A stretch of DNA of 61,438 bases from a bacterium. GTDB taxonomy: Bacteria; B130-G9. The stretch's first letter is position 1, and every line of letters starts with the position of its first letter. The stretch is from the NCBI GenBank assembly GCA_021160245.1, contig JAGHCW010000202.1, forward strand, positions 1 to 61,438, in the 5' to 3' direction. Shown here one piece after another: positions 1 through 61,438 of this stretch. Position numbers and translations under genes: made by a program. The notes under the pieces are model-generated. The model did not search any database, had not been told where the DNA came from, and saw only the letters and a list, made by a program, of their open reading frames with translations.

Positions 1-823
1 CACCAACTTTTGAGGATTGCACGGAGTCTCTCTCCTGTTTGACATACGCTGCTTTGCGGAATCCAAGAACATTCCAGTCCACCTTGTGGCCATCAAAAAA
101 CGGGCCGTCAACGCAGGCGAACTTCGTCTCACCGCCCACCTCGACGCGACAGCAACCGCACATGCCGGTCGCATCGACGATTATCGGACTCAGATCGACG
201 CGAGTCTTGACGCCGGCCGGCCTTGTTGCCTCGCAAACGAGTTTTAGCATAAAGGTGCAACCGATCGCGATCACCTGATCAAGCTGCTCTCCTTTTTCTA
301 TCAACATCCTGATGACGTCCGGGGCAAAGCCCTTCAGCCCGCGCGAGGCATCACCTGTGGCGATTATAACTTCATCCGAGTTTCTCTTGAGCTCTTTTTC
401 CAAGTACAGGAGGTATTTGGACCTCGCCTCGATAATTGAGACAACTCGGTTGCCTGCTTTCTTGAAGGCTTTCGTGAGCGGCAGTATCGCCGCAATACCA
501 AAGCAGCCACCGGCAAGAACAACCGTTCCGAAGTTCTTTATCTCCGGAGGGATGCCCAAGGGACCCACAACTGAATACAGAGTGTCGCCTTTTTTGCGGC
601 TGACCAGCTTGCCGCTGGACCGGCCGACTTCGTTGACGACGAAAGTTATTGTCCCCGTCTTCTTATCCCAATCGGAAAGCGTATAGGGCACACGCTCGGA
701 ACGCTCATCAACCATGATGACAATAAACTGCCCCGCCCGCGCCTTGTTGGCAATTGCGGGGGCAAGAACCTTGACCAGATTCGTGTTTGGCGCGGTCTCA
801 GTCTTCTCGACAATGCTATACAT
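1..823 (-). CDS. NfnA / PyrK-like FAD-NAD(P)-2Fe-2S flavoprotein (partial, 3' end off window)
   Basis: About 274 codons are visible and the frame runs off the left edge, which is near the usual full length of NfnA-like (ferredoxin-NADP reductase alpha, dihydroorotate dehydrogenase electron-transfer) proteins. The N-terminus is the FAD-binding barrel of the family (RVPYTLSDWD, then VGRSSGKLV). The nucleotide-binding half begins VVLAGGCFGIAA. Near the C-terminus are ATGMCGCCRVEV and FACVDGPFFDGHKVDW, the Cys cluster that binds a [2Fe-2S] centre in this family. The start ATG overlaps the stop of the NuoG-like gene by 8 bases, so the two are translationally coupled. Inference: it passes electrons between NAD(P)H and the NuoEFG-like complex or ferredoxin. 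The family call is firm; the physiological partner is inferred from the operon. Confidence 0.85.
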   Translation of the reverse strand, partial: MYSIVEKTETAPNTNLVKVLAPAIANKARAGQFIVIMVDERSERVPYTLSDWDKKTGTITFVVNEVGRSSGKLVSRKKGDTLYSVVGPLGIPPEIKNFGTVVLAGGCFGIAAILPLTKAFKKAGNRVVSIIEARSKYLLYLEKELKRNSDEVIIATGDASRGLKGFAPDVIRMLIEKGEQLDQVIAIGCTFMLKLVCEATRPAGVKTRVDLSPIIVDATGMCGCCRVEVGGETKFACVDGPFFDGHKVDWNVLGFRKAAYVKQERDSVQSSKVG

Positions 824-3296
824 TTTCGTCCCCGATGATCTTCTCAATTCTCACGGCGGCGCTGTTAGTCAGAAAACTAGCCTGCTCTTTGCCTAGTAGA
901 GCTAGAAGCCGTGGATCTTTGGCCGTCATTCTTGAGACCAAGAGGTCTGGCGGAACGAATTCGTCCACCCGCACAGTGAGTCGTGCTACACCTTTCCCAG
1001 ATACGACGTCAACCTCTTCATCGTTCTTCACATTCAAATACTCGGCCATACTCGGCGATAGCCTCACAAACTCGCTCATACACAAAGAGCGAATTCCACC
1101 CACCAGCTTGCTCAGCCTATGTCCATGCAACAGAAATGAATTGTGCCGGTTCACCAGCAGAAGAGGCCATTCGTTTGAACGTTTCACCTCATCACGCGAC
1201 AAGCCGGGCGCGAGCGGTTGCTCGGATAAGCTAGAGTCCATCTCGGGGCGGTCTTGACCATCAGGGCACTGTTCACGCCCATTTTCGGCTATGCTATTGA
1301 GCTCAGAGTCGCGGGCGCCCAGGGCTTTTGCCAGCATAGACATTATCTCGCACTCAGGTTTCGATTGGCCCCTTGGGCTGACCGCGCGGCGGAGCTCGTG
1401 CAGCGTGCCATCAACGGCGGTGAAGGCGCCTTCCTTCTCCGTGAATGCTGCCGCCGGCAAAACAACATCCGCAAACGGCGTATATGACCCGTCATAGCTG
1501 TCGATAACTGTAAGAAAGTCCAAATCCTGAAGTGGATTCGGCCATTCCGGGCTTAATCTAGGCACCAGGTCCCCGATCATCACAAGCGCTTTTACGCGCT
1601 TCGCCTCAATATCCTGCATTATCTTAAGCCAGTGCGCGTCGAAGTCCTTGGTGGACCTTGTGAAGCATACCTCACAGCGCTTTGTGTCCGAACTCAGCAA
1701 ATCGCAAAGGTCCGAAAGAAGTCCCTTGAAGTGTTTATGAGCGTTCTCGGCGCCAACCTCGCGGCCCACAACAACCAGCGTCGATGAGGCCTCACGGAGC
1801 ACGTCTGCGGCTTGCTGCAAAGTCTCCTTGTCCGTTCCGACATGCGAGAGAATCTCCTCAAACAAGAGCTTGAAGGCCCACTTCGGCAAATGCTTAACTC
1901 GTCTGCGACTCTTCATGTCCTTCTCAATCACCGCCCAAATCAAGCTGGCAACCGCCCAGGAGAAATCGCCGGGCGTTACGGGCATCTTTGCCGAGGCGAA
2001 CTTGTCAAGGAACGTCGGAACTGTATCCAAAACCAGCAGCTTCGCGCCTCTATCCACAGCTCGCTTGACGTTATGACCAAGAATTGGATGTGTCTGGACA
2101 AGATCGGCGCCGATGAGTAGCACACAATCACCCTCTGACAAAGACCCGAGACTCGCGTCAAATGAGCCCCATTCCTTGGGCGGGACGCGGTGTGGATAGT
2201 TCTCAGTTCTAAGAACTGAAGCGGCAAAACCTCGACATGCGTTCGCCTCCTCATCGGTCAGCAATCCTGGATATAGCAACGCTATTTCGGACCCTTCGAA
2301 TCTTGAGATGCCTTCTGCAGCCTGTGCTAACGCCTTGTCCCAGCTCGTCGTGATCAGCTGGCCGACCTTCCGGACAAGTGGTTTGGTAATACGGTTACTA
2401 GAATTGATGAGCTCTGCCACGCCAAATCTGCCTAATACACAGACTTGACCGCCATTGACGCCGCCGGCTTGCGATGCTTGTGTGCTTACTACCCTGTTGT
2501 TTGACGCCGAGACCTCTATGCTGCACCCGACCGTGCAGAGTGTGCAGGTGGTCTCGACCGTCTTATCGGCCGGAGGTTCCCATTTGCTCGTGCGGTCAGC
2601 AAGCGCGCCCGTCGGACATGCATCAACACACGCCCCGCAGAACCGGCAACCCATATCCAAATGTAGATGATTAAATGCCGTGCCGACTCTCGTTTTTGGG
2701 CCTCGATTTGCGAAAGCAAGCGTGTAAACCCCACGCACCTCTTGACAGGCACGAACGCATCGCCCACATAAAACGCAGAGGTTGTAGTCCCGGTCGAAGA
2801 AGGGATCGAGCCTCTCCAGAGGAAGGTCCTTATACAGAGGTTCGAGCCTGACGTGGTCCAAACCGATCTTATCAACCAGCTCGCGCAGCTCGCACTTCTC
2901 TTTGTTTGGGCAGAGCATACATCCGGTGACCCGTCCGGCCTTCGTCAGATGTCCGGGACCCCGGAAGTCCTCGCATTGCTGTTGCCGACTGCAGAATAGA
3001 CAGCCGGTTGGATGCTCGGATAATATGAGCTCAAGAACCACTCGGCGATGCGCCTTCACGCTCTCAGTATTCGTTCGGACGACCATGCCATCGGAAGCAG
3101 GTGTGATGCACGAGGCAGGAAAGCCCCGCATACCCTCAACCTCGACTATGCACAACCTGCAGGCGCCGTAGGAAGATAGCCCTTCCTTGTGGCAAAGCGT
3201 CGGCACATCGATCCCGAGCGACCTTATCGCCGAAAGTAGGCTGGTTCCCTCTTCAACCTCAACCTCAATCCCATCAATCGTCAGATTGGGCGCCAC
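816..3296 (-). CDS. NuoG-like iron-sulphur / molybdopterin-fold subunit
   Basis: About 826 residues from a GTG start. I chose GTG because a strong ribosome site (AAGGAG) lies just upstream, whereas the longer frame would begin inside the nuoF-like gene. Order of domains: N-terminal [2Fe-2S] ferredoxin fold (Cys35, 46, 49, 63); a NuoG-type His-Cys3 site (HPTGCLFC...C) and an extra Cys pair (GCMLCPNKEKC); two [4Fe-4S] ferredoxin motifs (CVLCGRCVRAC, CRFCGACVDAC); a further four-Cys site (CTLCTVGC then C in GGQVCVLG); then a molybdopterin-oxidoreductase fold with its C-terminal dinucleotide-binding domain. I see no Cys or Sec in the position used by formate dehydrogenases, so it resembles NuoG more than FdhA. 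It probably acts as the electron-wiring subunit of a soluble NAD(H)-linked complex with its neighbours. Confidence 0.85.
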   Translation of the reverse strand: MAPNLTIDGIEVEVEEGTSLLSAIRSLGIDVPTLCHKEGLSSYGACRLCIVEVEGMRGFPASCITPASDGMVVRTNTESVKAHRRVVLELILSEHPTGCLFCSRQQQCEDFRGPGHLTKAGRVTGCMLCPNKEKCELRELVDKIGLDHVRLEPLYKDLPLERLDPFFDRDYNLCVLCGRCVRACQEVRGVYTLAFANRGPKTRVGTAFNHLHLDMGCRFCGACVDACPTGALADRTSKWEPPADKTVETTCTLCTVGCSIEVSASNNRVVSTQASQAGGVNGGQVCVLGRFGVAELINSSNRITKPLVRKVGQLITTSWDKALAQAAEGISRFEGSEIALLYPGLLTDEEANACRGFAASVLRTENYPHRVPPKEWGSFDASLGSLSEGDCVLLIGADLVQTHPILGHNVKRAVDRGAKLLVLDTVPTFLDKFASAKMPVTPGDFSWAVASLIWAVIEKDMKSRRRVKHLPKWAFKLLFEEILSHVGTDKETLQQAADVLREASSTLVVVGREVGAENAHKHFKGLLSDLCDLLSSDTKRCEVCFTRSTKDFDAHWLKIMQDIEAKRVKALVMIGDLVPRLSPEWPNPLQDLDFLTVIDSYDGSYTPFADVVLPAAAFTEKEGAFTAVDGTLHELRRAVSPRGQSKPECEIMSMLAKALGARDSELNSIAENGREQCPDGQDRPEMDSSLSEQPLAPGLSRDEVKRSNEWPLLLVNRHNSFLLHGHRLSKLVGGIRSLCMSEFVRLSPSMAEYLNVKNDEEVDVVSGKGVARLTVRVDEFVPPDLLVSRMTAKDPRLLALLGKEQASFLTNSAAVRIEKIIGDENV

Positions 3297-3307
3297 ATCT
3301 CTCCTTC

Positions 3308-5101
3308 CTAGACAACATGGATAGCTCCAAATTTGCACGCCTCAACGCAAGCGCCGCACCTGATGCACTTTTTGGTATTGATCTTGTGAACCTGTTTCTT
3401 CATTCCCGACACGGCTTCAGTCGGACAGACCCTGAGGCACGCTCCGCAACCTACGCATTTGTCCTTGAGAATGCTATATGTTATGAGTTTCCGGCAGAAT
3501 CCAGCTGGGCATCGATGCTCCTTAATATGGGCGTCGTACTCATCCCGAAAGTATTTTATTGTTGATAGCACAGGATTGGCTGAAGTCTGCCCAAGACCAC
3601 ACATGGACGTCTTTTTTATCACCCCACCGAGCTCCTCAAGAATCTCTACATCCCCCTCCTTGCCCTTGCCCTCGCAGATGCGGCTAAGTATCTCACGCAT
3701 ACGCTGAAGACCTATCCGGCAGCTGGAGCATTTGCCGCAAGATTCCTCTGCAAGAAAGTCTGTAAAATACCGGGCCATGTCAACCATGCACGTCCCCTCG
3801 TCCATCACGACTAAGCCGCCCGAACCCATCATAGAACCCACGCTCCCAAGACTCTCAAAGTCGATTGGCATGTCCATGAGAGAAGCCGGCAAGCAGCCTC
3901 CCGAAGGGCCACCGATCTGGACGGCCTTGAACTCCCGGTTGTCAAGTATGCCCCCGCCGATCTCAAAGATGATCTCCTTGACGCTTATGCCCATTGGGAC
4001 CTCTACAAGGCCGGTGTTGTTGACCTTCCCAACCAGCGAGAAGAGCTTGGTCCCCTTGCTACGCTCCGTGCCAATCCCAGAGAACCAATCCCCACCTTTC
4101 AGGATGATCTGAGCCACATTGGCCCAAGTCTCCACGTTGTTTATATTCGTCGGTTTGCCCCAAAGACCACTCTGCGCTGGAAATGGGGGTTTGGGTCTTG
4201 GTCTTCCCACCTTCCCCTCAATGGAACTAATCAGCGCCGTTTCCTCGCCGCAAACAAACGCCCCAGCGCCTCGAACGATGGTGAGGTGGAAGTTTAGACC
4301 GGTACCCAATATGTTTTCCCCAAGAAGCCCATTCTCCTCGGCCTGATTGATGGCCTTCTTGATGCGCTCAAGCGCAAGAGGGTATTCCGCCCTAACATAG
4401 ACTACCCCATGCTCGGCGCCGATTGCCTTGCCTCCGATGGCCATTCCCTCAATGAGCGCGTGCGGATCGGCCTCGAGAATACTCCTGTCCATGAACGCTC
4501 CGGGGTCGCCCTCATCTGCGTTGCAGATAACGTATTTCGGTGTATCCGCCTGGGCCTTGCATATCTCCCATTTCTTGAATGTAGGAAAACCGGCGCCGCC
4601 TCGACCCCTAAGTCCAGATGTCTTGAGCTCCTCGATTACTTGCTCCGGACTCATCTCTGTCGCGGCTTTTGCAAGCCCCAAATACCCATCAAACGCAATG
4701 TAATCCTTGATATCCTCGGGATTGATGCGCCCCCTATTGCGAAAGGCGATGAGTTTCTGGCGTCCAAAGAAATTGATGTCCTTCATTGCCGGGACTGGCG
4801 TTTCCTCACCGGGCGGAACGAACATTAGTCGAGGCACAGGACGACCCTTGAGGCAATGCTCCTCAACTAAAAACGGGATATCCTCGACCCTAATACGCTG
4901 ATAGAGGATGTCCTCGGGCTGAAAAAGAAGCAGCGGCCCATTCTGACAGAACCCATTGCAGCCCGTCGGAACCACGAGAATCTCTTCCTGCAATTCGTGC
5001 AGCTTGAGCTCTTTGTTCAACGCGGAGATGATCTCAAAGGCGCCCGCCGACACACAGCCCGTTCCTGTGCATACTAGAATGTGTGTTCTCTCTGCCTTCA
5101 A
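3308..5101 (-). CDS. NuoF / HydB-like NADH-binding flavoprotein with extra Fe-S domains
   Basis: 597 residues, the long HydB/NADP-reducing-hydrogenase form rather than plain NuoF. It starts with a thioredoxin-like [2Fe-2S] domain (CTGTGC, later TGCNGFC). The core carries the NADH and FMN sites (GLRGRGGAGFPTFKKW, CNADEGDPGAFMDR, GAGAFVCGEETALI). The 4Fe-4S N3-type motif is ESCGKCSSCRIGLQRM with a later Cys in SMCGLGQ. At the C-terminus are two ferredoxin clusters (CVGCGACLRVC, CIRCGACVEAC). Family knowledge: this subunit oxidises or reduces NAD(H), and the extended form occurs in electron-bifurcating complexes. It sits 11 bases before the NuoG-like start. A sister of hydrogenase HydB is equally possible, but no canonical catalytic HydA is present in the window. 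Confidence 0.9.
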   Translation of the reverse strand: MKAERTHILVCTGTGCVSAGAFEIISALNKELKLHELQEEILVVPTGCNGFCQNGPLLLFQPEDILYQRIRVEDIPFLVEEHCLKGRPVPRLMFVPPGEETPVPAMKDINFFGRQKLIAFRNRGRINPEDIKDYIAFDGYLGLAKAATEMSPEQVIEELKTSGLRGRGGAGFPTFKKWEICKAQADTPKYVICNADEGDPGAFMDRSILEADPHALIEGMAIGGKAIGAEHGVVYVRAEYPLALERIKKAINQAEENGLLGENILGTGLNFHLTIVRGAGAFVCGEETALISSIEGKVGRPRPKPPFPAQSGLWGKPTNINNVETWANVAQIILKGGDWFSGIGTERSKGTKLFSLVGKVNNTGLVEVPMGISVKEIIFEIGGGILDNREFKAVQIGGPSGGCLPASLMDMPIDFESLGSVGSMMGSGGLVVMDEGTCMVDMARYFTDFLAEESCGKCSSCRIGLQRMREILSRICEGKGKEGDVEILEELGGVIKKTSMCGLGQTSANPVLSTIKYFRDEYDAHIKEHRCPAGFCRKLITYSILKDKCVGCGACLRVCPTEAVSGMKKQVHKINTKKCIRCGACVEACKFGAIHVV

Positions 5102-5179
5102 TGCTCTCTTCCTCGGATATGTATCAAACTCACACGAATCGCTAGTGGGATAGTATCGCCTTCCTTTAATCCAAAACGT

Positions 5180-5734
5180 TTAACCCAATTTGCCCATACT
5201 AGGCAAGTCAGTTACCTCATCAAGCATTTCCCGAACCAATCGGACCGTTCGAGTATCACTGGTCAAGGCGGAACCTGTCAACCTTTTGACCTCCCTTGTG
5301 TCGAAAGTAAACGCCCGCTCGCACGTTCTATGCTCGTAAATAATATCGACCTCTGGCGCTCCAAAAACAAGTGACAATAAAGTGGACTTCATGTCCCCGA
5401 GAGGCATCCTGTCAACGCTGCTGAGCGCAAAGCTCGCAACGACAACGGTCCCCTCTCCAAGAACCGAATCAATGCTGAACTCCCCGCCCGCATCCTCGGC
5501 CGCCTGAGCAAGAAGCGAGAGCCCCAAACCAACCTTCTTGTTCGCCTTCGTCGTAACGAATGGATCAACGACACGGCTGAGCATCTCTTTTGTCATCGCC
5601 TTGCCATTATCCGCTATCGAGATGGTCAGCAGGTCACTCTCAAAGTCCTCTGCGATCAGTATCTTAATTAGCGTCGCATCGGCTGCCACTGAATTTTGGA
5701 CTATATCAAGAACGTGCATCGAGAGCTCAAGCAT
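5180..5734 (-). CDS. HATPase-domain protein (histidine-kinase-like ATPase), second copy in operon
   Basis: 184 residues with a GHKL ATP-binding fold. The N-box region reads LDIVQNSVAADAT, the G1 box is SIADNGKAM, and the glycine-rich lid is KKVGLGLSLLAQAAE. There is no receiver, dimerisation or His-phosphoacceptor domain, so it is a stand-alone ATPase of the kind found in [FeFe]-hydrogenase operons rather than a complete kinase. The C-terminal third shows no recognisable domain. It lies between the PHP gene (11 bases upstream) and the NuoF-like gene (78 bases downstream). Inference: an anti-sigma-like or kinase-like regulator of the redox operon. Its substrate is unknown. Confidence 0.75.
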   Translation of the reverse strand: MLELSMHVLDIVQNSVAADATLIKILIAEDFESDLLTISIADNGKAMTKEMLSRVVDPFVTTKANKKVGLGLSLLAQAAEDAGGEFSIDSVLGEGTVVVASFALSSVDRMPLGDMKSTLLSLVFGAPEVDIIYEHRTCERAFTFDTREVKRLTGSALTSDTRTVRLVREMLDEVTDLPSMGKLG

Positions 5735-5745
5735 CTCATTGAAGC

Positions 5746-6471
5746 TCAGTTAATGAGCTGTCTCCCTTCAACGCCTCTTAAGGCCATCCTAATCTCGGCT
5801 AGAGTCGGCGCCTCGACCACAAGCTCGTTGCTGAACTTGCCAATGTCTTCTTTGAAATGGGCGTCAGAATCACGAAGGACAGGGAAATCAAGAGTGCAAC
5901 CGAACCTATCCCTAACCTCCTTCAAAGTTGTCTTGCTGGTCAATTCGACGGCGTCGAGCTCAAGCGACTCTGGCATGAAACCAAGCTGATACAAAAGGCC
6001 GAATCGCTCTCGCTCTATATGAGCCGCAACGGCCAAGCCTCCTAACTTGTGAACGGCCGCTACGACTTGGTCAACTGACATATCTGTGGCGCCGATCAGA
6101 AGCCTCTCATTCTCCGAAACTACATAATCAAACTGGTCAACCGCGAACTGATACCCGAATAGCTTCTCATCGTTCTGGCCGGATATCAGGTGTTCGTAAA
6201 CGACCTGTTGAACTTCAAGCGCCGACTTACATGTCTCGAATATCCCAAGAACGTGAACCTCCTCTGCGCTCGTTATCTCAATGCCCGGAAGCACAGATAG
6301 CGGAAGAGATTCGGCTGCGGCAACCGCTGCCTCAACGTTCTCCGCAGAATTATGATCGCTGATGGCGATCAGGCCGAGGCCGCGTTTAAGGGCCGCCTCA
6401 ACAATCGTTTTCGGCGTCATAGTGTCATCGGCACAAGGTGAAAGACAAGTATGCACATGAAAGTCGGCCAT
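5746..6471 (-). CDS. PHP-domain phosphoesterase
   Basis: About 241 residues from the ATG giving MADFHVHTCLSP. Earlier in-frame starts would overlap the DRTGG gene. The metal-binding PHP signature is clear: DFHVHT at the start, then ISDHNSAENV, and AAHIERERFG and DSDAHFKED further on, supplying the His/Asp ligands. Family knowledge: PHP proteins are metal-dependent phosphoesterases, and this short form recurs next to DRTGG and HydS-like genes. The actual substrate is not known; a nucleotide signal degraded in response to redox state is only a guess. The start lies 5 bases after the upstream stop, consistent with co-translation. Confidence 0.8.
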   Translation of the reverse strand: MADFHVHTCLSPCADDTMTPKTIVEAALKRGLGLIAISDHNSAENVEAAVAAAESLPLSVLPGIEITSAEEVHVLGIFETCKSALEVQQVVYEHLISGQNDEKLFGYQFAVDQFDYVVSENERLLIGATDMSVDQVVAAVHKLGGLAVAAHIERERFGLLYQLGFMPESLELDAVELTSKTTLKEVRDRFGCTLDFPVLRDSDAHFKEDIGKFSNELVVEAPTLAEIRMALRGVEGRQLIN

Positions 6472-6476
6472 AAGCC

Positions 6477-6827
6477 TCAGCATTCCTTTTGGCACCGTAG
6501 TCCTGAGCCGTAAAGCCTGCCGGCGACCTCGTATGCCGAGAGCTTCGTCGTAAATATCGGTATCTTGTGCTCATTGGCCTTCTCGAGCGTCTCAGGCTGC
6601 GGCCTTCGGCCATTGACCACAATAACTCCACCCAACGCCAAGAACTCGGATACAGCGGCTATGTTGGGGTGGATGTGGATGGTTATCCACAAGTAGCCCT
6701 CTTTTGAATTGGCCATAACGTCGCTGAGAATGTCGCTGACATAGCAGCCTGTAACCTCGCAATCAAGAGAGCAGTTTGTTGTACACATCTCAAGCTCAAG
6801 CGCATCAGCTATCTGTGAGAGTCTCAT
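6477..6827 (-). CDS. DRTGG-domain protein, second copy in operon
   Basis: 116 residues, starting MRLSQIADALELE. The body matches the DRTGG fold, a small alpha/beta domain usually fused to CBS or phosphotransacetylase proteins: GCYVSDILSDVMANSKEG, then GGVIVVNGRRPQPETLEKA and IPIFTTKLSAYEVAGRLY. It is a clear paralogue of the gene at 8585-8938, sharing the pattern (S)D(L/I)MSDV...GxIVVxGxRPxxET. Cysteines at the N-terminus (CTTNCSLDC) are absent from the other copy. Family knowledge: DRTGG domains are thought to sense small ligands, with no fixed activity. Both copies sit beside HATPase and HydS genes, suggesting a signalling module. Confidence 0.75.
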   Translation of the reverse strand: MRLSQIADALELEMCTTNCSLDCEVTGCYVSDILSDVMANSKEGYLWITIHIHPNIAAVSEFLALGGVIVVNGRRPQPETLEKANEHKIPIFTTKLSAYEVAGRLYGSGLRCQKEC

Positions 6828-6855
6828 CGCCCTTTACATGCCTCCTCTTTTTGCC

Positions 6856-8124
6856 TCACTCACTGCGTCCGTCTGCCCTTATGAATACACAATCCTCGAT
6901 CTTGGCGTGCCCCCGGACGATGTCGTCGGCGAGAGTCATGCAGTCAGGCGCCCCGCACGCCGCGCAGTTTTTACCGGGCAGCTTTCGGAATATATCTTCC
7001 CTAAGCCGCATCTTGCCAATCGCAAATGAAGTATCTGCATCAAGGGGAGGAATCGCGGCCGGAAGAATCGCCTTTGAAAGGCGAAAATGCTCTCGCTCAT
7101 GTCCGCCGGCCTTCATCATATCCTCAATATCCGGCCTGGCGCCGAACAGCTTCACAAACTCGGTGATTGTGTTGCTGGCTATGAAACGGTTCTGGACGGT
7201 GAGCGGCCCGCCTATGCAGCCACCGGGACATATCTGGCACTCCAGATACTTGATATGTCTGAGCTTGCCTCTTTCGAGGTCTTTCAGAATCTTAATCGTA
7301 TCCATAACGCCAGAGACGGCGAGAGTCTCCTCTATTCCCAAATCCGCCACCTCTCCGCCAGCCCGCCCGAACCCAATCCCGGCCCCGGATGAGTGGTGCA
7401 TTGACCTGGCCTTCCTATCGCTCTTGGCTTGTTTCAAGGCCACAAGCATAGATCCATAGACCTCCGAGATGCCGACCGCTCCGTCAAGAGAAGACCTCTC
7501 CGCTGTGGGGGGATTGATCATCGCCGCAAGCTTGGCCAAGCAGGGAGTGATGTGGATTACGCCGATCTCATCCTCCGGGATATTAAGTCTTCCGGTCACA
7601 TCCGCCTTGATGGCCTTGGCCGCAACCTCTCTGGGTGGCCGGAATGGCAAAATCTGTCCAGTGAGGGCTGGGAACATGAGCTGTATTAGGCGTGTAACCG
7701 CCGGACATACGGGCGAGATAAAGGGCTCCCCAGCGTAATTCTCCTCTATGTAGCTCTTAACGTCTGCAAAAACAAGTTCACAGGCGTACGCTTTGTCATA
7801 AGCCAAATCGAAGCCAAGTGAGAGAAGGGCCTGGAGGACATCCTCGGGCAGCGTGCTCGGCCCAAATTGCGAGTAAAGGGCCGGGGAAGGAAGGGCAACC
7901 TTATACTTGAACGTGCTTACGTCTGTGTGGGTTGTGGTGACCGGCACGATCGCACGTTGCGGGCAAACACGGTAGCACTCTCCGCAATCAATGCACCTTT
8001 CAGGAAGAACCTGCGCTACATTGTCTCTGACGCGTATTGCCTTCGCGGGGCAAGCCCTCGTGCACTCAACACAACCGGTGCACCGGGCTGGGTCAACTCT
8101 CAGCGCATGGTCGGGAATCCTCAC
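6856..8124 (-). CDS. HydS-like [FeFe]-hydrogenase homologue with ferredoxin and Fes domains
   Basis: 422 residues from a GTG start. N-terminus: two ferredoxin [4Fe-4S] motifs (CTGCVECTRAC, CIDCGECYRVC). The centre is the iron-hydrogenase large-subunit fold. All four H-cluster ligand positions are kept: Cys140 (SPVCPAV), Cys195 (HITPCLAK), Cys299 and Cys303 (CPGGCIGG). The residue before Cys140, normally the proton-relay Cys of TSCCP, is Val139. The C-terminus carries a third Fe-S domain (NCAACGAPDC with a later Cys412), the Fes domain typical of the putatively sensory hydrogenase group. Its start lies inside the end of the upstream HATPase gene (32-base overlap). Likely role: a hydrogen or redox sensor acting with the DRTGG, HATPase and PHP proteins rather than a fast catalyst. 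No maturation genes are in the window. Confidence 0.85.
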   Translation of the reverse strand: MRIPDHALRVDPARCTGCVECTRACPAKAIRVRDNVAQVLPERCIDCGECYRVCPQRAIVPVTTTHTDVSTFKYKVALPSPALYSQFGPSTLPEDVLQALLSLGFDLAYDKAYACELVFADVKSYIEENYAGEPFISPVCPAVTRLIQLMFPALTGQILPFRPPREVAAKAIKADVTGRLNIPEDEIGVIHITPCLAKLAAMINPPTAERSSLDGAVGISEVYGSMLVALKQAKSDRKARSMHHSSGAGIGFGRAGGEVADLGIEETLAVSGVMDTIKILKDLERGKLRHIKYLECQICPGGCIGGPLTVQNRFIASNTITEFVKLFGARPDIEDMMKAGGHEREHFRLSKAILPAAIPPLDADTSFAIGKMRLREDIFRKLPGKNCAACGAPDCMTLADDIVRGHAKIEDCVFIRADGRSE

Positions 8125-8569
8125 ATCTCACCTCACCATGATTGGCCTTAATCACAATCTCAACTCTAGTTCCCTCGCCTAAGGTAGAGCTTATCTTCAT
8201 CTCATCGCTGTTCTTCTTGATGTTTGGAAGACCCATACCGGCGCCGAATCCCATTTCCCGAATCTCGTCCGTAGCTGTCGAATATCCATCCCGCATCGCC
8301 AATTCGATGTCAGGGATACCTTGGCCTCGGTCCGCAACGACTATTACTATCCGATCTGGCGTGACTGTCAGCTCGAGACCGCCATCATCAGCGTACATCA
8401 CGATGTTCATCTCCGCCTCATAAGCTGCTATGCCGGCGCGCCGCACTATGCTCGGGGGAAATGCCAGTTCTTTGAGTATCTCAAGTATCCTGCACGACGC
8501 CTCGCCCCCTCTTACGAAGTCGCCGCCTTCTACTTCAAATCCCTGATTGAAAACGGTCTCGGCTATCAT
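8093..8569 (-). CDS. RsbW-like anti-sigma-type HATPase, first copy in operon
   Basis: 158 residues with a GHKL ATPase fold of the serine/threonine anti-sigma kind. The N-box is RRAGIAAYEAEMNIVMYA, the G1 motif VVADRGQGIPDI, and the G2 lid FGAGMGLPNIKKNSDE. Family knowledge: RsbW/SpoIIAB proteins phosphorylate an anti-anti-sigma partner, but no such partner gene is adjacent. Position between a DRTGG gene and the HydS-like gene, with a 32-base overlap into the latter, points to a joint signalling role. The copy at 5180-5734 is more divergent. Confidence 0.8.
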   Translation of the reverse strand: MIAETVFNQGFEVEGGDFVRGGEASCRILEILKELAFPPSIVRRAGIAAYEAEMNIVMYADDGGLELTVTPDRIVIVVADRGQGIPDIELAMRDGYSTATDEIREMGFGAGMGLPNIKKNSDEMKISSTLGEGTRVEIVIKANHGEVRCEDSRPCAES

Positions 8570-8584
8570 TCCTAGGGCCCCAGA

Positions 8585-8938
8585 TTATTCAGTATGAGTC
8601 CCCGCAAGCCCAATCTTCGCCAACTCCGAGCACAGCTCAAACATGTGCATAGATGTGCTCAGAAGTGGGATATGCATCTTCTCTGCGAGCTCGATAGTCT
8701 CCGCGTTGGGTCGCTTGCCCCGAACAACAATTATCCCCGAAAGGTCCGCTATCTGTGCGGTCCGAATAATCTGCGCGTTAGTAAGCCCTGTTACCAGCAG
8801 TATCCCGGGCTTAGCAAAGGCCAAAACATCGCTCATAAGGTCGCACGCGCTGACAGTCACAACCTCCCGATCCGGGAGGCACTGCGCTCCGGCAAGCACC
8901 TCGACCTCGACAGCTTCAATTATGTCCTTTAAGCGCAT
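8585..8938 (-). CDS. DRTGG-domain protein, first copy in operon
   Basis: 117 residues beginning MRLKDIIEAVEVEVLAG. The DRTGG core is visible as SACDLMSDVLAFAKPGILLV, then GIIVVRGKRPNAETIELA and IPLLSTSMHMFELCSELA. It is homologous along its whole length to the second copy (6477-6827). It lies 15 bases downstream of the NuoE-like stop. Family knowledge gives ligand-sensing as the general role. What it senses is not evident. Confidence 0.8.
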   Translation of the reverse strand: MRLKDIIEAVEVEVLAGAQCLPDREVVTVSACDLMSDVLAFAKPGILLVTGLTNAQIIRTAQIADLSGIIVVRGKRPNAETIELAEKMHIPLLSTSMHMFELCSELAKIGLAGTHTE

Positions 8939-8953
8939 TTGACCTTCTTCTAA

Positions 8954-9400
8954 TTATTCGGACGGCTCTTTGGGCAGAGCATCGTCTAGGGAGTTGATTG
9001 TCATGCGTCCATGGTATTTGCCATCAACGACGATTACCGGAGCAAGCGCACACGCGCCCAGACAATTCACTGATTCAACCTGATATTCGCTTCTCAGCCA
9101 CTCAGATGCCTCAAATCTCCGCTCGATCTCCGCAAATATCTTCGGGGCGCCCCTGACATGGCACGCAGTCCCCAGACAGACGCAGACTTCCCGCTTTTTG
9201 GGCGTGAGGCTGAATGATTGAAAGAACGTTGCTGTGGAGTAAACCTCAGATAGCGAGATATTGAGCCGCTGAGCTACTCTCCGGAGAGCGTCCTCAGGCA
9301 AGTGCCTGTATTCGGACTGAATGTCCTGAAGAATCGCGATTAGCGATGATTTGCTGCTTCCATAACTCTCAATGATCTCATCAACCTCTCGTGCGCTCAT
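8954..9400 (-). CDS. NuoE / HydC-like [2Fe-2S] thioredoxin-fold subunit
   Basis: 148 residues, the first gene of the redox operon. It has the usual two-part layout: a helical N-terminal region (LQDIQSEYRHLPEDALRRVA) and a thioredoxin-like [2Fe-2S] domain with ligands Cys75, Cys80 (CLGTAC), Cys113 and Cys117 (CLGAC). Length and motif spacing match the 24-kDa NuoE/HydC subunit. It pairs with the NuoF-like protein to bind NAD(H)-derived electrons. The ribosome site GAGGAG lies upstream. A promoter must lie in the following gap, but I cannot fix one with confidence. Confidence 0.9.
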   Translation of the reverse strand: MSAREVDEIIESYGSSKSSLIAILQDIQSEYRHLPEDALRRVAQRLNISLSEVYSTATFFQSFSLTPKKREVCVCLGTACHVRGAPKIFAEIERRFEASEWLRSEYQVESVNCLGACALAPVIVVDGKYHGRMTINSLDDALPKEPSE

Positions 9401-9605
9401 AGTCGCTCAGTCTCCTCTATATTAACCATATCTCGAAATACTGTCCCAAGACCACAATATCATCTAGACAACGGCGCGGCAAATTAACACGCCCAATGCA
9501 CTCGCGTCAAGCTTGATTACACGAGGAGTCTCCGTTCGAAGGAAACAGATAAGAAACAGGACTGGAAGTAAATGAGACGGATAGGATGGTTGCTGCTTGA
9601 ATAGT

Positions 9606-9717
9606 CGTAGGCGGAAGCCTACGGATTCGGATTGCGCCGGTATCCTCCTTGGGGCGGGTCGACTTATTAGACACCCTCGGAAGCCTACGGCTACTATCGT
9701 CAATCCCTTTCAGAGAT
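9606..9717. repeat. REP-like palindromic repeats in the 9401-9872 gap
   Basis: The 472-base gap between the redox operon and the permease gene has no convincing gene. It contains a perfect hairpin at 9606-9623 (stem CGTAGGC/GCCTACG, loop GGAA). About 60 bases later, at 9683-9717, a related arm is followed by CTACTATCG and CAATCCCTTTCAGAGAT. The same tail occurs at 43126-43160, so this is a dispersed repeat family. A second small hairpin (ATGCCT/AGGCAT) lies around 9729-9746. Role unknown; REP elements commonly sit between transcription units. Confidence 0.6.
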
Positions 9718-9872
9718 ACAGGAAGAATGCCTTCAATGAGGCATCTCCGAAAACGAATACGAAAACTCCTCCTCCTTGACCCTTGATACTCTGATGATGC
9801 TGAGTATTCTTGGAACCTCTAGTTGCGCCCAGAGGCGCAATACGTCGAACAGAGAATTTCTGAAGGACGAAC

Positions 9873-11102
9873 ATGATACTCAAGGAACCGATACTCGTGG
9901 GCCTAACGCAGCTTTCGGCGAACAAGCTGCGGTCGTTTCTGACTATGCTTGGGATTCTGATCGGCGTTGGCTCCGTAGTAGGCATCGTCTCGATCTCCGA
10001 CGGCGCACGGGAGATGCTGCGCACGGAGATGGACAAGATCGGCGGCAGCAACTTGATGTGGATATCTCCGCCTCATCGCTGGGTGAAGCGCGACGGAAGA
10101 TGGCAGAGGCGCAAGTATGACGCCTATTTGGACAACAAGGATGTCCAGCGCATCAGAAATTGCAGCGAGCACATCAAGGACATCCAGCCGGTTGTGAATG
10201 TGTCTGGCAACGCGACCCACAGGCGGAATACGTCAAGCTGTCAGATACGCGGAACGTCGCCGGAGGCTCTACGGGCTATGGACTGGAAACCAACGAGCGG
10301 CCGGTTCTTCTCCGAGCGGGACTACGCCTCGTGGAGAAAGGTCTGCGTGATTGGCAATGAAGTTTACGACGACCTGTTTCCCAACGGTGAGGATGCAATC
10401 GGCAAGGATATAGAGCTTGCAGGAGTTCGCTTTGTGGTTGTCGGCGTTATGGAGGAGAAGAGAGTTTTCGGCGATAATTGGGGCTACAGGGTTATGATGC
10501 CTTCCACAACAGCCCAGCACAGAATGCGCGGCACCGATAGAATCAATTTCATGCTCGTTCATGTCGATTCCAGTCTCAACGTCAAGAAGGTCGAGCGCAA
10601 GATCACATCCCTGTTGAAGCGAACAAAACTCCATGGCGAGGAATACCGCGTCCAGAGCGCACAGACGGAAATAGCCAAAGTTGAGGAAGCTTTGTCGGTC
10701 GCAAAGCTCATAACGGGGGGGATAGCTGCCATTTCGCTGATTGTGGGTGGCGTCGGCATCATGAACATAATGCTCGTCTCGGTTGCGGAGCGCACACGAG
10801 AGATTGGCCTGCGAAAGGCCGTCGGAGCGCAGAATACGCACATCTTCTTTCAGTTCCTAATCGAGGCGATAATTCTCTGCATTCTCGGGTGCATCGTGGG
10901 GATTGGCGTCGGCTTTGCTCTTGGAATGGGCATCGCGGCGGGCATATCAAAAGCGGCTGACATGGAGTTCATCAGCATAATATCTGCAAAGGCTATGCTT
11001 CTCGCCGTGGCTTATTCGGTTGCCATCGGCTTAATAGCGGGCGTTTTACCGGCCATCAGGGCATCGAGGCTCAATCCAGTCGAGGCGCTTCGCTACGAGT
11101 AA
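9873..11102 (+). CDS. MacB/FtsX-type ABC transporter permease (orphan)
   Basis: 409 residues with the MacB layout. One N-terminal membrane segment (MLGILIGVGSVVGIVSI) is followed by a large extracytoplasmic domain. Three C-terminal membrane segments follow, starting with GGIAAISLIVGGVGIMNIML and the conserved ERTREIGLRKAVGA loop, and the protein ends PAIRASRLNPVEALRYE. Family knowledge: such permeases work with an ATPase and often a membrane-fusion protein to move lipoproteins, peptides or drugs across the envelope. No ABC ATPase gene occurs anywhere in this window, so its partner must be encoded elsewhere. The start is supported by GAAGGA just upstream. Substrate cannot be told. Confidence 0.85.
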   Translation: MILKEPILVGLTQLSANKLRSFLTMLGILIGVGSVVGIVSISDGAREMLRTEMDKIGGSNLMWISPPHRWVKRDGRWQRRKYDAYLDNKDVQRIRNCSEHIKDIQPVVNVSGNATHRRNTSSCQIRGTSPEALRAMDWKPTSGRFFSERDYASWRKVCVIGNEVYDDLFPNGEDAIGKDIELAGVRFVVVGVMEEKRVFGDNWGYRVMMPSTTAQHRMRGTDRINFMLVHVDSSLNVKKVERKITSLLKRTKLHGEEYRVQSAQTEIAKVEEALSVAKLITGGIAAISLIVGGVGIMNIMLVSVAERTREIGLRKAVGAQNTHIFFQFLIEAIILCILGCIVGIGVGFALGMGIAAGISKAADMEFISIISAKAMLLAVAYSVAIGLIAGVLPAIRASRLNPVEALRYE

Positions 11103-11137
11103 AGGCACAGGCTCGTTTCTATGATCGTGGGACTGGC

Positions 11138-11213
11138 GTAGGACGGGCTTTCCAGCCTGTCCATCGGTGTAAAATACGTGCAATTATGTGTCAGGCTGGA
11201 AAGCCCACCCTAC
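11138..11213. repeat. Imperfect inverted repeat (REP-like, possible terminator)
   Basis: Arms at 11138-11162 and 11188-11213 are near-perfect reverse complements built on GGGCTTTCCAGCCTG and CAGGCTGGAAAGCCC, with about 25 bases between. It follows the permease stop directly and could fold into a strong hairpin, without the run of T expected of a classic terminator. The right arm overlaps a GTG that would extend the next gene, an argument for the later ATG start there. Confidence 0.65.
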
Positions 11214-11229
11214 ACTTCAAAGCGAGAAA

Positions 11230-13200
11230 ATGACGAAGACGATAAAGGCTGGCATTGATACCGGGGGCACCTTCACGGATATTATCCTGAGTCGCGGAGC
11301 GGAGTTACTCATCAAGAAGATTCCGTCGAGGCAGGATGCTCCCGAGCGAGCGATAGCGGATGGCCTTTCACAGCTAGTTCAGGATGGCGAACGGGGCGCG
11401 ATCGTTCACGGCACGACTATCGCCACAAATGCGCTCTTATCGCGAACGGGAGCGAGGACCGCGCTCGTCACAACGGAAGGTTTTGAGGACCTCCTGGAAA
11501 TCGGGCGGCAGAATAGGCCGAAACTCTATGACTTCTTCGCTCGAAAGCCAAAACCACTGGCGCCCAGAGAAATGGTATTTGGGGCAAGCGAGCGGACGCT
11601 TTACACTGGAGATATCGAAAAGGCGCTATCAGAGGAATCGCTTCAAAAGCTCAAGAGTGAGCTTGCAGCCTCTGGCGCCGAGTCCATTGCGGTCTGTCTA
11701 CTATTCTCGTATGCAAATGCCCAAAACGAGAGGATCATTCGTGAGACGCTTGCCGGTATTGACGCGTTCATCTCCATCTCATCTGAGGTCCTACCCGCGT
11801 ACCGTGAATATGAGCGTCTGAGCACGACTGTTGTGAATGCGTACGTCGCGCCGTCAGTTGTCCGCTATCTTGAGCGGCTTCAGTCTGCGCTCAATGGCTG
11901 GAAGGTTCTGATAATGCAGTCCAACGGCGGCTCTCTCTCCGTCTCTGCCACCTGTAAGAGGCCTGTCGTTACGATTCTCTCAGGCCCAGCAGGAGGCGCG
12001 ATTGCTGCCAAGCGAATCGCCGAGGAGAGAGAGGACCCCAAGATCATCTCATTCGACATGGGAGGCACATCGACGGATGTCTCGCTCATCTCAGGTGGAT
12101 TAACCTGGGGCACGGAGACGAGTATATCCGGCTGCCCAATTGCCATTCCAGTGATTGACATCAAGACCGTCGGCGCCGGTGGTGGCTCGATTGCCTACCT
12201 TGATGAAGGAGGCGCGCTTCGAGTTGGGCCCAAGAGCGCAGGCGCGGACCCGGGGCCGGCCTGCTACGGCAAGGGCGATTTGCCGACCGTTACGGACGCG
12301 AATCTTGTGCTGGGGAGGATTTCCCCGGAGTGGTTCCTCGGCGGGGAGTTTGAGATTGATGCAAAGCGCGGAGAGCGGGCGATCGGCAAGCTCGCGGCCG
12401 AGATGAGCATCCCGATTGCGGCCGCCGCAGAGGGTATAGTCCGTGTCGCGAACGCCACAATGCAGCGCGCCCTTTCCGTCGTCTCCGTTCAACAGGGCTT
12501 TGACCCGCGCGAGTTCTCAATCGTCGCGTTCGGCGGCGCCGGGCCGGTTCACGCATGTGATCTCTGCCGTGCCATCGGCGCTGTATCCGTGATTGTCCCT
12601 CGAAATCCCGGCCTTCTCTCTGCAATCGGGATGCTCCGGTCGGACATGCTCAGGGACTATAAGAAGAGCATCCTGATTCCGGCATCTTTTGAGTCGCTTG
12701 CTGCGCTTTGGTCTGAGTTTGCCAAGCTCGAGGCCGAGGCATCGATTGACCTTCAGGCCGAAAGTAATACCGTTCGTTTCAAGAGGCGCCTCGAGATGCG
12801 CTATATCGGCCAGTCTCATGAGATCGATCTTGAGTTCTCGGAGAAGTTCTTGGAGACGTTCGATACCGTTTACATGCAGAAATACGGCTATCTGAATCCT
12901 GATAAGCAGAAGGAGATCGTGAGCATTCGGCTGATGGCAATTGTGCCAAGCGATGTCTCGGCGCTCGAAGAAACCCCAAACTGCGAGCCCGATGGCCACG
13001 ATCCGCGCATCGGCAGTCAGCGAGTCATTGAGAACGGACAGGCAATCGACGCCGCCCTATACCGTCGCGATTGGTTGAGTCTGGGCGATAGTTTTTGTGG
13101 TCCGGCAGTGATTGTCGAATACTCCGCCACCACCTACCTCCCGTCCGATTTCTCGTGCGAGGTCGATCGCCTCGGCAATCTCGTGCTAATCCCCAAATAG
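11230..13200 (+). CDS. hyuA: Hydantoinase / 5-oxoprolinase subunit A family protein
   Basis: 656 residues from the ATG giving MTKTIKAGIDTGGTFTD. The upstream GTG at 11188 falls inside an inverted repeat and is unlikely. The ASKHA-type phosphate-binding motif IDTGGTFTD is at the N-terminus; the second ATPase motif is ISFDMGGTSTDVSLI. Further family blocks are VGAGGGSIA, GPKSAGADPGPACYG and FGGAGPVHA. Family knowledge: HyuA hydrolyses ATP to open hydantoin or 5-oxoproline rings, normally with a HyuB partner. No hyuB is adjacent. The gene ends 25 bases before the convergent acyltransferase. Family assignment is firm, substrate open (hydantoins, oxoproline or an acetone-carboxylase-like reaction). 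Confidence 0.85.
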   Translation: MTKTIKAGIDTGGTFTDIILSRGAELLIKKIPSRQDAPERAIADGLSQLVQDGERGAIVHGTTIATNALLSRTGARTALVTTEGFEDLLEIGRQNRPKLYDFFARKPKPLAPREMVFGASERTLYTGDIEKALSEESLQKLKSELAASGAESIAVCLLFSYANAQNERIIRETLAGIDAFISISSEVLPAYREYERLSTTVVNAYVAPSVVRYLERLQSALNGWKVLIMQSNGGSLSVSATCKRPVVTILSGPAGGAIAAKRIAEEREDPKIISFDMGGTSTDVSLISGGLTWGTETSISGCPIAIPVIDIKTVGAGGGSIAYLDEGGALRVGPKSAGADPGPACYGKGDLPTVTDANLVLGRISPEWFLGGEFEIDAKRGERAIGKLAAEMSIPIAAAAEGIVRVANATMQRALSVVSVQQGFDPREFSIVAFGGAGPVHACDLCRAIGAVSVIVPRNPGLLSAIGMLRSDMLRDYKKSILIPASFESLAALWSEFAKLEAEASIDLQAESNTVRFKRRLEMRYIGQSHEIDLEFSEKFLETFDTVYMQKYGYLNPDKQKEIVSIRLMAIVPSDVSALEETPNCEPDGHDPRIGSQRVIENGQAIDAALYRRDWLSLGDSFCGPAVIVEYSATTYLPSDFSCEVDRLGNLVLIPK

Positions 13201-13225
13201 CGGCACATTCGCCCTATCGGCCAGC

Positions 13226-14152
13226 CTATTCCGGTGGCACGAGGCCTTCTGCTTGCTGACGGCGGATGACAAACCACATCCAGTGAAAATTGTCGGGATA
13301 CTTCACCGCATATTCCTCGACAATTGTCATCAGCGATCTCGTGTTGCCATCAATCATCTGTTGCTTGTCGGCGAGCTGCTCTATCTTCAACGGTGGCCTT
13401 ATCTCTATCCGATGAGTATCACTATCGGTCCGGAAAATGAAGGCCGGCACAAGCGCCGCGCCAGTTGCGAGCGCCAATCGGACGGGCGATGCCGACACCA
13501 TGACTTTACCGCCCAGGAATCTTGTCCACGTCCCCTTTGAGGCGCCAAAAGCCGTTGGCGATATCTGAAGAACCTCATTGCTCTTTAGCGCGTTGAACAT
13601 CCAGCGAGGCGACATGTCGGGGTATCCAACGTTGTGCCATTTGAGCGAGGTTTCGAGTATCATGCCTCTCACTGCATCCGAGGCGTCGAGATAGCGAGAA
13701 GATATGACGTTCATCGGGTAGCCCTTGATGGCGAGGGCAATGTGAAGCAGTTTTGCGTTACCAAAGTGGGGAACCGCAAGAACAACACCTTTGCCTGCTT
13801 TGAGGCAATCGTCAAGCGTGTCCAGGCCATCGAACTTCACAAAATCGTCGATGTTGTCCTTCGTGAGCGTCCGCATGACGAACAATTCCAGAAAGGCTTT
13901 TTCGTGGTCGATCCAGAAGTTCTTGAGTATCTCCCGCCTTCTCAGCTCGGTGAGATTCGGCAGCGCCTCCCTGAGGTATTTTAGGTACCAGCGTTTGGAG
14001 CGCATCTTACCGACATAGCCGATGCGGTATCTGATTCTGCCCAAGAGCGACCCCACCCTAAAGAGGAGTCGCCTATTGGGCAAAATTGTCTTCGATAGCG
14101 CCGAAAAGCACTTGTAATAGGCGGTTCTTCCGCATCGCGCAATGGTACTCAA
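13226..14152 (-). CDS. LpxL/HtrB-type lysophospholipid or lipid A acyltransferase homologue
   Basis: 308 residues, the usual length for the LpxL/HtrB family. The N-terminal stretch has the family look (NLTELRRREILKNFWIDHEKAFLE). The catalytic region reads VVLAVPHFGNAKLL, with His129 matching the family HFGNWE box. At the acidic position of the HX4(D/E) dyad there is Lys134. Later conserved parts are present: FGASKGTWTRFLGG, ATGAALVPAFIFR and the C-terminal YPDNFHWMWFVIRR. Role by family: adding an acyl chain to lipid A or a related lipid at the inner membrane. The altered dyad makes activity uncertain. It is transcribed toward hyuA and separated from topA by 94 bases. Confidence 0.75.
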   Translation of the reverse strand: MSTIARCGRTAYYKCFSALSKTILPNRRLLFRVGSLLGRIRYRIGYVGKMRSKRWYLKYLREALPNLTELRRREILKNFWIDHEKAFLELFVMRTLTKDNIDDFVKFDGLDTLDDCLKAGKGVVLAVPHFGNAKLLHIALAIKGYPMNVISSRYLDASDAVRGMILETSLKWHNVGYPDMSPRWMFNALKSNEVLQISPTAFGASKGTWTRFLGGKVMVSASPVRLALATGAALVPAFIFRTDSDTHRIEIRPPLKIEQLADKQQMIDGNTRSLMTIVEEYAVKYPDNFHWMWFVIRRQQAEGLVPPE

Positions 14153-14246
14153 GCGGAAAACTTCCCCGCCTCGACCGTGCGTGCGCCTCGTCTCAATATC
14201 AACTCATGTCCCTTCGCGCTGCCACAGTTTGCCGAGCTTCGTCCTG

Positions 14247-16673
14247 CTAGCTTTCCTTTTGGCCGCCTTGCAGCTCCTCGATGCGTGAGGTTTTGAAGGC
14301 GCAATCCTTGCTATCGCACATATATCGCGGCTGATCGCTGCCCCTGTCAAACTTGGTGATCATCAAGCCACCGCACTTTGGACACTTCTCCACAATGGGC
14401 TTATCCCAGACGGCGAACTTGCAGTTTGGGTATTCGCTGCAACCATAGAATATCTTCCCTTTGCGGGTTCTCTTCTCAGTTATATAGCCTTTGCAGCCTT
14501 CTCTGGGGCACGATACTCCAATGCTGATCGACTTGGTGAATTTGCACTTGGGGTATGCGGAACATGCAAGGAATTTGCCGCTACGGCCGAGCTTGACGAC
14601 AAGTTTCGAGCCGCATTCCGGGCATTTCTCGTCCACTTCTTCCATCTTGACAATGACCATCTCCCCCGTCTCCTCATCCATTCTGACGGGCTTGGTGTTG
14701 CGGCAGTCAGGATATCCAGAACATGCAAGGAAACTGCCATATCTCGATTGCTTGAGAACCATCTCGCGATTGCACTTCTCACAGACCACCTTGGTCTTCT
14801 TGGGTTCCACCACCTTGAGATTACCGAGCGTGTCGTAAATGACATCCTTGGCCTCTTTGCACTTCGGATAGGCTGAACAAGAGAGGAACCAGCCCTTGCG
14901 TCTGCTCCACTTCAGCATCATTTTAGAACCACACTTCTCACAAGTGTACTTCGTCTCTTGCTGAGGCACAGACATGTTCTTCTCGGCCAGTTTCAGCTGT
15001 TTGGAGAACTCCTTATAGAACAAGCCGACCGCTTCCTTCCAGTCAAGCTTGCCTTCCTCGACCATATCCAACTTCTTTTCCATATCGGCCGTGAAGGATA
15101 TGTCCATCACCTGCGAGAAGTTGGCTATCAACAGGCGATTGACAAGAAGCCCAAGAGGCGTGGCCTTGAAGGCGCGTTTCTCCATCTGGACGTAGTCCCG
15201 CATCTTTATTGTATTCATGATCATTGCATAAGTACTCGGCCTTCCGATGCCGTTCTCAACCAGGGCCTTGATGAGCGTGCTCTCCGTATATCGCGGAGGA
15301 GGCTCGGTAAAGTGCTGCTTCTGCTCAAGCTCTTTAAGATCCAGCTCATCACCCTCCTCAAGCGGCGGAAGCATCTGGTCCTTTTGCAGACGTTTGTGAT
15401 GATTCTGCTCCTCAAAAACGTGCTGGAAACCGGAGAACGTCCTGATCGAGCCTTGCGCCTTCAATGAGCACTCGCCAGCCTTGATCTCAACCGTCGTCTT
15501 ATCAAACACGGCCGGTGTCATCTGACTTGCTGCGAAGTACGTCCAGATCAGCTTATACAGCCGGAATTGGTCCTTTGAAAGGCAGTCCTTAAGCAACTCT
15601 GGTCTTCGCTTGACATCCGTGGGCCTTATCGCCTCATGCGCATCTTGTGCCCCCTTTGGTGACCCGTAGAAGTTGGGTTTGCTCGGAAGGTACTCGCTGC
15701 CATACTTGGACAAAATAACGTCCCGAACATCGTCAAGCGCATCTTTTGAAACGCGGGTTGAATCCGTTCTCATGTAGGTTATGAGACCGACGAGTCCGTC
15801 CTCCCCCAAATCCACGCCTTCATAGAGGCTTTGTGCAAGCTCCATAGTCGTCCTGGCGGCCAATCGCAAGTCCGATGAGGCAACCTGTTGAAGCGTGCTT
15901 GTGATCAACGGGGCAGAGGGTTTCTGCTTCTTCTCAGTCTTTTTGACCTTTGAAATGACCAGATCGGCGCCCTTGATGATGTCGTACGCCTTTTGCGCCG
16001 CCTTAGCGTTAGGTAGCTTGGCGACTTTTTTCCCTATCTTGTGCAGCTCCGCCTGGAATTCCTTCTCGGATTTCGTTGTTAAAACCGCACCTATCGACCA
16101 ATACTCCTCGGGCTCGAACGCACTGATAGCAGCTTCGCGATCGCAGATAACCCGAAGCGCCACGGACTGGACCCTACCGGCGCTAAGTCCCTTACGGACC
16201 TTCTGACCCAGTAGCGGACTTATCTGATAGCCGACAAGCCGGTCGAGGATGCGCCGGGCCTGCTGGGCGTTCACCCTGTTCAGGTCAATCTTGATGGGAT
16301 TTTGCATCCCCTTCTCAATCCCGGCTCTTGTGATCTCAGTGAAAAGGACCCTCTGAACGCGGTCATCCTCACATCCAAGCTCCTGAAAGAGGTGCCAGCA
16401 GATAGCCTCGCCCTCACGGTCAGGATCAGCTGCAAGATAGACTTTATCGATTTTTTTACAGGTAGCTTTGAGATCACGTATTGTCGGAACCTTGTCCTTG
16501 ACAACCTCGTATTCGGGAGTGAAATCGTGGGTAACATCTACACCCAGAGACTTCAACGGAAGGTCCTTGATGTGCCCTGACGATGACTTCACAATGAAGC
16601 CATCGCCAAGATACCGATTTATAGTCTTTGCCTTTGCCGGTGACTCAACAATCACCAGTGACTTCTTCGCCAT
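14247..16673 (-). CDS. topA: DNA topoisomerase I
   Basis: 808 residues. The TOPRIM domain opens MAKKSLVIVESPAKAKTI with the acidic AADPDREGEA motif. The catalytic tyrosine lies in GLITYMRTDSTRVS. The protein relaxes negative supercoils by a type IA strand-passage reaction. The C-terminal tail carries five zinc-finger modules of the topoisomerase C4 type, beginning at CEKCGSKMML, CEKCNREMVL, CPECGSKLVV, CPREGCKGYI and CPKCGGLMIT, more than the three of E. coli. It follows ahcY by 69 bases on the same strand. Complete and unmistakable. Confidence 0.97.
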   Translation of the reverse strand: MAKKSLVIVESPAKAKTINRYLGDGFIVKSSSGHIKDLPLKSLGVDVTHDFTPEYEVVKDKVPTIRDLKATCKKIDKVYLAADPDREGEAICWHLFQELGCEDDRVQRVLFTEITRAGIEKGMQNPIKIDLNRVNAQQARRILDRLVGYQISPLLGQKVRKGLSAGRVQSVALRVICDREAAISAFEPEEYWSIGAVLTTKSEKEFQAELHKIGKKVAKLPNAKAAQKAYDIIKGADLVISKVKKTEKKQKPSAPLITSTLQQVASSDLRLAARTTMELAQSLYEGVDLGEDGLVGLITYMRTDSTRVSKDALDDVRDVILSKYGSEYLPSKPNFYGSPKGAQDAHEAIRPTDVKRRPELLKDCLSKDQFRLYKLIWTYFAASQMTPAVFDKTTVEIKAGECSLKAQGSIRTFSGFQHVFEEQNHHKRLQKDQMLPPLEEGDELDLKELEQKQHFTEPPPRYTESTLIKALVENGIGRPSTYAMIMNTIKMRDYVQMEKRAFKATPLGLLVNRLLIANFSQVMDISFTADMEKKLDMVEEGKLDWKEAVGLFYKEFSKQLKLAEKNMSVPQQETKYTCEKCGSKMMLKWSRRKGWFLSCSAYPKCKEAKDVIYDTLGNLKVVEPKKTKVVCEKCNREMVLKQSRYGSFLACSGYPDCRNTKPVRMDEETGEMVIVKMEEVDEKCPECGSKLVVKLGRSGKFLACSAYPKCKFTKSISIGVSCPREGCKGYITEKRTRKGKIFYGCSEYPNCKFAVWDKPIVEKCPKCGGLMITKFDRGSDQPRYMCDSKDCAFKTSRIEELQGGQKES

Positions 16674-16742
16674 CTCACCTCACTTGGGAAAACATCTGTC
16701 TCTATCTCGAAAGAACCAATTGATCATGTAATGAGCAACCGC

Positions 16743-18017
16743 CTATGTGCCTGTCTCCCAGGCGGCCAAATACTCTACCTGCTCCTCAGTAAGTGTATCT
16801 ATCGAAATGCCCATCGCCTCGAGCTTCATTGAGGCAATGTGCCTGTCGATCTCAAGCGGCACAGGATGAACACCCAGCGCGAGATCGCCCTTGTGTTTAA
16901 CCAGATACTCAGCACAAAGCGCCTGGTTTGCGAAACTCATGTCCATAACGGAAGAGGGATGTCCCTCTGCCGCCGAGAGATTGACCAACCGACCCTCTGC
17001 GAGAAGATAGATGCGCCGGCCATCTTGCAGCTTGAACTCACCGACAGAATCTCTAATCTGTCGCTTCTCAACAGACATCTTCTCCAATGCGTCCAACTCC
17101 AGCTCAATGTCGAAGTGCCCGGTGTTGCAGATGATCGCGCCATCCTTCATCAGCTTGAAATGCTCGCCTCTGATGACGTTGATGTCACCTGTCGCCGTTA
17201 CAAAGAAATCGCCGATGCTCGCGGCCTTCTCAATTGGCATGACCGTGTAACCATCCATGGCGGCCTCAAGAGCCTTAACAGGATCGACCTCAATTACGAT
17301 TACCCGCGCGCCAAGACCCGATGCTCGCATCGCCGCGCCCCGACCGCACCAACCATAACCACAAACCACGAAATCGGTTCCCGCAACCAGTCGATTGGTT
17401 GCCCTGATGATACCGTCAAGTGTGCTCTGGCCCGTGCCGTATCTGTTGTCGAAGAGATGCTTCGTATCGGCATCGTTCACGGCTATTACCGGGTATCTCA
17501 GGGCGCCTGATTTAGCCATGCTTCTAAGTCGAACCACGCCTGTCGTTGTCTCCTCGGTTCCCCCGAGCATATTCGGCAATAAGCTCTGCCCCTCCTTGTG
17601 CAACGTCGAAACCAAATCCGCGCCGTCATCAATTGTGATTACCGGCTTCATGTCCATAATGCTGTGGATATGCTTGTAGTAAGTTTCTCTGTCCTCACCA
17701 TGGATGGCAAATACCGAAACGCCCATATCTCTGGCGATCGCTGCCGCAGCCGCATCCTGCGTGCTAAGTGGGTTTGAGGCGCAGAGGCCAACTGTTGCGC
17801 CGCCGGCCCTTAAGACTCTCATTAGGTTGGCCGTTTCCGTGGTGACATGCAGGCAACATGCAATTGTCACGCCGTTAAAGGGCAGCTCTTTCTTAAACCG
17901 CTCTTCAATCATGTCCAAGACGGGCATCTTCATCCCCGCCCATTCGATGCGAAGCATCCCGTCAGCTGCAAGAGCAATATCCTTAATATCGCTTGGCATT
18001 AGTAGCTTATCCTCCAT
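16743..18017 (-). CDS. ahcY: Adenosylhomocysteinase (SAH hydrolase)
   Basis: 424 residues, the shorter bacterial/archaeal form. It splits S-adenosylhomocysteine to adenosine and homocysteine with bound NAD. Recognisable blocks: substrate region [40 protein letters not shown]; the NAD site [16 protein letters not shown]; and [11 protein letters not shown]. The C-terminus lies near [20 protein letters not shown]. It is 34 bases downstream of metK, so the two genes of the methyl cycle (make SAM, remove SAH) look co-transcribed. Confidence 0.96.
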
Positions 18018-18051
18018 TCAAGAGTTGTTTGAGTTTCGATTTTAACGTCGC

Positions 18052-19197
18052 TTATACACCACAGGCTTTCTTGAGCTCATCTACCTTGTCAGTTCTCTCC
18101 CACGTGAAGTCGGGGTCTTGCCGACCAAAATGTCCATACGCCGCAGTTTTCTTGTAGATAGGGCGGCGAAGGTCCAACATCTTCATAATGCCCTGTGGTG
18201 TCAGGGCGAAGACCTCAAGTATCGCCTTCTTCAACGTCGGATATGGGACCTTGCCAGTCTGAAACGCATCGACCATCAGCGAGACAGGTTCCGCAACACC
18301 TATTGCATAAGCGATCTGGACCTCGCACTTCGTCGCAAGCCCGGCCGCGACGATGTTCTTTGCGACATACCGAGCCATATAGGAACCGGAGCGATCGACC
18401 TTGGAGGGGTCCTTGCCAGAGAAAGCGCCTCCGCCATGACTCCCGACACCACCATAAGTATCAACTATGATCTTGCGACCGGTGAGGCCTGTATCGGCTC
18501 CGGGGCCTCCAGCAACAAAGCGCCCTGTTGGGTTGATGTGATACTTGGTGTTCTTTCGCAGCTTGGCCGGTATTACGGGTTCAATGACCTTCTCCACTAT
18601 ATCCTCTCTCAATTCCTTGAGCGAGATTTCCGGGCTGTGTTGGGTGGAGATCACGACCGCATCAACCTCGACCGGGCGGTCGTTCTCGTACCTTACTGTA
18701 ACCTGACTCTTGCCGTCCGGCCGGAGATAGTCCAGCACTCTCTGCTTGCGGGCCTCGGCCAGTTGCAGCACGAGCTTATGAGCCATCATGATCGGCATTG
18801 GCATAAGCTCCTCAGTCTCGTCAGTCGCAAAACCAAACATCAGTCCCTGGTCACCCGCACCGCCCGGATCAACGCCCATCGCAATGTCCGGCGACTGCTC
18901 GTGTATAGATGTCAGAACCGAGCACGTCTGGAAATCAAATCCATATTTGGCGTGCGTATATCCGGCGCCCTTGATTGTCTCCCTGACAACGGACGCCACA
19001 TCGGCGTAGCAATTGGTCGTTATCTCTCCTGCAACCAACGCAAGCCCCGTCGTCAATAGAGTCTCGCACGCGACGCGCCCATTCGGGTCACACGCCAATA
19101 TCGTGTCCAGAATGGAATCTGATATCTGATCCGCTAACTTATCAGGATGACCCTCAGTAACTGATTCAGATGTGAACAAAAAGTTGGTTCTCGGCAT
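18052..19197 (-). CDS. metK: S-adenosylmethionine synthetase
   Basis: 381 residues, standard length. Starts [28 protein letters not shown], with the ATP-binding GHPDK motif. Other signatures are [15 protein letters not shown] and [16 protein letters not shown] (the P-loop-like signature). It makes SAM from methionine and ATP. The operon order metK-ahcY, perhaps continuing into topA, is sensible for the methyl cycle. The ribosome site GGAGG lies just before the ATG. I looked for a SAM or SAH riboswitch upstream and could not recognise one. Confidence 0.97.
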
Positions 19198-19480
19198 TGC
19201 TATCCTCCAATCAATGCAGTTGTCCTCTCATGTATGGATAGACGCTACCGCCTATCACAGACCGTGTACCTAATCTGACCCAATCACTACCGGGGACAGA
19301 ATGGGGGCACAAAATACCAGCTTAATGCAGGATGTAAAGCACAGATCATCCACCTCGAAGACCTACGATTCATCGAAGCAGCCTTCAGGCTCATCACATT
19401 ATAGGACGCCAAGAAGGGGCTGCTGAGCGGCGCGAAAACCTGCTTGACCTTTCGTCTCTGATATAGCACTATACCAAATT
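19198..19480. other. Divergent intergenic region between metK and tldD
   Basis: 283 bases between divergent genes. Both promoters should be here. Close to tldD is an inverted repeat TATAG-CA-CTATA (19462-19473), which could serve as a -10-like or operator sequence in either direction. TTGACC at 19444-19449 could be a -35 element for tldD, but spacing to any good -10 is poor. A 60-codon minus-strand frame (19287-19469) crosses it; I do not trust it as a gene. No riboswitch fold recognised. Confidence 0.4.
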
Positions 19481-20890
19481 ATGAAGAATTATCCCCTAGA
19501 CCCAGAACTCGGATTCGCCAAAATCTCCAAAATGATGCAGGCCGGCGCCGAATGGTGCGAGGTTCTAGTAGAGGACACCAGCAGCTGGTATCTGATTCGC
19601 GACGACAAGAAGACAAACGTCTCCAACTCATCGAGTATCGGCGTTTCTGTCTATGCAGTAGCCTCGGGAAAGAGCTTTCATAGCTGTTGCGATGGAGTCG
19701 AGTCCGACTCAATCAATAGAATAACCGATGCAGTCTGCGCCTCGCTCAAGCGAGAGGGAACAGGTGGCAGTAACCCTCACATTGAGCCGTTCGAGGTAAC
19801 ATCAGAGCCTGTGCAGGATATGCTTGAGCCGCTGGACGAAGTCGCGCTCTCGCGCAAGCTTGAGGTCGCTCAAGTGGCGGACGAGGTCGCGCGCGGGGCA
19901 CACCCGAAGGTCAGCCAGATCACGGTTGTCTATCACGATCTCATCCGCAAAGCCCTAGTTTTAACATCTGAGGGCCGGATCGCTTGGGACAATCGCTCGA
20001 TGCTGGAGCTCGCAATCATGGCGTTTCTCCGAGTTGACGGGGAGCTGATAGCCTCCACCGATGCGTATGGCGCTTTTTCGGGATTTGAGGTTCTCAAGGA
20101 GAAGGAAAAGACGCCTGAGGCCATTGCGAAAGAGGCCGTGCGAAAGGCCGCTCTGCTGATTGACGCAAAGCCCTCACCAGAGGGTGAAATGCCCGTGGTA
20201 TTCGCGCCAGGGAACCCGGGGGTGCTGTTTCATGAGGCTTGTGGCCATTCATTCGAAGCCGACTTCATCCAAAAAGGAAGCTCATTCTCAGGCAAAATGG
20301 GCAAAAAGGTCGCATCCGAACTTGTAACGCTCGTTGACAGCGGCCGTTGGTTTGGCTCATCAGGCTCATTTATGTTCGACGACCAGGGAAATCCATCTCA
20401 AAAGACGACGCTTATTGAGAACGGAATACTAACCAATCACCTATACGACATGCGGACCGCGATGATAGACGGAGTGAAGAGCACAGGCAATGGCCGTTGC
20501 GAGACTTTTAGACATCCGCCCATCCCGAGAATGTCGAATACTTACGTCGAAAACGGCGCCGATTCTCCTGAGTCCATTCTCGCCGATACAAAAAGCGGCA
20601 TTTACATCAAGTCGATCGCACGAGGCGGAAATGTTGACGTCCTATCCGGCGATTTCGTGGTCGGCGTGGGCGAGGGCTATGTAATTGAGAATGGCAAGCC
20701 GACGTACGCTTTGAAGAATGCGACGATCAGCGGCAATGGCCAAGCGGTTCTGCTTGATATTGACGCTGTGGCGAATAACTTGGAGATTCGGTCGTCTGGC
20801 CGTTGCGGTAAAGGTCAGAGCGTTCCCACGGGGTCCGGCCTCCCAACATTGAGAGTCCGCAAGATGATCGTTGGAGGGGGTCGAAAATGA
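19481..20890 (+). CDS. tldD: TldD metalloprotease subunit
   Basis: 469 residues. The zinc-protease motif HEACGH (HExxxH of the TldD family) lies in NPGVLFHEACGHSFEADF. Other family blocks are KKVASELVTLVDSG, NGILTNHLYDMRTA and NGRCETFRHPPIPRMSNTY. Family knowledge: TldD and TldE form a heterodimer that degrades unfolded peptides and trims some antibiotic or cofactor precursor peptides. The ATG has no clear ribosome site, and a -10-like TATAGC lies within 20 bases, so a very short leader is possible. It overlaps tldE by ATGA (20887-20890), which suggests translational coupling and equal subunit supply. Confidence 0.93.
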   Translation: MKNYPLDPELGFAKISKMMQAGAEWCEVLVEDTSSWYLIRDDKKTNVSNSSSIGVSVYAVASGKSFHSCCDGVESDSINRITDAVCASLKREGTGGSNPHIEPFEVTSEPVQDMLEPLDEVALSRKLEVAQVADEVARGAHPKVSQITVVYHDLIRKALVLTSEGRIAWDNRSMLELAIMAFLRVDGELIASTDAYGAFSGFEVLKEKEKTPEAIAKEAVRKAALLIDAKPSPEGEMPVVFAPGNPGVLFHEACGHSFEADFIQKGSSFSGKMGKKVASELVTLVDSGRWFGSSGSFMFDDQGNPSQKTTLIENGILTNHLYDMRTAMIDGVKSTGNGRCETFRHPPIPRMSNTYVENGADSPESILADTKSGIYIKSIARGGNVDVLSGDFVVGVGEGYVIENGKPTYALKNATISGNGQAVLLDIDAVANNLEIRSSGRCGKGQSVPTGSGLPTLRVRKMIVGGGRK

Positions 20891-22254
20891 ACAAGCCGCT
20901 TGAAACAAATCTGTCGGATATCGCCCAGAAGGTGCTTGACCTAGCAAAACGAGGCGGAGCAGACGAGGCGGAGGTTTTCATTGAGCGGAGCTCATCGACC
21001 ACGGTCTTCGTCAAGGACCAAGCCATCGAGAATCTCACGGCCAAGGACACATCGGGACTGGGTCTTAGGGTCTTAAGCGGTTCTGCGCTTGGCTTTGGCT
21101 CCAGCAATCGGTTCAATCAAGCTAGTATTGAGAAGCTAGTTATGGATACGATTGCCTGTGCTAGAGGATCATCTCCGGACGAGTTTAATTGTTTTGCCGA
21201 GTCCAAGGCCCCGGCGGAGATCGATCTTCAGATTTTTGACAAGAACGTGCAGTCTGCTCCCCTTGACGACAAGATAAAGCGAGGACTTTTGCTGGAGAGC
21301 TCGGCGAGAGCATTCGACAGAAGGATTAAGCGCACTGCATATATTGTATATGGAGACGGGGTTTCGACGACCGGTGTTTTCAACACTCGAGGCGTCGCAT
21401 ATCAATTCTCCGCATCGTCTTCTCAGGGCGTTTCCTGGGTTGCTGCGCTGGACGGCAAAGATACCGAGTCAGGTCTTGCAGAGGACGCTTCGACCAACTA
21501 TAGCAAGCTCGATTGCGAGGCGATCGGTCGCGAGGCGGCCCAGAAAGCGGTGGCACTTCTCGGCGGAGAGAAGGTCCAATCTGGCAAGATGCCGGTGATT
21601 CTTGATGGCCGGACCGTTGGGGAGTTCCTAGACTTTTTCTCGAGGCTGATCTCTGCGGACAGCGTGCAGAAAGGCAAGTCGATGCTTGCTGGCAAGTTGG
21701 GCCAGAAAATAGCATCATCCAACATATCCATATTCGATGACGGCCTCCTTATCGGTGGTCTGCAATCGGCGCCGGTTGATGGTATTGGGTACCCTCAACA
21801 GAAGACTGTCGTGATTGAGAACGGTGAGTTAAAGACCTTTGTTTATGATTGTTATTCAGGCAAAAAGGGCAACATGCCTTCGACTGGCAACGCGAGGCGC
21901 GAGAGCTACAGGTCCCGTCCGATAGTCGGGACAACGAATTTCTATATCGAGCGAGGCGAAACCGGAAGAGAAGACCTCCTCGCTGAAATGGGGAAGGGCA
22001 TCCTCATCACCTCAATCCGAGGCCTCTTCGCCGGGCTGGATGTGGCAACCGGCGACTTCTCGATCCCCGCTCAGGGAATGGCGATTCAGAGTGGCAAGGC
22101 CGATCACCCCGTGAAGGACTTCCAGATATCAGGTAATCTATTCAAGATGCTCGCCGATGTCTTGTTGGTTGGCGATGAGCTAGTTTGGAGCAATGCCGGG
22201 CGATACGGCGCGCCGGACATTCTCGTCAAGGAGCTCTCCATAGCAGGCAGCTGA
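20887..22254 (+). CDS. tldE: TldE / PmbA subunit of the TldD-TldE protease
   Basis: 455 residues, starting within the ATGA overlap with tldD. Typical PmbA/TldE features are visible: FIERSSSTTVFVKDQAIENL at the start, GLGLRVLSGSALGFGSSNR, SGKMPVILDGRTVGEFLDFF, and the end NAGRYGAPDILVKELSIAG. It lacks the HExxxH of TldD, as expected for the non-catalytic partner. It acts in the cytoplasm with TldD. No obvious precursor-peptide gene is next to the pair, so a general peptide-degrading role is as likely as a maturation role. Confidence 0.92.
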   Translation: MNKPLETNLSDIAQKVLDLAKRGGADEAEVFIERSSSTTVFVKDQAIENLTAKDTSGLGLRVLSGSALGFGSSNRFNQASIEKLVMDTIACARGSSPDEFNCFAESKAPAEIDLQIFDKNVQSAPLDDKIKRGLLLESSARAFDRRIKRTAYIVYGDGVSTTGVFNTRGVAYQFSASSSQGVSWVAALDGKDTESGLAEDASTNYSKLDCEAIGREAAQKAVALLGGEKVQSGKMPVILDGRTVGEFLDFFSRLISADSVQKGKSMLAGKLGQKIASSNISIFDDGLLIGGLQSAPVDGIGYPQQKTVVIENGELKTFVYDCYSGKKGNMPSTGNARRESYRSRPIVGTTNFYIERGETGREDLLAEMGKGILITSIRGLFAGLDVATGDFSIPAQGMAIQSGKADHPVKDFQISGNLFKMLADVLLVGDELVWSNAGRYGAPDILVKELSIAGS

Positions 22255-22360
22255 TCTCTTTGCCTCGACCGCATTTGCCGAATTATCTTGCCTAGCCCCT
22301 TCAATCCCTGTCCGTCATACTCGGATCTCGCCACCATAACGGCGATTCCACAGACTGGGC

Positions 22361-22388
22361 TAAAGATATAGAATCTCCACTCCGATAG
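22361..22388 (+). promoter_or_regulatory. Possible sigma-28 (FliA)-like promoter for the flagellar-rod-like gene
   Basis: TAAAGATA (22361-22368), a 12-base spacer, then TCCGATAG (22381-22388), compared with the FliA pattern TAAAGTTT-N11-GCCGATAA. It sits 52 bases before the ATG of the flagellar-type gene, where a FliA promoter would be expected. Two mismatches in each box and a spacer one base long keep this tentative. Confidence 0.35.
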
Positions 22389-22439
22389 TAATACTCGCCA
22401 ACGGAAGTAGCCTTTGTTTATTTTGGGAGGATTTCAAGG

Positions 22440-23156
22440 ATGTTCGGAGCATTGGTCTCGGGCATATCCGGTATCTATTCGTCTGTCTTCAGACATCGCA
22501 CATCCAGCGCGAATATCGCCAACGTCAACACCTCAGGGTACCAGGCGTTGGAGGCACGAAGTTCAGTATCAGAAAGCGGCTCCATCTCAAATAGCGTTAC
22601 GCTTAGCCGAGCTCAAGGCGCGTTCATCCCCACGAATCACCCTCTTGATATTGCGATAGAGGGAGGCGGGTATTTCAAGGTGATCAATAGCGATGGCAAT
22701 ATCGCATTTACAAGAGCCGGGAATCTCAGACCGGACCCAGACGGGTATCTGGCTGACCCGGACGGGTTCAGACTCTCCCCTCCGGTCGAAGTGGACTCAA
22801 GCACCGGCTCGGTCACCGTCGATGCTGATGGCGCAGTCTGGGGCAAGAACTCGGAGACTGGGCAGATTCTGCGCCTCGGCAACATTCACCTCTTTAAGTT
22901 CCCAAATCCCTCGGGCCTTGAGCCAATCGGAGGCGGCAAGTATGCCATTACTGAGGCATCCGGCGCCCCCACGTGGGACAAGCCCGGAGCAAGCGGATTG
23001 GGAGCGCTCCGTTCAAGGGGATTGGAGGCGTCCAACGTGAACATCATAAATGAGATGATCGATCAAACACTCGCATCACGCTCAGTCGAGGCAAACGTCA
23101 AGACAATCCAAACGGCCGACGAGATGCTTGGGACAGTTCTAGATATTGTTGAGTAA
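22440..23156 (+). CDS. Flagellar basal-body rod-like protein (FlgF/FlgG family, orphan)
   Basis: 238 residues. N-terminal rod signature: MFGALVSGISGIYSSVFRHR, then SANIANVNTSGYQALEA. Middle: NHPLDIAIEGGGYFKV and FTRAGNLRPDPDGYLADPDG, diagnostic of FlgF/FlgG. The C-terminus is the conserved coiled helix (LEASNVNIINEMIDQTLASRSVEAN). The family forms the proximal or distal rod of the flagellum, exported by the type III system. No other flagellar gene lies in the window, so it is either a detached member of a regulon or an exapted surface protein. The ribosome site GGGAGGA lies upstream, with a possible FliA-type promoter before it. FlgF versus FlgG cannot be decided by eye. Confidence 0.85.
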   Translation: MFGALVSGISGIYSSVFRHRTSSANIANVNTSGYQALEARSSVSESGSISNSVTLSRAQGAFIPTNHPLDIAIEGGGYFKVINSDGNIAFTRAGNLRPDPDGYLADPDGFRLSPPVEVDSSTGSVTVDADGAVWGKNSETGQILRLGNIHLFKFPNPSGLEPIGGGKYAITEASGAPTWDKPGASGLGALRSRGLEASNVNIINEMIDQTLASRSVEANVKTIQTADEMLGTVLDIVE

Positions 23157-23227
23157 GGGCGTACCCAATATACTCTGAGACGAGCCTATCGCCCCTGATC
23201 GAATGAACTGCTGCTTGCCCGATGTCT

Positions 23228-23851
23228 TCACTCAGTGCCAAAATACCGGTCGCCAGCGTCGCCAAGACCGGGGACAATGTAGCCTTTATCATTGAGCTTC
23301 TCGTCGATTGAGCCAACATAAAGCGGAACGCTTGGAAAGCGCTTCTCAAATGCTGTCGCCCCCTCTGGCGAGGCGATGACGGAGACAGCTCGCAGCGTGA
23401 GAGGGTTCTTTTCGATGAGCATATTGACGGCGGCAATCATCGTCCCCCCAGTTGCGAGCATCGGGTCAACAATGATGACGTTCTTGCCCTGAATCTCCGG
23501 AAGATTCGTGTAGTAAATATTCGGCCTCAAGGTCTCCTCGTCTCGCTTCATGCCAAGAAGCCCAATTCGCGCCTCTCCAAAAAGCGACAGCACCCCCGGC
23601 AGCATGGCGATACCCGCTCTTAAGATACTCACCACAACGATATGCTTGTCCGCCAGAACGTCCATTTTGGCTTTCGTTATCGGGGTTTTGACGCCGACTT
23701 GCTTCATTACAAGGTCTTCGGTGGCCTTGAAAGTCAGAAGATTCGATATTTCGTGAAGCAAGCCTCGGAATCCTCTAATTCCGGTGCTCTCATCTCGGAG
23801 TTGGGCAATTTTATGCGCGATTAACGGGTGATCGATCTGGGTTACCGGCAT
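23228..23851 (-). CDS. upp: Uracil phosphoribosyltransferase
   Basis: 207 residues, normal length. It makes UMP from uracil and PRPP for pyrimidine salvage. Recognised by HPLIAHKIAQLRDESTG near the start, VVSILRAGIAMLPGVL, the PRPP loop VIIVDPMLATGGTM, and the family C-terminus GYIVPGLGDAGDRYFGTE. It converges with the flagellar-rod-like gene, 71 bases apart. I see no terminator between them. Confidence 0.96.
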   Translation of the reverse strand: MPVTQIDHPLIAHKIAQLRDESTGIRGFRGLLHEISNLLTFKATEDLVMKQVGVKTPITKAKMDVLADKHIVVVSILRAGIAMLPGVLSLFGEARIGLLGMKRDEETLRPNIYYTNLPEIQGKNVIIVDPMLATGGTMIAAVNMLIEKNPLTLRAVSVIASPEGATAFEKRFPSVPLYVGSIDEKLNDKGYIVPGLGDAGDRYFGTE

Positions 23852-23893
23852 GTGATTTCTCCTTTTCTGGTCATTCCAATCTCTTTGGGTTCT

Positions 23894-24082
23894 CTAATCC
23901 ACTACAGCCAGAGCCTCTAAGGGCAATATCAACACCATAGGCGGAACACACATGAGAAGCAATGAAGGCTTCAGGGGGATTGCGGTTCGGGTGGCTGCAA
24001 GCGGTAGCCCAGCCGACAAGACCAGGGCGATTATCGCACTCGCGCGGTATCGCTGTCGGATTATCTTCTTACGGCTATTCAA
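23894..24082 (-). CDS. Small hydrophobic ORF, possible membrane peptide
   Basis: 62 codons from a TTG with a good upstream GGGGAG. The sequence starts basic (NSRKKIIRQRYR), then has two hydrophobic stretches (SAIIALVLSAGLPLAAT and LLLMCVPPMVLILPLEAL). It is 42 bases upstream of upp on the same strand and could be co-transcribed. No family is recognised; the weak start codon and unusual position keep it doubtful. The remaining part of the 23852-24420 gap has no other convincing gene. Confidence 0.3.
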   Translation of the reverse strand: MNSRKKIIRQRYRASAIIALVLSAGLPLAATRTAIPLKPSLLLMCVPPMVLILPLEALAVVD

Positions 24083-24160
24083 ATCGCTCCCCCACAGGGA
24101 GCCAAGATGCTAGCCACCAGGATTGCATTCCAATTCAACGCACAAGCCCGATAATCGCGA

Positions 24161-24196
24161 AAACTCCCGTTAGAACTATGATAGATAAGGGAGTTT
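24161..24196. repeat. Inverted repeat in the gap between upp and the metallophosphatase genes
   Basis: Perfect 8-base arms AAACTCCC (24161-24168) and GGGAGTTT (24189-24196) with 20 bases between. It lies in a 569-base stretch of few features. A terminator or protein site is possible; there is no flanking poly-T. Confidence 0.35.
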
Positions 24197-24420
24197 GCCC
24201 TTGCCGAGTCGGTAGTTCGGCGCTATGCACTTGACGCTGTCACGGGCAATGCCCGAACGGGAGACGATATGGACGATACGGCCCCGTCGGCGTTCTCTCA
24301 ATGCCAGGCGCGACGTGCTTCACCATCAGAAACGTCCGGCAAATCCCTACGACCGCTCACAAGGTCGCAGCCGATGCGGATAGAGAGATCGCTTACGAAA
24401 ATCACCTTCCTACAGAAGGG

Positions 24421-26224
24421 CTACTTCAGCTCAAGGACGCCGAATGTCTCGGGGTCATAGCTGATTGGTACCTGCCAGTCGGCCGCGCTCTTCAACCTGG
24501 GTTGCTTGCGGCGGAAGTTCACCGCGAACGCCTTGCCCTCAGTCCCCTTGGCGCCCAGCTGTTCAAGCGGAATAGAGACCTCTATGTTCCAGTAGTCGGC
24601 GCCGCGAGCCGTCTTAACGATGTATTCGCCATTCCAGCCTCTATCGGCGTCCCAGCTACCATCTTCCTCCATCACGATCTTCTGGTCGAAGGCTGTTCCC
24701 AACGGTGTGAAGTATATCTGATAGACCGGACCATCCTCGACCGTCTGGAGAAAGTAACCAACGCAGTCCTCGCCAAAGATCATCTCGTCGCGGTTCTTCA
24801 GCTCTGCCGTCAACTTGTCCATCTTGCTATCGAAGCATTTGGCCGCAAGATACAGGTTGTCGCTGTCGTAAGCGAAATAAAACTCGGATGGCTCCACTTC
24901 TTTCTCAACATAGTCGGGTTTGAAGAAGGTTGTTGTCGGTTTGCGCCAGACATTCTCGGTCAATTTCCCGTCGATAACGGGCGGAGTCCCGGCCTTACGG
25001 GCCACGGCCGTCCTGAACATGCCAAGCTCCTTTTCCACCTTCATTGTCCCATCCTTTCGATACGGGCAATTGAGCGTGAAGGATGGAACGGGATAGAGAG
25101 GGCCCTTGCATCGCACCGTGAATTCCGCATCGAGGCTCTCACCCGGGGCGACCTTAATCTGCATGCCTTCTGGCTTCACCTGCCAGCCCTTGGGGACATT
25201 CCACTTGAGAACGTCCTCAATCGGAGACTCGGCACAGAGATTATCTATCTTCACGCTGATTTTCGTCTTCGCGACTCTCAAATCGTTGCGGATAGGGGCC
25301 TTCGTCGTTGTGATTCCCCTGCTGTTTATCGTCTTTATGAAGAGATACTCCTTCGCGGTCATCTGATCCCACGGCAGCACTGCATCCTTCTTGATCGGCG
25401 CAAGCGATAAGTTCTCGCCGTCAAACGTCGCCCAGACGAAATGATACAGAAGGCCGGTCGGGTCCTCCTCAGCGCCTCCACCTGAGCTGCCTACGCTGGT
25501 GTACTTGATGCCGTCGAACTCGCCAGCGAAGTAGTTGTGGAAGTGTCCTGTGAATACTGCATCGACGCTGTTTGCGACGAAGATGTCATGTAGTTTGTCC
25601 GGCTTGCCCTTGGCGACGGTGTTAATCCAATATGGTTTATGGGAAATGACAATCGTAAAGATGGCGTCCTTGTGCTCTGACAGGTCCTTCTTCAGCCAGT
25701 CTATCTGGTCATCTCGGACCTCATTGGGGGCCTCATACCGCCCCGTGTCGAGCATAACAAAATGAACGCCTCGGACGTCGAATGAGTAATCTGGCTCTCC
25801 GACGTGCTTTGTACTGCGCAACCATACCATCCGTTGTGATGTCGTGGTTTCCCGGCACTAGATAGACGGGCACAGTCAGCGGCTCGAGCAGCGTCTTGAA
25901 CTCCGCCCACTGCTCCTCGAGCACCTTCTCATCCTCGGTGTAGCCCTCGATCATGTCGCCGACGTTCACGACGAAATCGGGCCGAAGGCGCAAGACCTCT
26001 TGCACAATCTGGCCGAAGATACTAGGCACGTGACCGCCAGTGCGGTCGCCCAAGACGACAAACCGCATGGGGTATGCCTTCAGTGAGCCCGTAGAAGGCT
26101 TCTGGACGCTTTTCTCGTCCGCGAGACCAGCGCTCGCCACACTCAACAGCAACAACACCACGGTCAACAGAATGGCGGCGAATCCGCTCAATACTTTCAT
26201 CGATATGTGGCCATTTCTGGCCAT
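24421..26224 (-). pseudogene. Secreted calcineurin-type metallophosphatase with C-terminal CBM9-like domain, frameshifted
   Basis: Two frames join into one protein of about 600 residues. The first (26224 down to about 25810) has a signal peptide (FAAILLTVVLLLLSVASAGLA) and the phosphoesterase motifs VVLGDRTGG, VNVGDMIEG and VPGNHDITTDG. The second continues VRGVHFVMLDTGR, VISHKPYW and FTGHFHNYF, the remaining metal ligands, and ends in a CBM9/DOMON-like domain (TPPVIDGKLTENVWRKP ... EVSIPLEQLGAKG). One extra A in the AAA run at 25808-25810 (TTT on the plus strand) explains the break: without it the text reads MVAQYKHVGEPDYSFD. The defect may be a sequencing error or a real mutation. The likely product cleaved phosphate esters outside the cytoplasm while bound to a carbohydrate. 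Next to it lies a second secreted phosphatase. Confidence 0.8.
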
Positions 26225-26262
26225 GAAACTCCCCTCCCTTTCCTGTGTGTTATTGCGGTTAG

Positions 26263-27675
26263 CTAACCCACTCCCAAGTCACATACTTGACCCTCAATCC
26301 ACTCCTGAAGCAGCTCAACCTCGCGCTTACCCGTTTTCACCACTCGCGCCTCGTCAAGGCTCAGCTTCTTCACTATGTAATCGCCGTTATAGCCGTTGAT
26401 CGCGAGTTTCAACTCCGAGCGATCTTGCATCGCGACCCTGTCCTTGAATATGGATCGCACCTGATCCGCCGTTAGCGTCAGAGCGTATATCTCGTTGTTG
26501 TAGGGGAACAGATCCCACAATTGCCGATAGGTTACTTTGCCGCTCTTCAGACCTGCCCCAGCCGTGATATAGGCCTCATCCGCCCCGGTCACATCGAGAT
26601 AGATCTTTTTCGCTATCTCGGTCATCTCGTCCTTTGAATAATCCCTAGAAAGGAAGCCGACCTCACGATCCATGTTCTCTTCCGGCCTCGGCTTTCTGAA
26701 ATCGGCGCTTGTGATACGCCCGCCGATCACCTTCTCGAAAGCATATTCATCGTGCTGCATCTCTCTTTGGGGCCGCGAGGCGTTTATGTATTGGACTATG
26801 AGGCGCGTTGGGTTTTCGAGGACATGAACGTGGACATAGCCCGGCGGGCAGTAGCGTGATGGGTAGGTGATGGAGCCGGTGTTGATGAAGAGAGGCCCGC
26901 TGTTCTCGTATTCTGGGATAATCTTCCTCTCAAAGAAATGCGTCGTTGCGGACAGCACGAGGTCGCATTTGTCCATCACGACTGGCCTCTCCTCGTCTGA
27001 CAGCTGGTTAATCCAGAAGCCAGTCCTTGTGTGTGCGGCTGCGATGACGATGTCCTTCTCGCCCTTCTCAATGGACCGCAGCGTGTCGATCAGGTATTGC
27101 CTCGAATCCTTGGTGAATGCTATGGCTTCGTCCCGTGGTTGATCGGAATAGTGTAGCTGGATCAGATGGACCGTGTAGCCAGCGACGTTGATCTTCGAGT
27201 AATACTCGCAGCCATTCTTCCGGATCGTCGTGTTGGATTGCGTTGACAGATCGACCGTATCGAGTATAGGAGCGCCGGCGCCCCAATCGCCCTGGTTCTT
27301 GCCGTAGAATTCATTCTCGCCGTCGGCCACATTTGGATAGAAGTTCTGCTTCCACCACGCATTCTCATCTAGAAACTCTAGAAAATCGTTACGCCAACCT
27401 CGCTTGACGTGGTCTCCGAGGCCGATGACAAATGCCGAGCGCGATTCCTCAATCCACTTCACCATTCGAGCGAACTCAGGTTTGCTGGCTGGCGAATCGC
27501 CCTTGTTGTCGCTCATTATCGTGAAATTGAATGCTGCCGTCTCGTCCAGCTCGGCAATCGTCTGCATCTCAACCGGTATCGGTTCGGTTTTGGCGGGCGG
27601 GCACTCTTTCGAGCAGCAGGCGATCATGAGGCTGAGCAGGGCTACAATTGAGAGCAGGTTAAGAAGACGGTTCAT
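26263..27675 (-). CDS. Lipoprotein metallophosphatase with 5'-nucleotidase-like C-terminal domain
   Basis: 470 residues with a lipoprotein signal: a hydrophobic stretch (LLNLLSIVALLSLMIAC) ending at the lipobox cysteine. Calcineurin-type metal sites are seen, some altered: FTIMSDNKGD, VIGLGDHVKRGW, VADGENEFYG (in place of GNHE), AAAHTRTGFW and LVLSATTHFF. The last third (KDEMTEIAKKIYLDVTGADEAYITAGAGLKSG, then IYALTLTADQVRSIF) resembles the 5'-nucleotidase C-terminal domain. It sits 38 bases upstream of the frameshifted phosphatase. Together they suggest envelope-bound phosphate scavenging. Substrate unknown; the unusual metal motifs mean activity is not certain. Confidence 0.75.
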   Translation of the reverse strand: MNRLLNLLSIVALLSLMIACCSKECPPAKTEPIPVEMQTIAELDETAAFNFTIMSDNKGDSPASKPEFARMVKWIEESRSAFVIGLGDHVKRGWRNDFLEFLDENAWWKQNFYPNVADGENEFYGKNQGDWGAGAPILDTVDLSTQSNTTIRKNGCEYYSKINVAGYTVHLIQLHYSDQPRDEAIAFTKDSRQYLIDTLRSIEKGEKDIVIAAAHTRTGFWINQLSDEERPVVMDKCDLVLSATTHFFERKIIPEYENSGPLFINTGSITYPSRYCPPGYVHVHVLENPTRLIVQYINASRPQREMQHDEYAFEKVIGGRITSADFRKPRPEENMDREVGFLSRDYSKDEMTEIAKKIYLDVTGADEAYITAGAGLKSGKVTYRQLWDLFPYNNEIYALTLTADQVRSIFKDRVAMQDRSELKLAINGYNGDYIVKKLSLDEARVVKTGKREVELLQEWIEGQVCDLGVG

Positions 27676-27733
27676 GATGCTCTCGTCTGATATGGTATAG
27701 TCAGGTTATTCTGATTTATGCGCGAATATGAGA

Positions 27734-28294
27734 TCACTTAGGACTTCCTGGCGAGGGCGCCTGGACGGCGAATAAGGCCTCGTTTTTATACTTCTTCCAG
27801 ACCACCTTGGTCTTTGACCATTTGTCACCCAGTCTATGCCCTTTCATGAGCTGAAAAGCGACAAATATCACCGCAAATGGTATGAGTAACGGCAGATTTC
27901 TTTTGAATGACGCCAAGAAGCCTATCGGTTGGCCAGTGTTCTCGTCAACGACCTGAATACCCATCAGGGCTCTGCCTGGAGACTGCCCATTGAAGCCATC
28001 CTTAAACAGGAATAGAAGCCCCAAGATGTACGAAAATGTATATAGCCCAACACCGCTTTCCGATTCCCAAGTCCAGAAGTCAATTCCGATCAACCGTTCT
28101 ATTGCTCTGAAAAAGAGATCCAATAGCACGCCATCAATCACGAAAGCGAACTGCCTCCGATTGGCGAAGCCGAAGTAACATTTCCTACATACGTAGTGCC
28201 CGTATAGCTTGGCATAACGAGGCGCTTTCTTGGGGCTATCGATCCCACAAAGTGGGCATGCAGGACCATGAGTTTTCGAATTATCCATCTGCAT
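27734..28294 (-). CDS. RDD-family membrane protein with N-terminal zinc ribbon
   Basis: About 186 residues from the ATG best placed behind AGGGAG. N-terminus: a zinc-ribbon-like CPLCG ... YVCRKCYFGF. Then the RDD domain (RQFAFVIDGVLLDLFF, with its Arg and paired Asp), membrane segments (GLYTFSYILGLLFLF; LPLLIPFAVIFVAFQL) and the conserved GQSPGRALMGIQVVDENTGQPIGF. RDD proteins are small membrane proteins of mostly unknown function, some linked to ion or metabolite transport. It follows DUF1464 on the same strand by 27 bases. Confidence 0.8.
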   Translation of the reverse strand: MQMDNSKTHGPACPLCGIDSPKKAPRYAKLYGHYVCRKCYFGFANRRQFAFVIDGVLLDLFFRAIERLIGIDFWTWESESGVGLYTFSYILGLLFLFKDGFNGQSPGRALMGIQVVDENTGQPIGFLASFKRNLPLLIPFAVIFVAFQLMKGHRLGDKWSKTKVVWKKYKNEALFAVQAPSPGSPK

Positions 28295-28321
28295 TTCATT
28301 GATCTCCCTCATATAAATCCT

Positions 28322-29329
28322 CTATATCCCCATATTCTCAACAAGTCCACGGTACTTCCCGGCGAGCAAACCCTCGCCGATCATATATGCCCCGCAGGCC
28401 GCCTCCTTCGCGGTTTTCGAGATTTTTGCCACCTTTGTGACCGGGCCGTATTTTGCCAGTCGTCTCACGAGCTCGTCCTTTATAGGCTCGTGATTTGTCA
28501 ACCTGCCGGAGATGACGATCTCTCTCGGGTGGGGGACAACGACGATCATTGAGGCAACGTCTTTCTCGATGCTCTCTCCGAGAAGTTTTAGAGCTTCGGT
28601 ATTTTTCACGAGGTCTTCCGGAGAAATATCGTCTCCGGCAAAATCCCTTACGCCTCCCTTGAAGACCACATCTTGGGTAATCGGCGGCGAGAGCCTGATG
28701 GCTATCTCGGCGTCCATTCTACCGCATCCGATGAACCCAACACTCCCGTCAGTTCCACCTATCCCATCCACGATCCGCCCGCCTTTGACCGCCATGACGG
28801 CAGTGAAGGCATATCCTACTTCAACGAGGATGAAGGACGCGTCATTGTGCCCAATGCCCAGCCGCTCCGATTGGTCCTTGATGCCAAGAGCCACGCAGCA
28901 GACTTTGTCCGCGGTACCCATATCAAATCTGTTCCACTTTCTGTATTCCGGAACGGTCGAAAGGTGGATAACCCCGGGCGTGAAGTAAACCGGCAGGCCC
29001 TCTGCTTTCATCTTGATGAGTAACTGCTTGATGCCCTCATTCACCGCTAATTGAGTGTCCAGAGGAATCATCTTGCCGATGTCTTCATCCGTCATGTCCT
29101 CGATCTTCTTCAGGGGGATTCCGTAACCCGATGGCCCCACAACGGCGTCCAACGGCATAAGCGCCTCGAGCCTATCGAGCAGGATTTCTGGCCTCTTCAG
29201 GACATCTGTGGTTAAGATTGCCTCATCTATCAAAACACGCTCGTCATCCTCCATCCCGAAGAGGTCGAAGCTGAACGTTCCTGGGTCTATTCCTACGATT
29301 CTGATGGCCGCACTCCTTTCAATGGGCAC
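28322..29329 (-). CDS. DUF1464-type kinase-like protein
   Basis: About 336 residues if the in-frame GTG at 29329 is used. The start is uncertain: AAAGGAG sits just after that codon, and the only longer frame begins inside the radical SAM gene. The ASKHA-like phosphate loop reads IRIVGIDPGTFSFDLFG. Other parts include DAVVGPSGYGIPL, TADKVCCVALGI and DGIGGTDGSVGF. The pattern fits DUF1464, an ASKHA-like family (annotated in archaea as predicted butyrate kinase) without proven function. It overlaps the radical SAM stop by tens of bases, so the two are tightly linked. Other ASKHA carboxylate kinases are possible alternatives. Confidence 0.65.
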   Translation of the reverse strand: MPIERSAAIRIVGIDPGTFSFDLFGMEDDERVLIDEAILTTDVLKRPEILLDRLEALMPLDAVVGPSGYGIPLKKIEDMTDEDIGKMIPLDTQLAVNEGIKQLLIKMKAEGLPVYFTPGVIHLSTVPEYRKWNRFDMGTADKVCCVALGIKDQSERLGIGHNDASFILVEVGYAFTAVMAVKGGRIVDGIGGTDGSVGFIGCGRMDAEIAIRLSPPITQDVVFKGGVRDFAGDDISPEDLVKNTEALKLLGESIEKDVASMIVVVPHPREIVISGRLTNHEPIKDELVRRLAKYGPVTKVAKISKTAKEAACGAYMIGEGLLAGKYRGLVENMGI

Positions 29330-30312
29330 GAGGGGTCCGAGGCGCGCCAGCTGCCGGTTAGAGCGAACGTTCTTGACCTGCAGCCTCCACATTCAGAAAG
29401 ATATCCGCACTCGCTACACTGTGATTCTCTGTTTGATAAATCAGTTAGTTCCTTTATGAACTCCGAATTGCGCATATTGGCCCAAATCTCGCTGACTGGC
29501 CGTTCCCCTGCATTTCCTATCACAACCGGAGCAAACGTGCATGGCTTAACATCGCCGTTTGTCTCAATGAACATATACTCCCCGAAAATGCAGCGGGAGA
29601 CCTCTGGGACTATGATGCCGTTCTCGGAATCCGCCGAGAATTCAATGTTATGTTCCCTCAAGAATGGCTTGAAGAATGGCTCGTCAACATAAACATCCAG
29701 ACCATACGTCTTCTGATGCTGAATTATCGAGAAAAAGAGCGACTCGTATTCAGCGCCGTTCAAAGCTAGCTCTTTGTAGTCCTTGCAGGGCTTCAGCCCG
29801 AGAATCGCGACCTTTTTGTAGCCAATCTCCCTAACGAATCGGAATAGTCTGCCTATCTGTCGATGGTTGTGCTTCCCGATGGTAACGGGGCAGGAATCGA
29901 GGATGCGATATTCTGCTGCAAGGGCAACAGACTGCTTCAGCCGCTCAAAGCTCGCGCCCTTTCTAGTTTTCTCATAGCTCTTTTCATCTGCCCCGTCTAT
30001 GCTAATCATGAGGTTCACGTCAAGAGCTGCGAGCCTCCGCGCTGTCGGCCTGTCGAGCAACATGCCATTGCTGATGAGATAGACCTTCACGTCATTGCTA
30101 CGGAGTATCTCAATCACCTCAAACAGCTTACCGCAGAGGAGCACCTCTCCACCCTCGATAATGACCCACCTGGGCTTGAGAGAGGGTATCTGCTCGGCCA
30201 CTTGCAGAAGAAGTTTGCCGTCAAGCTCATCCGCCGCCATGCCTCGACAGTGCAGGCACTCGAGGTTACATCGATTCGTAATGGCCCAATCGATCATATA
30301 AGGCGTGCTCAA
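29293..30312 (-). CDS. Radical SAM protein with SPASM-type C-terminus
   Basis: 339 residues. The SAM/[4Fe-4S] site is CNLECLHC near residue 15, followed by the family blocks VIIEGGEVLLCGKLFEVI and DVNLMISIDGADEKSYEKTRKGASFERL. The C-terminal SPASM-like region has further cysteines (RCIFGEYMFIETNGDVKPC; QCSECGYLSECGGCRSRT) for auxiliary clusters. Family knowledge: such enzymes modify ribosomal peptides, heme precursors or other substrates. No precursor-peptide gene is evident. It overlaps the methyltransferase gene by 4 bases (ATGA), and DUF1464 follows with overlap, so all three are probably one pathway. Confidence 0.85.
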   Translation of the reverse strand: MSTPYMIDWAITNRCNLECLHCRGMAADELDGKLLLQVAEQIPSLKPRWVIIEGGEVLLCGKLFEVIEILRSNDVKVYLISNGMLLDRPTARRLAALDVNLMISIDGADEKSYEKTRKGASFERLKQSVALAAEYRILDSCPVTIGKHNHRQIGRLFRFVREIGYKKVAILGLKPCKDYKELALNGAEYESLFFSIIQHQKTYGLDVYVDEPFFKPFLREHNIEFSADSENGIIVPEVSRCIFGEYMFIETNGDVKPCTFAPVVIGNAGERPVSEIWANMRNSEFIKELTDLSNRESQCSECGYLSECGGCRSRTFALTGSWRASDPSCPLKGVRPSES

Positions 30313-31109
30313 CGGCGACTCTCCGCAACGAAGATCATCTCCGGCGAATCGTCTGTCAGCGGCGATTTGTCGAAATCGCCGAAGAGGTCCAGGATCTCAA
30401 GGCCGCTGCGGGCCAAAAGGTGCTCAACCTCAAAGCGGCAATAGTAGCGGAACGGGAATGCCTGGACGAGGCGCTCTGCGTGGCCGTCGGGGTGGGTCAC
30501 GTGGTAGATCAGCTCAACGTCGTTGAACTGCTCTGCACGGTGGAATGCCGTGGTTCGATTTGTGCGACTCAGGCGCCGTCCGTCGGGGAGCGTAAATTCC
30601 GGTGTGTCCTCGGCTTCATTGAGGTATTTGCTGTCCTTGATGCGTCCGGGATTCATCTGGAAGAGCTCCAAGACAAACCGACCATTGGGCAGCAGATGCT
30701 TGTGAACGCAATCAAGGCAGCTGAGCTGCTCTTCGACGGTCACAAGATGCGAAAAAGAGCGAAAGGGGGCAGTTATGAGATGGAATCTCTCTTTCAGGTC
30801 GAAATCAGTCATGTCTCCCCGGACGGTGGTTACTCGCTCTTGGACGTCCTGTGGCTCATCTTGCAGCTTCTTTTCGCATCTGCTGAGCATGCTCTTTGAA
30901 TAGTCTAGTCCAACGACTCCGCAACCTGCTCGAGCTATCGGTATGATAATCCGCCCCGTGCCACAGCCCAGTTCCAATGTCCTGCCTTGTGCAGCCTTCG
31001 AGCAGCCCGTGTAGAATCCCAGATCGCCCCGCATGGCGTATGCCGGAGTGAGATCATAATAGTCGGCAAAAAAAGATTCGAAGTCATAACGCCCGCCTTC
31101 ATCCTTCAT
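30309..31109 (-). CDS. Class I SAM-dependent methyltransferase
   Basis: 266 residues. The Rossmann SAM-binding motif is RTLELGCGTGRIIIPIARAG, followed by VVGLDYSKSMLSRCEKKL and VRGDMTDFDL; motif IV-like region LITAPFRSFSHL. The type resembles small-molecule methyltransferases (UbiE/SmtA-like). It shares ATGA with the radical SAM start, and its own start falls within a three-fold ATGAAGG repeat at the end of the MscS gene. The substrate cannot be read from sequence. It may act on the product of the neighbouring radical SAM protein. Confidence 0.82.
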   Translation of the reverse strand: MKDEGGRYDFESFFADYYDLTPAYAMRGDLGFYTGCSKAAQGRTLELGCGTGRIIIPIARAGCGVVGLDYSKSMLSRCEKKLQDEPQDVQERVTTVRGDMTDFDLKERFHLITAPFRSFSHLVTVEEQLSCLDCVHKHLLPNGRFVLELFQMNPGRIKDSKYLNEAEDTPEFTLPDGRRLSRTNRTTAFHRAEQFNDVELIYHVTHPDGHAERLVQAFPFRYYCRFEVEHLLARSGLEILDLFGDFDKSPLTDDSPEMIFVAESRR

Positions 31110-31116
31110 CCTTCAT
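31096..31116. repeat. Tandem heptamer repeat at the MscS/methyltransferase junction
   Basis: Three tandem copies of ATGAAGG read on the minus strand (CCTTCAT on the plus strand) at 31096-31102, 31103-31109 and 31110-31116. The middle copy carries the methyltransferase start; the repeat also encodes the last residues of the MscS protein. The unit is not a multiple of three, so gain or loss of a copy would change reading frames. Confidence 0.7.
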
Positions 31117-31956
31117 CCTTGCAGCGTCGTCCTTGCTGGCGCCCTGGCCGGCAATATGCACGTCCATTTGCGGGAATGGGATGCTGATTCCGTCGGCGTC
31201 AAAGCGCTCCTTGATGGCTTTCAATGTGTCGAAATAGACGCCCCAGTAGTCGTCTGTCTTCGTCCAGGGCCGAACGGCGAAGTTTACGCTGCTGTCAGCC
31301 AGCTCAAGGACGCCAATCGTTGGAGCCGGGTCCTTGAGGATGCGCTTGTCGCCATTCAGGACACTCTCGATAGCGCTCTTGACCTTGCTCAGATCATCCG
31401 CATAGCTCACGCCGATCACAAGGTCCACGCGCCTCGTCTCTTTGGCCGTGTAGTTGATGATGTTGTCGCTCGTGATCTTGGCGTTCGGTATAACGATGAG
31501 CTTGTTATCGAGCGTCTGAATCTCCGTGGTGAATATCTGAATTGACTCGACGATGCCCAGGCATCCGGCCGTCTCGATGAGATCGCCGACTCTAAATGGC
31601 CTGAAGATGATCATGAGAACGCCGGCGGCGAAGTTGGAAAGCGACCCTTGAAGAGCCAGGCCAATTGCCAGACCGGCGGCGCCCAGGAGCGCGATGAAGG
31701 ATGTGGTCTGGATGCCCAGCTTGCCGAGCGCAGCAACGACCACAAACGCTAGCAGCGTAATATAGGCCAGGTTCGAGACAAACCCAATGAGGGTCTCGTC
31801 AACTTTGCCCCTCTTCATCAGTCGCTTGATGATCTTCTGCGCGATCTTCGCGGCCCACCGGCCTAGAACTAGGATCGCCATAGCTCCGATGACATTCAGG
31901 CCATACACGGTTAGGTACTGCCGGAGCGTTGATAGCACGGTATCAAAATAAGTCAT
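31099..31956 (-). CDS. Small-conductance mechanosensitive channel, MscS family
   Basis: 285 residues, the short MscS form. Three membrane segments: NVIGAMAILVLGRWAAKI, NLAYITLLAFVVVAALGKLGI, and the pore helix with its glycine/alanine pattern AALGLAIG-type (ALLGAAGLAIGLALQGSLSNFAAGV). The beta domain that follows has FRPFRVGDLIETAGCLGIVESI and DNKLIVIPNAKITSDNIINY. It lets solutes out on osmotic downshock. The ribosome site AAGGAGAG precedes the ATG. The last codons overlap the methyltransferase start. Confidence 0.92.
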   Translation of the reverse strand: MTYFDTVLSTLRQYLTVYGLNVIGAMAILVLGRWAAKIAQKIIKRLMKRGKVDETLIGFVSNLAYITLLAFVVVAALGKLGIQTTSFIALLGAAGLAIGLALQGSLSNFAAGVLMIIFRPFRVGDLIETAGCLGIVESIQIFTTEIQTLDNKLIVIPNAKITSDNIINYTAKETRRVDLVIGVSYADDLSKVKSAIESVLNGDKRILKDPAPTIGVLELADSSVNFAVRPWTKTDDYWGVYFDTLKAIKERFDADGISIPFPQMDVHIAGQGASKDDAARMKDEG

Positions 31957-32086
31957 GCCCTCTCCTTCCTTTCAGTTCTCTGAGCCCTCGCCTCGGCGAA
32001 ATGGCGCGAGTCTATTAGATTCTCGCCAACATAGAGACTTGCCTATGATGTCCGATTTGAGGCTGTATGACGACGGTCCATTCAGC

Positions 32087-33115
32087 CTACAGGTCAAACT
32101 CATAGCCCAGGCCGAATTTGTATGTTGCGTCATACCTCTCATTGCCTTCGACGGGATCGCTGTCGTAGGCGTAATCCACGCCCGCATGGGCAAAGAAGTT
32201 ATCAACGATCGTCAAACGCAGCCCAGTCTCGCTCGTGATATAAACCGATCTGTCATCGAAACTGTAGTAGCCCTCATGGGTGTGGAAGAACCTGATCCGG
32301 TCTGGGATTATCTTCAAACTGAAGTCGGCGCCCCAGCGCCCGGCCATATAGTTGTCGTCCGGCGCCGTCTCGAAATCGTCATTCACATAAGACGCACCAG
32401 TTTCGAGCGAGAACGATGTGCGATCGGTGTCGATTATCTGATAGCCGACGCCTGTGCCGAGTGTGCTGCGCAGCCTTAGATCAGTGAATTCATCACCCTC
32501 GAAGAGTGAATGGGCGTATGTATAAAGCCGCTTTGTGACGAAGAAGTCGTATTTGAAACTGCCCGCTGCGTTGCGTGAGGTCATCAGTTTGTCTGTCTCA
32601 CCATAATTGAACCGGCCTTTGAGTGTGAACCTCTGTCGCGTCGACCTCGCCACAAACCGCGCCGAGGCGTTAGCAGCCATAGTATCAGTGTTCCCGTCGG
32701 TCTGAGTGTACCCTGCGGCAATACTGCCAGTGTAAGTAACAGCTGGTGGAGGTGGCGATGGATTGATCGCCTCGAGCTCGGCGACCGGTATCGCAGCCGT
32801 CTCCCCAAGAGTGGCGCCCGCGATCTTGATCATCCCTGCCGTTGAGCAAATAGCCCGCCCAGAGAGAACCTGATGGTCGTTCAGAACGAAATTGTGCGAG
32901 CCCTCAGTTGAAATACAGCTGACATCGGCCCAGCTCACCTTGATCTCTCCGGCGTAGGACGTAGTAAACAGCAAGACTCCCTTCTCCATGTTGACGACCT
33001 CGCCCGAAAAATGGTCGCCGTTCTTGAGGCGCACCTCATCGGCGAATGCGGCGAGGCAGAATGTCAACGACAGCGCCGCGCATAGCAACCAGGGCATAAG
33101 TGCTTGTTGTCTCAC
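32087..33115 (-). CDS. DUF481-family outer-membrane protein
   Basis: About 342 residues from a GTG at 33115, chosen because GGAGG lies 8 bases ahead and a proper signal peptide follows (ALMPWLLCAALSLTFCLAAFA). The N-terminal part (DEVRLKNGDHFSGEVVNMEKG) resembles the small beta-rich domain often placed before DUF481. The C-terminal two-thirds is a beta-barrel: alternating strands such as GSIAAGYTQTDGNTDT, RQRFTLKGRFNYGETD and RWGADFSLKI, ending YKFGLGYEFDL with a terminal aromatic pattern for barrel assembly. Function unknown; some relatives are salt-induced outer-membrane proteins (YdiY). Confidence 0.85.
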   Translation of the reverse strand: MRQQALMPWLLCAALSLTFCLAAFADEVRLKNGDHFSGEVVNMEKGVLLFTTSYAGEIKVSWADVSCISTEGSHNFVLNDHQVLSGRAICSTAGMIKIAGATLGETAAIPVAELEAINPSPPPPAVTYTGSIAAGYTQTDGNTDTMAANASARFVARSTRQRFTLKGRFNYGETDKLMTSRNAAGSFKYDFFVTKRLYTYAHSLFEGDEFTDLRLRSTLGTGVGYQIIDTDRTSFSLETGASYVNDDFETAPDDNYMAGRWGADFSLKIIPDRIRFFHTHEGYYSFDDRSVYITSETGLRLTIVDNFFAHAGVDYAYDSDPVEGNERYDATYKFGLGYEFDL

Positions 33116-33635
33116 AAGTACGTCCTCCATCGTTAATTCGTCCAAAGCAATTAACCATAGAATGGGAGAATACGGCATTGTGGCAACAGAGACAAGCAAT
33201 GAGCTTCGGAAGCTGATCATTGCCTGGCCTCCCGGGCTATTCAATTAGGAGCGAGAGGGTCTCCACGATGGATAACACTGCGCCCCAATAGTTATATTGA
33301 TTGGTGAGGCTGGTGTTCGGATGGATGAACCTGACGTTGACGGCTGTCTTGAGAGTCGCGGTTCATCCTGCTTGCAGCGTTGGACAGGAGATGTGAGCAA
33401 AAATACTCCCCGAGCCAGATCTGCACGGATTGGTTAACGTCGATGTCAGACCAAACAGTTGAAAAACAAACCCGTGCCGCTTAACTTCGATTTGCATATT
33501 TAATGATCGTAATTTCTAAAAGGACTAATGAGGCTAAAGGGATATGATCAAAACGTCGATAAATATAATCTATAGGAGTATCAATGATTGTAGTTGAGGA
33601 GTAAAAAGCTTTCAGATGGAGGTTCGACTGAGAAT
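33116..33635. other. Divergent promoter region between DUF481 and the IclR regulator
   Basis: 520 bases, AT-richer than its surroundings toward the right. A perfect -10 hexamer TATAAT lies at 33564-33569, pointing toward the IclR gene; no good -35 pairs with it. Two mini-frames follow: a six-codon ORF (33584-33604, MIVVEE) with TAGGAG before it, and a seven-codon ORF (33616-33639, MEVRLRI) whose stop overlaps the IclR start ATG. The left part (33240-33480) shows nothing I can name. Confidence 0.45.
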
Positions 33636-34316
33636 ATGAGTCGCTCAGGTGCTACTCGCACATTGTCCCCGGTTGTTGAGTACTTTCTTGATGTTTTTGA
33701 GGGTGTCTGCCGGAGCACAGGGCCAATCACCGTCAGTGAGCTCGCTCGACAGATTAATATCAGTAAGTCAACGGCGCATCGGATTTTGGGGCTTATGAAG
33801 ACCAGAGGTTTCGTGGTTCAGCAACCCGGGGGGCCATATCGCCCTGGGCCAAAGATGATCACGCTCGGAGTAGCTGCGCTCAAAACGTCATTCTCACGCG
33901 AGATGATAGACCCCATCATGGATGAACTGTCGTCACAGGCCTCAGAGACCGTCCTGTTCGGAGTGTGGCTGGCGGGTTCCAAGGGCTTTCTAGTTATTTT
34001 TGAAAGACCCACAGGTCATCTCTTGCGCTTTCATCCGTTTCTTGGCAGCTACATTAGGTCTGATATACTTGGCGGCGAAGCCATCGACAATCTGAAAAGT
34101 CAAGATGGTAATGCCCTGCAAGTTCACACTAACGTCGCGGCGGACGGCATTTGGTCAGTGATCACAATCATTCCACGTCCGCACAAAGAGGCCCCTTGCG
34201 CTTTGATGATACTGGCGCCAAAGGACCGAGTTGACGAAGAGAAGATGTCCGTGTGGAAGGAACTGTGTTTAAGCCAGGGCATATTCCTTGCCAGCGTTTT
34301 AGAGGGGAAGTCTTGA
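33636..34316 (+). CDS. IclR-family transcriptional regulator
   Basis: 226 residues from the ATG of MSRSGATRTLSP; an upstream TTG would add 14 residues. N-terminal winged helix: PVVEYFLDVFEGVC, TVSELARQINISKSTAHRILGLMKTRGFV, then a YRPGPKMITLG-type linker. The effector domain is shorter and more divergent than usual (SREMIDPIMDELSSQASETVLFGVWL ... PTGHLLRFHPFLGSYI). It binds DNA and probably a small ligand. Its stop codon lies within the -35 box of the promoter for the next gene. The neighbouring small protein, receiver-like and CheA-like genes suggest a shared signalling job. Confidence 0.85.
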   Translation: MSRSGATRTLSPVVEYFLDVFEGVCRSTGPITVSELARQINISKSTAHRILGLMKTRGFVVQQPGGPYRPGPKMITLGVAALKTSFSREMIDPIMDELSSQASETVLFGVWLAGSKGFLVIFERPTGHLLRFHPFLGSYIRSDILGGEAIDNLKSQDGNALQVHTNVAADGIWSVITIIPRPHKEAPCALMILAPKDRVDEEKMSVWKELCLSQGIFLASVLEGKS

Positions 34317-34340
34317 CAATAAGGTAAAATATGGTATATT
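34313..34340 (+). promoter_or_regulatory. Strong sigma-70-type promoter before the 108-residue gene
   Basis: Perfect -35 TTGACA (34313-34318), 16-base spacer, -10 TATATT (34335-34340); an alternative -10 TATTAT lies 2 bases further right, with an 18-base spacer. The -35 overlaps the TGA stop of the IclR gene. About 60 bases of leader, including a run of eight T, precede the AGGAGG and GTG of the next gene. This separates its expression from the IclR gene. Confidence 0.6.
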
Positions 34341-34402
34341 ATTATTTGAGCTAGCTATTTTTTTTCTGGGCTGTCTCGAACACCATTTCATAGGAGGAAC
34401 AC

Positions 34403-34729
34403 GTGGCTGCTGCCAATCACACTTTCAAGAATCTCCGGCAAGTAGCCGACGCAGTTGAACAGATTCTCGCGGCGTGTGCAAAACAAGGCTTTGTTAGGCG
34501 AGAATCGGTACCGGACTTCCTGCAGTTGCCTGCCGAGGACGCCGAGAACCTGATATGCGAGTTGTGTGATCGAGGTCTGCTGTGCGCGAGAAAAAGTCAG
34601 AATAGAGTGACAACTCGTGGTGTGTCATCCGCAAAGGAATGCCCGCGCGAGGTAATTACGCTCGGCGTGAAGTTCTATCGCTTTTTTGCCGAAGGGAAGG
34701 CAGCAGAAACCGACCGGAACGTTGGGTAG
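34403..34729 (+). CDS. Small protein of unknown function, possible winged-helix fold
   Basis: 108 residues from a GTG preceded by a textbook AGGAGG. It reads AAANHTFKNLRQVADAVEQI, then RRESVPDFLQLPAEDAENLICELCDRGLLCARKSQNRVTTRG. The predicted run of helices followed by a possible wing suggests a small DNA-binding or adaptor protein, but no family is recognised. It has its own promoter and lies between the IclR regulator and the receiver-like/CheA pair, so it may belong with them. Confidence 0.6.
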   Translation: MAAANHTFKNLRQVADAVEQILAACAKQGFVRRESVPDFLQLPAEDAENLICELCDRGLLCARKSQNRVTTRGVSSAKECPREVITLGVKFYRFFAEGKAAETDRNVG

Positions 34730-34889
34730 CATTGCAATCAACAGCCGGGCTGATGAATTTTAATCATCGGACTTCTTGGCGTGGGTGAAAGCGAAAGATG
34801 CGATGCTTTTACTCTTATATTTAGATTGCTGCAGAACGACGTATCATAATTGAAACGTATCTCGCTGATAAGGCCTGTACAAGGCTATA

Positions 34890-34905
34890 ACACACAATTG
34901 TGTGT
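34890..34905. promoter_or_regulatory. 16-base perfect palindrome (candidate operator)
   Basis: ACACACAATTGTGTGT, a perfect palindrome centred between 34897 and 34898. It lies about 45 bases before the receiver-like gene and within a 221-base gap that should hold the promoter of the CheA pair. Its size and position fit a dimeric repressor or activator site, possibly for the nearby IclR protein. No further copy was noticed. Confidence 0.45.
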
Positions 34906-34950
34906 CCTTGAACAATGTCAATTCGTCGAAGCATATAGGAGGGCTTGTGG

Positions 34951-35298
34951 ATGAACAAGAAGGTTGCGATCATAGTCTCGTCGCGGCATATGTGGATATC
35001 TGCCGCGTTTTCCGGAGTTAGGGAAGCGGGGATGTCACCCATAATCTGCCAAAGCGTAATCGATGTAGCAACAGAGTATGAAATGTTCACAGGAATTAAG
35101 TGTTCGCCTGAGTTGATCCTGGTGGATGGAGTCTTTCCCCCGAAGGAGACTCGGGAAATCCGCAAAATGTGTTCTGGCAACAGCACAAGTCTGAGAGTAA
35201 TACCACCTATTATCATAAGGCCAGGGGCAGCGGAGAAGATTCGCAGTGCGGTCATAAAGGAGAGCAGAAGTGAAGTTCAAGCGGTAGGTGGGCAGTAG
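34951..35298 (+). CDS. Receiver-like protein without the usual acidic pocket
   Basis: 115 residues from the ATG preceded by AGGAGG. It has receiver-like alternation of strands and helices: KKVAIIVSSRHMWISAAFSGVREAGMSP, then ELILVDGVFPPKETREIRKM and LRVIPPIIIRPGAAEKI. The Asp of ILVDG could match the phospho-acceptor, but the acidic pair expected after the first strand is replaced by SSRH and the conserved Lys is not obvious. So a degenerate or pseudo-receiver is likely. It abuts the CheA-like gene (TAG then ATG), suggesting one unit. Confidence 0.5.
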   Translation: MNKKVAIIVSSRHMWISAAFSGVREAGMSPIICQSVIDVATEYEMFTGIKCSPELILVDGVFPPKETREIRKMCSGNSTSLRVIPPIIIRPGAAEKIRSAVIKESRSEVQAVGGQ

Positions 35299-37173
35299 AT
35301 GCAGCAAGCATGCGATGGTCTGGCAGACCTTTGGGAAGATGAGTCGCTACTTGACGACTCACTTGGCGAAGTCATTGCGAGTCTGGACAGCGCTGAGGCA
35401 AAGTTTGTGGAGCAGGGAAAGCCGGTTGATGCTGCAGGACTGAGCGAGGTTCAGAGAGTTTTCCATACAGTGAAAGGACTTGCGGGTATGTTTGAGATAC
35501 GTCCCGCTGTCGAGTTGGCCCACGCTGCCGAGGACCTAATAAAAACTATCACATCTCGGGATAGTGCCGTTGACTACCCCACGGTCGAGGTTTTGCTAAC
35601 GACCATTGATCTATTGCGGGAGGCTTACAGCGCGGCAATCGCGCAAAGGGGAGCTCTGTCGTCTTTGCTTGGCGAAGCGATTGACAGGTCAATTATGGCG
35701 ATCCACTCGCGAGAGGAAGAGATTACTTCCGGCCTTGAGGATGAGTTCACAGATGAGGCGTTCTTAAGAATCGGTCAGATACTCTTTTCAGGGGGCAAGG
35801 TGTCCAAAGAGGGCCTGGAGGAATCGCTATCCGAGAAGCCGCGCCTGGGCGATGTCTTGCAGGAGAAAGGTCTCGTCACGAAGGGTGATGTGAAGCACGC
35901 CCTGCAGCTTCAGGAGAACCTCGGCAAGGCTCGCGGCAATGTTGATCAGGCCTTTCTGAAAATACCCGCCAGATCACTGGACAAGATATTCTCTATGATC
36001 GGTCAGTTTCAGCTCTGCGTTACTACTCTGCGCGATCTGGTCAAGGCGAGAGGTGAACTTGCCCGCGACAGACTGACTGCGGCGTCAGATAGTTTTGCGA
36101 ACATCTGCGATGAGATCACTCGCGACATAACTTTGCTGAGAATGGTGCCTATCAAGGGAATTGCGGTGAAAGTGAGGAGGATAGCGCAGTCAACCGCTAG
36201 CAAAGTAGGAAAGAACATCGAGCTTGAGTTCCGTGATAATGCTGTGCTGTTCGATAAATCGAGACTTGGGTTTCTCGACACCGTGATCGTCCACTGCGTA
36301 CGTAACGCCGTCGATCATGGAGTTGAGTCGCCGGAAGTCAGGAGCGAGCATGGCAAGACTCCGGTTGGGCACATTTGTGTTACCTTCCAACAGGACGCGC
36401 AGTCAATTACGATCACAATTGAGGACGATGGGGGAGGGATTGACCGGAGCAAGGTCAAGAAGAAAGCTGTTGAGGCAGGATTCGACTTCGATTCAGGCCG
36501 GGAACTTACGGATGAGGAGCTCGTTGATGTTCTGTTCAGCGATGGATTCTCAACGGCTGAGACAACTACCGAAATATCGGGCCGTGGCGTAGGGCTTAAC
36601 GCCGTGAAAGAAGCCGTGATAGAGCTGTCGGGAAAGATGCGTTTGACAACCCAGGCAGGGATCGGGACGAAGTTCGTCGTTGAACTGCCTCGGAAAAGTG
36701 TCGCGTTCGACTCCAAGCTTCGCCCGTTCATCACGATGCAAGTCAACGGTTCTCTTTTTGGTATCCCCTTTGAGAATCTGGTGAGGCTCCTTTCTGGGGC
36801 AGATGAATCTAGCACAGCTAACATCGACCGCGACGGTTCACTTCTCATGCTGCCTGAGGGGATCGCGCCTCATTATTCTTTCGAAAGGCTCATTGACATT
36901 CCGTCTGATGGATGCGAAGCACGCCGCGAGTGTATCCTCCTCGCTGATGGGGCCAAGAAGCTTCTGGCGCTTTCGGTACCGAAAGTGCGAGACCTCTTGA
37001 AGCTTGGAACTGTTGCCCTACCCGGACAACTCGGCGAGAACAATCTCATTGATGCGACAGCAACGCTCCCCTCGGGCGAGATCATTCAGATTCTCAACAT
37101 GACGGGGCTATTCGACATGACGCGACAGCAGCCGTCGCACGGCGACTCACAAGGGGCGGCGCGCTGCAATTGA
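35299..37173 (+). CDS. CheA-like histidine kinase with inserted MshEN-like segment (orphan)
   Basis: 624 residues. Hpt domain with phospho-acceptor His56 (VFHTVKGLAGMFE). Next, about residues 150-215, two short repeats (RIGQILFSGGKVSKEGLEESL; RLGDVLQEKGLVTKGDVKHAL) that resemble the GspE/MshE N-terminal fold in place of the usual CheY-binding P2. Then dimerisation helices, N-box HCVRNAVDHGVESPEVR, G1 DDGGGID, G2 GRGVGLNAVKEAV, and a C-terminal CheW-like domain (FITMQVNGSLFGIPFENLVRLL). Thus all catalytic boxes are kept. No cheW, cheY, mcp or cheR gene is nearby. Role inferred: phosphotransfer to an unknown output, perhaps the adjacent receiver-like protein. If the MshEN-like segment is real it may bind a nucleotide such as c-di-GMP. 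Confidence 0.85.
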   Translation: MQQACDGLADLWEDESLLDDSLGEVIASLDSAEAKFVEQGKPVDAAGLSEVQRVFHTVKGLAGMFEIRPAVELAHAAEDLIKTITSRDSAVDYPTVEVLLTTIDLLREAYSAAIAQRGALSSLLGEAIDRSIMAIHSREEEITSGLEDEFTDEAFLRIGQILFSGGKVSKEGLEESLSEKPRLGDVLQEKGLVTKGDVKHALQLQENLGKARGNVDQAFLKIPARSLDKIFSMIGQFQLCVTTLRDLVKARGELARDRLTAASDSFANICDEITRDITLLRMVPIKGIAVKVRRIAQSTASKVGKNIELEFRDNAVLFDKSRLGFLDTVIVHCVRNAVDHGVESPEVRSEHGKTPVGHICVTFQQDAQSITITIEDDGGGIDRSKVKKKAVEAGFDFDSGRELTDEELVDVLFSDGFSTAETTTEISGRGVGLNAVKEAVIELSGKMRLTTQAGIGTKFVVELPRKSVAFDSKLRPFITMQVNGSLFGIPFENLVRLLSGADESSTANIDRDGSLLMLPEGIAPHYSFERLIDIPSDGCEARRECILLADGAKKLLALSVPKVRDLLKLGTVALPGQLGENNLIDATATLPSGEIIQILNMTGLFDMTRQQPSHGDSQGAARCN

Positions 37174-37293
37174 AGGCCAAGCAACGCAAGGGTTTTCGGA
37201 AATACTGAGGCTCAGGTCAATAGCTCGCAGGCCAAATAGCCATGTTCACAACACAAGTGAAGGGGAATGCTGAGGTCTGTCTTTCTGATCATG

Positions 37294-37691
37294 CTCTGAG
37301 GCAAGCTGGCTTCAGGAGAATATCCCGCTTGACCCGGCGGAACTGGAGAAAAGTCCCCATCTGAGGGACCTCGCAGGTCACATCGCTGAAAGTGTCGTAG
37401 GGGCATATCTCGGAGCAATACAAGGCCTTGATTTAGCTCATTTTCCAGAACGCGGGGCTGAACCAGAGGTCGATTTTGTCTTCACAATAGGAGATAAACG
37501 AATCCCGTTAGAGGTCAAATACCGGAGCAGGATCGATCCCCAAAGGGACACGCTGGGGCTGAGGGCCTTCTTGGAGAAGACCGTCTATAACGCCCCTTTC
37601 GGCATACTCATAACGATGACGGACGATGTGGTCATCCCCGACCCGCGCATCGTAGCCCTGCCACTTAGCAGCTTCCTCCTTCTCACATAGC
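37294..37691 (+). pseudogene. Remnant of a DUF4143-containing AAA-type ATPase gene (C-terminal part only)
   Basis: An open frame of about 130 codons without a usable start. It reads NIPLDPAELEKSPHLRDLAG, HIAESVVGAYLGAIQGLDLA, HFPERGAEPEVDFVFTIGDK, RIPLEVKYRSRIDP, ending ALPLSSFLLLT. This matches the nuclease-like DUF4143 end of archaeal/bacterial ATPases of the HTH-AAA-DUF4143 family, including the EVDF...EVKY motif. The ATPase domain that should precede it is missing, so the gene has been mostly deleted. The 5' breakpoint falls shortly after the CheA gene. Confidence 0.7.
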
Positions 37692-37815
37692 GTTCATCCG
37701 GCGCGCTTGTTCTCGCCGTTGCGTCCCAATGGTTGCTATGACTGTGCCTTGTGATTAGTATTGCTGCGAGGCTGATACTCAAATCATAATTCTTGTGAAA
37801 ATGGGGAGAAATAAC

Positions 37816-38391
37816 GTGAAGGTCGTGGCATTTAACGGAAGTCCGAGAAAAAACGGGAACACTTCCCTTCTCGTCAACTACGTCTTTGAGGAGCTGAAAA
37901 AGGAGGGCATCGATACTGAAATGGTCCAGGTGGGCGGCAAGATGTTGCGCGGCTGCACAGCCTGCTATCAGTGCTATGAGAACAAGGACAAGCGCTGTGT
38001 CATCGACGGGGATGAAGTCAATCAATACATCGAGAAGATGATTGAGGCGGACGGAATAATTCTCGCATCGCCGGTCTATTTCACGGACGTTACAGCAGAA
38101 ATGAAGGCGCTCATCGACCGAGCGGGATTTGTTACAAGGGGAAATGGCAGCCTGCTGGCTCGCAAAGTCGGCGCCTCAGTCGTTGCGGTCCGACGAGGCG
38201 GTCAGCTGCACACATTCGACACGCTTAATCACTTCTTCCTGATTAGCCAGATGATCGTTCCAGGGTCTGTTTACTGGAACTTCGGCATCGGCCGCAACAT
38301 CGGCGACGTCCATCAGGACGAAGAGGGCGTGAAGACGATGAAAACTCTCGGCCAGAACATGGCCTGGCTGCTGAAGAAGATCAACGTGTAG
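37816..38391 (+). CDS. NADPH-dependent FMN reductase / flavodoxin-family protein
   Basis: About 191 residues from a GTG giving the classic start MKVVAFNGSPRKNGNTSLL (the flavin phosphate loop); GGGGAG lies about 8 bases ahead, and an ATG at 37801 is an alternative. Other family blocks: CTACYQCYENKDKRCVI (two cysteines of the iron-sulphur-flavoprotein-like subgroup, though without a full cluster motif), ILASPVYFTDVTAEMKALIDR and VGASVVAVRRGGQLHTFDTL. It reduces flavins or small electrophiles with NAD(P)H. Probable role: redox or detoxification in an anaerobe. Confidence 0.85.
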   Translation: MKVVAFNGSPRKNGNTSLLVNYVFEELKKEGIDTEMVQVGGKMLRGCTACYQCYENKDKRCVIDGDEVNQYIEKMIEADGIILASPVYFTDVTAEMKALIDRAGFVTRGNGSLLARKVGASVVAVRRGGQLHTFDTLNHFFLISQMIVPGSVYWNFGIGRNIGDVHQDEEGVKTMKTLGQNMAWLLKKINV

Positions 38392-38415
38392 CGAGCTTCT
38401 GCGGTGAATGATTAT

Positions 38416-38550
38416 GGAGTGTGGTGACTTGACGCCGCCTTGGCTCGCCGCGCTATCTATATTTACATTGATGGCGTCCAGGTCGGAAGATGGTGTCTGA
38501 AATGTCAAATGGGGCGGTCTATTGGATGTGGTGTCAAGTCACCGCACTCC
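38416..38550. repeat. REPIN-like element with 21-base inverted ends
   Basis: Left end GGAGTGTGGTGACTTGACGCC (38416-38436; split here as GGAGTGTGG + TGACTTGACGCC) and right end 38530-38550, its reverse complement with two mismatches. About 93 bases lie between, including another small palindrome-rich part. The same core (GGAGTGCGGTG ... CACCGCACTCC) recurs at 52599-52790 and 52932-52959. It has no coding capacity. Such elements are moved by dedicated transposases (RAYTs), none in this window. Confidence 0.65.
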
Positions 38551-38567
38551 CAAAAGCCAGCGTCGCG

Positions 38568-39362
38568 TCAAATTGACATGTCAATCGAAGAGGCTGCTTG
38601 ACCACCCGTCAACCCATAGCCATCCATGAGAGTTGAGCCGCCATTCTTCTCTTGAACCGGCGAGGCGCCTCGGCTGGATTGATTGCCCGCCGTGGCCTCG
38701 CGCTTCTGCTCCTCGGCCAGCTCCGCTCGGGCTTCTCGCTCCATCTGATCCGCCTCTGCGGCAACACGCCTGTCCTGAGGCGAGGGGTCCATCGGAGCCA
38801 ATGCGGCGCGCTTGACCTTCTTGGCTTTTTCGATGTCTTTTTCTGGGTCGCCTGTCTTCGACACGTCTATTCGAGCGTGCCCTCCAACTGCATAGCGCTT
38901 TCCGTCAGGGCCGCTTTTGAACTCATAGGTCGGATTGCTTGCCCCGGCGTTGACGTGAGCTTGCTCATGGTTCCGCACGTGCCGATCTCGCTTCTCAAGC
39001 TTCTCGACTTCTTTTTTTTCCGACGCAGTCAGTTCATCCGAAGAGGTGAGGTCACTGGCCGTTACAGGCGTCTGCTCGCGCCCAATCTGCGACTTAGTTG
39101 CCTCATCGAGATTTCTCCCATCCGCCTCGCAATTGCAGCCTTTATCCATACCCCCGAGGTCGCGCGAGAGGCGTGAGATCAACTCCCGGCACTCATCGCT
39201 TATGCAAACGCTGTCCTCAATTGCCGCGGACGAGCCATGCGCCTCACCCATGTCTCTTGCCTGGCCAGCGGTGCCTTCAGCGCGAGCTACTGATGACAGA
39301 CTGTCAATTGACGCGGCATTGGAATGAAATGTAGGCATATAAGGACCTGTGCAATCAGACAT
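38568..39362 (-). CDS. SprA-related putative metalloprotease
   Basis: About 264 residues from the ATG giving MSDCTGPYMP; a TTG 25 codons earlier is an alternative. The hallmark is the centre: EKKEVEKLEKRDRHVRNHEQAH (HExxH zinc motif, His-Glu-Gln-Ala-His), then YEFKSGPDGKRYAVGGHARID and KVKRAALAPMDPSPQDRRVAAEA. This fits the SprA family of putative metalloproteases. The N-terminal half has low complexity and cysteines (KGCNCEADG). No signal peptide is seen. The target is unknown. Confidence 0.75.
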   Translation of the reverse strand: MSDCTGPYMPTFHSNAASIDSLSSVARAEGTAGQARDMGEAHGSSAAIEDSVCISDECRELISRLSRDLGGMDKGCNCEADGRNLDEATKSQIGREQTPVTASDLTSSDELTASEKKEVEKLEKRDRHVRNHEQAHVNAGASNPTYEFKSGPDGKRYAVGGHARIDVSKTGDPEKDIEKAKKVKRAALAPMDPSPQDRRVAAEADQMEREARAELAEEQKREATAGNQSSRGASPVQEKNGGSTLMDGYGLTGGQAASSIDMSI

Positions 39363-39582
39363 ATCTACATCTCTCAAATCATTTCTTGCAGCAGCTATCC
39401 GTATCCACTTGCTCTCAGTATCGGCGATACGCGCCAAAACCTTTACTTACAGAAAAACGGCGCCTCGATGTTCCTGTGCATCAAAAGATAGACGAGAACC
39501 ATTATTATGTGATAACTCTTGTTAAGAGACAATGAACGACTGCTAATCCACGGATTGAAATCATCATCACAAGGAGAACCAA

Positions 39583-40104
39583 ATGGGAAAGACTGAAGAA
39601 AACCTGAAGGCCGCATTTGCCGGCGAATCGCAGGCGCGAAACAAGTACAACTACTTCGCGAGTGTAGCGAGAAAAGCGGGTTACCACTATGTTGCCAAGG
39701 CTTTTGAGGAATCAGCGGAGAATGAGAAGCAACACGCAAAGGACGAGTTCAAGCTGCTGAATGGCATTGGTGACACAGCGGCGAATCTGAACGAGGCGAT
39801 CGAGGGCGAGCATTATGAGACGACCGATATGTATCCGACATTCGCAAAGGAGGCGGAGGAGGAAGGCAACATGGCGGCCGCCAACCTCTTCCGGCAGATA
39901 GCGAAGGTTGAGAAGCATCACAGGGACAGATACAAGCGTCTTCTTGAGATGCTCGAGAATGGCACTCTTTACAAAAGGGATGAGCCGGTGAACTGGAAGT
40001 GCAGCGTCTGCGGCTTTGTATATGACGGCACAGAGCCTCCGCCGAAATGCCCATGCTGCAAGCACTCCAAGGAGTACTACGAGCCTGAGGATTGGGGCGT
40101 CTAG
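39583..40104 (+). CDS. rbr: Rubrerythrin
   Basis: 173 residues. The diiron four-helix domain has the expected Glu/His ligands (FAGESQARNKY, ESAENEKQHAKDEF, EIEH-like EGEHYETTDMYP, KVEKHHRDRYKRL). The C-terminal rubredoxin domain has CSVCGFVYDG ... KCPCCKHSKEYY. It detoxifies peroxide with NAD(P)H-derived electrons in anaerobes. An AAGGAGA site precedes the ATG. It is divergent from the SprA gene; in the 145-base gap is CTCTT-GTT-AAGAG, a possible small inverted repeat. The rubredoxin-GltS fusion next door could supply electrons. Confidence 0.95.
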   Translation: MGKTEENLKAAFAGESQARNKYNYFASVARKAGYHYVAKAFEESAENEKQHAKDEFKLLNGIGDTAANLNEAIEGEHYETTDMYPTFAKEAEEEGNMAAANLFRQIAKVEKHHRDRYKRLLEMLENGTLYKRDEPVNWKCSVCGFVYDGTEPPPKCPCCKHSKEYYEPEDWGV

Positions 40105-40226
40105 CTTAAAAAGCCATCGTGGCGGGCGCAGTCCGTCTCGCGGTTTTCGCCTTCAACCAAATGGGGTCGGGCATGGGTCCGACTCCAGACGGCCAGAATC
40201 CATCATCCAGATAGGGGCATTGCGAT

Positions 40227-41654
40227 ATGGCGATATATGAATGCAGCGTCTGCGGACACATCTTTGACGAGGAAAAAGAGGGCAAAAAGTGGGATGGCCT
40301 GCCGAGTGATTGGGCATGTCCGATCTGCGATTCCCCTAAGCCATATTTCAAGTCACAGGGGATGGAGTCTGCGAAGGAAGAGCCTGCTTTGGCTAAAGAA
40401 CCTCCAACGAAAAGCGGCGTAAGCCCCAACGACTATCTCGCGGAGTGGAGCAGACACTCCGATCCCCTCGAAACGCACATGGCGGATATCCATGAGATAG
40501 CGAGACTAGGCGAGTCCCTGCATGAGCCGATGAGGTCGAGAAAGCCGGTCGTCTCATGGGACGACATACTGATAAAAGGCGCCCAGCTCGCAAGGATACC
40601 TCTTGCGGATGATGACATCGTAAGCACCAAGACAATAATCGGCCCCAGGGCAAAGAAACCGCTTGTAATCGAGACGCCGATTTACGTCTCCCACATGTCC
40701 TTTGGCGCGTTGTCCAAGCGGGTCATAACCGCCCTTGCGAAGGGCAGCGCCTCGGTCAAGACGACGATGTGTTCCGGCGAGGGCGGCATCCTACCGGATT
40801 CGATTGATAACGCATACAAGTTCATCTTCGAATACGTGCCGAACGAATACAGCGTCACGGAAGAGAACCTAAAGCGCGTGGACGCAATAGAGATCAAGAT
40901 AGGCCAATCCGCAAAACCGGGCATGGGCGGCCATCTCCCAGCGGCCAAAGTAACCGATGAGATAGCGGCGCTAAGAGGCCGTCCGCTCGGGTCCGACATC
41001 ATAAGCCCCTCTCGCTTCCGGGATATTAGGAACAAAGATGACCTGAGAAAAAAGGTCAACATGCTAAGAGATAAGTCAGGCGGCAAACCGATTGGAATAA
41101 AGCTCGCCGCAGGAATTATCGAGGCGGACCTCGAGGTCGCGCTCTATGCGGAGCCGGACTTCATCACGATTGATGGCAGAGCAGGCGCAACGGGTTCCGC
41201 TCCGAAGTTCGTGAAGGACTCTACATCGATCCCATGTATATACGCGCTTTATCGAGCGAGGAAGTTCCTCGACGAGAAGGGCGCGAGGGAAGTCTCGCTT
41301 TTGATAACGGGCGGCCTGCGCATCTCGTCGGACTTTGCTAAGGCACTTGCCCTGGGCGCCGACGCTGTCGCAATAGGAACCGCCGCGCTAATGGCGTGTG
41401 GATGTCAACAACACAGAATCTGTGGAACGGGCAAATGCCCCGTCGGCATAACGACCCACGACCCAAACCTAACCCAGCGCCTCAACATAGATGAATCCGC
41501 CCGGCGCCTCTCAAACTTCCTCCGAGTATCAACTGAGGAGCTCAAAACCTTCGCCAGATTGACCGGCGCAGACGACGTCCACAAGCTCTCCATGCTTGAT
41601 ATATGCACCACCAACTCGGAGATCTCGGACTACACGGATATTGAGCATGTGTGA
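40227..41654 (+). CDS. Rubredoxin - glutamate-synthase-like FMN oxidoreductase fusion
   Basis: 475 residues. Residues 1-45 are a rubredoxin (CSVCGHIFDEEKEGKKWDGL, then CPICDSPKP). The rest is the FMN-binding barrel of glutamate synthase domain 2: PIYVSHMSFGALSKRV, CSGEGGILPDSI, KIGQSAKPGMGGHLPA, FITIDGRAGATGSAPKFV, ALGADAVAIGTAALMACGCQQ, and the 3Fe-4S type Cys pattern CGCQQHRICGTGKCPVGI. It lacks the glutaminase domain, so ammonia or another donor must be used, or the reaction differs. It follows rubrerythrin by 122 bases on the same strand; electron transfer to rubrerythrin or an oxidative-stress role is plausible. Confidence 0.85.
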   Translation: MAIYECSVCGHIFDEEKEGKKWDGLPSDWACPICDSPKPYFKSQGMESAKEEPALAKEPPTKSGVSPNDYLAEWSRHSDPLETHMADIHEIARLGESLHEPMRSRKPVVSWDDILIKGAQLARIPLADDDIVSTKTIIGPRAKKPLVIETPIYVSHMSFGALSKRVITALAKGSASVKTTMCSGEGGILPDSIDNAYKFIFEYVPNEYSVTEENLKRVDAIEIKIGQSAKPGMGGHLPAAKVTDEIAALRGRPLGSDIISPSRFRDIRNKDDLRKKVNMLRDKSGGKPIGIKLAAGIIEADLEVALYAEPDFITIDGRAGATGSAPKFVKDSTSIPCIYALYRARKFLDEKGAREVSLLITGGLRISSDFAKALALGADAVAIGTAALMACGCQQHRICGTGKCPVGITTHDPNLTQRLNIDESARRLSNFLRVSTEELKTFARLTGADDVHKLSMLDICTTNSEISDYTDIEHV

Positions 41655-41692
41655 TAGTACAATCCGCTTCATTCTCACAAGGAGATTGGACC

Positions 41693-41872
41693 ATGAAGAT
41701 CAAAGTGATTGTGCATGACGCGGAGGAAGGCGGCTATTGGGCTGAAGTCCCGGCAATCCCCGGCTGCGCCACGCAGGGCGAGACGATGGAAGAGTTGACG
41801 GCCAACCTCCGCGAGGCGATTGAGGGATGCTTGTCAGTAGGTTCTGCCCCTCTGGCTGAATGCTCTGTATGA
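41693..41872 (+). CDS. HicB-like antitoxin / UPF0150 protein (solitary)
   Basis: 59 residues from the ATG preceded by AAGGAG. MKIKVIVHDAEEGGYWAEVPAIPGCATQGETMEELTANLREAIEGCL is a full HicB/UPF0150 fold (GYWAEVPAIPGC, QGETMEEL). No hicA-like gene is directly next to it, although a frameshifted HEPN-like gene follows by 19 bases. As a solitary HicB it may regulate itself or have lost its toxin. Confidence 0.82.
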   Translation: MKIKVIVHDAEEGGYWAEVPAIPGCATQGETMEELTANLREAIEGCLSVGSAPLAECSV

Positions 41873-41891
41873 GGATTAGGAGGTAGGATGC

Positions 41892-42754
41892 ATGGAAATC
41901 AAGCCCGATTCGGGATCCGTCGGGATGGCGCTGGGTTCAATCATTATTCCGGAAATCAAGCGGCGGATAGACCAAAAGGGCGTGAAGACGCCATTGTTGC
42001 TTCATTGTTTTCAGATTCTATATCGTCCTGATGCGCCAGCGACACCTGAGATTAGGCTGAACGAAGAGGTGGCGGGCTACGTTGTTGTGAAGCGGCCGTC
42101 CAAGGAAGAGGATCTTGGGAAACCAATAAGCTATGCTGAAATAGAAGGATTCGGTCCGAAAATGGACCTTGTTCAGTCCGATCTCAATTGCGCCCATTTG
42201 ACAGTTTTTTGGATCCATCCAAACCTCCCACAAGGAGCATCAGATTCGGCGATCCCAATCTTCCTGAACCTCATATCAAATTCGGACTGAACATAACGTG
42301 GTACTACGATGCGAGATGGCGGAAGGGAGACGCTAGAAAATATCTTGACATAGGACTAGAATTCCTCGAGGCCTCAAGATCGGCATGGGATAATGGCCAT
42401 AAAAGGCCTGCTCTCGACAACCTTTTTTCGGCTGTGGAACTCATAGTGAAGTCTAGACTGCTGCTCTTTTCGCCTGATGAGAAGCTGGACGGCAAGGACG
42501 GACATCAGCTTGTGCATAAAGCAACCATAAGGCAAGTGAATAAGGGCCTATTGGATGAATCGTACCTCCAATTGGGCCAAGAACTGCATGAACTGCGACT
42601 CCTTGCCCGCTATGAACCAAATGAGCTTGATTGTGACAACACGCGCTATTCGAAGATACTTTCGGAGATGGATCGTCTTGTTGAGCTGACAAAGGAGAAA
42701 CAGGGATCCAGCTTCCTTCCGGTTCTCAACAATGAAGGAGAGAGTGCGCAATGA
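41892..42754 (+). pseudogene. HEPN-like domain gene split by a one-base frameshift
   Basis: An AGGAGG precedes the ATG. The first frame (41892-42290) is MEIKPDSGSVGMALGSIIIP onward, an unrecognised N-terminal domain. The second frame carries on LDPSKPPTRSIRFGDPNLPE and ARKYLDIGLEFLEASRSAWD, then NLFSAVELIVKSRLLLF and HELRLLARYEPNELD, an all-helical region like HEPN or related nucleotide-binding helical domains. The two frames meet at a run of six T (42205-42210). If the run is one base off, a single protein of about 287 residues results. It shares ATGA with the next HicB-like frame, implying a three-gene operon. Real decay and sequencing error cannot be separated by eye. Confidence 0.6.
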
Positions 42755-42979
42755 GCTTTCGGACGCATAGGCAGATAAACTTGAAAGGCATCAAGATCAT
42801 TGTTGGGAAGCGCCCAGACGGATACGTCGCGTACCCTCTAGGCATAAAGGGCGTTGTCGTGGGTCAGGGCGACACTTATGACGAGGGCGCTTAAGGATGT
42901 TAAGTCTGCAATTGCATTTCATATCGAGACGTTTCGTAGCGATGCTATGAAGGCAGGCCAATCCCCTGGAAGGGGATAA
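42751..42979 (+). pseudogene. HicB-like antitoxin with a one-base insertion
   Basis: Starts ATGAGC within the HEPN-like stop (ATGA). It reads MSFRTHRQINLKGIKIIVGK, RPDGYVAYPLGIKGVVVGQGDTYDEG and then stops. Removing one G from the GGG at 42885-42887 restores DTYDEALKDVKSAIAFHIETF as in HicB (COG1598) proteins, ending RSDAMKAGQSPGRG. So the frame is broken by one base. Role: antitoxin-like transcription partner, perhaps of the HEPN-like gene before it. Confidence 0.6.
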
Positions 42980-42984
42980 TGTGA

Positions 42985-43160
42985 ATAGCCCCGTGTGAAA
43001 CGCGGGGAATCAGACGGCCCGTCAACAGCACCTCGACTCTGACGGATCACGCCCCGCCGAACCGCCATTTGGCGCCCCTTCAGGGCGGTTGTTGTTTTTC
43101 GCCGTCTTTTTCCCGTGGGTTGCCACCCACGGCTACTGTTGTTCATCCCTTTCAGGGATG
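42985..43160. repeat. Cluster of palindromic REP-like modules
   Basis: Several palindromes in 175 bases: CCCCGTG-TGAAA-CGCGGGG (around 42990-43008), AACCGCC ... GGCGGTT (around 43059-43090), CCGTGGGT-TGCC-ACCCACGG (43113-43132). The tail CGGCTACTGTTGTTCATCC followed by CTTTCAGGGATG (43130-43160) is shared with 9688-9717. No coding sense. It separates the HEPN/HicB remnants from the TPR remnant. Confidence 0.6.
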
Positions 43161-43169
43161 GCGCCGTTA

Positions 43170-43639
43170 GTATCCACCCTCTTCGTGCTTATTCGAGGGC
43201 TTAGTGGATCGATTCTTTATGCCCCCTCGATCATCTCGCGGCGCGATTGGGTGATCGATTCCTCGGGCTCGCATTTTGCCTCAGGCGAGACCCAAATCCT
43301 TAACGACCCGACTCTCCATCTTGGCCACTTCACGCAGATTCTGGCGGCCAACTACGCCTTCTTCCGCGTCGAAATATCCACGCCTTGCGCCTCGCCCAAT
43401 GGCTGATAGACCAGGACTACTCACCCAAACAGGTCTATAATAACCTCGGCTCAGCGCTTGCCGAACGAGGCCTCAACGAAGAGGCTACCAGAGCCTATCG
43501 AACAGCCATTGCCCGCGGTCCGCCATACAGGTCGGCCCTCCTAAATCTCTCATCTGTCCAGAAAAGCCTCGGAAACGAACAAGCGGCATCGCGCTTGCGA
43601 AAGAGAGCTCTCCACCTTTCTGCCATGCAGCATGATTGA
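43170..43639 (+). pseudogene. TPR-protein remnant, truncated and frameshifted
   Basis: Two frames join: first WVIDSSGSHFASGETQILND, PTLHLGHFTQILAANYAFF, then IHALRLAQWLIDQDYSPKQV, YNNLGSALAERGLNEEATRA, YRTAIARGPPYRSALLNLSS. The second part holds tetratricopeptide repeats (NNLGSALAERGLNEEATRAY...). A missing A in the AAA at 43372-43374 accounts for the break (FFRVENIHALRLAQ restored). The 5' end runs into the repeats and has no good start, so the gene is a 3' fragment of a larger TPR protein. Confidence 0.5.
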
Positions 43640-43794
43640 GACAGAAACGCTTGGGCGCAGCCGCTCGCCGGACTCGCCCGGTTTAGCACGAGAGGCACGA
43701 TGGCCAAAGAATGCGAGAAGAACTGCTGTTGACTGGCATCGCAGGCTTCGTGCCAGCAATTGCCGAGGCTTTTTTCACATTCGCATTTTCGGTT

Positions 43795-43823
43795 TTGACA
43801 GAAGCCAGTTATTGGGATAACTT
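43795..43823 (+). promoter_or_regulatory. Sigma-70-type promoter before the small membrane protein gene
   Basis: Perfect -35 TTGACA (43795-43800), 17-base spacer, -10-like TAACTT (43818-43823), 49 bases before the ATG. The -10 is weak (three of six matches). The rest of the 233-base gap (43640-43872) shows nothing else I can name. Confidence 0.4.
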
Positions 43824-43871
43824 TCCTTCGCATTCAACAAGCTTGAGTATCGATACATTAGGAGGCGCGTT

Positions 43872-44060
43872 ATGAAGAATATCGAGAAAGTGGCAATCAT
43901 CCTTGCAGCGATTAGTTTGGCTATTTCCGTCGGCTTCAAGCTGACTGGCTTTCAACATTTCGTCACCGCAACCGGGGTGTGGCGCTTCACAATGGCCTGC
44001 TTGGGGTTTGCTATATGGGCGAGGCTTGCTCAACAGAAGTCGCCGGCTGAGCGAGAGTAA
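43872..44060 (+). CDS. Small two-segment membrane protein of unknown function
   Basis: 62 residues with an excellent AGGAGG before the ATG. MKNIEKVAIILAAISLAISV begins with a membrane helix; a second one is VWRFTMACLGFAIWARLAQQ. The C-terminus is charged (SPAERE). No family recognised. The clean ribosome site, the possible promoter and lack of overlap with other frames support it as a real gene. The YkgJ gene starts 63 bases downstream. Confidence 0.65.
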   Translation: MKNIEKVAIILAAISLAISVGFKLTGFQHFVTATGVWRFTMACLGFAIWARLAQQKSPAERE

Positions 44061-44122
44061 TCCCGTCCCGTATTCATCGCTTGCTCTTTGCTGAAGAGCC
44101 TAAATTATGGAGTATTTTTCAG

Positions 44123-45424
44123 ATGGCTGAAAGCCAGTCTTCGCAGTCGAGCGCAGAAGCTAAGTTCATATATCCACCCGAGACTTTCTATAGCTGCATT
44201 GGCTGCGGTTCCTGCTGTCGTCAGCGTTGGGTCGTTGAGGTTGATAGTGAATGCTATGATGCGCTTCCCGATGATTTCAAGACGCATATCGTCTCCGCGC
44301 ATGATGCAAAGGCAAGAGCAAAGGATGAGAGCCTGGTCGAAGAACGCTTCATAAAACGCCACTCCGATGCCGAGGGTTGCCCCCTGCTTGACCCGGATGA
44401 TGGTCTTTGCCTTATCCACAAACGCATCGGCTATGAGAGCAAGCCCTTCGTCTGTCGCGAGTTCCCATTCAGGTTCATCGAGACCCCAAGCGGCGTTATT
44501 GTGGATGTCTCGTTCGTCTGCAATGAAGTGCTGAATCAACGAGGCGCGGAAATATCCACGCATCGGGACGAGATAGCGAGGCTATATGCCAAGAGCAAGC
44601 GGAAGATAGAGGTCGGAAGCAAGATAATACTGAAGAGCAAGACCTCGATATCTTATGAGGCCTATACGCTCATTGAGGAGAGGCTTCTTGAGATTTTCTC
44701 AGACCGCAATCAGCCTTTTGAGGACCGTCTCGTTGCCGGGAATATCTTCCTTTACAGCATTGTGAAGAATGTTTACGACGCCGAGAAGATACTCTTGAAG
44801 AAAGATGCGATCTTAAAGAAACTGAACAAGTTCCAACCGAGGCACTTTATGAGGCTCTATGCAATTGCGAAGAAGAGCCAGAAGATGATCTCCAAGCACA
44901 AGCAGCAGCTCTTCGTCGTAACCTTCATAACATTCGCCTCAAGCGCCTCGGAGAAGCGTGGCAAGCTTAGTGTCCTGCTGAGGACTTGGGCAAACAACGT
45001 CAAGCAGTCGCTAAATATCGGCAGCATACGTGTCCCGGTGCTCCCAGGCTCCGTTCCGCTTCGTGCGCTTGTCGATGTTGAGTTTAACGAGCAGGACCAG
45101 ATGATAGGCGAGTTAGCGGAGAGATATATCAAGCACTGCATCTTTCGCAAGACCTTTGTCGCACAGTATGGCCTATTCAGGGGCTACAACATCCTTCTTT
45201 TGCTTTACGGTGTAATAAAATGGCTCTCCAGAGTCTTCGCGCTCAGGGCGGGCAGAAAGACCGTGAGCCGGGATGACTTCGCAAAAGCCGTCCAGCTCGT
45301 TGAGCGGCAATATGTGAGACATAGCGACTATTTGTCATTCCTCAGGCTGAACTCGAGGGCAATGGGCTTTGTTGACAAGCTCTTCGACGATCTCGGCTTC
45401 GCCCCGATCATAGTCAAGAGCTAG
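44123..45424 (+). CDS. YkgJ-type cysteine-cluster protein with long C-terminal extension
   Basis: 433 residues from the ATG giving MAESQSSQ. The N-terminal cluster is the YkgJ/CxxCxxCC pattern: FYSCIGCGSCCRQRW, then GCPLLDPDDGLCLI and KPFVCREFPFRF, usually a zinc or iron-sulphur site. The remaining 270 residues (IEERLLEIFSDRN ... LFDDLGFAPIIVKS) are mostly helical with no known domain; one stretch (YNILLLLYGVIKWLSRVF) is hydrophobic. Most YkgJ proteins are far shorter, so this extended form is uncommon. No function is known. The GT87 gene follows on the same strand after 41 bases. Confidence 0.75.
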   Translation: MAESQSSQSSAEAKFIYPPETFYSCIGCGSCCRQRWVVEVDSECYDALPDDFKTHIVSAHDAKARAKDESLVEERFIKRHSDAEGCPLLDPDDGLCLIHKRIGYESKPFVCREFPFRFIETPSGVIVDVSFVCNEVLNQRGAEISTHRDEIARLYAKSKRKIEVGSKIILKSKTSISYEAYTLIEERLLEIFSDRNQPFEDRLVAGNIFLYSIVKNVYDAEKILLKKDAILKKLNKFQPRHFMRLYAIAKKSQKMISKHKQQLFVVTFITFASSASEKRGKLSVLLRTWANNVKQSLNIGSIRVPVLPGSVPLRALVDVEFNEQDQMIGELAERYIKHCIFRKTFVAQYGLFRGYNILLLLYGVIKWLSRVFALRAGRKTVSRDDFAKAVQLVERQYVRHSDYLSFLRLNSRAMGFVDKLFDDLGFAPIIVKS

Positions 45425-45465
45425 CCGGCTTCCCAAACAAATTGTCCTGCGTTACAGTCCCTTAC

Positions 45466-46854
45466 ATGAAGAAGTTAAGCACAGCGCTCATAATTTTTGG
45501 CCTGTTCGTGCATCTGTCGATGCTGCTGTCTCTCGCGCTCCATTTCGAGCTCGTGTCGTTCTGGCCTCCGAAGATAAAGCCCGAACTGACGATTTCGCGA
45601 CTGCAGGACAACTTGAAGCCGGTGGATGTGCCCCCAGGCGCCCCGCCGAATGTCCCTCAATCGCTGTATCAGACGAGGCGCGCGAGGGGCTTGCACCTTT
45701 GGGATAAGTTCTTTTGGGATTCCAGCATATACGAGGTTGGCTTCGATTTCTTTGGGCTTTACAAGGGGGCTTTGGACCTTATGCGTGGCAGATCGATCTA
45801 TGAGGTTGCGCGTTACACTGAGTCCGACACCGTCTTTGATGATGAGATCGTTCCCTATTATTGTCCATTTATATATCCGCCGATTGTAGCGTATCTGATG
45901 GTACCGCTTGCGCTGCTGTTGAGTCCGTGGAAGGCTTACGTTTTCTGGTGTTTGCTTCAGGAGTGCTTGCTTGCTCTCTGCATCTTCGTGTCGAGGAGAT
46001 TCTTCGATAGGGACATCGACAAGAGCATCGCGACGACAATGTGGCTAGCATTCACCCCCTTCTATCTACTGCTCTATATCGGGCAGACATCGTTCGTCAT
46101 CGCCACCTGTATCCTGTTGCTTGCCTATTGGCACAAGTCCGGAAAGAAGACCGCCGCCGATTGGGCATGGATCGCCTCGGTAGCGCTGAAACTGTTGACG
46201 CTGATCGCCGCGCCCGCTCTGGTTAGGTTCAAGAGGTACCGGGCCGTTGTCCTGGCGGTCGCAGTCGTGATATTGGCGTCAATCCCGTATTTCGCGTTCA
46301 AGCCGGACGACGCGCCCTTCTTCGCCCATCTCGTCGAATCGAGAACCATTGCGCCATACGGAGGCGATTTCTCGCATTCGGAGGTCTCGTGGCTTCTATT
46401 TGGACCAGAGTCGAGCCCAATTGCGTCGAAAGTTTTTATGTGGTCGGTGATTCTTCTGTCGCTTGGATTCACCTTCATACCCAAGAACATCCAATTTGTC
46501 GATTGCCTCTCGCTTTGGATTTGCACCTATTTTCTGGCCTACATACGCATCTGGGAGCATCATTACGTTATGATCGCGCCGGTGCTAATTCTTCTCTACT
46601 TCTCGACCAGGAGCTGGTTTGTCCTTGCGATATTTGTGCCACTGGCGATGCCTACACCATTAGTACTCTTCGCTGGAAGCTGGACACACCTCGAGACGTT
46701 GGTCTATCATCTCTTCAAATTGGTTCCAGTCGCAATGCTCTATGCCTTTGTCGTCAAGACGATCATCTCGAGGCGCCGTTGTGAGGCTACAACGCGGTCT
46801 CTGGCCGGGCGCGATTCTGTCGCGGCCCCAATGGAGGCTTCCGGTATAGAATAA
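45466..46854 (+). CDS. GT87-type (DUF2029) membrane glycosyltransferase
   Basis: 462 residues from the ATG of MKKLSTALIIFGLFVHLSML. Many membrane segments follow (YPPIVAYLMVPLALLLSP; VFWCLLQECLLALCIFV; MWLAFTPFYLLLYIGQTSFVIA; WIASVALKLLTLIAAPALV). The extracytoplasmic loop carries an aspartate region (WDSSIYEVGFDFFGLYKGAL) as in GT-C enzymes such as mannosyltransferases of the GT87 family. The KPDDAPFF stretch and the conserved lysine in ALKLLTLI also fit GT87. The enzyme would transfer a sugar from a polyprenyl donor outside the membrane. It converges with recO, 15 bases apart. Confidence 0.75.
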   Translation: MKKLSTALIIFGLFVHLSMLLSLALHFELVSFWPPKIKPELTISRLQDNLKPVDVPPGAPPNVPQSLYQTRRARGLHLWDKFFWDSSIYEVGFDFFGLYKGALDLMRGRSIYEVARYTESDTVFDDEIVPYYCPFIYPPIVAYLMVPLALLLSPWKAYVFWCLLQECLLALCIFVSRRFFDRDIDKSIATTMWLAFTPFYLLLYIGQTSFVIATCILLLAYWHKSGKKTAADWAWIASVALKLLTLIAAPALVRFKRYRAVVLAVAVVILASIPYFAFKPDDAPFFAHLVESRTIAPYGGDFSHSEVSWLLFGPESSPIASKVFMWSVILLSLGFTFIPKNIQFVDCLSLWICTYFLAYIRIWEHHYVMIAPVLILLYFSTRSWFVLAIFVPLAMPTPLVLFAGSWTHLETLVYHLFKLVPVAMLYAFVVKTIISRRRCEATTRSLAGRDSVAAPMEASGIE

Positions 46855-46869
46855 TCGAAGTGTTCGAGC

Positions 46870-47673
46870 TCAGATATTCCGGCGCTTCTTCCCGTGTCTA
46901 TTAAGGTATTGGCCTAACATCCGCGCGGAATTGAGCTCCACTTGGAGATGATGAGCAAAGTAAAGAAACATAAAACGCAGCAGCTCCCGACGCAACGCCG
47001 CGCTAATGCTGATTGAACCAAGAGAGCGAATCGGCTTGTGAAGCGCCATGCGGCAGAATGAAATTGCGCCTCGGCTGAGTTTGACCGCAGTCCATGGCTG
47101 ACCATCCGGCTCCTTTCCAGCTTGGCAATTGGGACAGACGAATCCGCCCGCCTCAATGTTAAAGCGCGTGGGGCTTATCTTAATCGGCTTGCCGCATGAT
47201 ACGCACTCTGCGAACGATGGGCCGATGCCGAGGCTTCTGAGGAGGTGAAGCTGCGCCGCAATGACCATCGCCTCCGGCGAGCGTGATTTACTTATTTGCC
47301 TGAGTGAGTCGCTTAAAAGCTCAAAGAGCTCGGGGCTGGGCGATCTTTCGGGAACAGCGCGAAGAAGCACTTCGGTTATGCACGAGGCGCACGCCAGCTT
47401 GCGGATGTCTTTGGAGAACGCCGGAAACGAGAGCAGTCTCTCGCAGTCTTCCAGAATGAGTAGGTTGGAGTTGCGGTTTTTTTTGATCTGCAGATCACAC
47501 AACGAGAACGTGAGGAGCTGGCCGCGCAGCCTGCCGGGCCTGTTTAGTCGCTTTGCTACAAGATTGAGCTTGCCGTAATCTTGTGAAAATATAGTGACTC
47601 GCGCGTCAAAATCGCCAAATCCGGCAACCCTCAGAAGGAAGCCGTCACAAGTTACAGTGCACACAAAGACCAC
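46870..47673 (-). CDS. recO: DNA repair protein RecO
   Basis: 267 residues from a GTG. N-terminal OB-fold (CDGFLLRVAGFGDFDARVTIFSQ, then DYGKLNLVAKRLNRPGRLRG), the helical middle, and the zinc site ECVSCGKPIK ... GGFVCPNCQAG. Matches RecO of the RecFOR pathway, which loads RecA onto gapped DNA. It is last in an operon-like run with acpS, purH, purD, degT and a small unknown gene (12 bases before it). Confidence 0.88.
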   Translation of the reverse strand: MVFVCTVTCDGFLLRVAGFGDFDARVTIFSQDYGKLNLVAKRLNRPGRLRGQLLTFSLCDLQIKKNRNSNLLILEDCERLLSFPAFSKDIRKLACASCITEVLLRAVPERSPSPELFELLSDSLRQISKSRSPEAMVIAAQLHLLRSLGIGPSFAECVSCGKPIKISPTRFNIEAGGFVCPNCQAGKEPDGQPWTAVKLSRGAISFCRMALHKPIRSLGSISISAALRRELLRFMFLYFAHHLQVELNSARMLGQYLNRHGKKRRNI

Positions 47674-47685
47674 CCCGGAGCAAGG

Positions 47686-48006
47686 CTATTTGGCGCCAGC
47701 AAGCTGCCTCAACTCATCCTCGCTAAAAATCCCCTTCTCCACCAGTAGCGAAAGCGCTTTGCCTAAAACGCCCCTTACTTGTGATACGCGGGTCATCTTC
47801 TCCAGTAGGACGTCTTCGTCCGAAGGGGCGTGGTCCTCGCAACGCGTCCTGAATTCGTCAACTAGTGACTCCAAGACGAACATAATCTCGCCGTAAGTTA
47901 CGTTTCCGTCGCGGGATTCCGAGAACTCACTTATTGCGGACATTACGGCGCCGCGCAAGCGCATGAACTCCTCGTCGTTGTCAAATACGTTTCTCGCCTG
48001 AACCAT
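47686..48006 (-). CDS. Conserved-looking small protein upstream of recO (unknown)
   Basis: 106 residues with GAGGTAG before the ATG. MVQARNVFDNDEEFMRLRGA onward, mostly helical and acidic, ending LVEKGIFSEDELRQLAGAK. The C-terminal EKGIFSEDEL pattern recalls small helical bundles that sense neighbours or bind nucleic acids, but I name no family. It lies between degT (24 bases) and recO (12 bases) on one strand, so it is probably expressed. Confidence 0.6.
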   Translation of the reverse strand: MVQARNVFDNDEEFMRLRGAVMSAISEFSESRDGNVTYGEIMFVLESLVDEFRTRCEDHAPSDEDVLLEKMTRVSQVRGVLGKALSLLVEKGIFSEDELRQLAGAK

Positions 48007-48030
48007 CAGAACTACCTCGCCTGGCGTTTA

Positions 48031-49224
48031 TTATCTTCTATGATGCTTGACGACCTTCTCGACCGCGGCTATCACGCTCTCAACGTCATCGTCCGAAAGC
48101 GATGGATAAAGAGGCAAACTAACAATGCGGTCACTCGCAGCCTCCGCGTATGGGAAATCACCGCGCTTGAAGCCATATTTGTTCTGGTAATAGGGATGCA
48201 AATGCAGCGCCCTGAAATGGACAGCCACGCCGATATTCTCGGCTTGCATGGCGTTTAAGAATTCATCGCGGTCTAGTGTCAATTGGTCGAGATTGAGAAG
48301 TATGACGTATATGTGATGCGCATGTTGGACATTCGGTTTTCGCGTGAGGGCACCCAATTCAGGTATATGACTAAACGCGGCGTCGTAACGGGAGACTATC
48401 TCAAGGCGACGCTTCCTAAATCCCGCGAGCTTATCAAGCTGATGCAGGAGCATTGCCGCCTGGATGTCCATCATGTTGTACTTATAGCCCGGGACAACGC
48501 ACTCATAATGAGTGAAGCCACCTTTGTCATATCGTTTCCAGGCGTCCTTGCTAAGCCCATGAAGCCGGAGCATTGCCAATTTATGCAGCAACTCCTCAGA
48601 GCGAGCACAAAGGGCGCCGCCCTCACCGCAAGTCATGTTTTTCGTTGCGTAGAAGCTAAATGCGCCAACGTCACCGAACGTCCCGCAGTGTTTGCCGTCT
48701 ATCTTCGCCTCAATCGCATGAGCTGCATCCTCAACGACATGAAGGCCTCGTCTCGAGGCAATTGACATGATGGCCGGCATGTCGCAGGGATGGCCCGCAT
48801 AGTGAACGGGGATAATCACCTCCGTGGCGGGCGTAATCGCATCCTCGAGTAGGCCCGGGTCAAGAAGCAACGTGTCGGGCTCAACGTCCACGAAGACCGT
48901 CTTGGCGTGCTGATGCTCAATGACATTAGCCGTAGAAGGGAAAGTCAGGGGCGTCGTGATCACCTCGTCCCCCGGGCCAATTCCCAGCGCAACCAAGCCA
49001 AGATGCAGCCCAGCTGTGCAGGAGTTAAGCCCCAATACATGTTCTGCTCCAAGATATTCCGCGAATCGCTTCTCAAAAAGCCCGGTCTTTGGTCCTGTAG
49101 TCAGCCAGCCGGACTTAAAAGAATCCTCAATCTCGTTCAGTTCCTCTTTGCCAACGCTTGATCTATGAAAGAATAGAAAATCGTCCCTTACAGGTTTCCC
49201 ACCATCTATTGCGAGTTTCGACAA
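48031..49224 (-). CDS. DegT/DnrJ/EryC1/StrS-type sugar aminotransferase
   Basis: 397 residues from a TTG with GGGAG upstream. PLP fold with the internal aldimine lysine in FSFYATKNMTCGEGGAL (about residue 190). Other family blocks are GLNSCTAGLHLGLVALGIGPGDEVITT, VIIPVHYAGHPCDM, VVEDAAHAIEAKIDGK and KYNMMDIQAAMLLHQLDKL. It makes amino sugars from nucleotide-keto-sugars for surface glycans. It sits in the purine/recO run rather than with the glycosyltransferases, so the pathway is not clear. Confidence 0.9.
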   Translation of the reverse strand: MSKLAIDGGKPVRDDFLFFHRSSVGKEELNEIEDSFKSGWLTTGPKTGLFEKRFAEYLGAEHVLGLNSCTAGLHLGLVALGIGPGDEVITTPLTFPSTANVIEHQHAKTVFVDVEPDTLLLDPGLLEDAITPATEVIIPVHYAGHPCDMPAIMSIASRRGLHVVEDAAHAIEAKIDGKHCGTFGDVGAFSFYATKNMTCGEGGALCARSEELLHKLAMLRLHGLSKDAWKRYDKGGFTHYECVVPGYKYNMMDIQAAMLLHQLDKLAGFRKRRLEIVSRYDAAFSHIPELGALTRKPNVQHAHHIYVILLNLDQLTLDRDEFLNAMQAENIGVAVHFRALHLHPYYQNKYGFKRGDFPYAEAASDRIVSLPLYPSLSDDDVESVIAAVEKVVKHHRR

Positions 49225-49265
49225 CCTCAGGCTCCCAATCTGTGTAATCTGTGGACAAAACTAAC

Positions 49266-50534
49266 TCAACGGGCACGACGAGTCGCTATATCGCGTCTGA
49301 AATACTTGCCCTCAAAGTGTACCTTATCGACCGCGTCATAGGCCCGCTTAAGCGCTTCCTCTTTGGTGGCGCCGACCGCCGTTATGCCCAAGACCCTCCC
49401 GCCGGCCGTCACGAGCTTGCCACCGACCTCCTTCGTTCCGGAATGAAAGGTGGTTACGCCATCGAGTTTCTCACATTCGGGCAAGCCTGAAATCTCAAGC
49501 CCCTTTCTATAATTGCCCGGATAGCCTTCAGATGCGAGCGTTATACAGATGCTATGATTATCCTCGCCCTCTATTTTCATACCCGCAAGCGAGCCGCTAG
49601 CTGCCGCCTGGAATACGGGAACGAGATCACTCGTTATTCGCGGAAACGTAGCCTGGGTCTCCGGGTCGCCGAAGCGGCAGTTAAACTCCAGCACATGCGG
49701 CTTTCCGTCGGCTATCATCAAGCCCGCATAGAGCGCGCCTCGGTAAGGTTTCCCCTCCGCCGCCATCCCTCGAATCGCTGGAACCATTATCTCTCTCGTC
49801 ACTCTGTCCAAGAGGGCGTCATCAAGGACATCAGTCGGCGAGAAAGCGCCCATGCCCCCCGTATTCGGGCCCTTGTCGCCATCAAGCAGCTGCTTATGGT
49901 CCTCAGAAGATGGCAATGCGATGACCACCTCACCGTCTGTAATCACAACTAACGAGGCCTCCTGACCGGGCAGGAGTTCCTCAATGATGACTTTATCGCC
50001 CGCCTCGCCAAAGCGCCTATCCAGAAGCGTCTCCCTCAGGGCAATCTCCACATCGTCCCACGTGCGGCAGACAAAAACGCCCTTGCCGGCGGCCAGACCA
50101 TCAGCCTTAATAACCACCGGCAGACCTTGAGCCTTAACGTGCGCAACGGCCTCATCGTAGTCCTCGAAGGCCGAGTACGAGGCGCAAGGCATCCCGTGTT
50201 TTTTCATGAATCTCTTGGCAAAGAGCTTGCTCGATTCTATCTGAGCCGCCGCCTTTGATGGCCCAAAAACTGAAAGACCCTCGTTAAGGAAAGCATCCGC
50301 AATGCCGGCGGCAAGCGGCGCCTCAGGCCCGACAATCGTAAGATCGACTCGTTTATCTTTCGCTATTGCAACCATGCGGGGGATATCGCCCGGGTCGCCC
50401 GGGAGATTCTCGCCCAATCCAGCGGTTCCAGCATTGCCCGGAACGCAAAAGACCTGGTCAACCAAGGGACTTTGCTTCACCTTCCACGCGATTGCATGTT
50501 CACGACCACCGCCGCCCACGACCATTACTCGCAT
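49266..50534 (-). CDS. purD: Phosphoribosylamine--glycine ligase
   Basis: 422 residues. Starts MRVMVVGGGGREHAIAWKVKQ, the PurD nucleotide-binding loop. ATP-grasp part: KLFAKRFMKKHGMPCASYSAF, VIKADGLAAGKGVFVC, GDKGPNTGGMGAFSPT, LEFNCRFGDPETQA. It joins glycine to phosphoribosylamine in purine synthesis. Follows purH by 39 bases. Confidence 0.96.
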   Translation of the reverse strand: MRVMVVGGGGREHAIAWKVKQSPLVDQVFCVPGNAGTAGLGENLPGDPGDIPRMVAIAKDKRVDLTIVGPEAPLAAGIADAFLNEGLSVFGPSKAAAQIESSKLFAKRFMKKHGMPCASYSAFEDYDEAVAHVKAQGLPVVIKADGLAAGKGVFVCRTWDDVEIALRETLLDRRFGEAGDKVIIEELLPGQEASLVVITDGEVVIALPSSEDHKQLLDGDKGPNTGGMGAFSPTDVLDDALLDRVTREIMVPAIRGMAAEGKPYRGALYAGLMIADGKPHVLEFNCRFGDPETQATFPRITSDLVPVFQAAASGSLAGMKIEGEDNHSICITLASEGYPGNYRKGLEISGLPECEKLDGVTTFHSGTKEVGGKLVTAGGRVLGITAVGATKEEALKRAYDAVDKVHFEGKYFRRDIATRRAR

Positions 50535-50573
50535 CTTAACCTCGTGTCATTTCTGATTGGAATCAGCTGACTA

Positions 50574-52127
50574 TCAATGCAGAAAATGTCGCATACCAGT
50601 GAAGACCATCGCTATGCCCAATCTGTTGCAGGCCTCGATAACCTCAGGATCACGCTTCGAGCCACCAGGCTGGATGACCGCCGCAATGCCCGCCTTGTGC
50701 GCCTCCTCAATCGAATCGGCAAACGGGAAGAATGCGTCTGAGGCGAGGACGGCGCCTCGGGTCTTCTCGCCCGCCTTTTCTATCGCTATCTTCACCGCAT
50801 CGACGCGGCTGGTTTGCCCGGCGCCCATACCCGCTGTAACGCCGCCCTTGGCGACCACTATGGCATTTGATTTCACATGCTTGCATACCGTCCAGGCGAA
50901 CTTCAAGTCGGCCATCATCTCGTCATCTGGCGCCGCTTCCGTCACTTTTTTCAGGCCCTCATTTCCCAGAATTCGGTCGTCAACCGTTTGAGCCAGAAGC
51001 CCCCCTGGAATGCTCGTGAGAACAGGCCGTGGGGATGCTTCGCCAAAGCCCGCCGGATACTCAAGAAAGCGGCGGTTCTTCTTCTTCTTAAGGAGCTCCA
51101 ACACGCCATCACGATAGGACGGCGCAATCATCGCCTCAACGAAGCCGGTCTTGTGGACACGCTCCGCCGTAGCCATGTCCACAGGTCTATTGCAGGCAAT
51201 AATGCACCCGAACGCTGAAAGTGGGTCCGCATCGAGCGCAAGCCTATAGGCCTCGTCCAGCGTCTCTGCAATCGCAGCGCCGCAGGGACTTCTGTGCTTG
51301 ATTATCGCAACGGCCGGACTCTCAAACTCCGCCACGAGGTGAAGCGCGGCCGCAAGGTCAACTATGTTGTTATAGGAAAGCGCCTTGCCGCTAATGAGGC
51401 GTGCGCCCAAGACCTCGGACTCATCGCCGCCAAATGAGAATAGAGCAGCTTGTTGGTGGGGATTCTCTCCATATCGCAAATCCCTCAGCTTGTTCATGGT
51501 GAGAGCAATGGAATCGGCAAAAGCCTCCTCCTTCTGGGACATGAGTTCAGAGAGATACGATGTAATCGAGGCGTCAAAGTGCGACGTCATCTTGAATAGC
51601 TCGATGGCCATCTCTGCCCGTGTGGACAAAGTAATCGACCCCGAATGCTCCTCCAACTCCGTCGCTATGCGATCGTAATACTTCGGCCCGGGAACGACCA
51701 GAACGTCTTTGAAGTTCTTCGCGGCAGACCGCGCCATCGTCGGCCCGCCGATGTCGATGAGCTCCGTTGTCTGCCCCATGTCGAGAGATTTCTCCTTAGC
51801 GCGAGCGAAGGGATAGAAATCAACGACAACCATGTCGATCGGGTCCGCGCCGCATTCCGCAAGCTGCGCCACGTGCTCCGAGACCTCGCGTCTGGCGAGA
51901 ATGCCGGCGTGAATCTTTGGATGCAGAGTCTTCACGCGGCCGTCCAGAAGCTCGGAGAATCCGGTTATGTCCTCAACAAGCGTTACGTCCAGCCCAGCGC
52001 CTTTGAGTTTGGCCGCCGTTCCGCCGGTTGATACGAATTTGACGCCGAGTTTCGCCAAGCGACTGCAGAACTCGACAACTCCCTCTTTGCTATACACGCT
52101 GACAAGCGCGACCTTAACATCTCTCAT
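50574..52127 (-). CDS. purH: Bifunctional AICAR transformylase / IMP cyclohydrolase
   Basis: 517 residues, usual length. IMP cyclohydrolase half: LVSVYSKEGVVEFCSRLAKLG, VEDITGFSELLDGRVKTLHP. Transformylase half: LRYGENPHQQAALFSF, GKALSYNNIVDLAAAL, VAIIKHRSPCGAAIA, and C-terminal ASDAFFPFADSIEEAHKAGIA, VIQPGGSKRDPEVIEACNRLGIAMVFTGMRHFLH. The last two steps of IMP synthesis. Operon start is just upstream of acpS. Confidence 0.96.
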   Translation of the reverse strand: MRDVKVALVSVYSKEGVVEFCSRLAKLGVKFVSTGGTAAKLKGAGLDVTLVEDITGFSELLDGRVKTLHPKIHAGILARREVSEHVAQLAECGADPIDMVVVDFYPFARAKEKSLDMGQTTELIDIGGPTMARSAAKNFKDVLVVPGPKYYDRIATELEEHSGSITLSTRAEMAIELFKMTSHFDASITSYLSELMSQKEEAFADSIALTMNKLRDLRYGENPHQQAALFSFGGDESEVLGARLISGKALSYNNIVDLAAALHLVAEFESPAVAIIKHRSPCGAAIAETLDEAYRLALDADPLSAFGCIIACNRPVDMATAERVHKTGFVEAMIAPSYRDGVLELLKKKKNRRFLEYPAGFGEASPRPVLTSIPGGLLAQTVDDRILGNEGLKKVTEAAPDDEMMADLKFAWTVCKHVKSNAIVVAKGGVTAGMGAGQTSRVDAVKIAIEKAGEKTRGAVLASDAFFPFADSIEEAHKAGIAAVIQPGGSKRDPEVIEACNRLGIAMVFTGMRHFLH

Positions 52128-52149
52128 TGCTGTAGCCTCAATATCCTAA

Positions 52150-52545
52150 TTATTGTGAATGTGTAACTGTCTCAAATAACGCAACAACCGCGACCGCATA
52201 GTCGCCGTCATGGCTCAACGAAAGTGATATATTCCCCGAGCCTAAACCATTAGCTGCCGCCGCCGCATCTTCTGAAAAACGAAGCGTCGGAACGCCTGAC
52301 GCGTGAACATGAACATCAAACGAACTTAGCGGAAATTCGCCAAGCCCGGCCGATGAAAACGCCTTGTAGGCCGCTTCCTTTGCCGCAAACCTCGCCGCAA
52401 GATGTGGATACGGATTGCTCTTTCGTGATGAGTACTCAAACTCGCCCGCCGAGAAGTACCGCTCCACAAATCTCGTCCCACGCCTCTTGATAATATCTCT
52501 TATACGCGAGACCTTGACAATATCAACACCGACCGAACCAGGCAA
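52150..52545 (-). CDS. acpS: Holo-[acyl-carrier-protein] synthase
   Basis: 131 residues from a TTG with a strong GGAGGGG. N-terminal GVDIVKVSRIRDIIKRRG (metal-binding Asp of the GVD motif), then ERYFSAGEFEY, and ARFAAKEAAYKAFSSAG with the FAAKEA signature. C-terminus NISLSLSHDGDYAVAVVAL. It puts the phosphopantetheine arm on acyl carrier protein. First gene of the acpS-purH-purD-degT-recO run (22 bases to purH). Small and clear. Confidence 0.95.
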   Translation of the reverse strand: MPGSVGVDIVKVSRIRDIIKRRGTRFVERYFSAGEFEYSSRKSNPYPHLAARFAAKEAAYKAFSSAGLGEFPLSSFDVHVHASGVPTLRFSEDAAAAANGLGSGNISLSLSHDGDYAVAVVALFETVTHSQ

Positions 52546-52598
52546 TATCCCCTCCAGCTTCCCAATAATCAGATTGACGCAGGTTGCTCAGGCCTCTT

Positions 52599-52790
52599 GG
52601 AGTGCGGCAGCTTGATGCCGCTTTCATTGGTGGTGGCTTGACACCACACTCTCATGAATCGCCTTTTTGACCTACTAGACAGTTATCTTTCAACCTGGAC
52701 GCCAATTGATATAAGATTGATGCCGCGTCAAGCCGCGGCCAGATAAAGCGGCGCCTGAGCCACCGCACTCCCAAAAGCACCCGCGGGTGC
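52599..52790. repeat. Cluster of REP-type palindromes before acpS
   Basis: The 447-base gap 52546-52992 carries no gene. It holds GGAGTGCGGCAGCTTGATGC (52599 onward), a GTGGTGGCTTGACACCAC-like core (about 52629-52650), GAGCCACCGCACTCCC (52757 onward) and the perfect palindrome GCACCCGCGGGTGC (52777-52790). The same core pairs with the elements at 38416-38550 and 52932-52959. Function unknown. Confidence 0.6.
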
Positions 52791-52931
52791 ATCGCCCATC
52801 TATATATTCGGGCCGACCCAAGGCCTGCCCCATATTCCGCCCATTGCCGACAATGTAGCCTCATGGGATATACTACACTTCTGAATCGTCTGGGCAACAG
52901 CTTATGAACCTCGAAAAGGTTGAGTGATTAT

Positions 52932-52959
52932 GGAGTGCGGTGTCAAGCCACCGCACTCC
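52932..52959. repeat. Perfect REP hairpin
   Basis: GGAGTGCGGTG-TCAAGC-CACCGCACTCC: an 11-base perfect stem with a six-base loop. It lies 33 bases past the stop of the gluzincin-type gene and may act as its terminator in addition to being a repeat-family member. Confidence 0.7.
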
Positions 52960-52992
52960 AAAGCACCCACCACCGACTAACTAGAGCGCCGC

Positions 52993-53943
52993 CTAATGGT
53001 ACTTGCCCTCAATAATCTGCTCTGTGAACTCCTCCTCGGCCTGCATCTGATCGAGCCGCTCTCTTGTGGCCTGGCGCTTTCTGAGATAGGCCAGTATGAA
53101 GAGGAGCGAGACGGCAAACCAGAAAAACGCGGCGCTTGTGAGCACCGGATAGACACCATATTTGTCCCGAACACGCCCATACCAAGCCTTAACTATCTGC
53201 TCAAAGGGTCTCCCAACAGCCCGCGAAAGCTGCGCTTCAAGCGGAATACCGCGCCTCATGCCGTCAACCAGTGAAATAAACCGGCGCCGTTGGAGTGTCC
53301 GCTGGAGGAATTGGCAAAAACTATAGCTTTGGGCGTAGGCAAGCCGCGCCTCGCCACTCTCCATCGGGAAGGAGTCGCGGAGTTTTTCGAACGGAATCGG
53401 ATCAGAAAAAAGGACCATTCGCACGAGAGCGAAACTATCTACCCACTCCCATTGACCGGCGTTTATCATCGCCATCCCCTCGTCGAACCAACGAGGCAGG
53501 AGGCGCCAGTTTTTGCCAACCGCATGGTGCAGGACGAGGTGAGAGAGCTCGTGCTTGAGTGTCTTGATGAACTGTTTGCGACTGACTCTGGCAAGAGATG
53601 GCGACTTGAGCACAATCTTTCTTTGAGCAGGAATGGCAAAGCCAACCACCCAGCTCTCGCCTACGGAAGGCCGATGCTCGTTGAATTGGAGCGAATTGTC
53701 GCAGATGTAAATCGAGTTCTGCCCAAAGGGTTCAACGCCGAGGCTTGCGCAAATGCGGCTGAACGATGATTCAATAGTCGTGCTCATTGACTTAGTAAAG
53801 GCCTTCCTCTTCAACGAGTAATAGAGCTTGAAGTGCGCCGTGGGCATCATGAAAGGTGGTGGTCCTGACCAGCCCTGGACGCACAATGGGGTCGCGACAG
53901 CCGCGATGAGAATGATTAGGAGCATAAACTTTAAGTTTTTCAC
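52993..53943 (-). CDS. Membrane-anchored gluzincin-type metallopeptidase (peptidase MA-like)
   Basis: About 316 residues if the GTG at 53943 is used; an earlier frame to 53982 adds 13 residues across a promoter-like stretch. The N-terminus is a signal or anchor (LKFMLLIILIAAVATPLCV). The zinc motif HELSHLVLHH with a downstream Glu in LLPRWFDEGMAMI is the gluzincin pattern of peptidase MA. Near the C-terminus there is another membrane segment (SAAFFWFAVSLLFILAYL) and a charged tail, so it may be anchored at both ends. Function unknown. Divergent from the Memo-AMMECR1 gene. Confidence 0.75.
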   Translation of the reverse strand: MKNLKFMLLIILIAAVATPLCVQGWSGPPPFMMPTAHFKLYYSLKRKAFTKSMSTTIESSFSRICASLGVEPFGQNSIYICDNSLQFNEHRPSVGESWVVGFAIPAQRKIVLKSPSLARVSRKQFIKTLKHELSHLVLHHAVGKNWRLLPRWFDEGMAMINAGQWEWVDSFALVRMVLFSDPIPFEKLRDSFPMESGEARLAYAQSYSFCQFLQRTLQRRRFISLVDGMRRGIPLEAQLSRAVGRPFEQIVKAWYGRVRDKYGVYPVLTSAAFFWFAVSLLFILAYLRKRQATRERLDQMQAEEEFTEQIIEGKYH

Positions 53944-53982
53944 ACTACCTACTATGATAGTGGCTGTTCGTATTGAGAACAA

Positions 53983-54018
53983 CTGCCGGTTATCATGCCG
54001 GTTATCATGCCGGTTGGC
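53983..54018. repeat. Three tandem 12-base repeats between divergent genes
   Basis: CTGCCGGTTATC (53983-53994), ATGCCGGTTATC (53995-54006) and ATGCCGGTTGGC (54007-54018). They lie between the start of the gluzincin-type gene (to the left) and the Memo-AMMECR1 gene (60 bases to the right). Regular 12-base spacing resembles an array of binding sites (iteron-like). A control role for either gene is possible but unproven. Confidence 0.6.
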
Positions 54019-54078
54019 ATACAGAGCCTCAGGATGTCTTGATTTGCACGGTGAATAAAGCTGAAAGGTCTCAAGGCA

Positions 54079-55641
54079 ATGAAAGTTGACGCTGGATTAG
54101 CCAATTCGTTATCTGTTTTAATTGTGATCATCTTGATCGCCCTCTGCCCCTTTGAGGCCTTTAGCAAGGAAGTTTCGGCTCCTCCCTCGAGCAGTTCAAG
54201 TGGCGACTCGAGCGGCGCAAATGAGGTGAGGGACGCTGTGTTTTCTGGCGCTTGGTATCCCTCCGACGCAAAGGAGCTTGCGCGGGTGGTTGATGGCTAC
54301 ATCAATGATGCGGCGAAATTAGCGCCTCAAAAGGGCAGACTCGTCGGCCTCGTTTCGCCTCACGCCGGTTTCGTCTATTCCGGCCCGGTCGCGGGATACG
54401 GCTATGAACTTCTCAAGGAACAGGCGCAGAAGCCCAGCACGATTATTCTGATTGGGCCATCGCATCGCTACCGTCTGTCCGGCGTCTCGGTCAATAATGT
54501 CGAGGATTATCGGACGCCTCTTGGTGTCATAGAGAATGACCGGGAACTGAGTGGTCAGATAATCAAGGCATCCAGCGGGCTCTTTGGCTACATCCCGAAC
54601 GCCCATGCGCGGGAGCATTCGCTCGAGGCGCAATTGCCATTTTTGCAACGGTCGCTTCCCAAGGGATTTAAGATCGTCCCGATTCTGGTAAATAACACAG
54701 ACCACTCGGAGAAGCTAGCGGCGATCCTCACCACGATACTTGGGATAAGAGACGACGTAATCGTTGTTGCCAGCAGCGATATGTCGCACTATTTGCCTTA
54801 TGATCAGGCAAAGCAGGTGGATGAGCAAACCCTCTCGATAATGGAGAAACTCGATGTTACGGGCCTTGAGCGAGGACTGAAAAGCGATAAGCTGAAGCTC
54901 TGTGGAGGCGCGGCCGTATTGACTTTGGCCAAGATTGGCAAGAGACTGGGGGCATCAAAGATGCTCAGGCTTTTTGCTGCAAATTCCGGAGATACGGGCG
55001 GTAGTCGGGAGACTGTGGTGGGCTACGGTAGCCTTGCGGTCTTTGCGACGGCAAGCGCCAGAAAGACGAAAGACGGGGGTAATAAGGTGGACGGACAGCT
55101 TTTAATCGACGAGAAGCGAGAGCTTCTCAAGATAGCCAGGGACACGATTGTCGAATACGTCCGGAATGGTCATGTCCCCAAAGTCAGGCCAACATCCGAG
55201 AATCTCAATATGAGGCGCGGGGCGTTTGTTACGATTAAAATGGACGGGATGCTTCGTGGCTGCATCGGTCGGTTCTCGCCGGTCTCTGAGCCGCTTTACG
55301 CGATTGTGCAGGAGATGGCGGTCGCCGCCTCGACCCAAGACCCTCGGTTTCGACCAGTGAGCCTCTCCGAGACGGAAGACATGGACATTGAGATATCCGT
55401 TCTGTCGGAGCTTAAAAAAATCGATGATATAAGCGAGATAAAGGTTGGCGTGCATGGGATTGAGATACAGAAGGGCCACAATAGAGGTGTGCTTTTGCCG
55501 CAGGTTGCGACCGAGCAAGGTTGGGACCGAACCGAATTCCTAGAGAATACCTGCCGAAAGGCATCTTTGCCCCGGGACGCCTACAAGAAGGGCGCTGCGA
55601 TATACATCTTCTCGGCGCAAGTATTTGGTGAAAAAGACTAG
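54079..55641 (+). CDS. Memo - AMMECR1 fusion protein (AmmeMemoRadiSam type) with N-terminal signal/anchor
   Basis: 520 residues. N-terminus: a hydrophobic stretch (SLSVLIVIILIALCPFEAF) and a Ser-rich linker. Residues about 50-320 are the Memo (MEMO1) fold: SPHAGFVYSGPVAGYGYEL, LIGPSHRYRLSGVSV, ASSDMSHYLPYDQAKQVD, LKLCGGAAVLTLAKI, supplying the His/Cys metal ligands. Residues about 355-515 are AMMECR1 (RRGAFVTIKMDGMLRGCIGR; STQDPRFRPVSLSE; GVLLPQVATEQGWDRTEFLE). In the AmmeMemoRadiSam system these act with a radical SAM protein. Here the two are fused and apparently exported or anchored, which is unusual since both are normally cytosolic; no matching radical SAM gene is adjacent. Function is inferred only from the family. 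Confidence 0.85.
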   Translation: MKVDAGLANSLSVLIVIILIALCPFEAFSKEVSAPPSSSSSGDSSGANEVRDAVFSGAWYPSDAKELARVVDGYINDAAKLAPQKGRLVGLVSPHAGFVYSGPVAGYGYELLKEQAQKPSTIILIGPSHRYRLSGVSVNNVEDYRTPLGVIENDRELSGQIIKASSGLFGYIPNAHAREHSLEAQLPFLQRSLPKGFKIVPILVNNTDHSEKLAAILTTILGIRDDVIVVASSDMSHYLPYDQAKQVDEQTLSIMEKLDVTGLERGLKSDKLKLCGGAAVLTLAKIGKRLGASKMLRLFAANSGDTGGSRETVVGYGSLAVFATASARKTKDGGNKVDGQLLIDEKRELLKIARDTIVEYVRNGHVPKVRPTSENLNMRRGAFVTIKMDGMLRGCIGRFSPVSEPLYAIVQEMAVAASTQDPRFRPVSLSETEDMDIEISVLSELKKIDDISEIKVGVHGIEIQKGHNRGVLLPQVATEQGWDRTEFLENTCRKASLPRDAYKKGAAIYIFSAQVFGEKD

Positions 55642-55681
55642 AAATGGATAGAAATTGCATTAGATATAAGGAAGCTCAATC

Positions 55682-57295
55682 GTGAGACAGACACTGCGTG
55701 GCGTTACATTAGTTCTCTTGGTCGCAATGTTTGCGGCAGTTGGAGTTGGCATAGGCTCGAATCTCGTCGCGCATTTTCGGAATCTCTTTCTCTATAATGA
55801 AGTATTGACCCTTGTCCAGCGTGATTACGTTGAGGAGGTCAAGCCGTCCGACCTCATAATGGAGTCCATTCGGGGAATGCTCAGAAGCCTCGACCCTCAC
55901 TCACAGCTGCTGGACGCCTCAATGGGCAAGGAGCTTAGGGACGATCAGAAGGGCAGCTTCTATGGTGTCGGGATACAGTTTGACATCATAAAAGGGATCC
56001 TGACCGTTATTGCGCCGATTGAGGATACGCCAGCATACAATGTCGGGATACTCGCGGGCGACCGAATAGTCGGCATAAATGGCAAGAACGCAAGGGGCAT
56101 CACAACTGCGGATGTAGTGAAGAAACTGAAAGGCCCCAAAGGCACGAAGGTGGCGGTTACTATAGAACGTGAGGGTGTTCCGGGCCAACTCGAATTCACG
56201 ATTGTTAGGGGTAAGATACCGACGTCGAGCGTTCCCTACTATTTCATGCTCACCGAGACGATTGGCTACATCCGATTGACGCGATTTGCGGGGACTACTG
56301 CGGCCGAGATGAGCGAGGGGATAGATGCATTGAGAAAACAGGGCATGAGTGAGCTGGTCCTCGATCTTCGCTACAACGGGGGCGGCCTCCTGAAGCAGGC
56401 CATTTACGTAAGCGATATGTTCCTGGACGAGGGGCTTCCTATAGTCTCGACAGTAGGGAGACTTCAAGAGGCCAACATAGTGTCATACGCCTCAAGCAGA
56501 ACCAAACTACCACATCCGCCGATTATTGTTTTGATCGATGAGGGCACTGCAAGCGGCTCCGAGATCGTCTCAGGGGCCATTCAGGACATGGACCGGGGCC
56601 TCATCATCGGGACACAGAGCTTCGGCAAAGGCCTCGTTCAGACAGTCTTCCAATTGCCCGAGGATTGGACTCTTGTCCTAACCACGCAGAGGTATCACAC
56701 GCCGTCCGGCAGATGTATCCAGAAGCCATACTCCAAATACGCAAGGTTCACAGGCGACCAGAAGGAGAGCGGAGATTCGGAGAAGATATACAAGTCACAG
56801 TCTGGCCGTGAGCTGCGAGGCGGCGGCGGTATCCATCCTGATGTCGTCGTGGAGTATGCCACAACTAGCACGCTGTTTAGGAATCTTCAGCGCAAGAATA
56901 TCTTCACTCTGTTCGGTCTGCATTATGCCGCTTTGCATAGAGACCTTCCGAGGGACTTTGAGATAACGGGCGAAATACTCGAAGATTTTGTGCAATTTGC
57001 GGCCGATAATGGGGTAGAGACTACGCCAGAGGAGCTCGTCAAGAAGCGAAAGGAATTTGTTGAGACCTACATTAAATTTCGCATAGTCCGATCGCTTTGG
57101 GGCAATACAGAGGCGGCGATAGTTTACGCGAAGGTTGATGATCATGTGCAAAGGGCGATTGAGCTGATGCCGGAGGCCAAGAGGATGCTTGATGAGGTTT
57201 ACTTGCCGTTCATTAAAAACAATCGCAAGCAGCATGAACAGCCCGCCCAAGAAGGGGCCGCCTCAATACCAGAATCGTCCGACGTTGCAGCATAG
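55682..57295 (+). CDS. C-terminal processing protease, S41 family (CtpA-like)
   Basis: 537 residues from a GTG with AAGGAAG upstream. N-terminal signal/anchor (LVLLVAMFAAVGVGIGSNLV). A PDZ domain at about residues 90-170 (YGVGIQFDIIKGILTVIAP, AGDRIVGINGKNARGI). Catalytic part: LDLRYNGGGLLKQAIYVS, IDEGTASGSEIVSGAIQD, GTQSFGKGLVQTVFQLP; the Ser of TASGSE and Lys of SFGKG form the S41 dyad. The C-terminal region (after residue 400) is helical and may bind partners. It trims periplasmic proteins; 40 bases after the Memo-AMMECR1 gene. Confidence 0.92.
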   Translation: MRQTLRGVTLVLLVAMFAAVGVGIGSNLVAHFRNLFLYNEVLTLVQRDYVEEVKPSDLIMESIRGMLRSLDPHSQLLDASMGKELRDDQKGSFYGVGIQFDIIKGILTVIAPIEDTPAYNVGILAGDRIVGINGKNARGITTADVVKKLKGPKGTKVAVTIEREGVPGQLEFTIVRGKIPTSSVPYYFMLTETIGYIRLTRFAGTTAAEMSEGIDALRKQGMSELVLDLRYNGGGLLKQAIYVSDMFLDEGLPIVSTVGRLQEANIVSYASSRTKLPHPPIIVLIDEGTASGSEIVSGAIQDMDRGLIIGTQSFGKGLVQTVFQLPEDWTLVLTTQRYHTPSGRCIQKPYSKYARFTGDQKESGDSEKIYKSQSGRELRGGGGIHPDVVVEYATTSTLFRNLQRKNIFTLFGLHYAALHRDLPRDFEITGEILEDFVQFAADNGVETTPEELVKKRKEFVETYIKFRIVRSLWGNTEAAIVYAKVDDHVQRAIELMPEAKRMLDEVYLPFIKNNRKQHEQPAQEGAASIPESSDVAA

Positions 57296-57328
57296 GCTTT
57301 CTGGTAAACTTCAAATCGGGCGCCCCCA

Positions 57329-59485
57329 ATGAATATCGCAGTTGATGCAAGAAGAATAAGCGATCGCCATGCCGGGATGGGTGTCTATACCCACAATCTT
57401 CTCCGGGCGATGCAGAAGATCGACAGCAAGAACCATTACACCCTATTCCTCAATCCGCTGAAGTCCAACAAGTTGGAATGCCAAGGCCCCAATTTCCGCC
57501 ATTACACCACGCCCATAACGATTGAGAACCACGTTGTCGGGGACCTTTGGCGCAATTTTTATCTGCCATATAGGCTGAAGATGGACGAGACGGACGTCTT
57601 CCACGATCCGGGCTACTTTCTGCCGATAATCTCCGGTGGCTACAAGTCGGTCGTAACGGTTCACGATCTTGTTGTCTTCACATTTCCCCAAACAAACAGC
57701 AAGAAGTACTTCTGGTACATGAGGCAAATGACCAAGATAGGAGTGCAGAAGGCAGACCTGATAATTGCGCTCTCATTCCACACAAAAGACGATTTGATTC
57801 GCATCCTGAAGGTCCCAGAGAGCAAGATTAGGGTCGTATATTCCGGCACAAACGAGACGCTTAGGCCCATGACCGATCCGAATCAGATTGCAGCCGCGAA
57901 GAAGAAGTTTGGCATTGACGCGCCCTACATACTCTGCGTCAACACGATTGAACCCCGTAAGAATCTTCCCAGGCTCTTAAGCGCATATCACCAGTTGAAG
58001 ATGGAGACGAATCTCGAGCATAAGCTCGTTGTCTGCGGGATGTTCGGGTGGCTGTACGGCGACGTATTCACGACGATTCGGGAGCTAGGCCTTATCGATT
58101 CGATCATCTTCACCGATTACGTGAGCGATGAGGACCTTCCCAGGCTCTACAGCGGGGCAGACCTATTCATATTCCCGTCGTTGTATGAGGGATTCGGATT
58201 GCCGGCCCTTGAGGCGATGGCGTGTGGCTCACCTGTCATAACCTCGACATCATCTTCGCTGCCGGAGATAGTCGGCGACGCGGCGATACTCATCAATCCC
58301 TATAAAACGGAAGAACTCGCGGCCGCCATGCACAAAGTCCTGACGGATGAGAAACTCCGAAATAGGATGAGAAAGGACGGCCTCGCCCGCGCAAGGCTCT
58401 TCAGCTGGGAGAAGACCGCCTCGCAGACACTGAGTATTTATGAGGAACTCTATTCAGCAAAGAAGCCGTCGATCAGCTTCTATTTTGACGATACTTATCT
58501 AAACAACGCCGTGAGAAGGCGTCCGCATCTCTCGATAATCATCGTCAACTGGAACGTCAGAGACCTTCTGCTCGATTGTCTGGCCTCGATAAAGGAGACA
58601 ATTGGCGATATCGCCCACGAGATAATCGTTGTGGACAACGCGTCAAGTGACGGCAGCGCAGATGATGTCAGATCGAACTATCCTGATGTCAAAGTGATTG
58701 CCAATGTCCGTAATGAGGGATTTGCGATGGCCAATAATGTTGCCGCAAAGAGAGCCATCGGAGAGTATATATGTTTTCTGAATCCCGATACAGTAGTGCA
58801 GCCGGGCGCGTTTCAGGAGATGATCGATTCGCTTGAGCGCGACGATCGTGCAGCCATCGTCGGACCGAGGCTCCTGAACGAGGACGGCTCGCTTCAACCA
58901 TCGGCCCGGAATTTCATAACCAACCTAAACCTGATGATGTCGCACCTCCTCTTCAAACCGATCTTCTCAAAGAGAGTCCGCGCAAGCCTCGTGTATGAGT
59001 ACTGGGACCATAACGAGACGAAGGCTGTCGATTGGCTCGTAGGCGCATGTCTGCTGTGTAGGAGGAAAGCGCTTGAGACTATCGGCCCATTTGATGAGGG
59101 CTACTTCATGTTCCATGAGGATACGGACCTCTGCTATCGCGCTCAAAAGGCCGGCTACAAGGTCCTCTTCGCGCACGAGGCGCGGGTCGTGCATTTTGGG
59201 GGCAAGTCGTGCGAGAAGCGATGGGGCGATTTCACCGTCCTAAAATATCTCGCCTCAAAGCACATATTCATTAGGAAGCACTACGGGCGTTTCGCTCTGT
59301 TTATGCACAGATTCCTTATCGTGGGTCTGGAGCTCGCACGGCTGATGGCTGCGTTCATAAACCACCTTTTTTCCAGGGCAAAGAAGGAGGAGACGAGGCG
59401 CGTGATAAAGTTCTATAGAACAGCCGTGATGCTTGAACTCGGATTCATCGATAGCCTCGACCTCGACGATCTCGCGGAGCGATAG
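57329..59485 (+). CDS. Two-domain glycosyltransferase (GT4 fused to GT2)
   Basis: 718 residues. Residues 1-370 are a GT-B enzyme of family GT4 (MNIAVDARRISDRHAGMGV, VVTVHDLVVFTFP, ILCVNTIEPRKNLPRLLSAY, FPSLYEGFGLPALEAMACG, the EX7E-type motif). From about residue 395 to 690 is a GT-A enzyme of the GT2 rhamnosyl/N-acetyl type: HLSIIIVNWNVRDLLLDCLA, VVDNASSDGSADDVRSNYPD, FLNPDTVVQPGAF, DEGYFMFHEDTDLCYRAQKAGYKV. Two sugars or repeated addition of one unit could be made by one chain. Role: assembling a surface glycan. No wzx/wzy genes in the window. Confidence 0.9.
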   Translation: MNIAVDARRISDRHAGMGVYTHNLLRAMQKIDSKNHYTLFLNPLKSNKLECQGPNFRHYTTPITIENHVVGDLWRNFYLPYRLKMDETDVFHDPGYFLPIISGGYKSVVTVHDLVVFTFPQTNSKKYFWYMRQMTKIGVQKADLIIALSFHTKDDLIRILKVPESKIRVVYSGTNETLRPMTDPNQIAAAKKKFGIDAPYILCVNTIEPRKNLPRLLSAYHQLKMETNLEHKLVVCGMFGWLYGDVFTTIRELGLIDSIIFTDYVSDEDLPRLYSGADLFIFPSLYEGFGLPALEAMACGSPVITSTSSSLPEIVGDAAILINPYKTEELAAAMHKVLTDEKLRNRMRKDGLARARLFSWEKTASQTLSIYEELYSAKKPSISFYFDDTYLNNAVRRRPHLSIIIVNWNVRDLLLDCLASIKETIGDIAHEIIVVDNASSDGSADDVRSNYPDVKVIANVRNEGFAMANNVAAKRAIGEYICFLNPDTVVQPGAFQEMIDSLERDDRAAIVGPRLLNEDGSLQPSARNFITNLNLMMSHLLFKPIFSKRVRASLVYEYWDHNETKAVDWLVGACLLCRRKALETIGPFDEGYFMFHEDTDLCYRAQKAGYKVLFAHEARVVHFGGKSCEKRWGDFTVLKYLASKHIFIRKHYGRFALFMHRFLIVGLELARLMAAFINHLFSRAKKEETRRVIKFYRTAVMLELGFIDSLDLDDLAER

Positions 59486-59569
59486 CCCGGGTCTTCGGAG
59501 TGTGTCTGTCGCCGCAACCTGAAGCCGCTTGTGCGAATCAAACATACGCTCAACTTCGGCTAGGCACAA

Positions 59570-59772
59570 TCACACGGAGCTTGGGTCTAGGACCTCAAGG
59601 ACCTGCTTTGTGATCTTGGGGTGAAGCGTCCTCCCCGCATGAAACGGGACGACAATCCTCTGCTTTCCTTTCATGTATAGACGATGGTTCCTCTGCTAGA
59701 AATGAACCGAAAACCATTCTTAAGCAGCATCCGCTCGGCCTGTAGGGCGGTGATGCGAGGCAGCCTAGGCAA
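59570..59772 (-). pseudogene. HicA-like toxin with one-base frameshift
   Basis: Starts at TTG just inside the hicB-like stop. N-terminal frame: PRLPRITALQAERMLLKNGF, RFISSRG. After a missing base near 59688-59689 (GGAA, expected GGAAA) it runs HRLYMKGKQRIVVPFHAGRT, LHPKITKQVLEVLDPSSV. With the base restored this is a complete HicA/YcfA double-stranded-RNA-binding-fold toxin of about 67 residues. The catalytic His lies right at the break. Pairs with the broken hicB before it. Confidence 0.75.
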
Positions 59773-59988
59773 CAGTTACCTCGACGGATGTCGTTAATAT
59801 CTCAGTGCTTAAGACGTCGGCTCTTTCCTCCTCAGACAAAGTCTCTACATAGAGCGTGACTGCTTCCCGCATGTTCTGGACAATCTCGTCCAGACTATCT
59901 CCCTCGAGTGGCACCCATCCAATTCGGGACAATACGCGAAGTAGCCATGCTCATCCCTCTCGATCACAATGCTCACCTTATACGACAT
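59765..59988 (-). pseudogene. HicB-like antitoxin with one-base frameshift
   Basis: AAGGAG precedes the ATG. MSYKVSIVIERDEHGYFAYC, PELDGCHSRG, then after restoring one G in the GGG at 59901-59903, DSLDEIVQNMREAVTLYVET, LSEEERADVLSTEILTTSVE and VTVA. A typical HicB (FAYCPELDGCHSRGDSLDEI). As it stands, translation leaves the correct frame after HSR. It shares its stop with the start of hicA, the normal hicBA order for this subfamily. Confidence 0.75.
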
Positions 59989-60279
59989 CCCGCGACTCCT
60001 TATCCGGTCGTTCTCTGCGTCTTAACCGAGCCCAAACCATAACATACGCCGCACATAAACAACAACTCGTCCGCCGCCTTGTCCGCCATAGCTTCAGCGA
60101 AGGCGAAAATCCCCAATCCACAATCCGAATCTCCGCCTCAGTCAGGTCATACAGATCATAGACGAGACGGTCGATCTCGGCGTTTGTCGAGGCGATCTGC
60201 CGCCGCAAGAGCGTCTTGTCCTGCTCCGTCCGCACCTGGACCAAACGGGCCGCCACGGGACTGCATGTATGGAAACTGG
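59978..60279 (-). pseudogene. C-terminal remnant of a type IIG restriction-modification (N6 methylase) gene
   Basis: The recognisable part, about 60110-60255, reads VQVRTEQDKTLLRRQIAS and TNAEIDRLVYDLYDLTEAEI then RIVD, the usual last helices of Eco57I-like or BREX PglX-like N6 methylases (QIDRLVYELYGLT-type). The rest of the frame is without resemblance. It follows the Nmad3-like stop by a few bases. With the N-terminal remnant at 61164-61438, it marks the two ends of a gene whose body is missing. Confidence 0.65.
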
Positions 60280-60281
60280 AT

Positions 60282-61160
60282 TCACTGGCAGCAACTTTCG
60301 GGAGCAATCTCAAATACATCTCTCAGCCAAGCGAATACCTCTGGGCAATGATCCAGATCCAATACGAATTCCTGCCCTCGTCCGACTGTCCGCAATACAA
60401 CTCCATCTGGGTCTAGTTCCCATCTGTTCTTATTGTTGTGATACGACAGTGCCAACCGGCCCTCACTCGGGTAGAAACATCTCGGCAATCGCCAGAAACT
60501 GCGTGTCTCTCCTGGTTTGGTCAGTTGGAGGCGATCGTAGAAATTGGGGAATATGCCGCCTCCTGCAATTGACCGATCGAGCCCAGGGATGCTCAATCGG
60601 TTCGATGCCACATATAGGGTGTTGTTTTTCCCCTTGGCATAGTAATGGTCTGCGGCCTTGACATGCGGATGCTCCGATGCCCATTTCGGCACATCATTGT
60701 TACCGGGGCGGGGATGATATATATCGTCAATCTGAAGCCAGCCGAATAGCGCATGTATGTCTGGGGCTTCTGAGAGGTACCCCACGCGCTCACTCACCTT
60801 GATCTCTCGAAACCACCCAAAGAATAAGAAAATATCCCCTTCGCCGACGCCTTGATTTCTTAGATGAGTTTGAGCAGCACCTGCCTGACCGAAGCACGGC
60901 CGCCAAGCGGCCGCTCTTGGGCACGTGCCTTCATTCAGGTCGGGGTCCAAGTGGACAAGGGATTCCGCGAGATTCGACGATGGGCTGAGCTGCCAGACTA
61001 GCTGGCTGAGCTCATAATTCCCGAACCGTAAACCGCCCAGCAGTCTACCACCCTCTTCTGAGGGTATGGGCAAGGAACAGAAGCTGCCATCAGGGAAGAT
61101 AGGGCTTGCCACCCCTCCATTTGCGGCATCAAAACCCTTGCGACTAAAAATAATCCTCAT
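60282..61160 (-). CDS. Nmad3-like protein (nucleotide-modification-associated domain)
   Basis: 292 residues from the ATG with AGGGAGG 8 bases ahead. Start MRIIFSRKGFDAANGGVASP, then IFPDGSFCSLPIPSEEGG. This matches the Nmad3 family, first defined by association with modified-nucleotide systems. Other parts: HLDPDLNEGTCPRAAAWRPCFGQ, GDIFLFFGWFREIKV, KAADHYYAKGKNNTLYVASN, and SFWRLPRCFYPSEGR. The frame is complete and undamaged, unlike its neighbours. It sits exactly between the two ends of a broken restriction-modification gene. The biochemical role of Nmad3 is not established; a link to DNA-base modification or its recognition is inference. Confidence 0.65.
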   Translation of the reverse strand: MRIIFSRKGFDAANGGVASPIFPDGSFCSLPIPSEEGGRLLGGLRFGNYELSQLVWQLSPSSNLAESLVHLDPDLNEGTCPRAAAWRPCFGQAGAAQTHLRNQGVGEGDIFLFFGWFREIKVSERVGYLSEAPDIHALFGWLQIDDIYHPRPGNNDVPKWASEHPHVKAADHYYAKGKNNTLYVASNRLSIPGLDRSIAGGGIFPNFYDRLQLTKPGETRSFWRLPRCFYPSEGRLALSYHNNKNRWELDPDGVVLRTVGRGQEFVLDLDHCPEVFAWLRDVFEIAPESCCQ

Positions 61161-61163
61161 TCA

Positions 61164-61438
61164 TTATACCTCCCTTAAGTACAACATAATGCACCTTAAC
61201 TGGAATTGCCGTTTGACTTCATCCAGGCCATGGGGCGCCAAGCATTGTGAACGCTGGAAGTCGTCCTTGAACGCATCGGCATAGCCCGCCTCGTTGCTCA
61301 CATCCCACCCCAGCGCCTCGAACATGGGGTCAATGAACTCGACGCGAACCCGCGCCTCGTTATAGGAACCAGATCGATAGGAATCGATATTCTCGCCGAA
61401 CGTTTCGACGAGGCGCTTAATAGTATCGGGAGCTTGCA
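61164..61438 (-). pseudogene. N-terminal remnant of a type IIG restriction-modification gene (partial)
   Basis: The frame enters from the right edge: APDTIKRLVETFGENIDSYR, SGSYNEARVRVEFIDPMFEA, LGWDVSNEAGYADAFKD, the classic N-terminal region of Eco57I-type enzymes (YxSGxYNExxxRxEFIDPxFExLGWDV). After FKD the sequence no longer resembles the family and stops at REV, a few bases before the Nmad3-like start. The junction lies near 61240. The first codons are beyond the window. Confidence 0.75.

Follow-up and report, generated by a model that had tools for sequence, protein, structure and literature searches.

A BfuABC–NfnAB operon with a HydS sensory cassette, probably encoding a multi-subunit electron-bifurcating transhydrogenase

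The window analysed here (the whole 61,438-nt stretch of contig JAGHCW010000202.1) carries ten co-directional genes on the minus strand, running from position 9400 to position 1 and either slightly overlapping or no more than 78 bp apart, as the initial annotation described. Pfam and NCBIfam profile matches to the operon proteins, from which the domains were called, give the order bfuC (NuoE-like), a DRTGG–HATPase–group D HydS–DRTGG–PHP–HATPase cassette, bfuB, a NuoG-like bfuA and nfnA (Table 1). All ten genes first described are thus in place, but the operon is cut at the contig edge and one last gene is missing. Its neighbourhood points almost certainly to nfnB: an nfnB with no nfnA partner lies at the open end of another contig of this genome, C16, nfnA is immediately followed by nfnB in each of the three family relatives (Coatesbacteria), and the end of NfnA in genome G002 (SSKMGVKQ*) matches the cut end in the window (SSKVG). 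Direct overlap between the ends of contigs C130 and C16 was searched for and not found; their join is drawn from the gene order in relatives, and the link spans a contig gap in this genome. Neither hydA nor fdhA occurs further left: the joined contig continues with a glutamate dehydrogenase gene in convergent orientation. No membrane-arm genes adjoin the operon among its neighbours in the window or on that contig. Chance does not account for the gene set, since the six-gene cassette and the order bfuC-bfuB-bfuA-nfnA-nfnB both recur in relatives and in distant lineages.

Table 1. Genes and features of the operon, in the direction of transcription
Feature	Position	Strand	Remarks
bfuC (NuoE/HydC-like, 148 aa, one [2Fe-2S])	8954..9400	-	PF01257 126.6 bits; C-x4-C...C-x3-C in sequence
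DRTGG protein 1 (117 aa)	8585..8938	-	PF07085 36.4 bits, cut-off 25.2; adjoins HydS in relatives too
HATPase 1 (158 aa)	8093..8569	-	PF02518 39.2 bits
HydS-like putative sensory [FeFe] hydrogenase, group D (M2e) type (422 aa)	6856..8124	-	PF02906 83.9 bits, PF04060 48.4 bits
DRTGG protein 2 (116 aa)	6477..6827	-	PF07085 22.2 bits, just below cut-off; homologous to DRTGG protein 1; conserved position
PHP-domain phosphoesterase (249 aa)	5746..6495	-	PF02811 36.7 bits
HATPase 2 (184 aa)	5180..5734	-	PF02518 50.4 bits
bfuB (597 aa)	3308..5101	-	N-terminal [2Fe-2S], FMN/NAD domain, NuoF [4Fe-4S], Zn-site Cys, C-terminal 2x[4Fe-4S]
bfuA (NuoG-like, about 840 aa)	816..3338	-	TIGR01973 286 bits, under cut-off
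Duplicated CxxCx5C segment of BfuA, residues 113-149	2892..3002	-	seen in NfnAB-linked BfuA
nfnA (274 aa from ATG at 823)	2..823	-	C-terminus cut by contig edge; overlaps bfuA by 8 bp
NAD-site signature C107, E132, C189 of nfnA	257..505	-	ATG numbering; 115, 140, 197 from TTG at 847
Contig edge	1..1	-	nfnB next, on contig C16 of same genome, outside window
nfnB	contig C16, L003 1495-2892	-	outside window

The two core subunits are those of the Bfu family. BfuC has the four cysteines for a single [2Fe-2S] cluster that mark BfuC proteins, and BfuB (Complex1_51K, NADH_4Fe-4S, Fer4 and 2Fe-2S_thioredx in Pfam) aligns over residues 4-595 with NiFe-HydB (7t2r_B) at 828.7 bits, against 393 bits for complex I Nqo1. 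Every cofactor ligand of the electron-bifurcating family is kept in BfuB, cluster cysteines included, and its FMN domain is accompanied by the extra FeS clusters B2-B5 that are absent from non-bifurcating NuoF. The earlier idea of a soluble NAD(H)/ferredoxin bifurcating complex is largely right, although the complex is better placed in the published Bfu family (PMC9304861), with NfnAB as its partner.

BfuA has no H-cluster and no Fe_hyd_lg_C match, in agreement with the earlier view that a NuoG-like protein stands in place of HydA. It contains a [2Fe-2S] cluster site, a His/Cys-ligated [4Fe-4S] site, an extra CxxCx5C motif, two further [4Fe-4S] sites and a Fe4S4-Mop-like domain, with matches to Fer2_4, NADH-G_4Fe-4S_3, Fer4_Nqo3 and Molybdop_Fe4S4 and with the cysteines expected of a Bfu-family BfuA conserved. 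The best scores in the PDB are to formate dehydrogenase (Fdh) alpha chains (245 bits, with 220.7 for an Nfn-Bfu type chain), and this, together with the match to the TIGR01973 NuoG model, might suggest a formate dehydrogenase or complex-I-type NADH dehydrogenase module that has lost its partners. We consider such an origin very improbable: the RLCH motif with the catalytic Cys/Sec-His pair of formate dehydrogenase was not found in BfuA of the window, membrane-arm genes do not adjoin, and BfuA proteins linked to NfnAB are split from the Fdh/StnC/SfrA/NuoG group with SH-aLRT 99. In this tree, as the earlier proposal requires, the protein stands apart from complex I, whose single reference, E. 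coli NuoG, forms a long branch. Domain matches, neighbours, the tree and the missing RLCH motif led us to reject an ordinary complex I, an active formate dehydrogenase and a HydA within the operon. The extra CxxCx5C segment was present in 15 of 15 BfuA proteins with an adjoining nfnB, while every Fdh-type BfuA protein examined lacked it. Some linked BfuA proteins (L159, L161, L205 and others) do keep an RLCH motif of Fdh type, and the third substrate is therefore not necessarily NADP(H) in all cases.

NfnA is a clear family member (NfnA/PRK06222, NF004862, 347.7 bits against a cut-off of 220), and its AlphaFold model (pLDDT 89.9) is closest to 5jca_S, with a TM-score of 0.94. The usual GGGxGxAP / GxR / IGPxxM NAD(H) site is not intact, its positions being taken by C107, E132 and C189. 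These three residues covary: 71 NfnA proteins have the signature (CEC in 70, CDC in one), 45 have the Gly/Pro form and none is mixed. The signature was seen in 0 of 30 standalone NfnA proteins, the signature-free forms lie on one side of a branch with SH-aLRT 97, and only one NfnA-family match turned up in the sampled genomes with a linked nfnA. In NfnB, by comparison, the C16 protein and its relatives keep the eight cluster cysteines of two [4Fe-4S] clusters and the bifurcating-site arginine in YGIPEFR, and a search for positions that distinguish linked from standalone NfnB found none. A simple split of the fused enzyme StnABC was considered and rejected, as NfnB of this genome is closer to the canonical NfnB of fused NfnAB (64%) than to the GltD domain of StnC (41%), and the NuoG domains of StnC lie elsewhere in the tree.

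That NfnB cannot be told from its standalone counterpart, together with the fact that standalone nfnAB pairs are common and that the HydS cassette also adjoins fused standalone NfnAB (L063, L064), fits a different scheme, with two separate enzymes made from a shared transcript: NfnAB as an ordinary transhydrogenase, and BfuABC with some other third substrate. We think this rather unlikely, since it leaves aside the BfuA–NfnA fusions of several lineages, the extra cysteine segment of linked BfuA and an NfnA signature that follows linkage to BfuA. The perfect covariation of two cysteines with an acidic residue could alternatively mean that the NfnA pocket is no longer a site for NAD(H), and that C107, C189 and E132, lying beside the flavin, make up a redox-active dithiol or a metal site at which the complex would reduce a disulfide, a polysulfide or a protein partner in place of NAD(P)+. 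P. furiosus Xfn offers a precedent for an altered NfnA-type pocket (5vj7_B alignment), and a further acceptor, as yet unknown, has been suggested for the NfnII/Xfn type (PMC7483475). An acidic residue at the end of the strand can equally favour NAD(H), however, and we rate this chemistry as improbable.

When 80 loci were chosen by BfuA sequence alone, 57 had a linked nfnA. The order bfuC-bfuB-bfuA-nfnA-nfnB recurs in many bacterial and archaeal phyla, among them Chloroflexi, Zixibacteria, Latescibacterota, Bacteroidales and WOR-3, and also Desulfobacterota, Ammonifex, Thermoplasmatota, Thorarchaeota and others. At least three lineages have NfnA fused to the BfuA C-terminus (G259, G209, Lokiarchaeota L229 and Syntrophaceae L233/L236). 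Loci of Methanothrix have bfuA-nfnA with no adjoining bfuBC, and in G002 the bfuB adjoining the locus lacks the ferredoxin domain; both observations count against the BfuABC-NfnAB reading. Within the open-licence literature, searches on DRTGG with hydrogenase and on nuoEFG with nfnAB turned up no description of the arrangement. The operon is apparently a widespread and so far unremarked variant of a known electron-bifurcating enzyme family.

The HydS protein of the cassette consists of two [4Fe-4S] sites, the H-domain and a C-terminal Cx2Cx4Cx16C motif (C387, C390, C395, C412). Group D enzymes keep the four H-cluster cysteines, lose C299 (CpI numbering) and have Ser or Thr for M353 (PMC8163306). 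Against these published features, an alignment of 22 homologues and the organism's own HydA shows C140, C195, C299 and C303 kept, C299(CpI) changed to Val and M353(CpI) to Thr; with the C-terminal motif, and no Pfam match to a PAS domain in HydS, these sequence features are those of a group D protein. HATPase 1 is nearest to kinases of the anti-sigma F factor type (TIGR01925, 46.4 bits, below the cut-off). The annotation had seen here a hydrogenase-type sensory module with two sensing arms. A cassette with HydS is indeed present, but it is not specific to hydrogenases, being a standard companion of many bifurcating enzymes that is also found beside Stn, Nfn and other Bfu clusters; and the idea of two arms is weakened, as both DRTGG genes and both HATPase genes belong to the normal content of the cassette.

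Taken together, these genes most likely specify a soluble complex that transfers electrons among NADPH, NADH and ferredoxin, along with a small H2- or redox-sensing gene set. On the sequence evidence we favour a single electron-bifurcating complex, BfuABC-NfnAB, over other arrangements, with NADP(H) probably its third substrate. NfnB would bind NADP(H) at its retained canonical site and exchange electrons with BfuA, probably through the extra cysteine-rich segment; the FeS chain of BfuA would carry them to the BfuBC core, which would split or merge them between NAD(H) at the FMN of BfuB and ferredoxin at its C-terminal clusters. The net reaction would be 2 NADPH + NAD+ + 2 Fd(ox) <-> 2 NADP+ + NADH + 2 Fd(red) + H+. 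NfnA is expected to bridge BfuA and NfnB, its remodelled NAD(H) pocket probably acting as a relay or serving a different partner. HydS and the DRTGG, HATPase and PHP proteins probably report H2 or the redox state of ferredoxin and would so control the complex. Several points count against one complex: co-regulation only could explain the conserved gene order, NfnB still looks able to bifurcate alone, and two functional bifurcation sites in series are thermodynamically awkward. More speculatively, flavin-bifurcating NfnAB could be docked on FMN/FeS-bifurcating BfuABC as a double machine, the NAD(H) site of NfnA having become a flavin-adjacent Cys-Cys-Glu switch, relay or new catalytic centre that redirects electrons between the two bifurcation sites; we hold this to be doubtful.

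If the single complex is correct, a branch of the Bfu family extending from Coatesbacteria and Chloroflexi to Thorarchaeota and Thermoplasmatota has so far been overlooked. In it Nfn and Bfu, the bifurcation modules studied best, would be joined as separate subunits, giving a direct test case for the sharing of electrons between two bifurcation sites. The class could then be recognised by Cys/Glu/Cys in NfnA and the extra CxxCx5C in BfuA. The picture of group D sensory hydrogenases changes as well: their cassette goes with transhydrogenases and hydrogenases alike, so that what is sensed may be the general redox state, or H2 may tune the NAD(P)H/ferredoxin balance.

Our best reading from the sequences is a multi-subunit Nfn-Bfu transhydrogenase that would use NADP(H) as third substrate and is distinct from fused StnABC. 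The Sporomusa-type Nfn, StnABC, is Nfn-Bfu Type 1 (PMC7483475, PMC10482914, PMC9304861), and shares with the present system a BfuBC core, a NuoG-like domain lacking an active Fdh site and an NADPH module of NfnB/GltD type. In StnABC, however, that module is fused inside the NuoG-like subunit and there is no NfnA, whereas the present system has a canonical NfnB as a subunit of its own and an NfnA coupled to bfuA, and a short extra cysteine segment in BfuA occupies the place of the GltD insertion of StnC; BfuA of the window has no GltD domain (compare the StnC-like proteins L065-L067). The NuoG domains of StnC type also group on the Fdh side and not with linked BfuA. Canonical NfnAB has the same NfnA fold (5jca_S) and an NfnB with all the same ligands, but the Gly/Gly/Pro of its NfnA NAD site is Cys/Glu/Cys here and the genes are linked to bfuA or fused with it. 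NiFe-HydABCSL of Acetomicrobium mobile (Type 3 Bfu) has a nearly collinear BfuB and likewise relies on extra subunits for its third substrate, with the NiFe subunits SL where NfnAB stands here. TamHydS (group D, M2e; PMC8163306) resembles our HydS in domain layout, active-site changes, HATPase neighbour and an adjacent Bfu-type operon, although HydS here lies beside a transhydrogenase-type Bfu rather than HydABC, with DRTGG and PHP neighbours in place of an AraC regulator. P. furiosus NfnII/Xfn (5vj7) also has an NfnA-type subunit with an altered NAD site, but with different substitutions and in an enzyme that has no Bfu subunits.

The BfuABC core encoded in the window is of an already known kind. 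Its NuoF-like subunit, BfuB, aligns along its full length with the bifurcating NiFe-HydB (7t2r_B) at 828.7 bits, whereas complex I Nqo1 scores 393 bits. BfuB retains the N-terminal [2Fe-2S] site, the NuoF cluster and both C-terminal [4Fe-4S] sites. A BfuB-type core with these clusters defines the Bfu family, and the clusters are missing from non-bifurcating relatives (PMC9304861); judged by sequence, the window core is a member. The FeS domains of BfuA are NuoG-like, and neither an H-cluster domain (domain search) nor the formate dehydrogenase Cys/Sec-His motif (motif search) was detected in it. In a tree, linked BfuA, encoded beside NfnA, falls outside the group that holds StnC, SfrA and Fdh-type proteins together with E. 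coli NuoG; the SH-aLRT value is 99, and the E. coli branch is long. Variant forms of BfuB are tabulated; in G002 a second bfuC precedes the differing bfuB copy, another bfuC remaining upstream of the sensory cassette.

For the arrangement in which separate NfnA and NfnB accompany Bfu, we found no description in the open-licence literature. The source assembly comprises 3.43 Mb in 244 contigs, the window being all of contig C130 (61,438 bp), and the contig edge truncates nfnA; the gene missing beyond it is almost certainly nfnB. As window NfnA breaks off at SSKVG and the G002 protein ends SSKMGVKQ*, only a few bases are missing. Among named genomes of the collection that was searched, the nearest is Candidatus Coatesbacteria MAG Zod_Metabat.233 (G002:C200, labelled as the same family), which assigns the window to that family. 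In G001, G002 and G003 nfnB immediately follows nfnA. The single canonical nfnB of the source genome occupies the open right-hand end of contig C16, with no nfnA beside it; a convergent glutamate dehydrogenase gene comes next, and neither hydA nor fdhA was seen after nfnB in this neighbourhood. The source genome carries its hydA elsewhere, on contig C147, where HydA and its short NuoF resemble non-bifurcating NADH-dependent [FeFe] hydrogenases. In several lineages that are not related to one another, a glutamate dehydrogenase gene sits close to nfn/bfu genes, a hint that the two are metabolically connected.

Coordinates of features in the window and in compared loci
Locus	Position	Feature
Window	9400 to contig edge	Ten leftward genes: bfuC (NuoE), DRTGG, HATPase, HydS-like, DRTGG, PHP, HATPase, bfuB (NuoF), bfuA (NuoG-like), nfnA
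Window	9873	Start of divergent gene
G002 (L024)	4053-6265	bfuB adjoining bfuA; different copy (53% identity), no C-terminal ferredoxin-type domain
L113	6567-9719	BfuB, 1030-1059 aa (range with L076, L119); NfnB/GltD-like domain replaces C-terminal ferredoxin domain
L076	12182-15274	As L113
L119	6888-10067	As L113
G000:C147 (L030)	2401-6053	Source genome: HydA, short NuoF (396 aa) free of extra FeS domains; adjoins HydG-like radical SAM gene
G000:C139 (L004)	1363-3675	Source genome: GltD fusion, 770-794 aa, C-terminal FeS motifs; then Hdr/Mvh-like gene
L003	1-978	Glutamate dehydrogenase
L061	1267-2559	Glutamate dehydrogenase
L062	336-1631	Glutamate dehydrogenase
L116	6482-7786	Glutamate dehydrogenase
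L205	13793-15121	Glutamate dehydrogenase
L220	10753-12087	Glutamate dehydrogenase
L070	9217-10551	HydS-like, one H-cluster Cys lost (window C299 position)
L077	9540-10808	As L070

Gene content, fusions and sequence signatures are what the analysis shows of BfuABC-NfnAB. The order C-B-A-NfnA-NfnB is present in distant genomes, and in most of 80 loci retrieved by BfuA sequence alone (57 linked nfnA among them; a few loci repeat genomes already sampled), from many bacterial phyla and archaea. BfuA-NfnA fusions occur in G259, G209, a Lokiarchaeota MAG (L229) and two Syntrophaceae MAGs (L233, L236). At three NAD(H)-site positions linked NfnA has Cys, Glu and Cys, against Gly, Gly and Pro in standalone NfnA (replacements in 0/30). 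Of 116 sequences, 70 have CEC at these positions, one has CDC and 45 have Gly/x/Pro, with no mixed forms; the three exceptions among linked proteins (L116, L191, L201) have the Gly/Gly/Pro form, and triad-free NfnA lie on one side of a tree branch (SH-aLRT 97). The AlphaFold model of window NfnA (pLDDT 89.9) is nearest to P. furiosus NfnI-S (5jca_S, TM 0.94); going by the FNR superfamily, the triad motifs presumably surround the nicotinamide, adjacent to the flavin. Position comparison of NfnB revealed no comparable linked-versus-standalone difference. All 15 BfuA linked to nfnB carry an extra Cys-rich segment, found in none of the Fdh-type BfuA compared. Some NfnA-linked BfuA retain the Fdh-type RLCH motif (L159, L161, L205, L214, L219, L220), and Methanothrix loci have bfuA-nfnA without adjacent bfuBC, with nfnB on the opposite strand.

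The HydS-like protein has the four H-cluster Cys and Cx2Cx4Cx16C, has lost C299, has Thr for M353 and lacks a PAS domain, which are the sequence criteria for group D (M2e) putative sensory [FeFe] hydrogenases (PMC8163306), and on these it would be placed there. The L070 and L077 proteins may be without an H-cluster. Close homologues occur in about 36 of 386 sampled genomes, and the cassette adjoins bfuB/bfuC in about 20 of 34 neighbourhoods, with HydA in five, StnC-like fusions in three and BfuABC-NfnAB in at least three; elsewhere it neighbours fused nfnAB (two) or GltD/Hdr-like genes (two), and about 10 have none of these. Because of this spread, the cassette is seen to accompany bifurcating enzymes in general, hydrogenases being one case.

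We infer a BfuABC-NfnAB complex, together with its substrate, electron path and control. Electrons, most likely from NADPH, would enter at NfnB and pass via BfuA to BfuBC, where NAD+ and ferredoxin would be jointly reduced; NfnA, with its altered NAD(H) pocket, would bridge NfnB and BfuA. Such coupled reduction has been demonstrated for StnABC (PMC10482914) and T. sibiricus Nfn-Bfu (PMC9304861). Kremp et al. listed proteins of 890-898 aa with 31-33% identity as candidates for StnC, from Ammonifex, Dehalobacter and others; these may be of the BfuABC-NfnAB type, since in an Ammonifex MAG (L161) bfuA (915 aa), nfnA and nfnB are separate genes. StnABC differs in that a GltD domain is inserted in StnC, whereas by sequence comparison window-type BfuA carries its extra Cys-rich segment at that very site.
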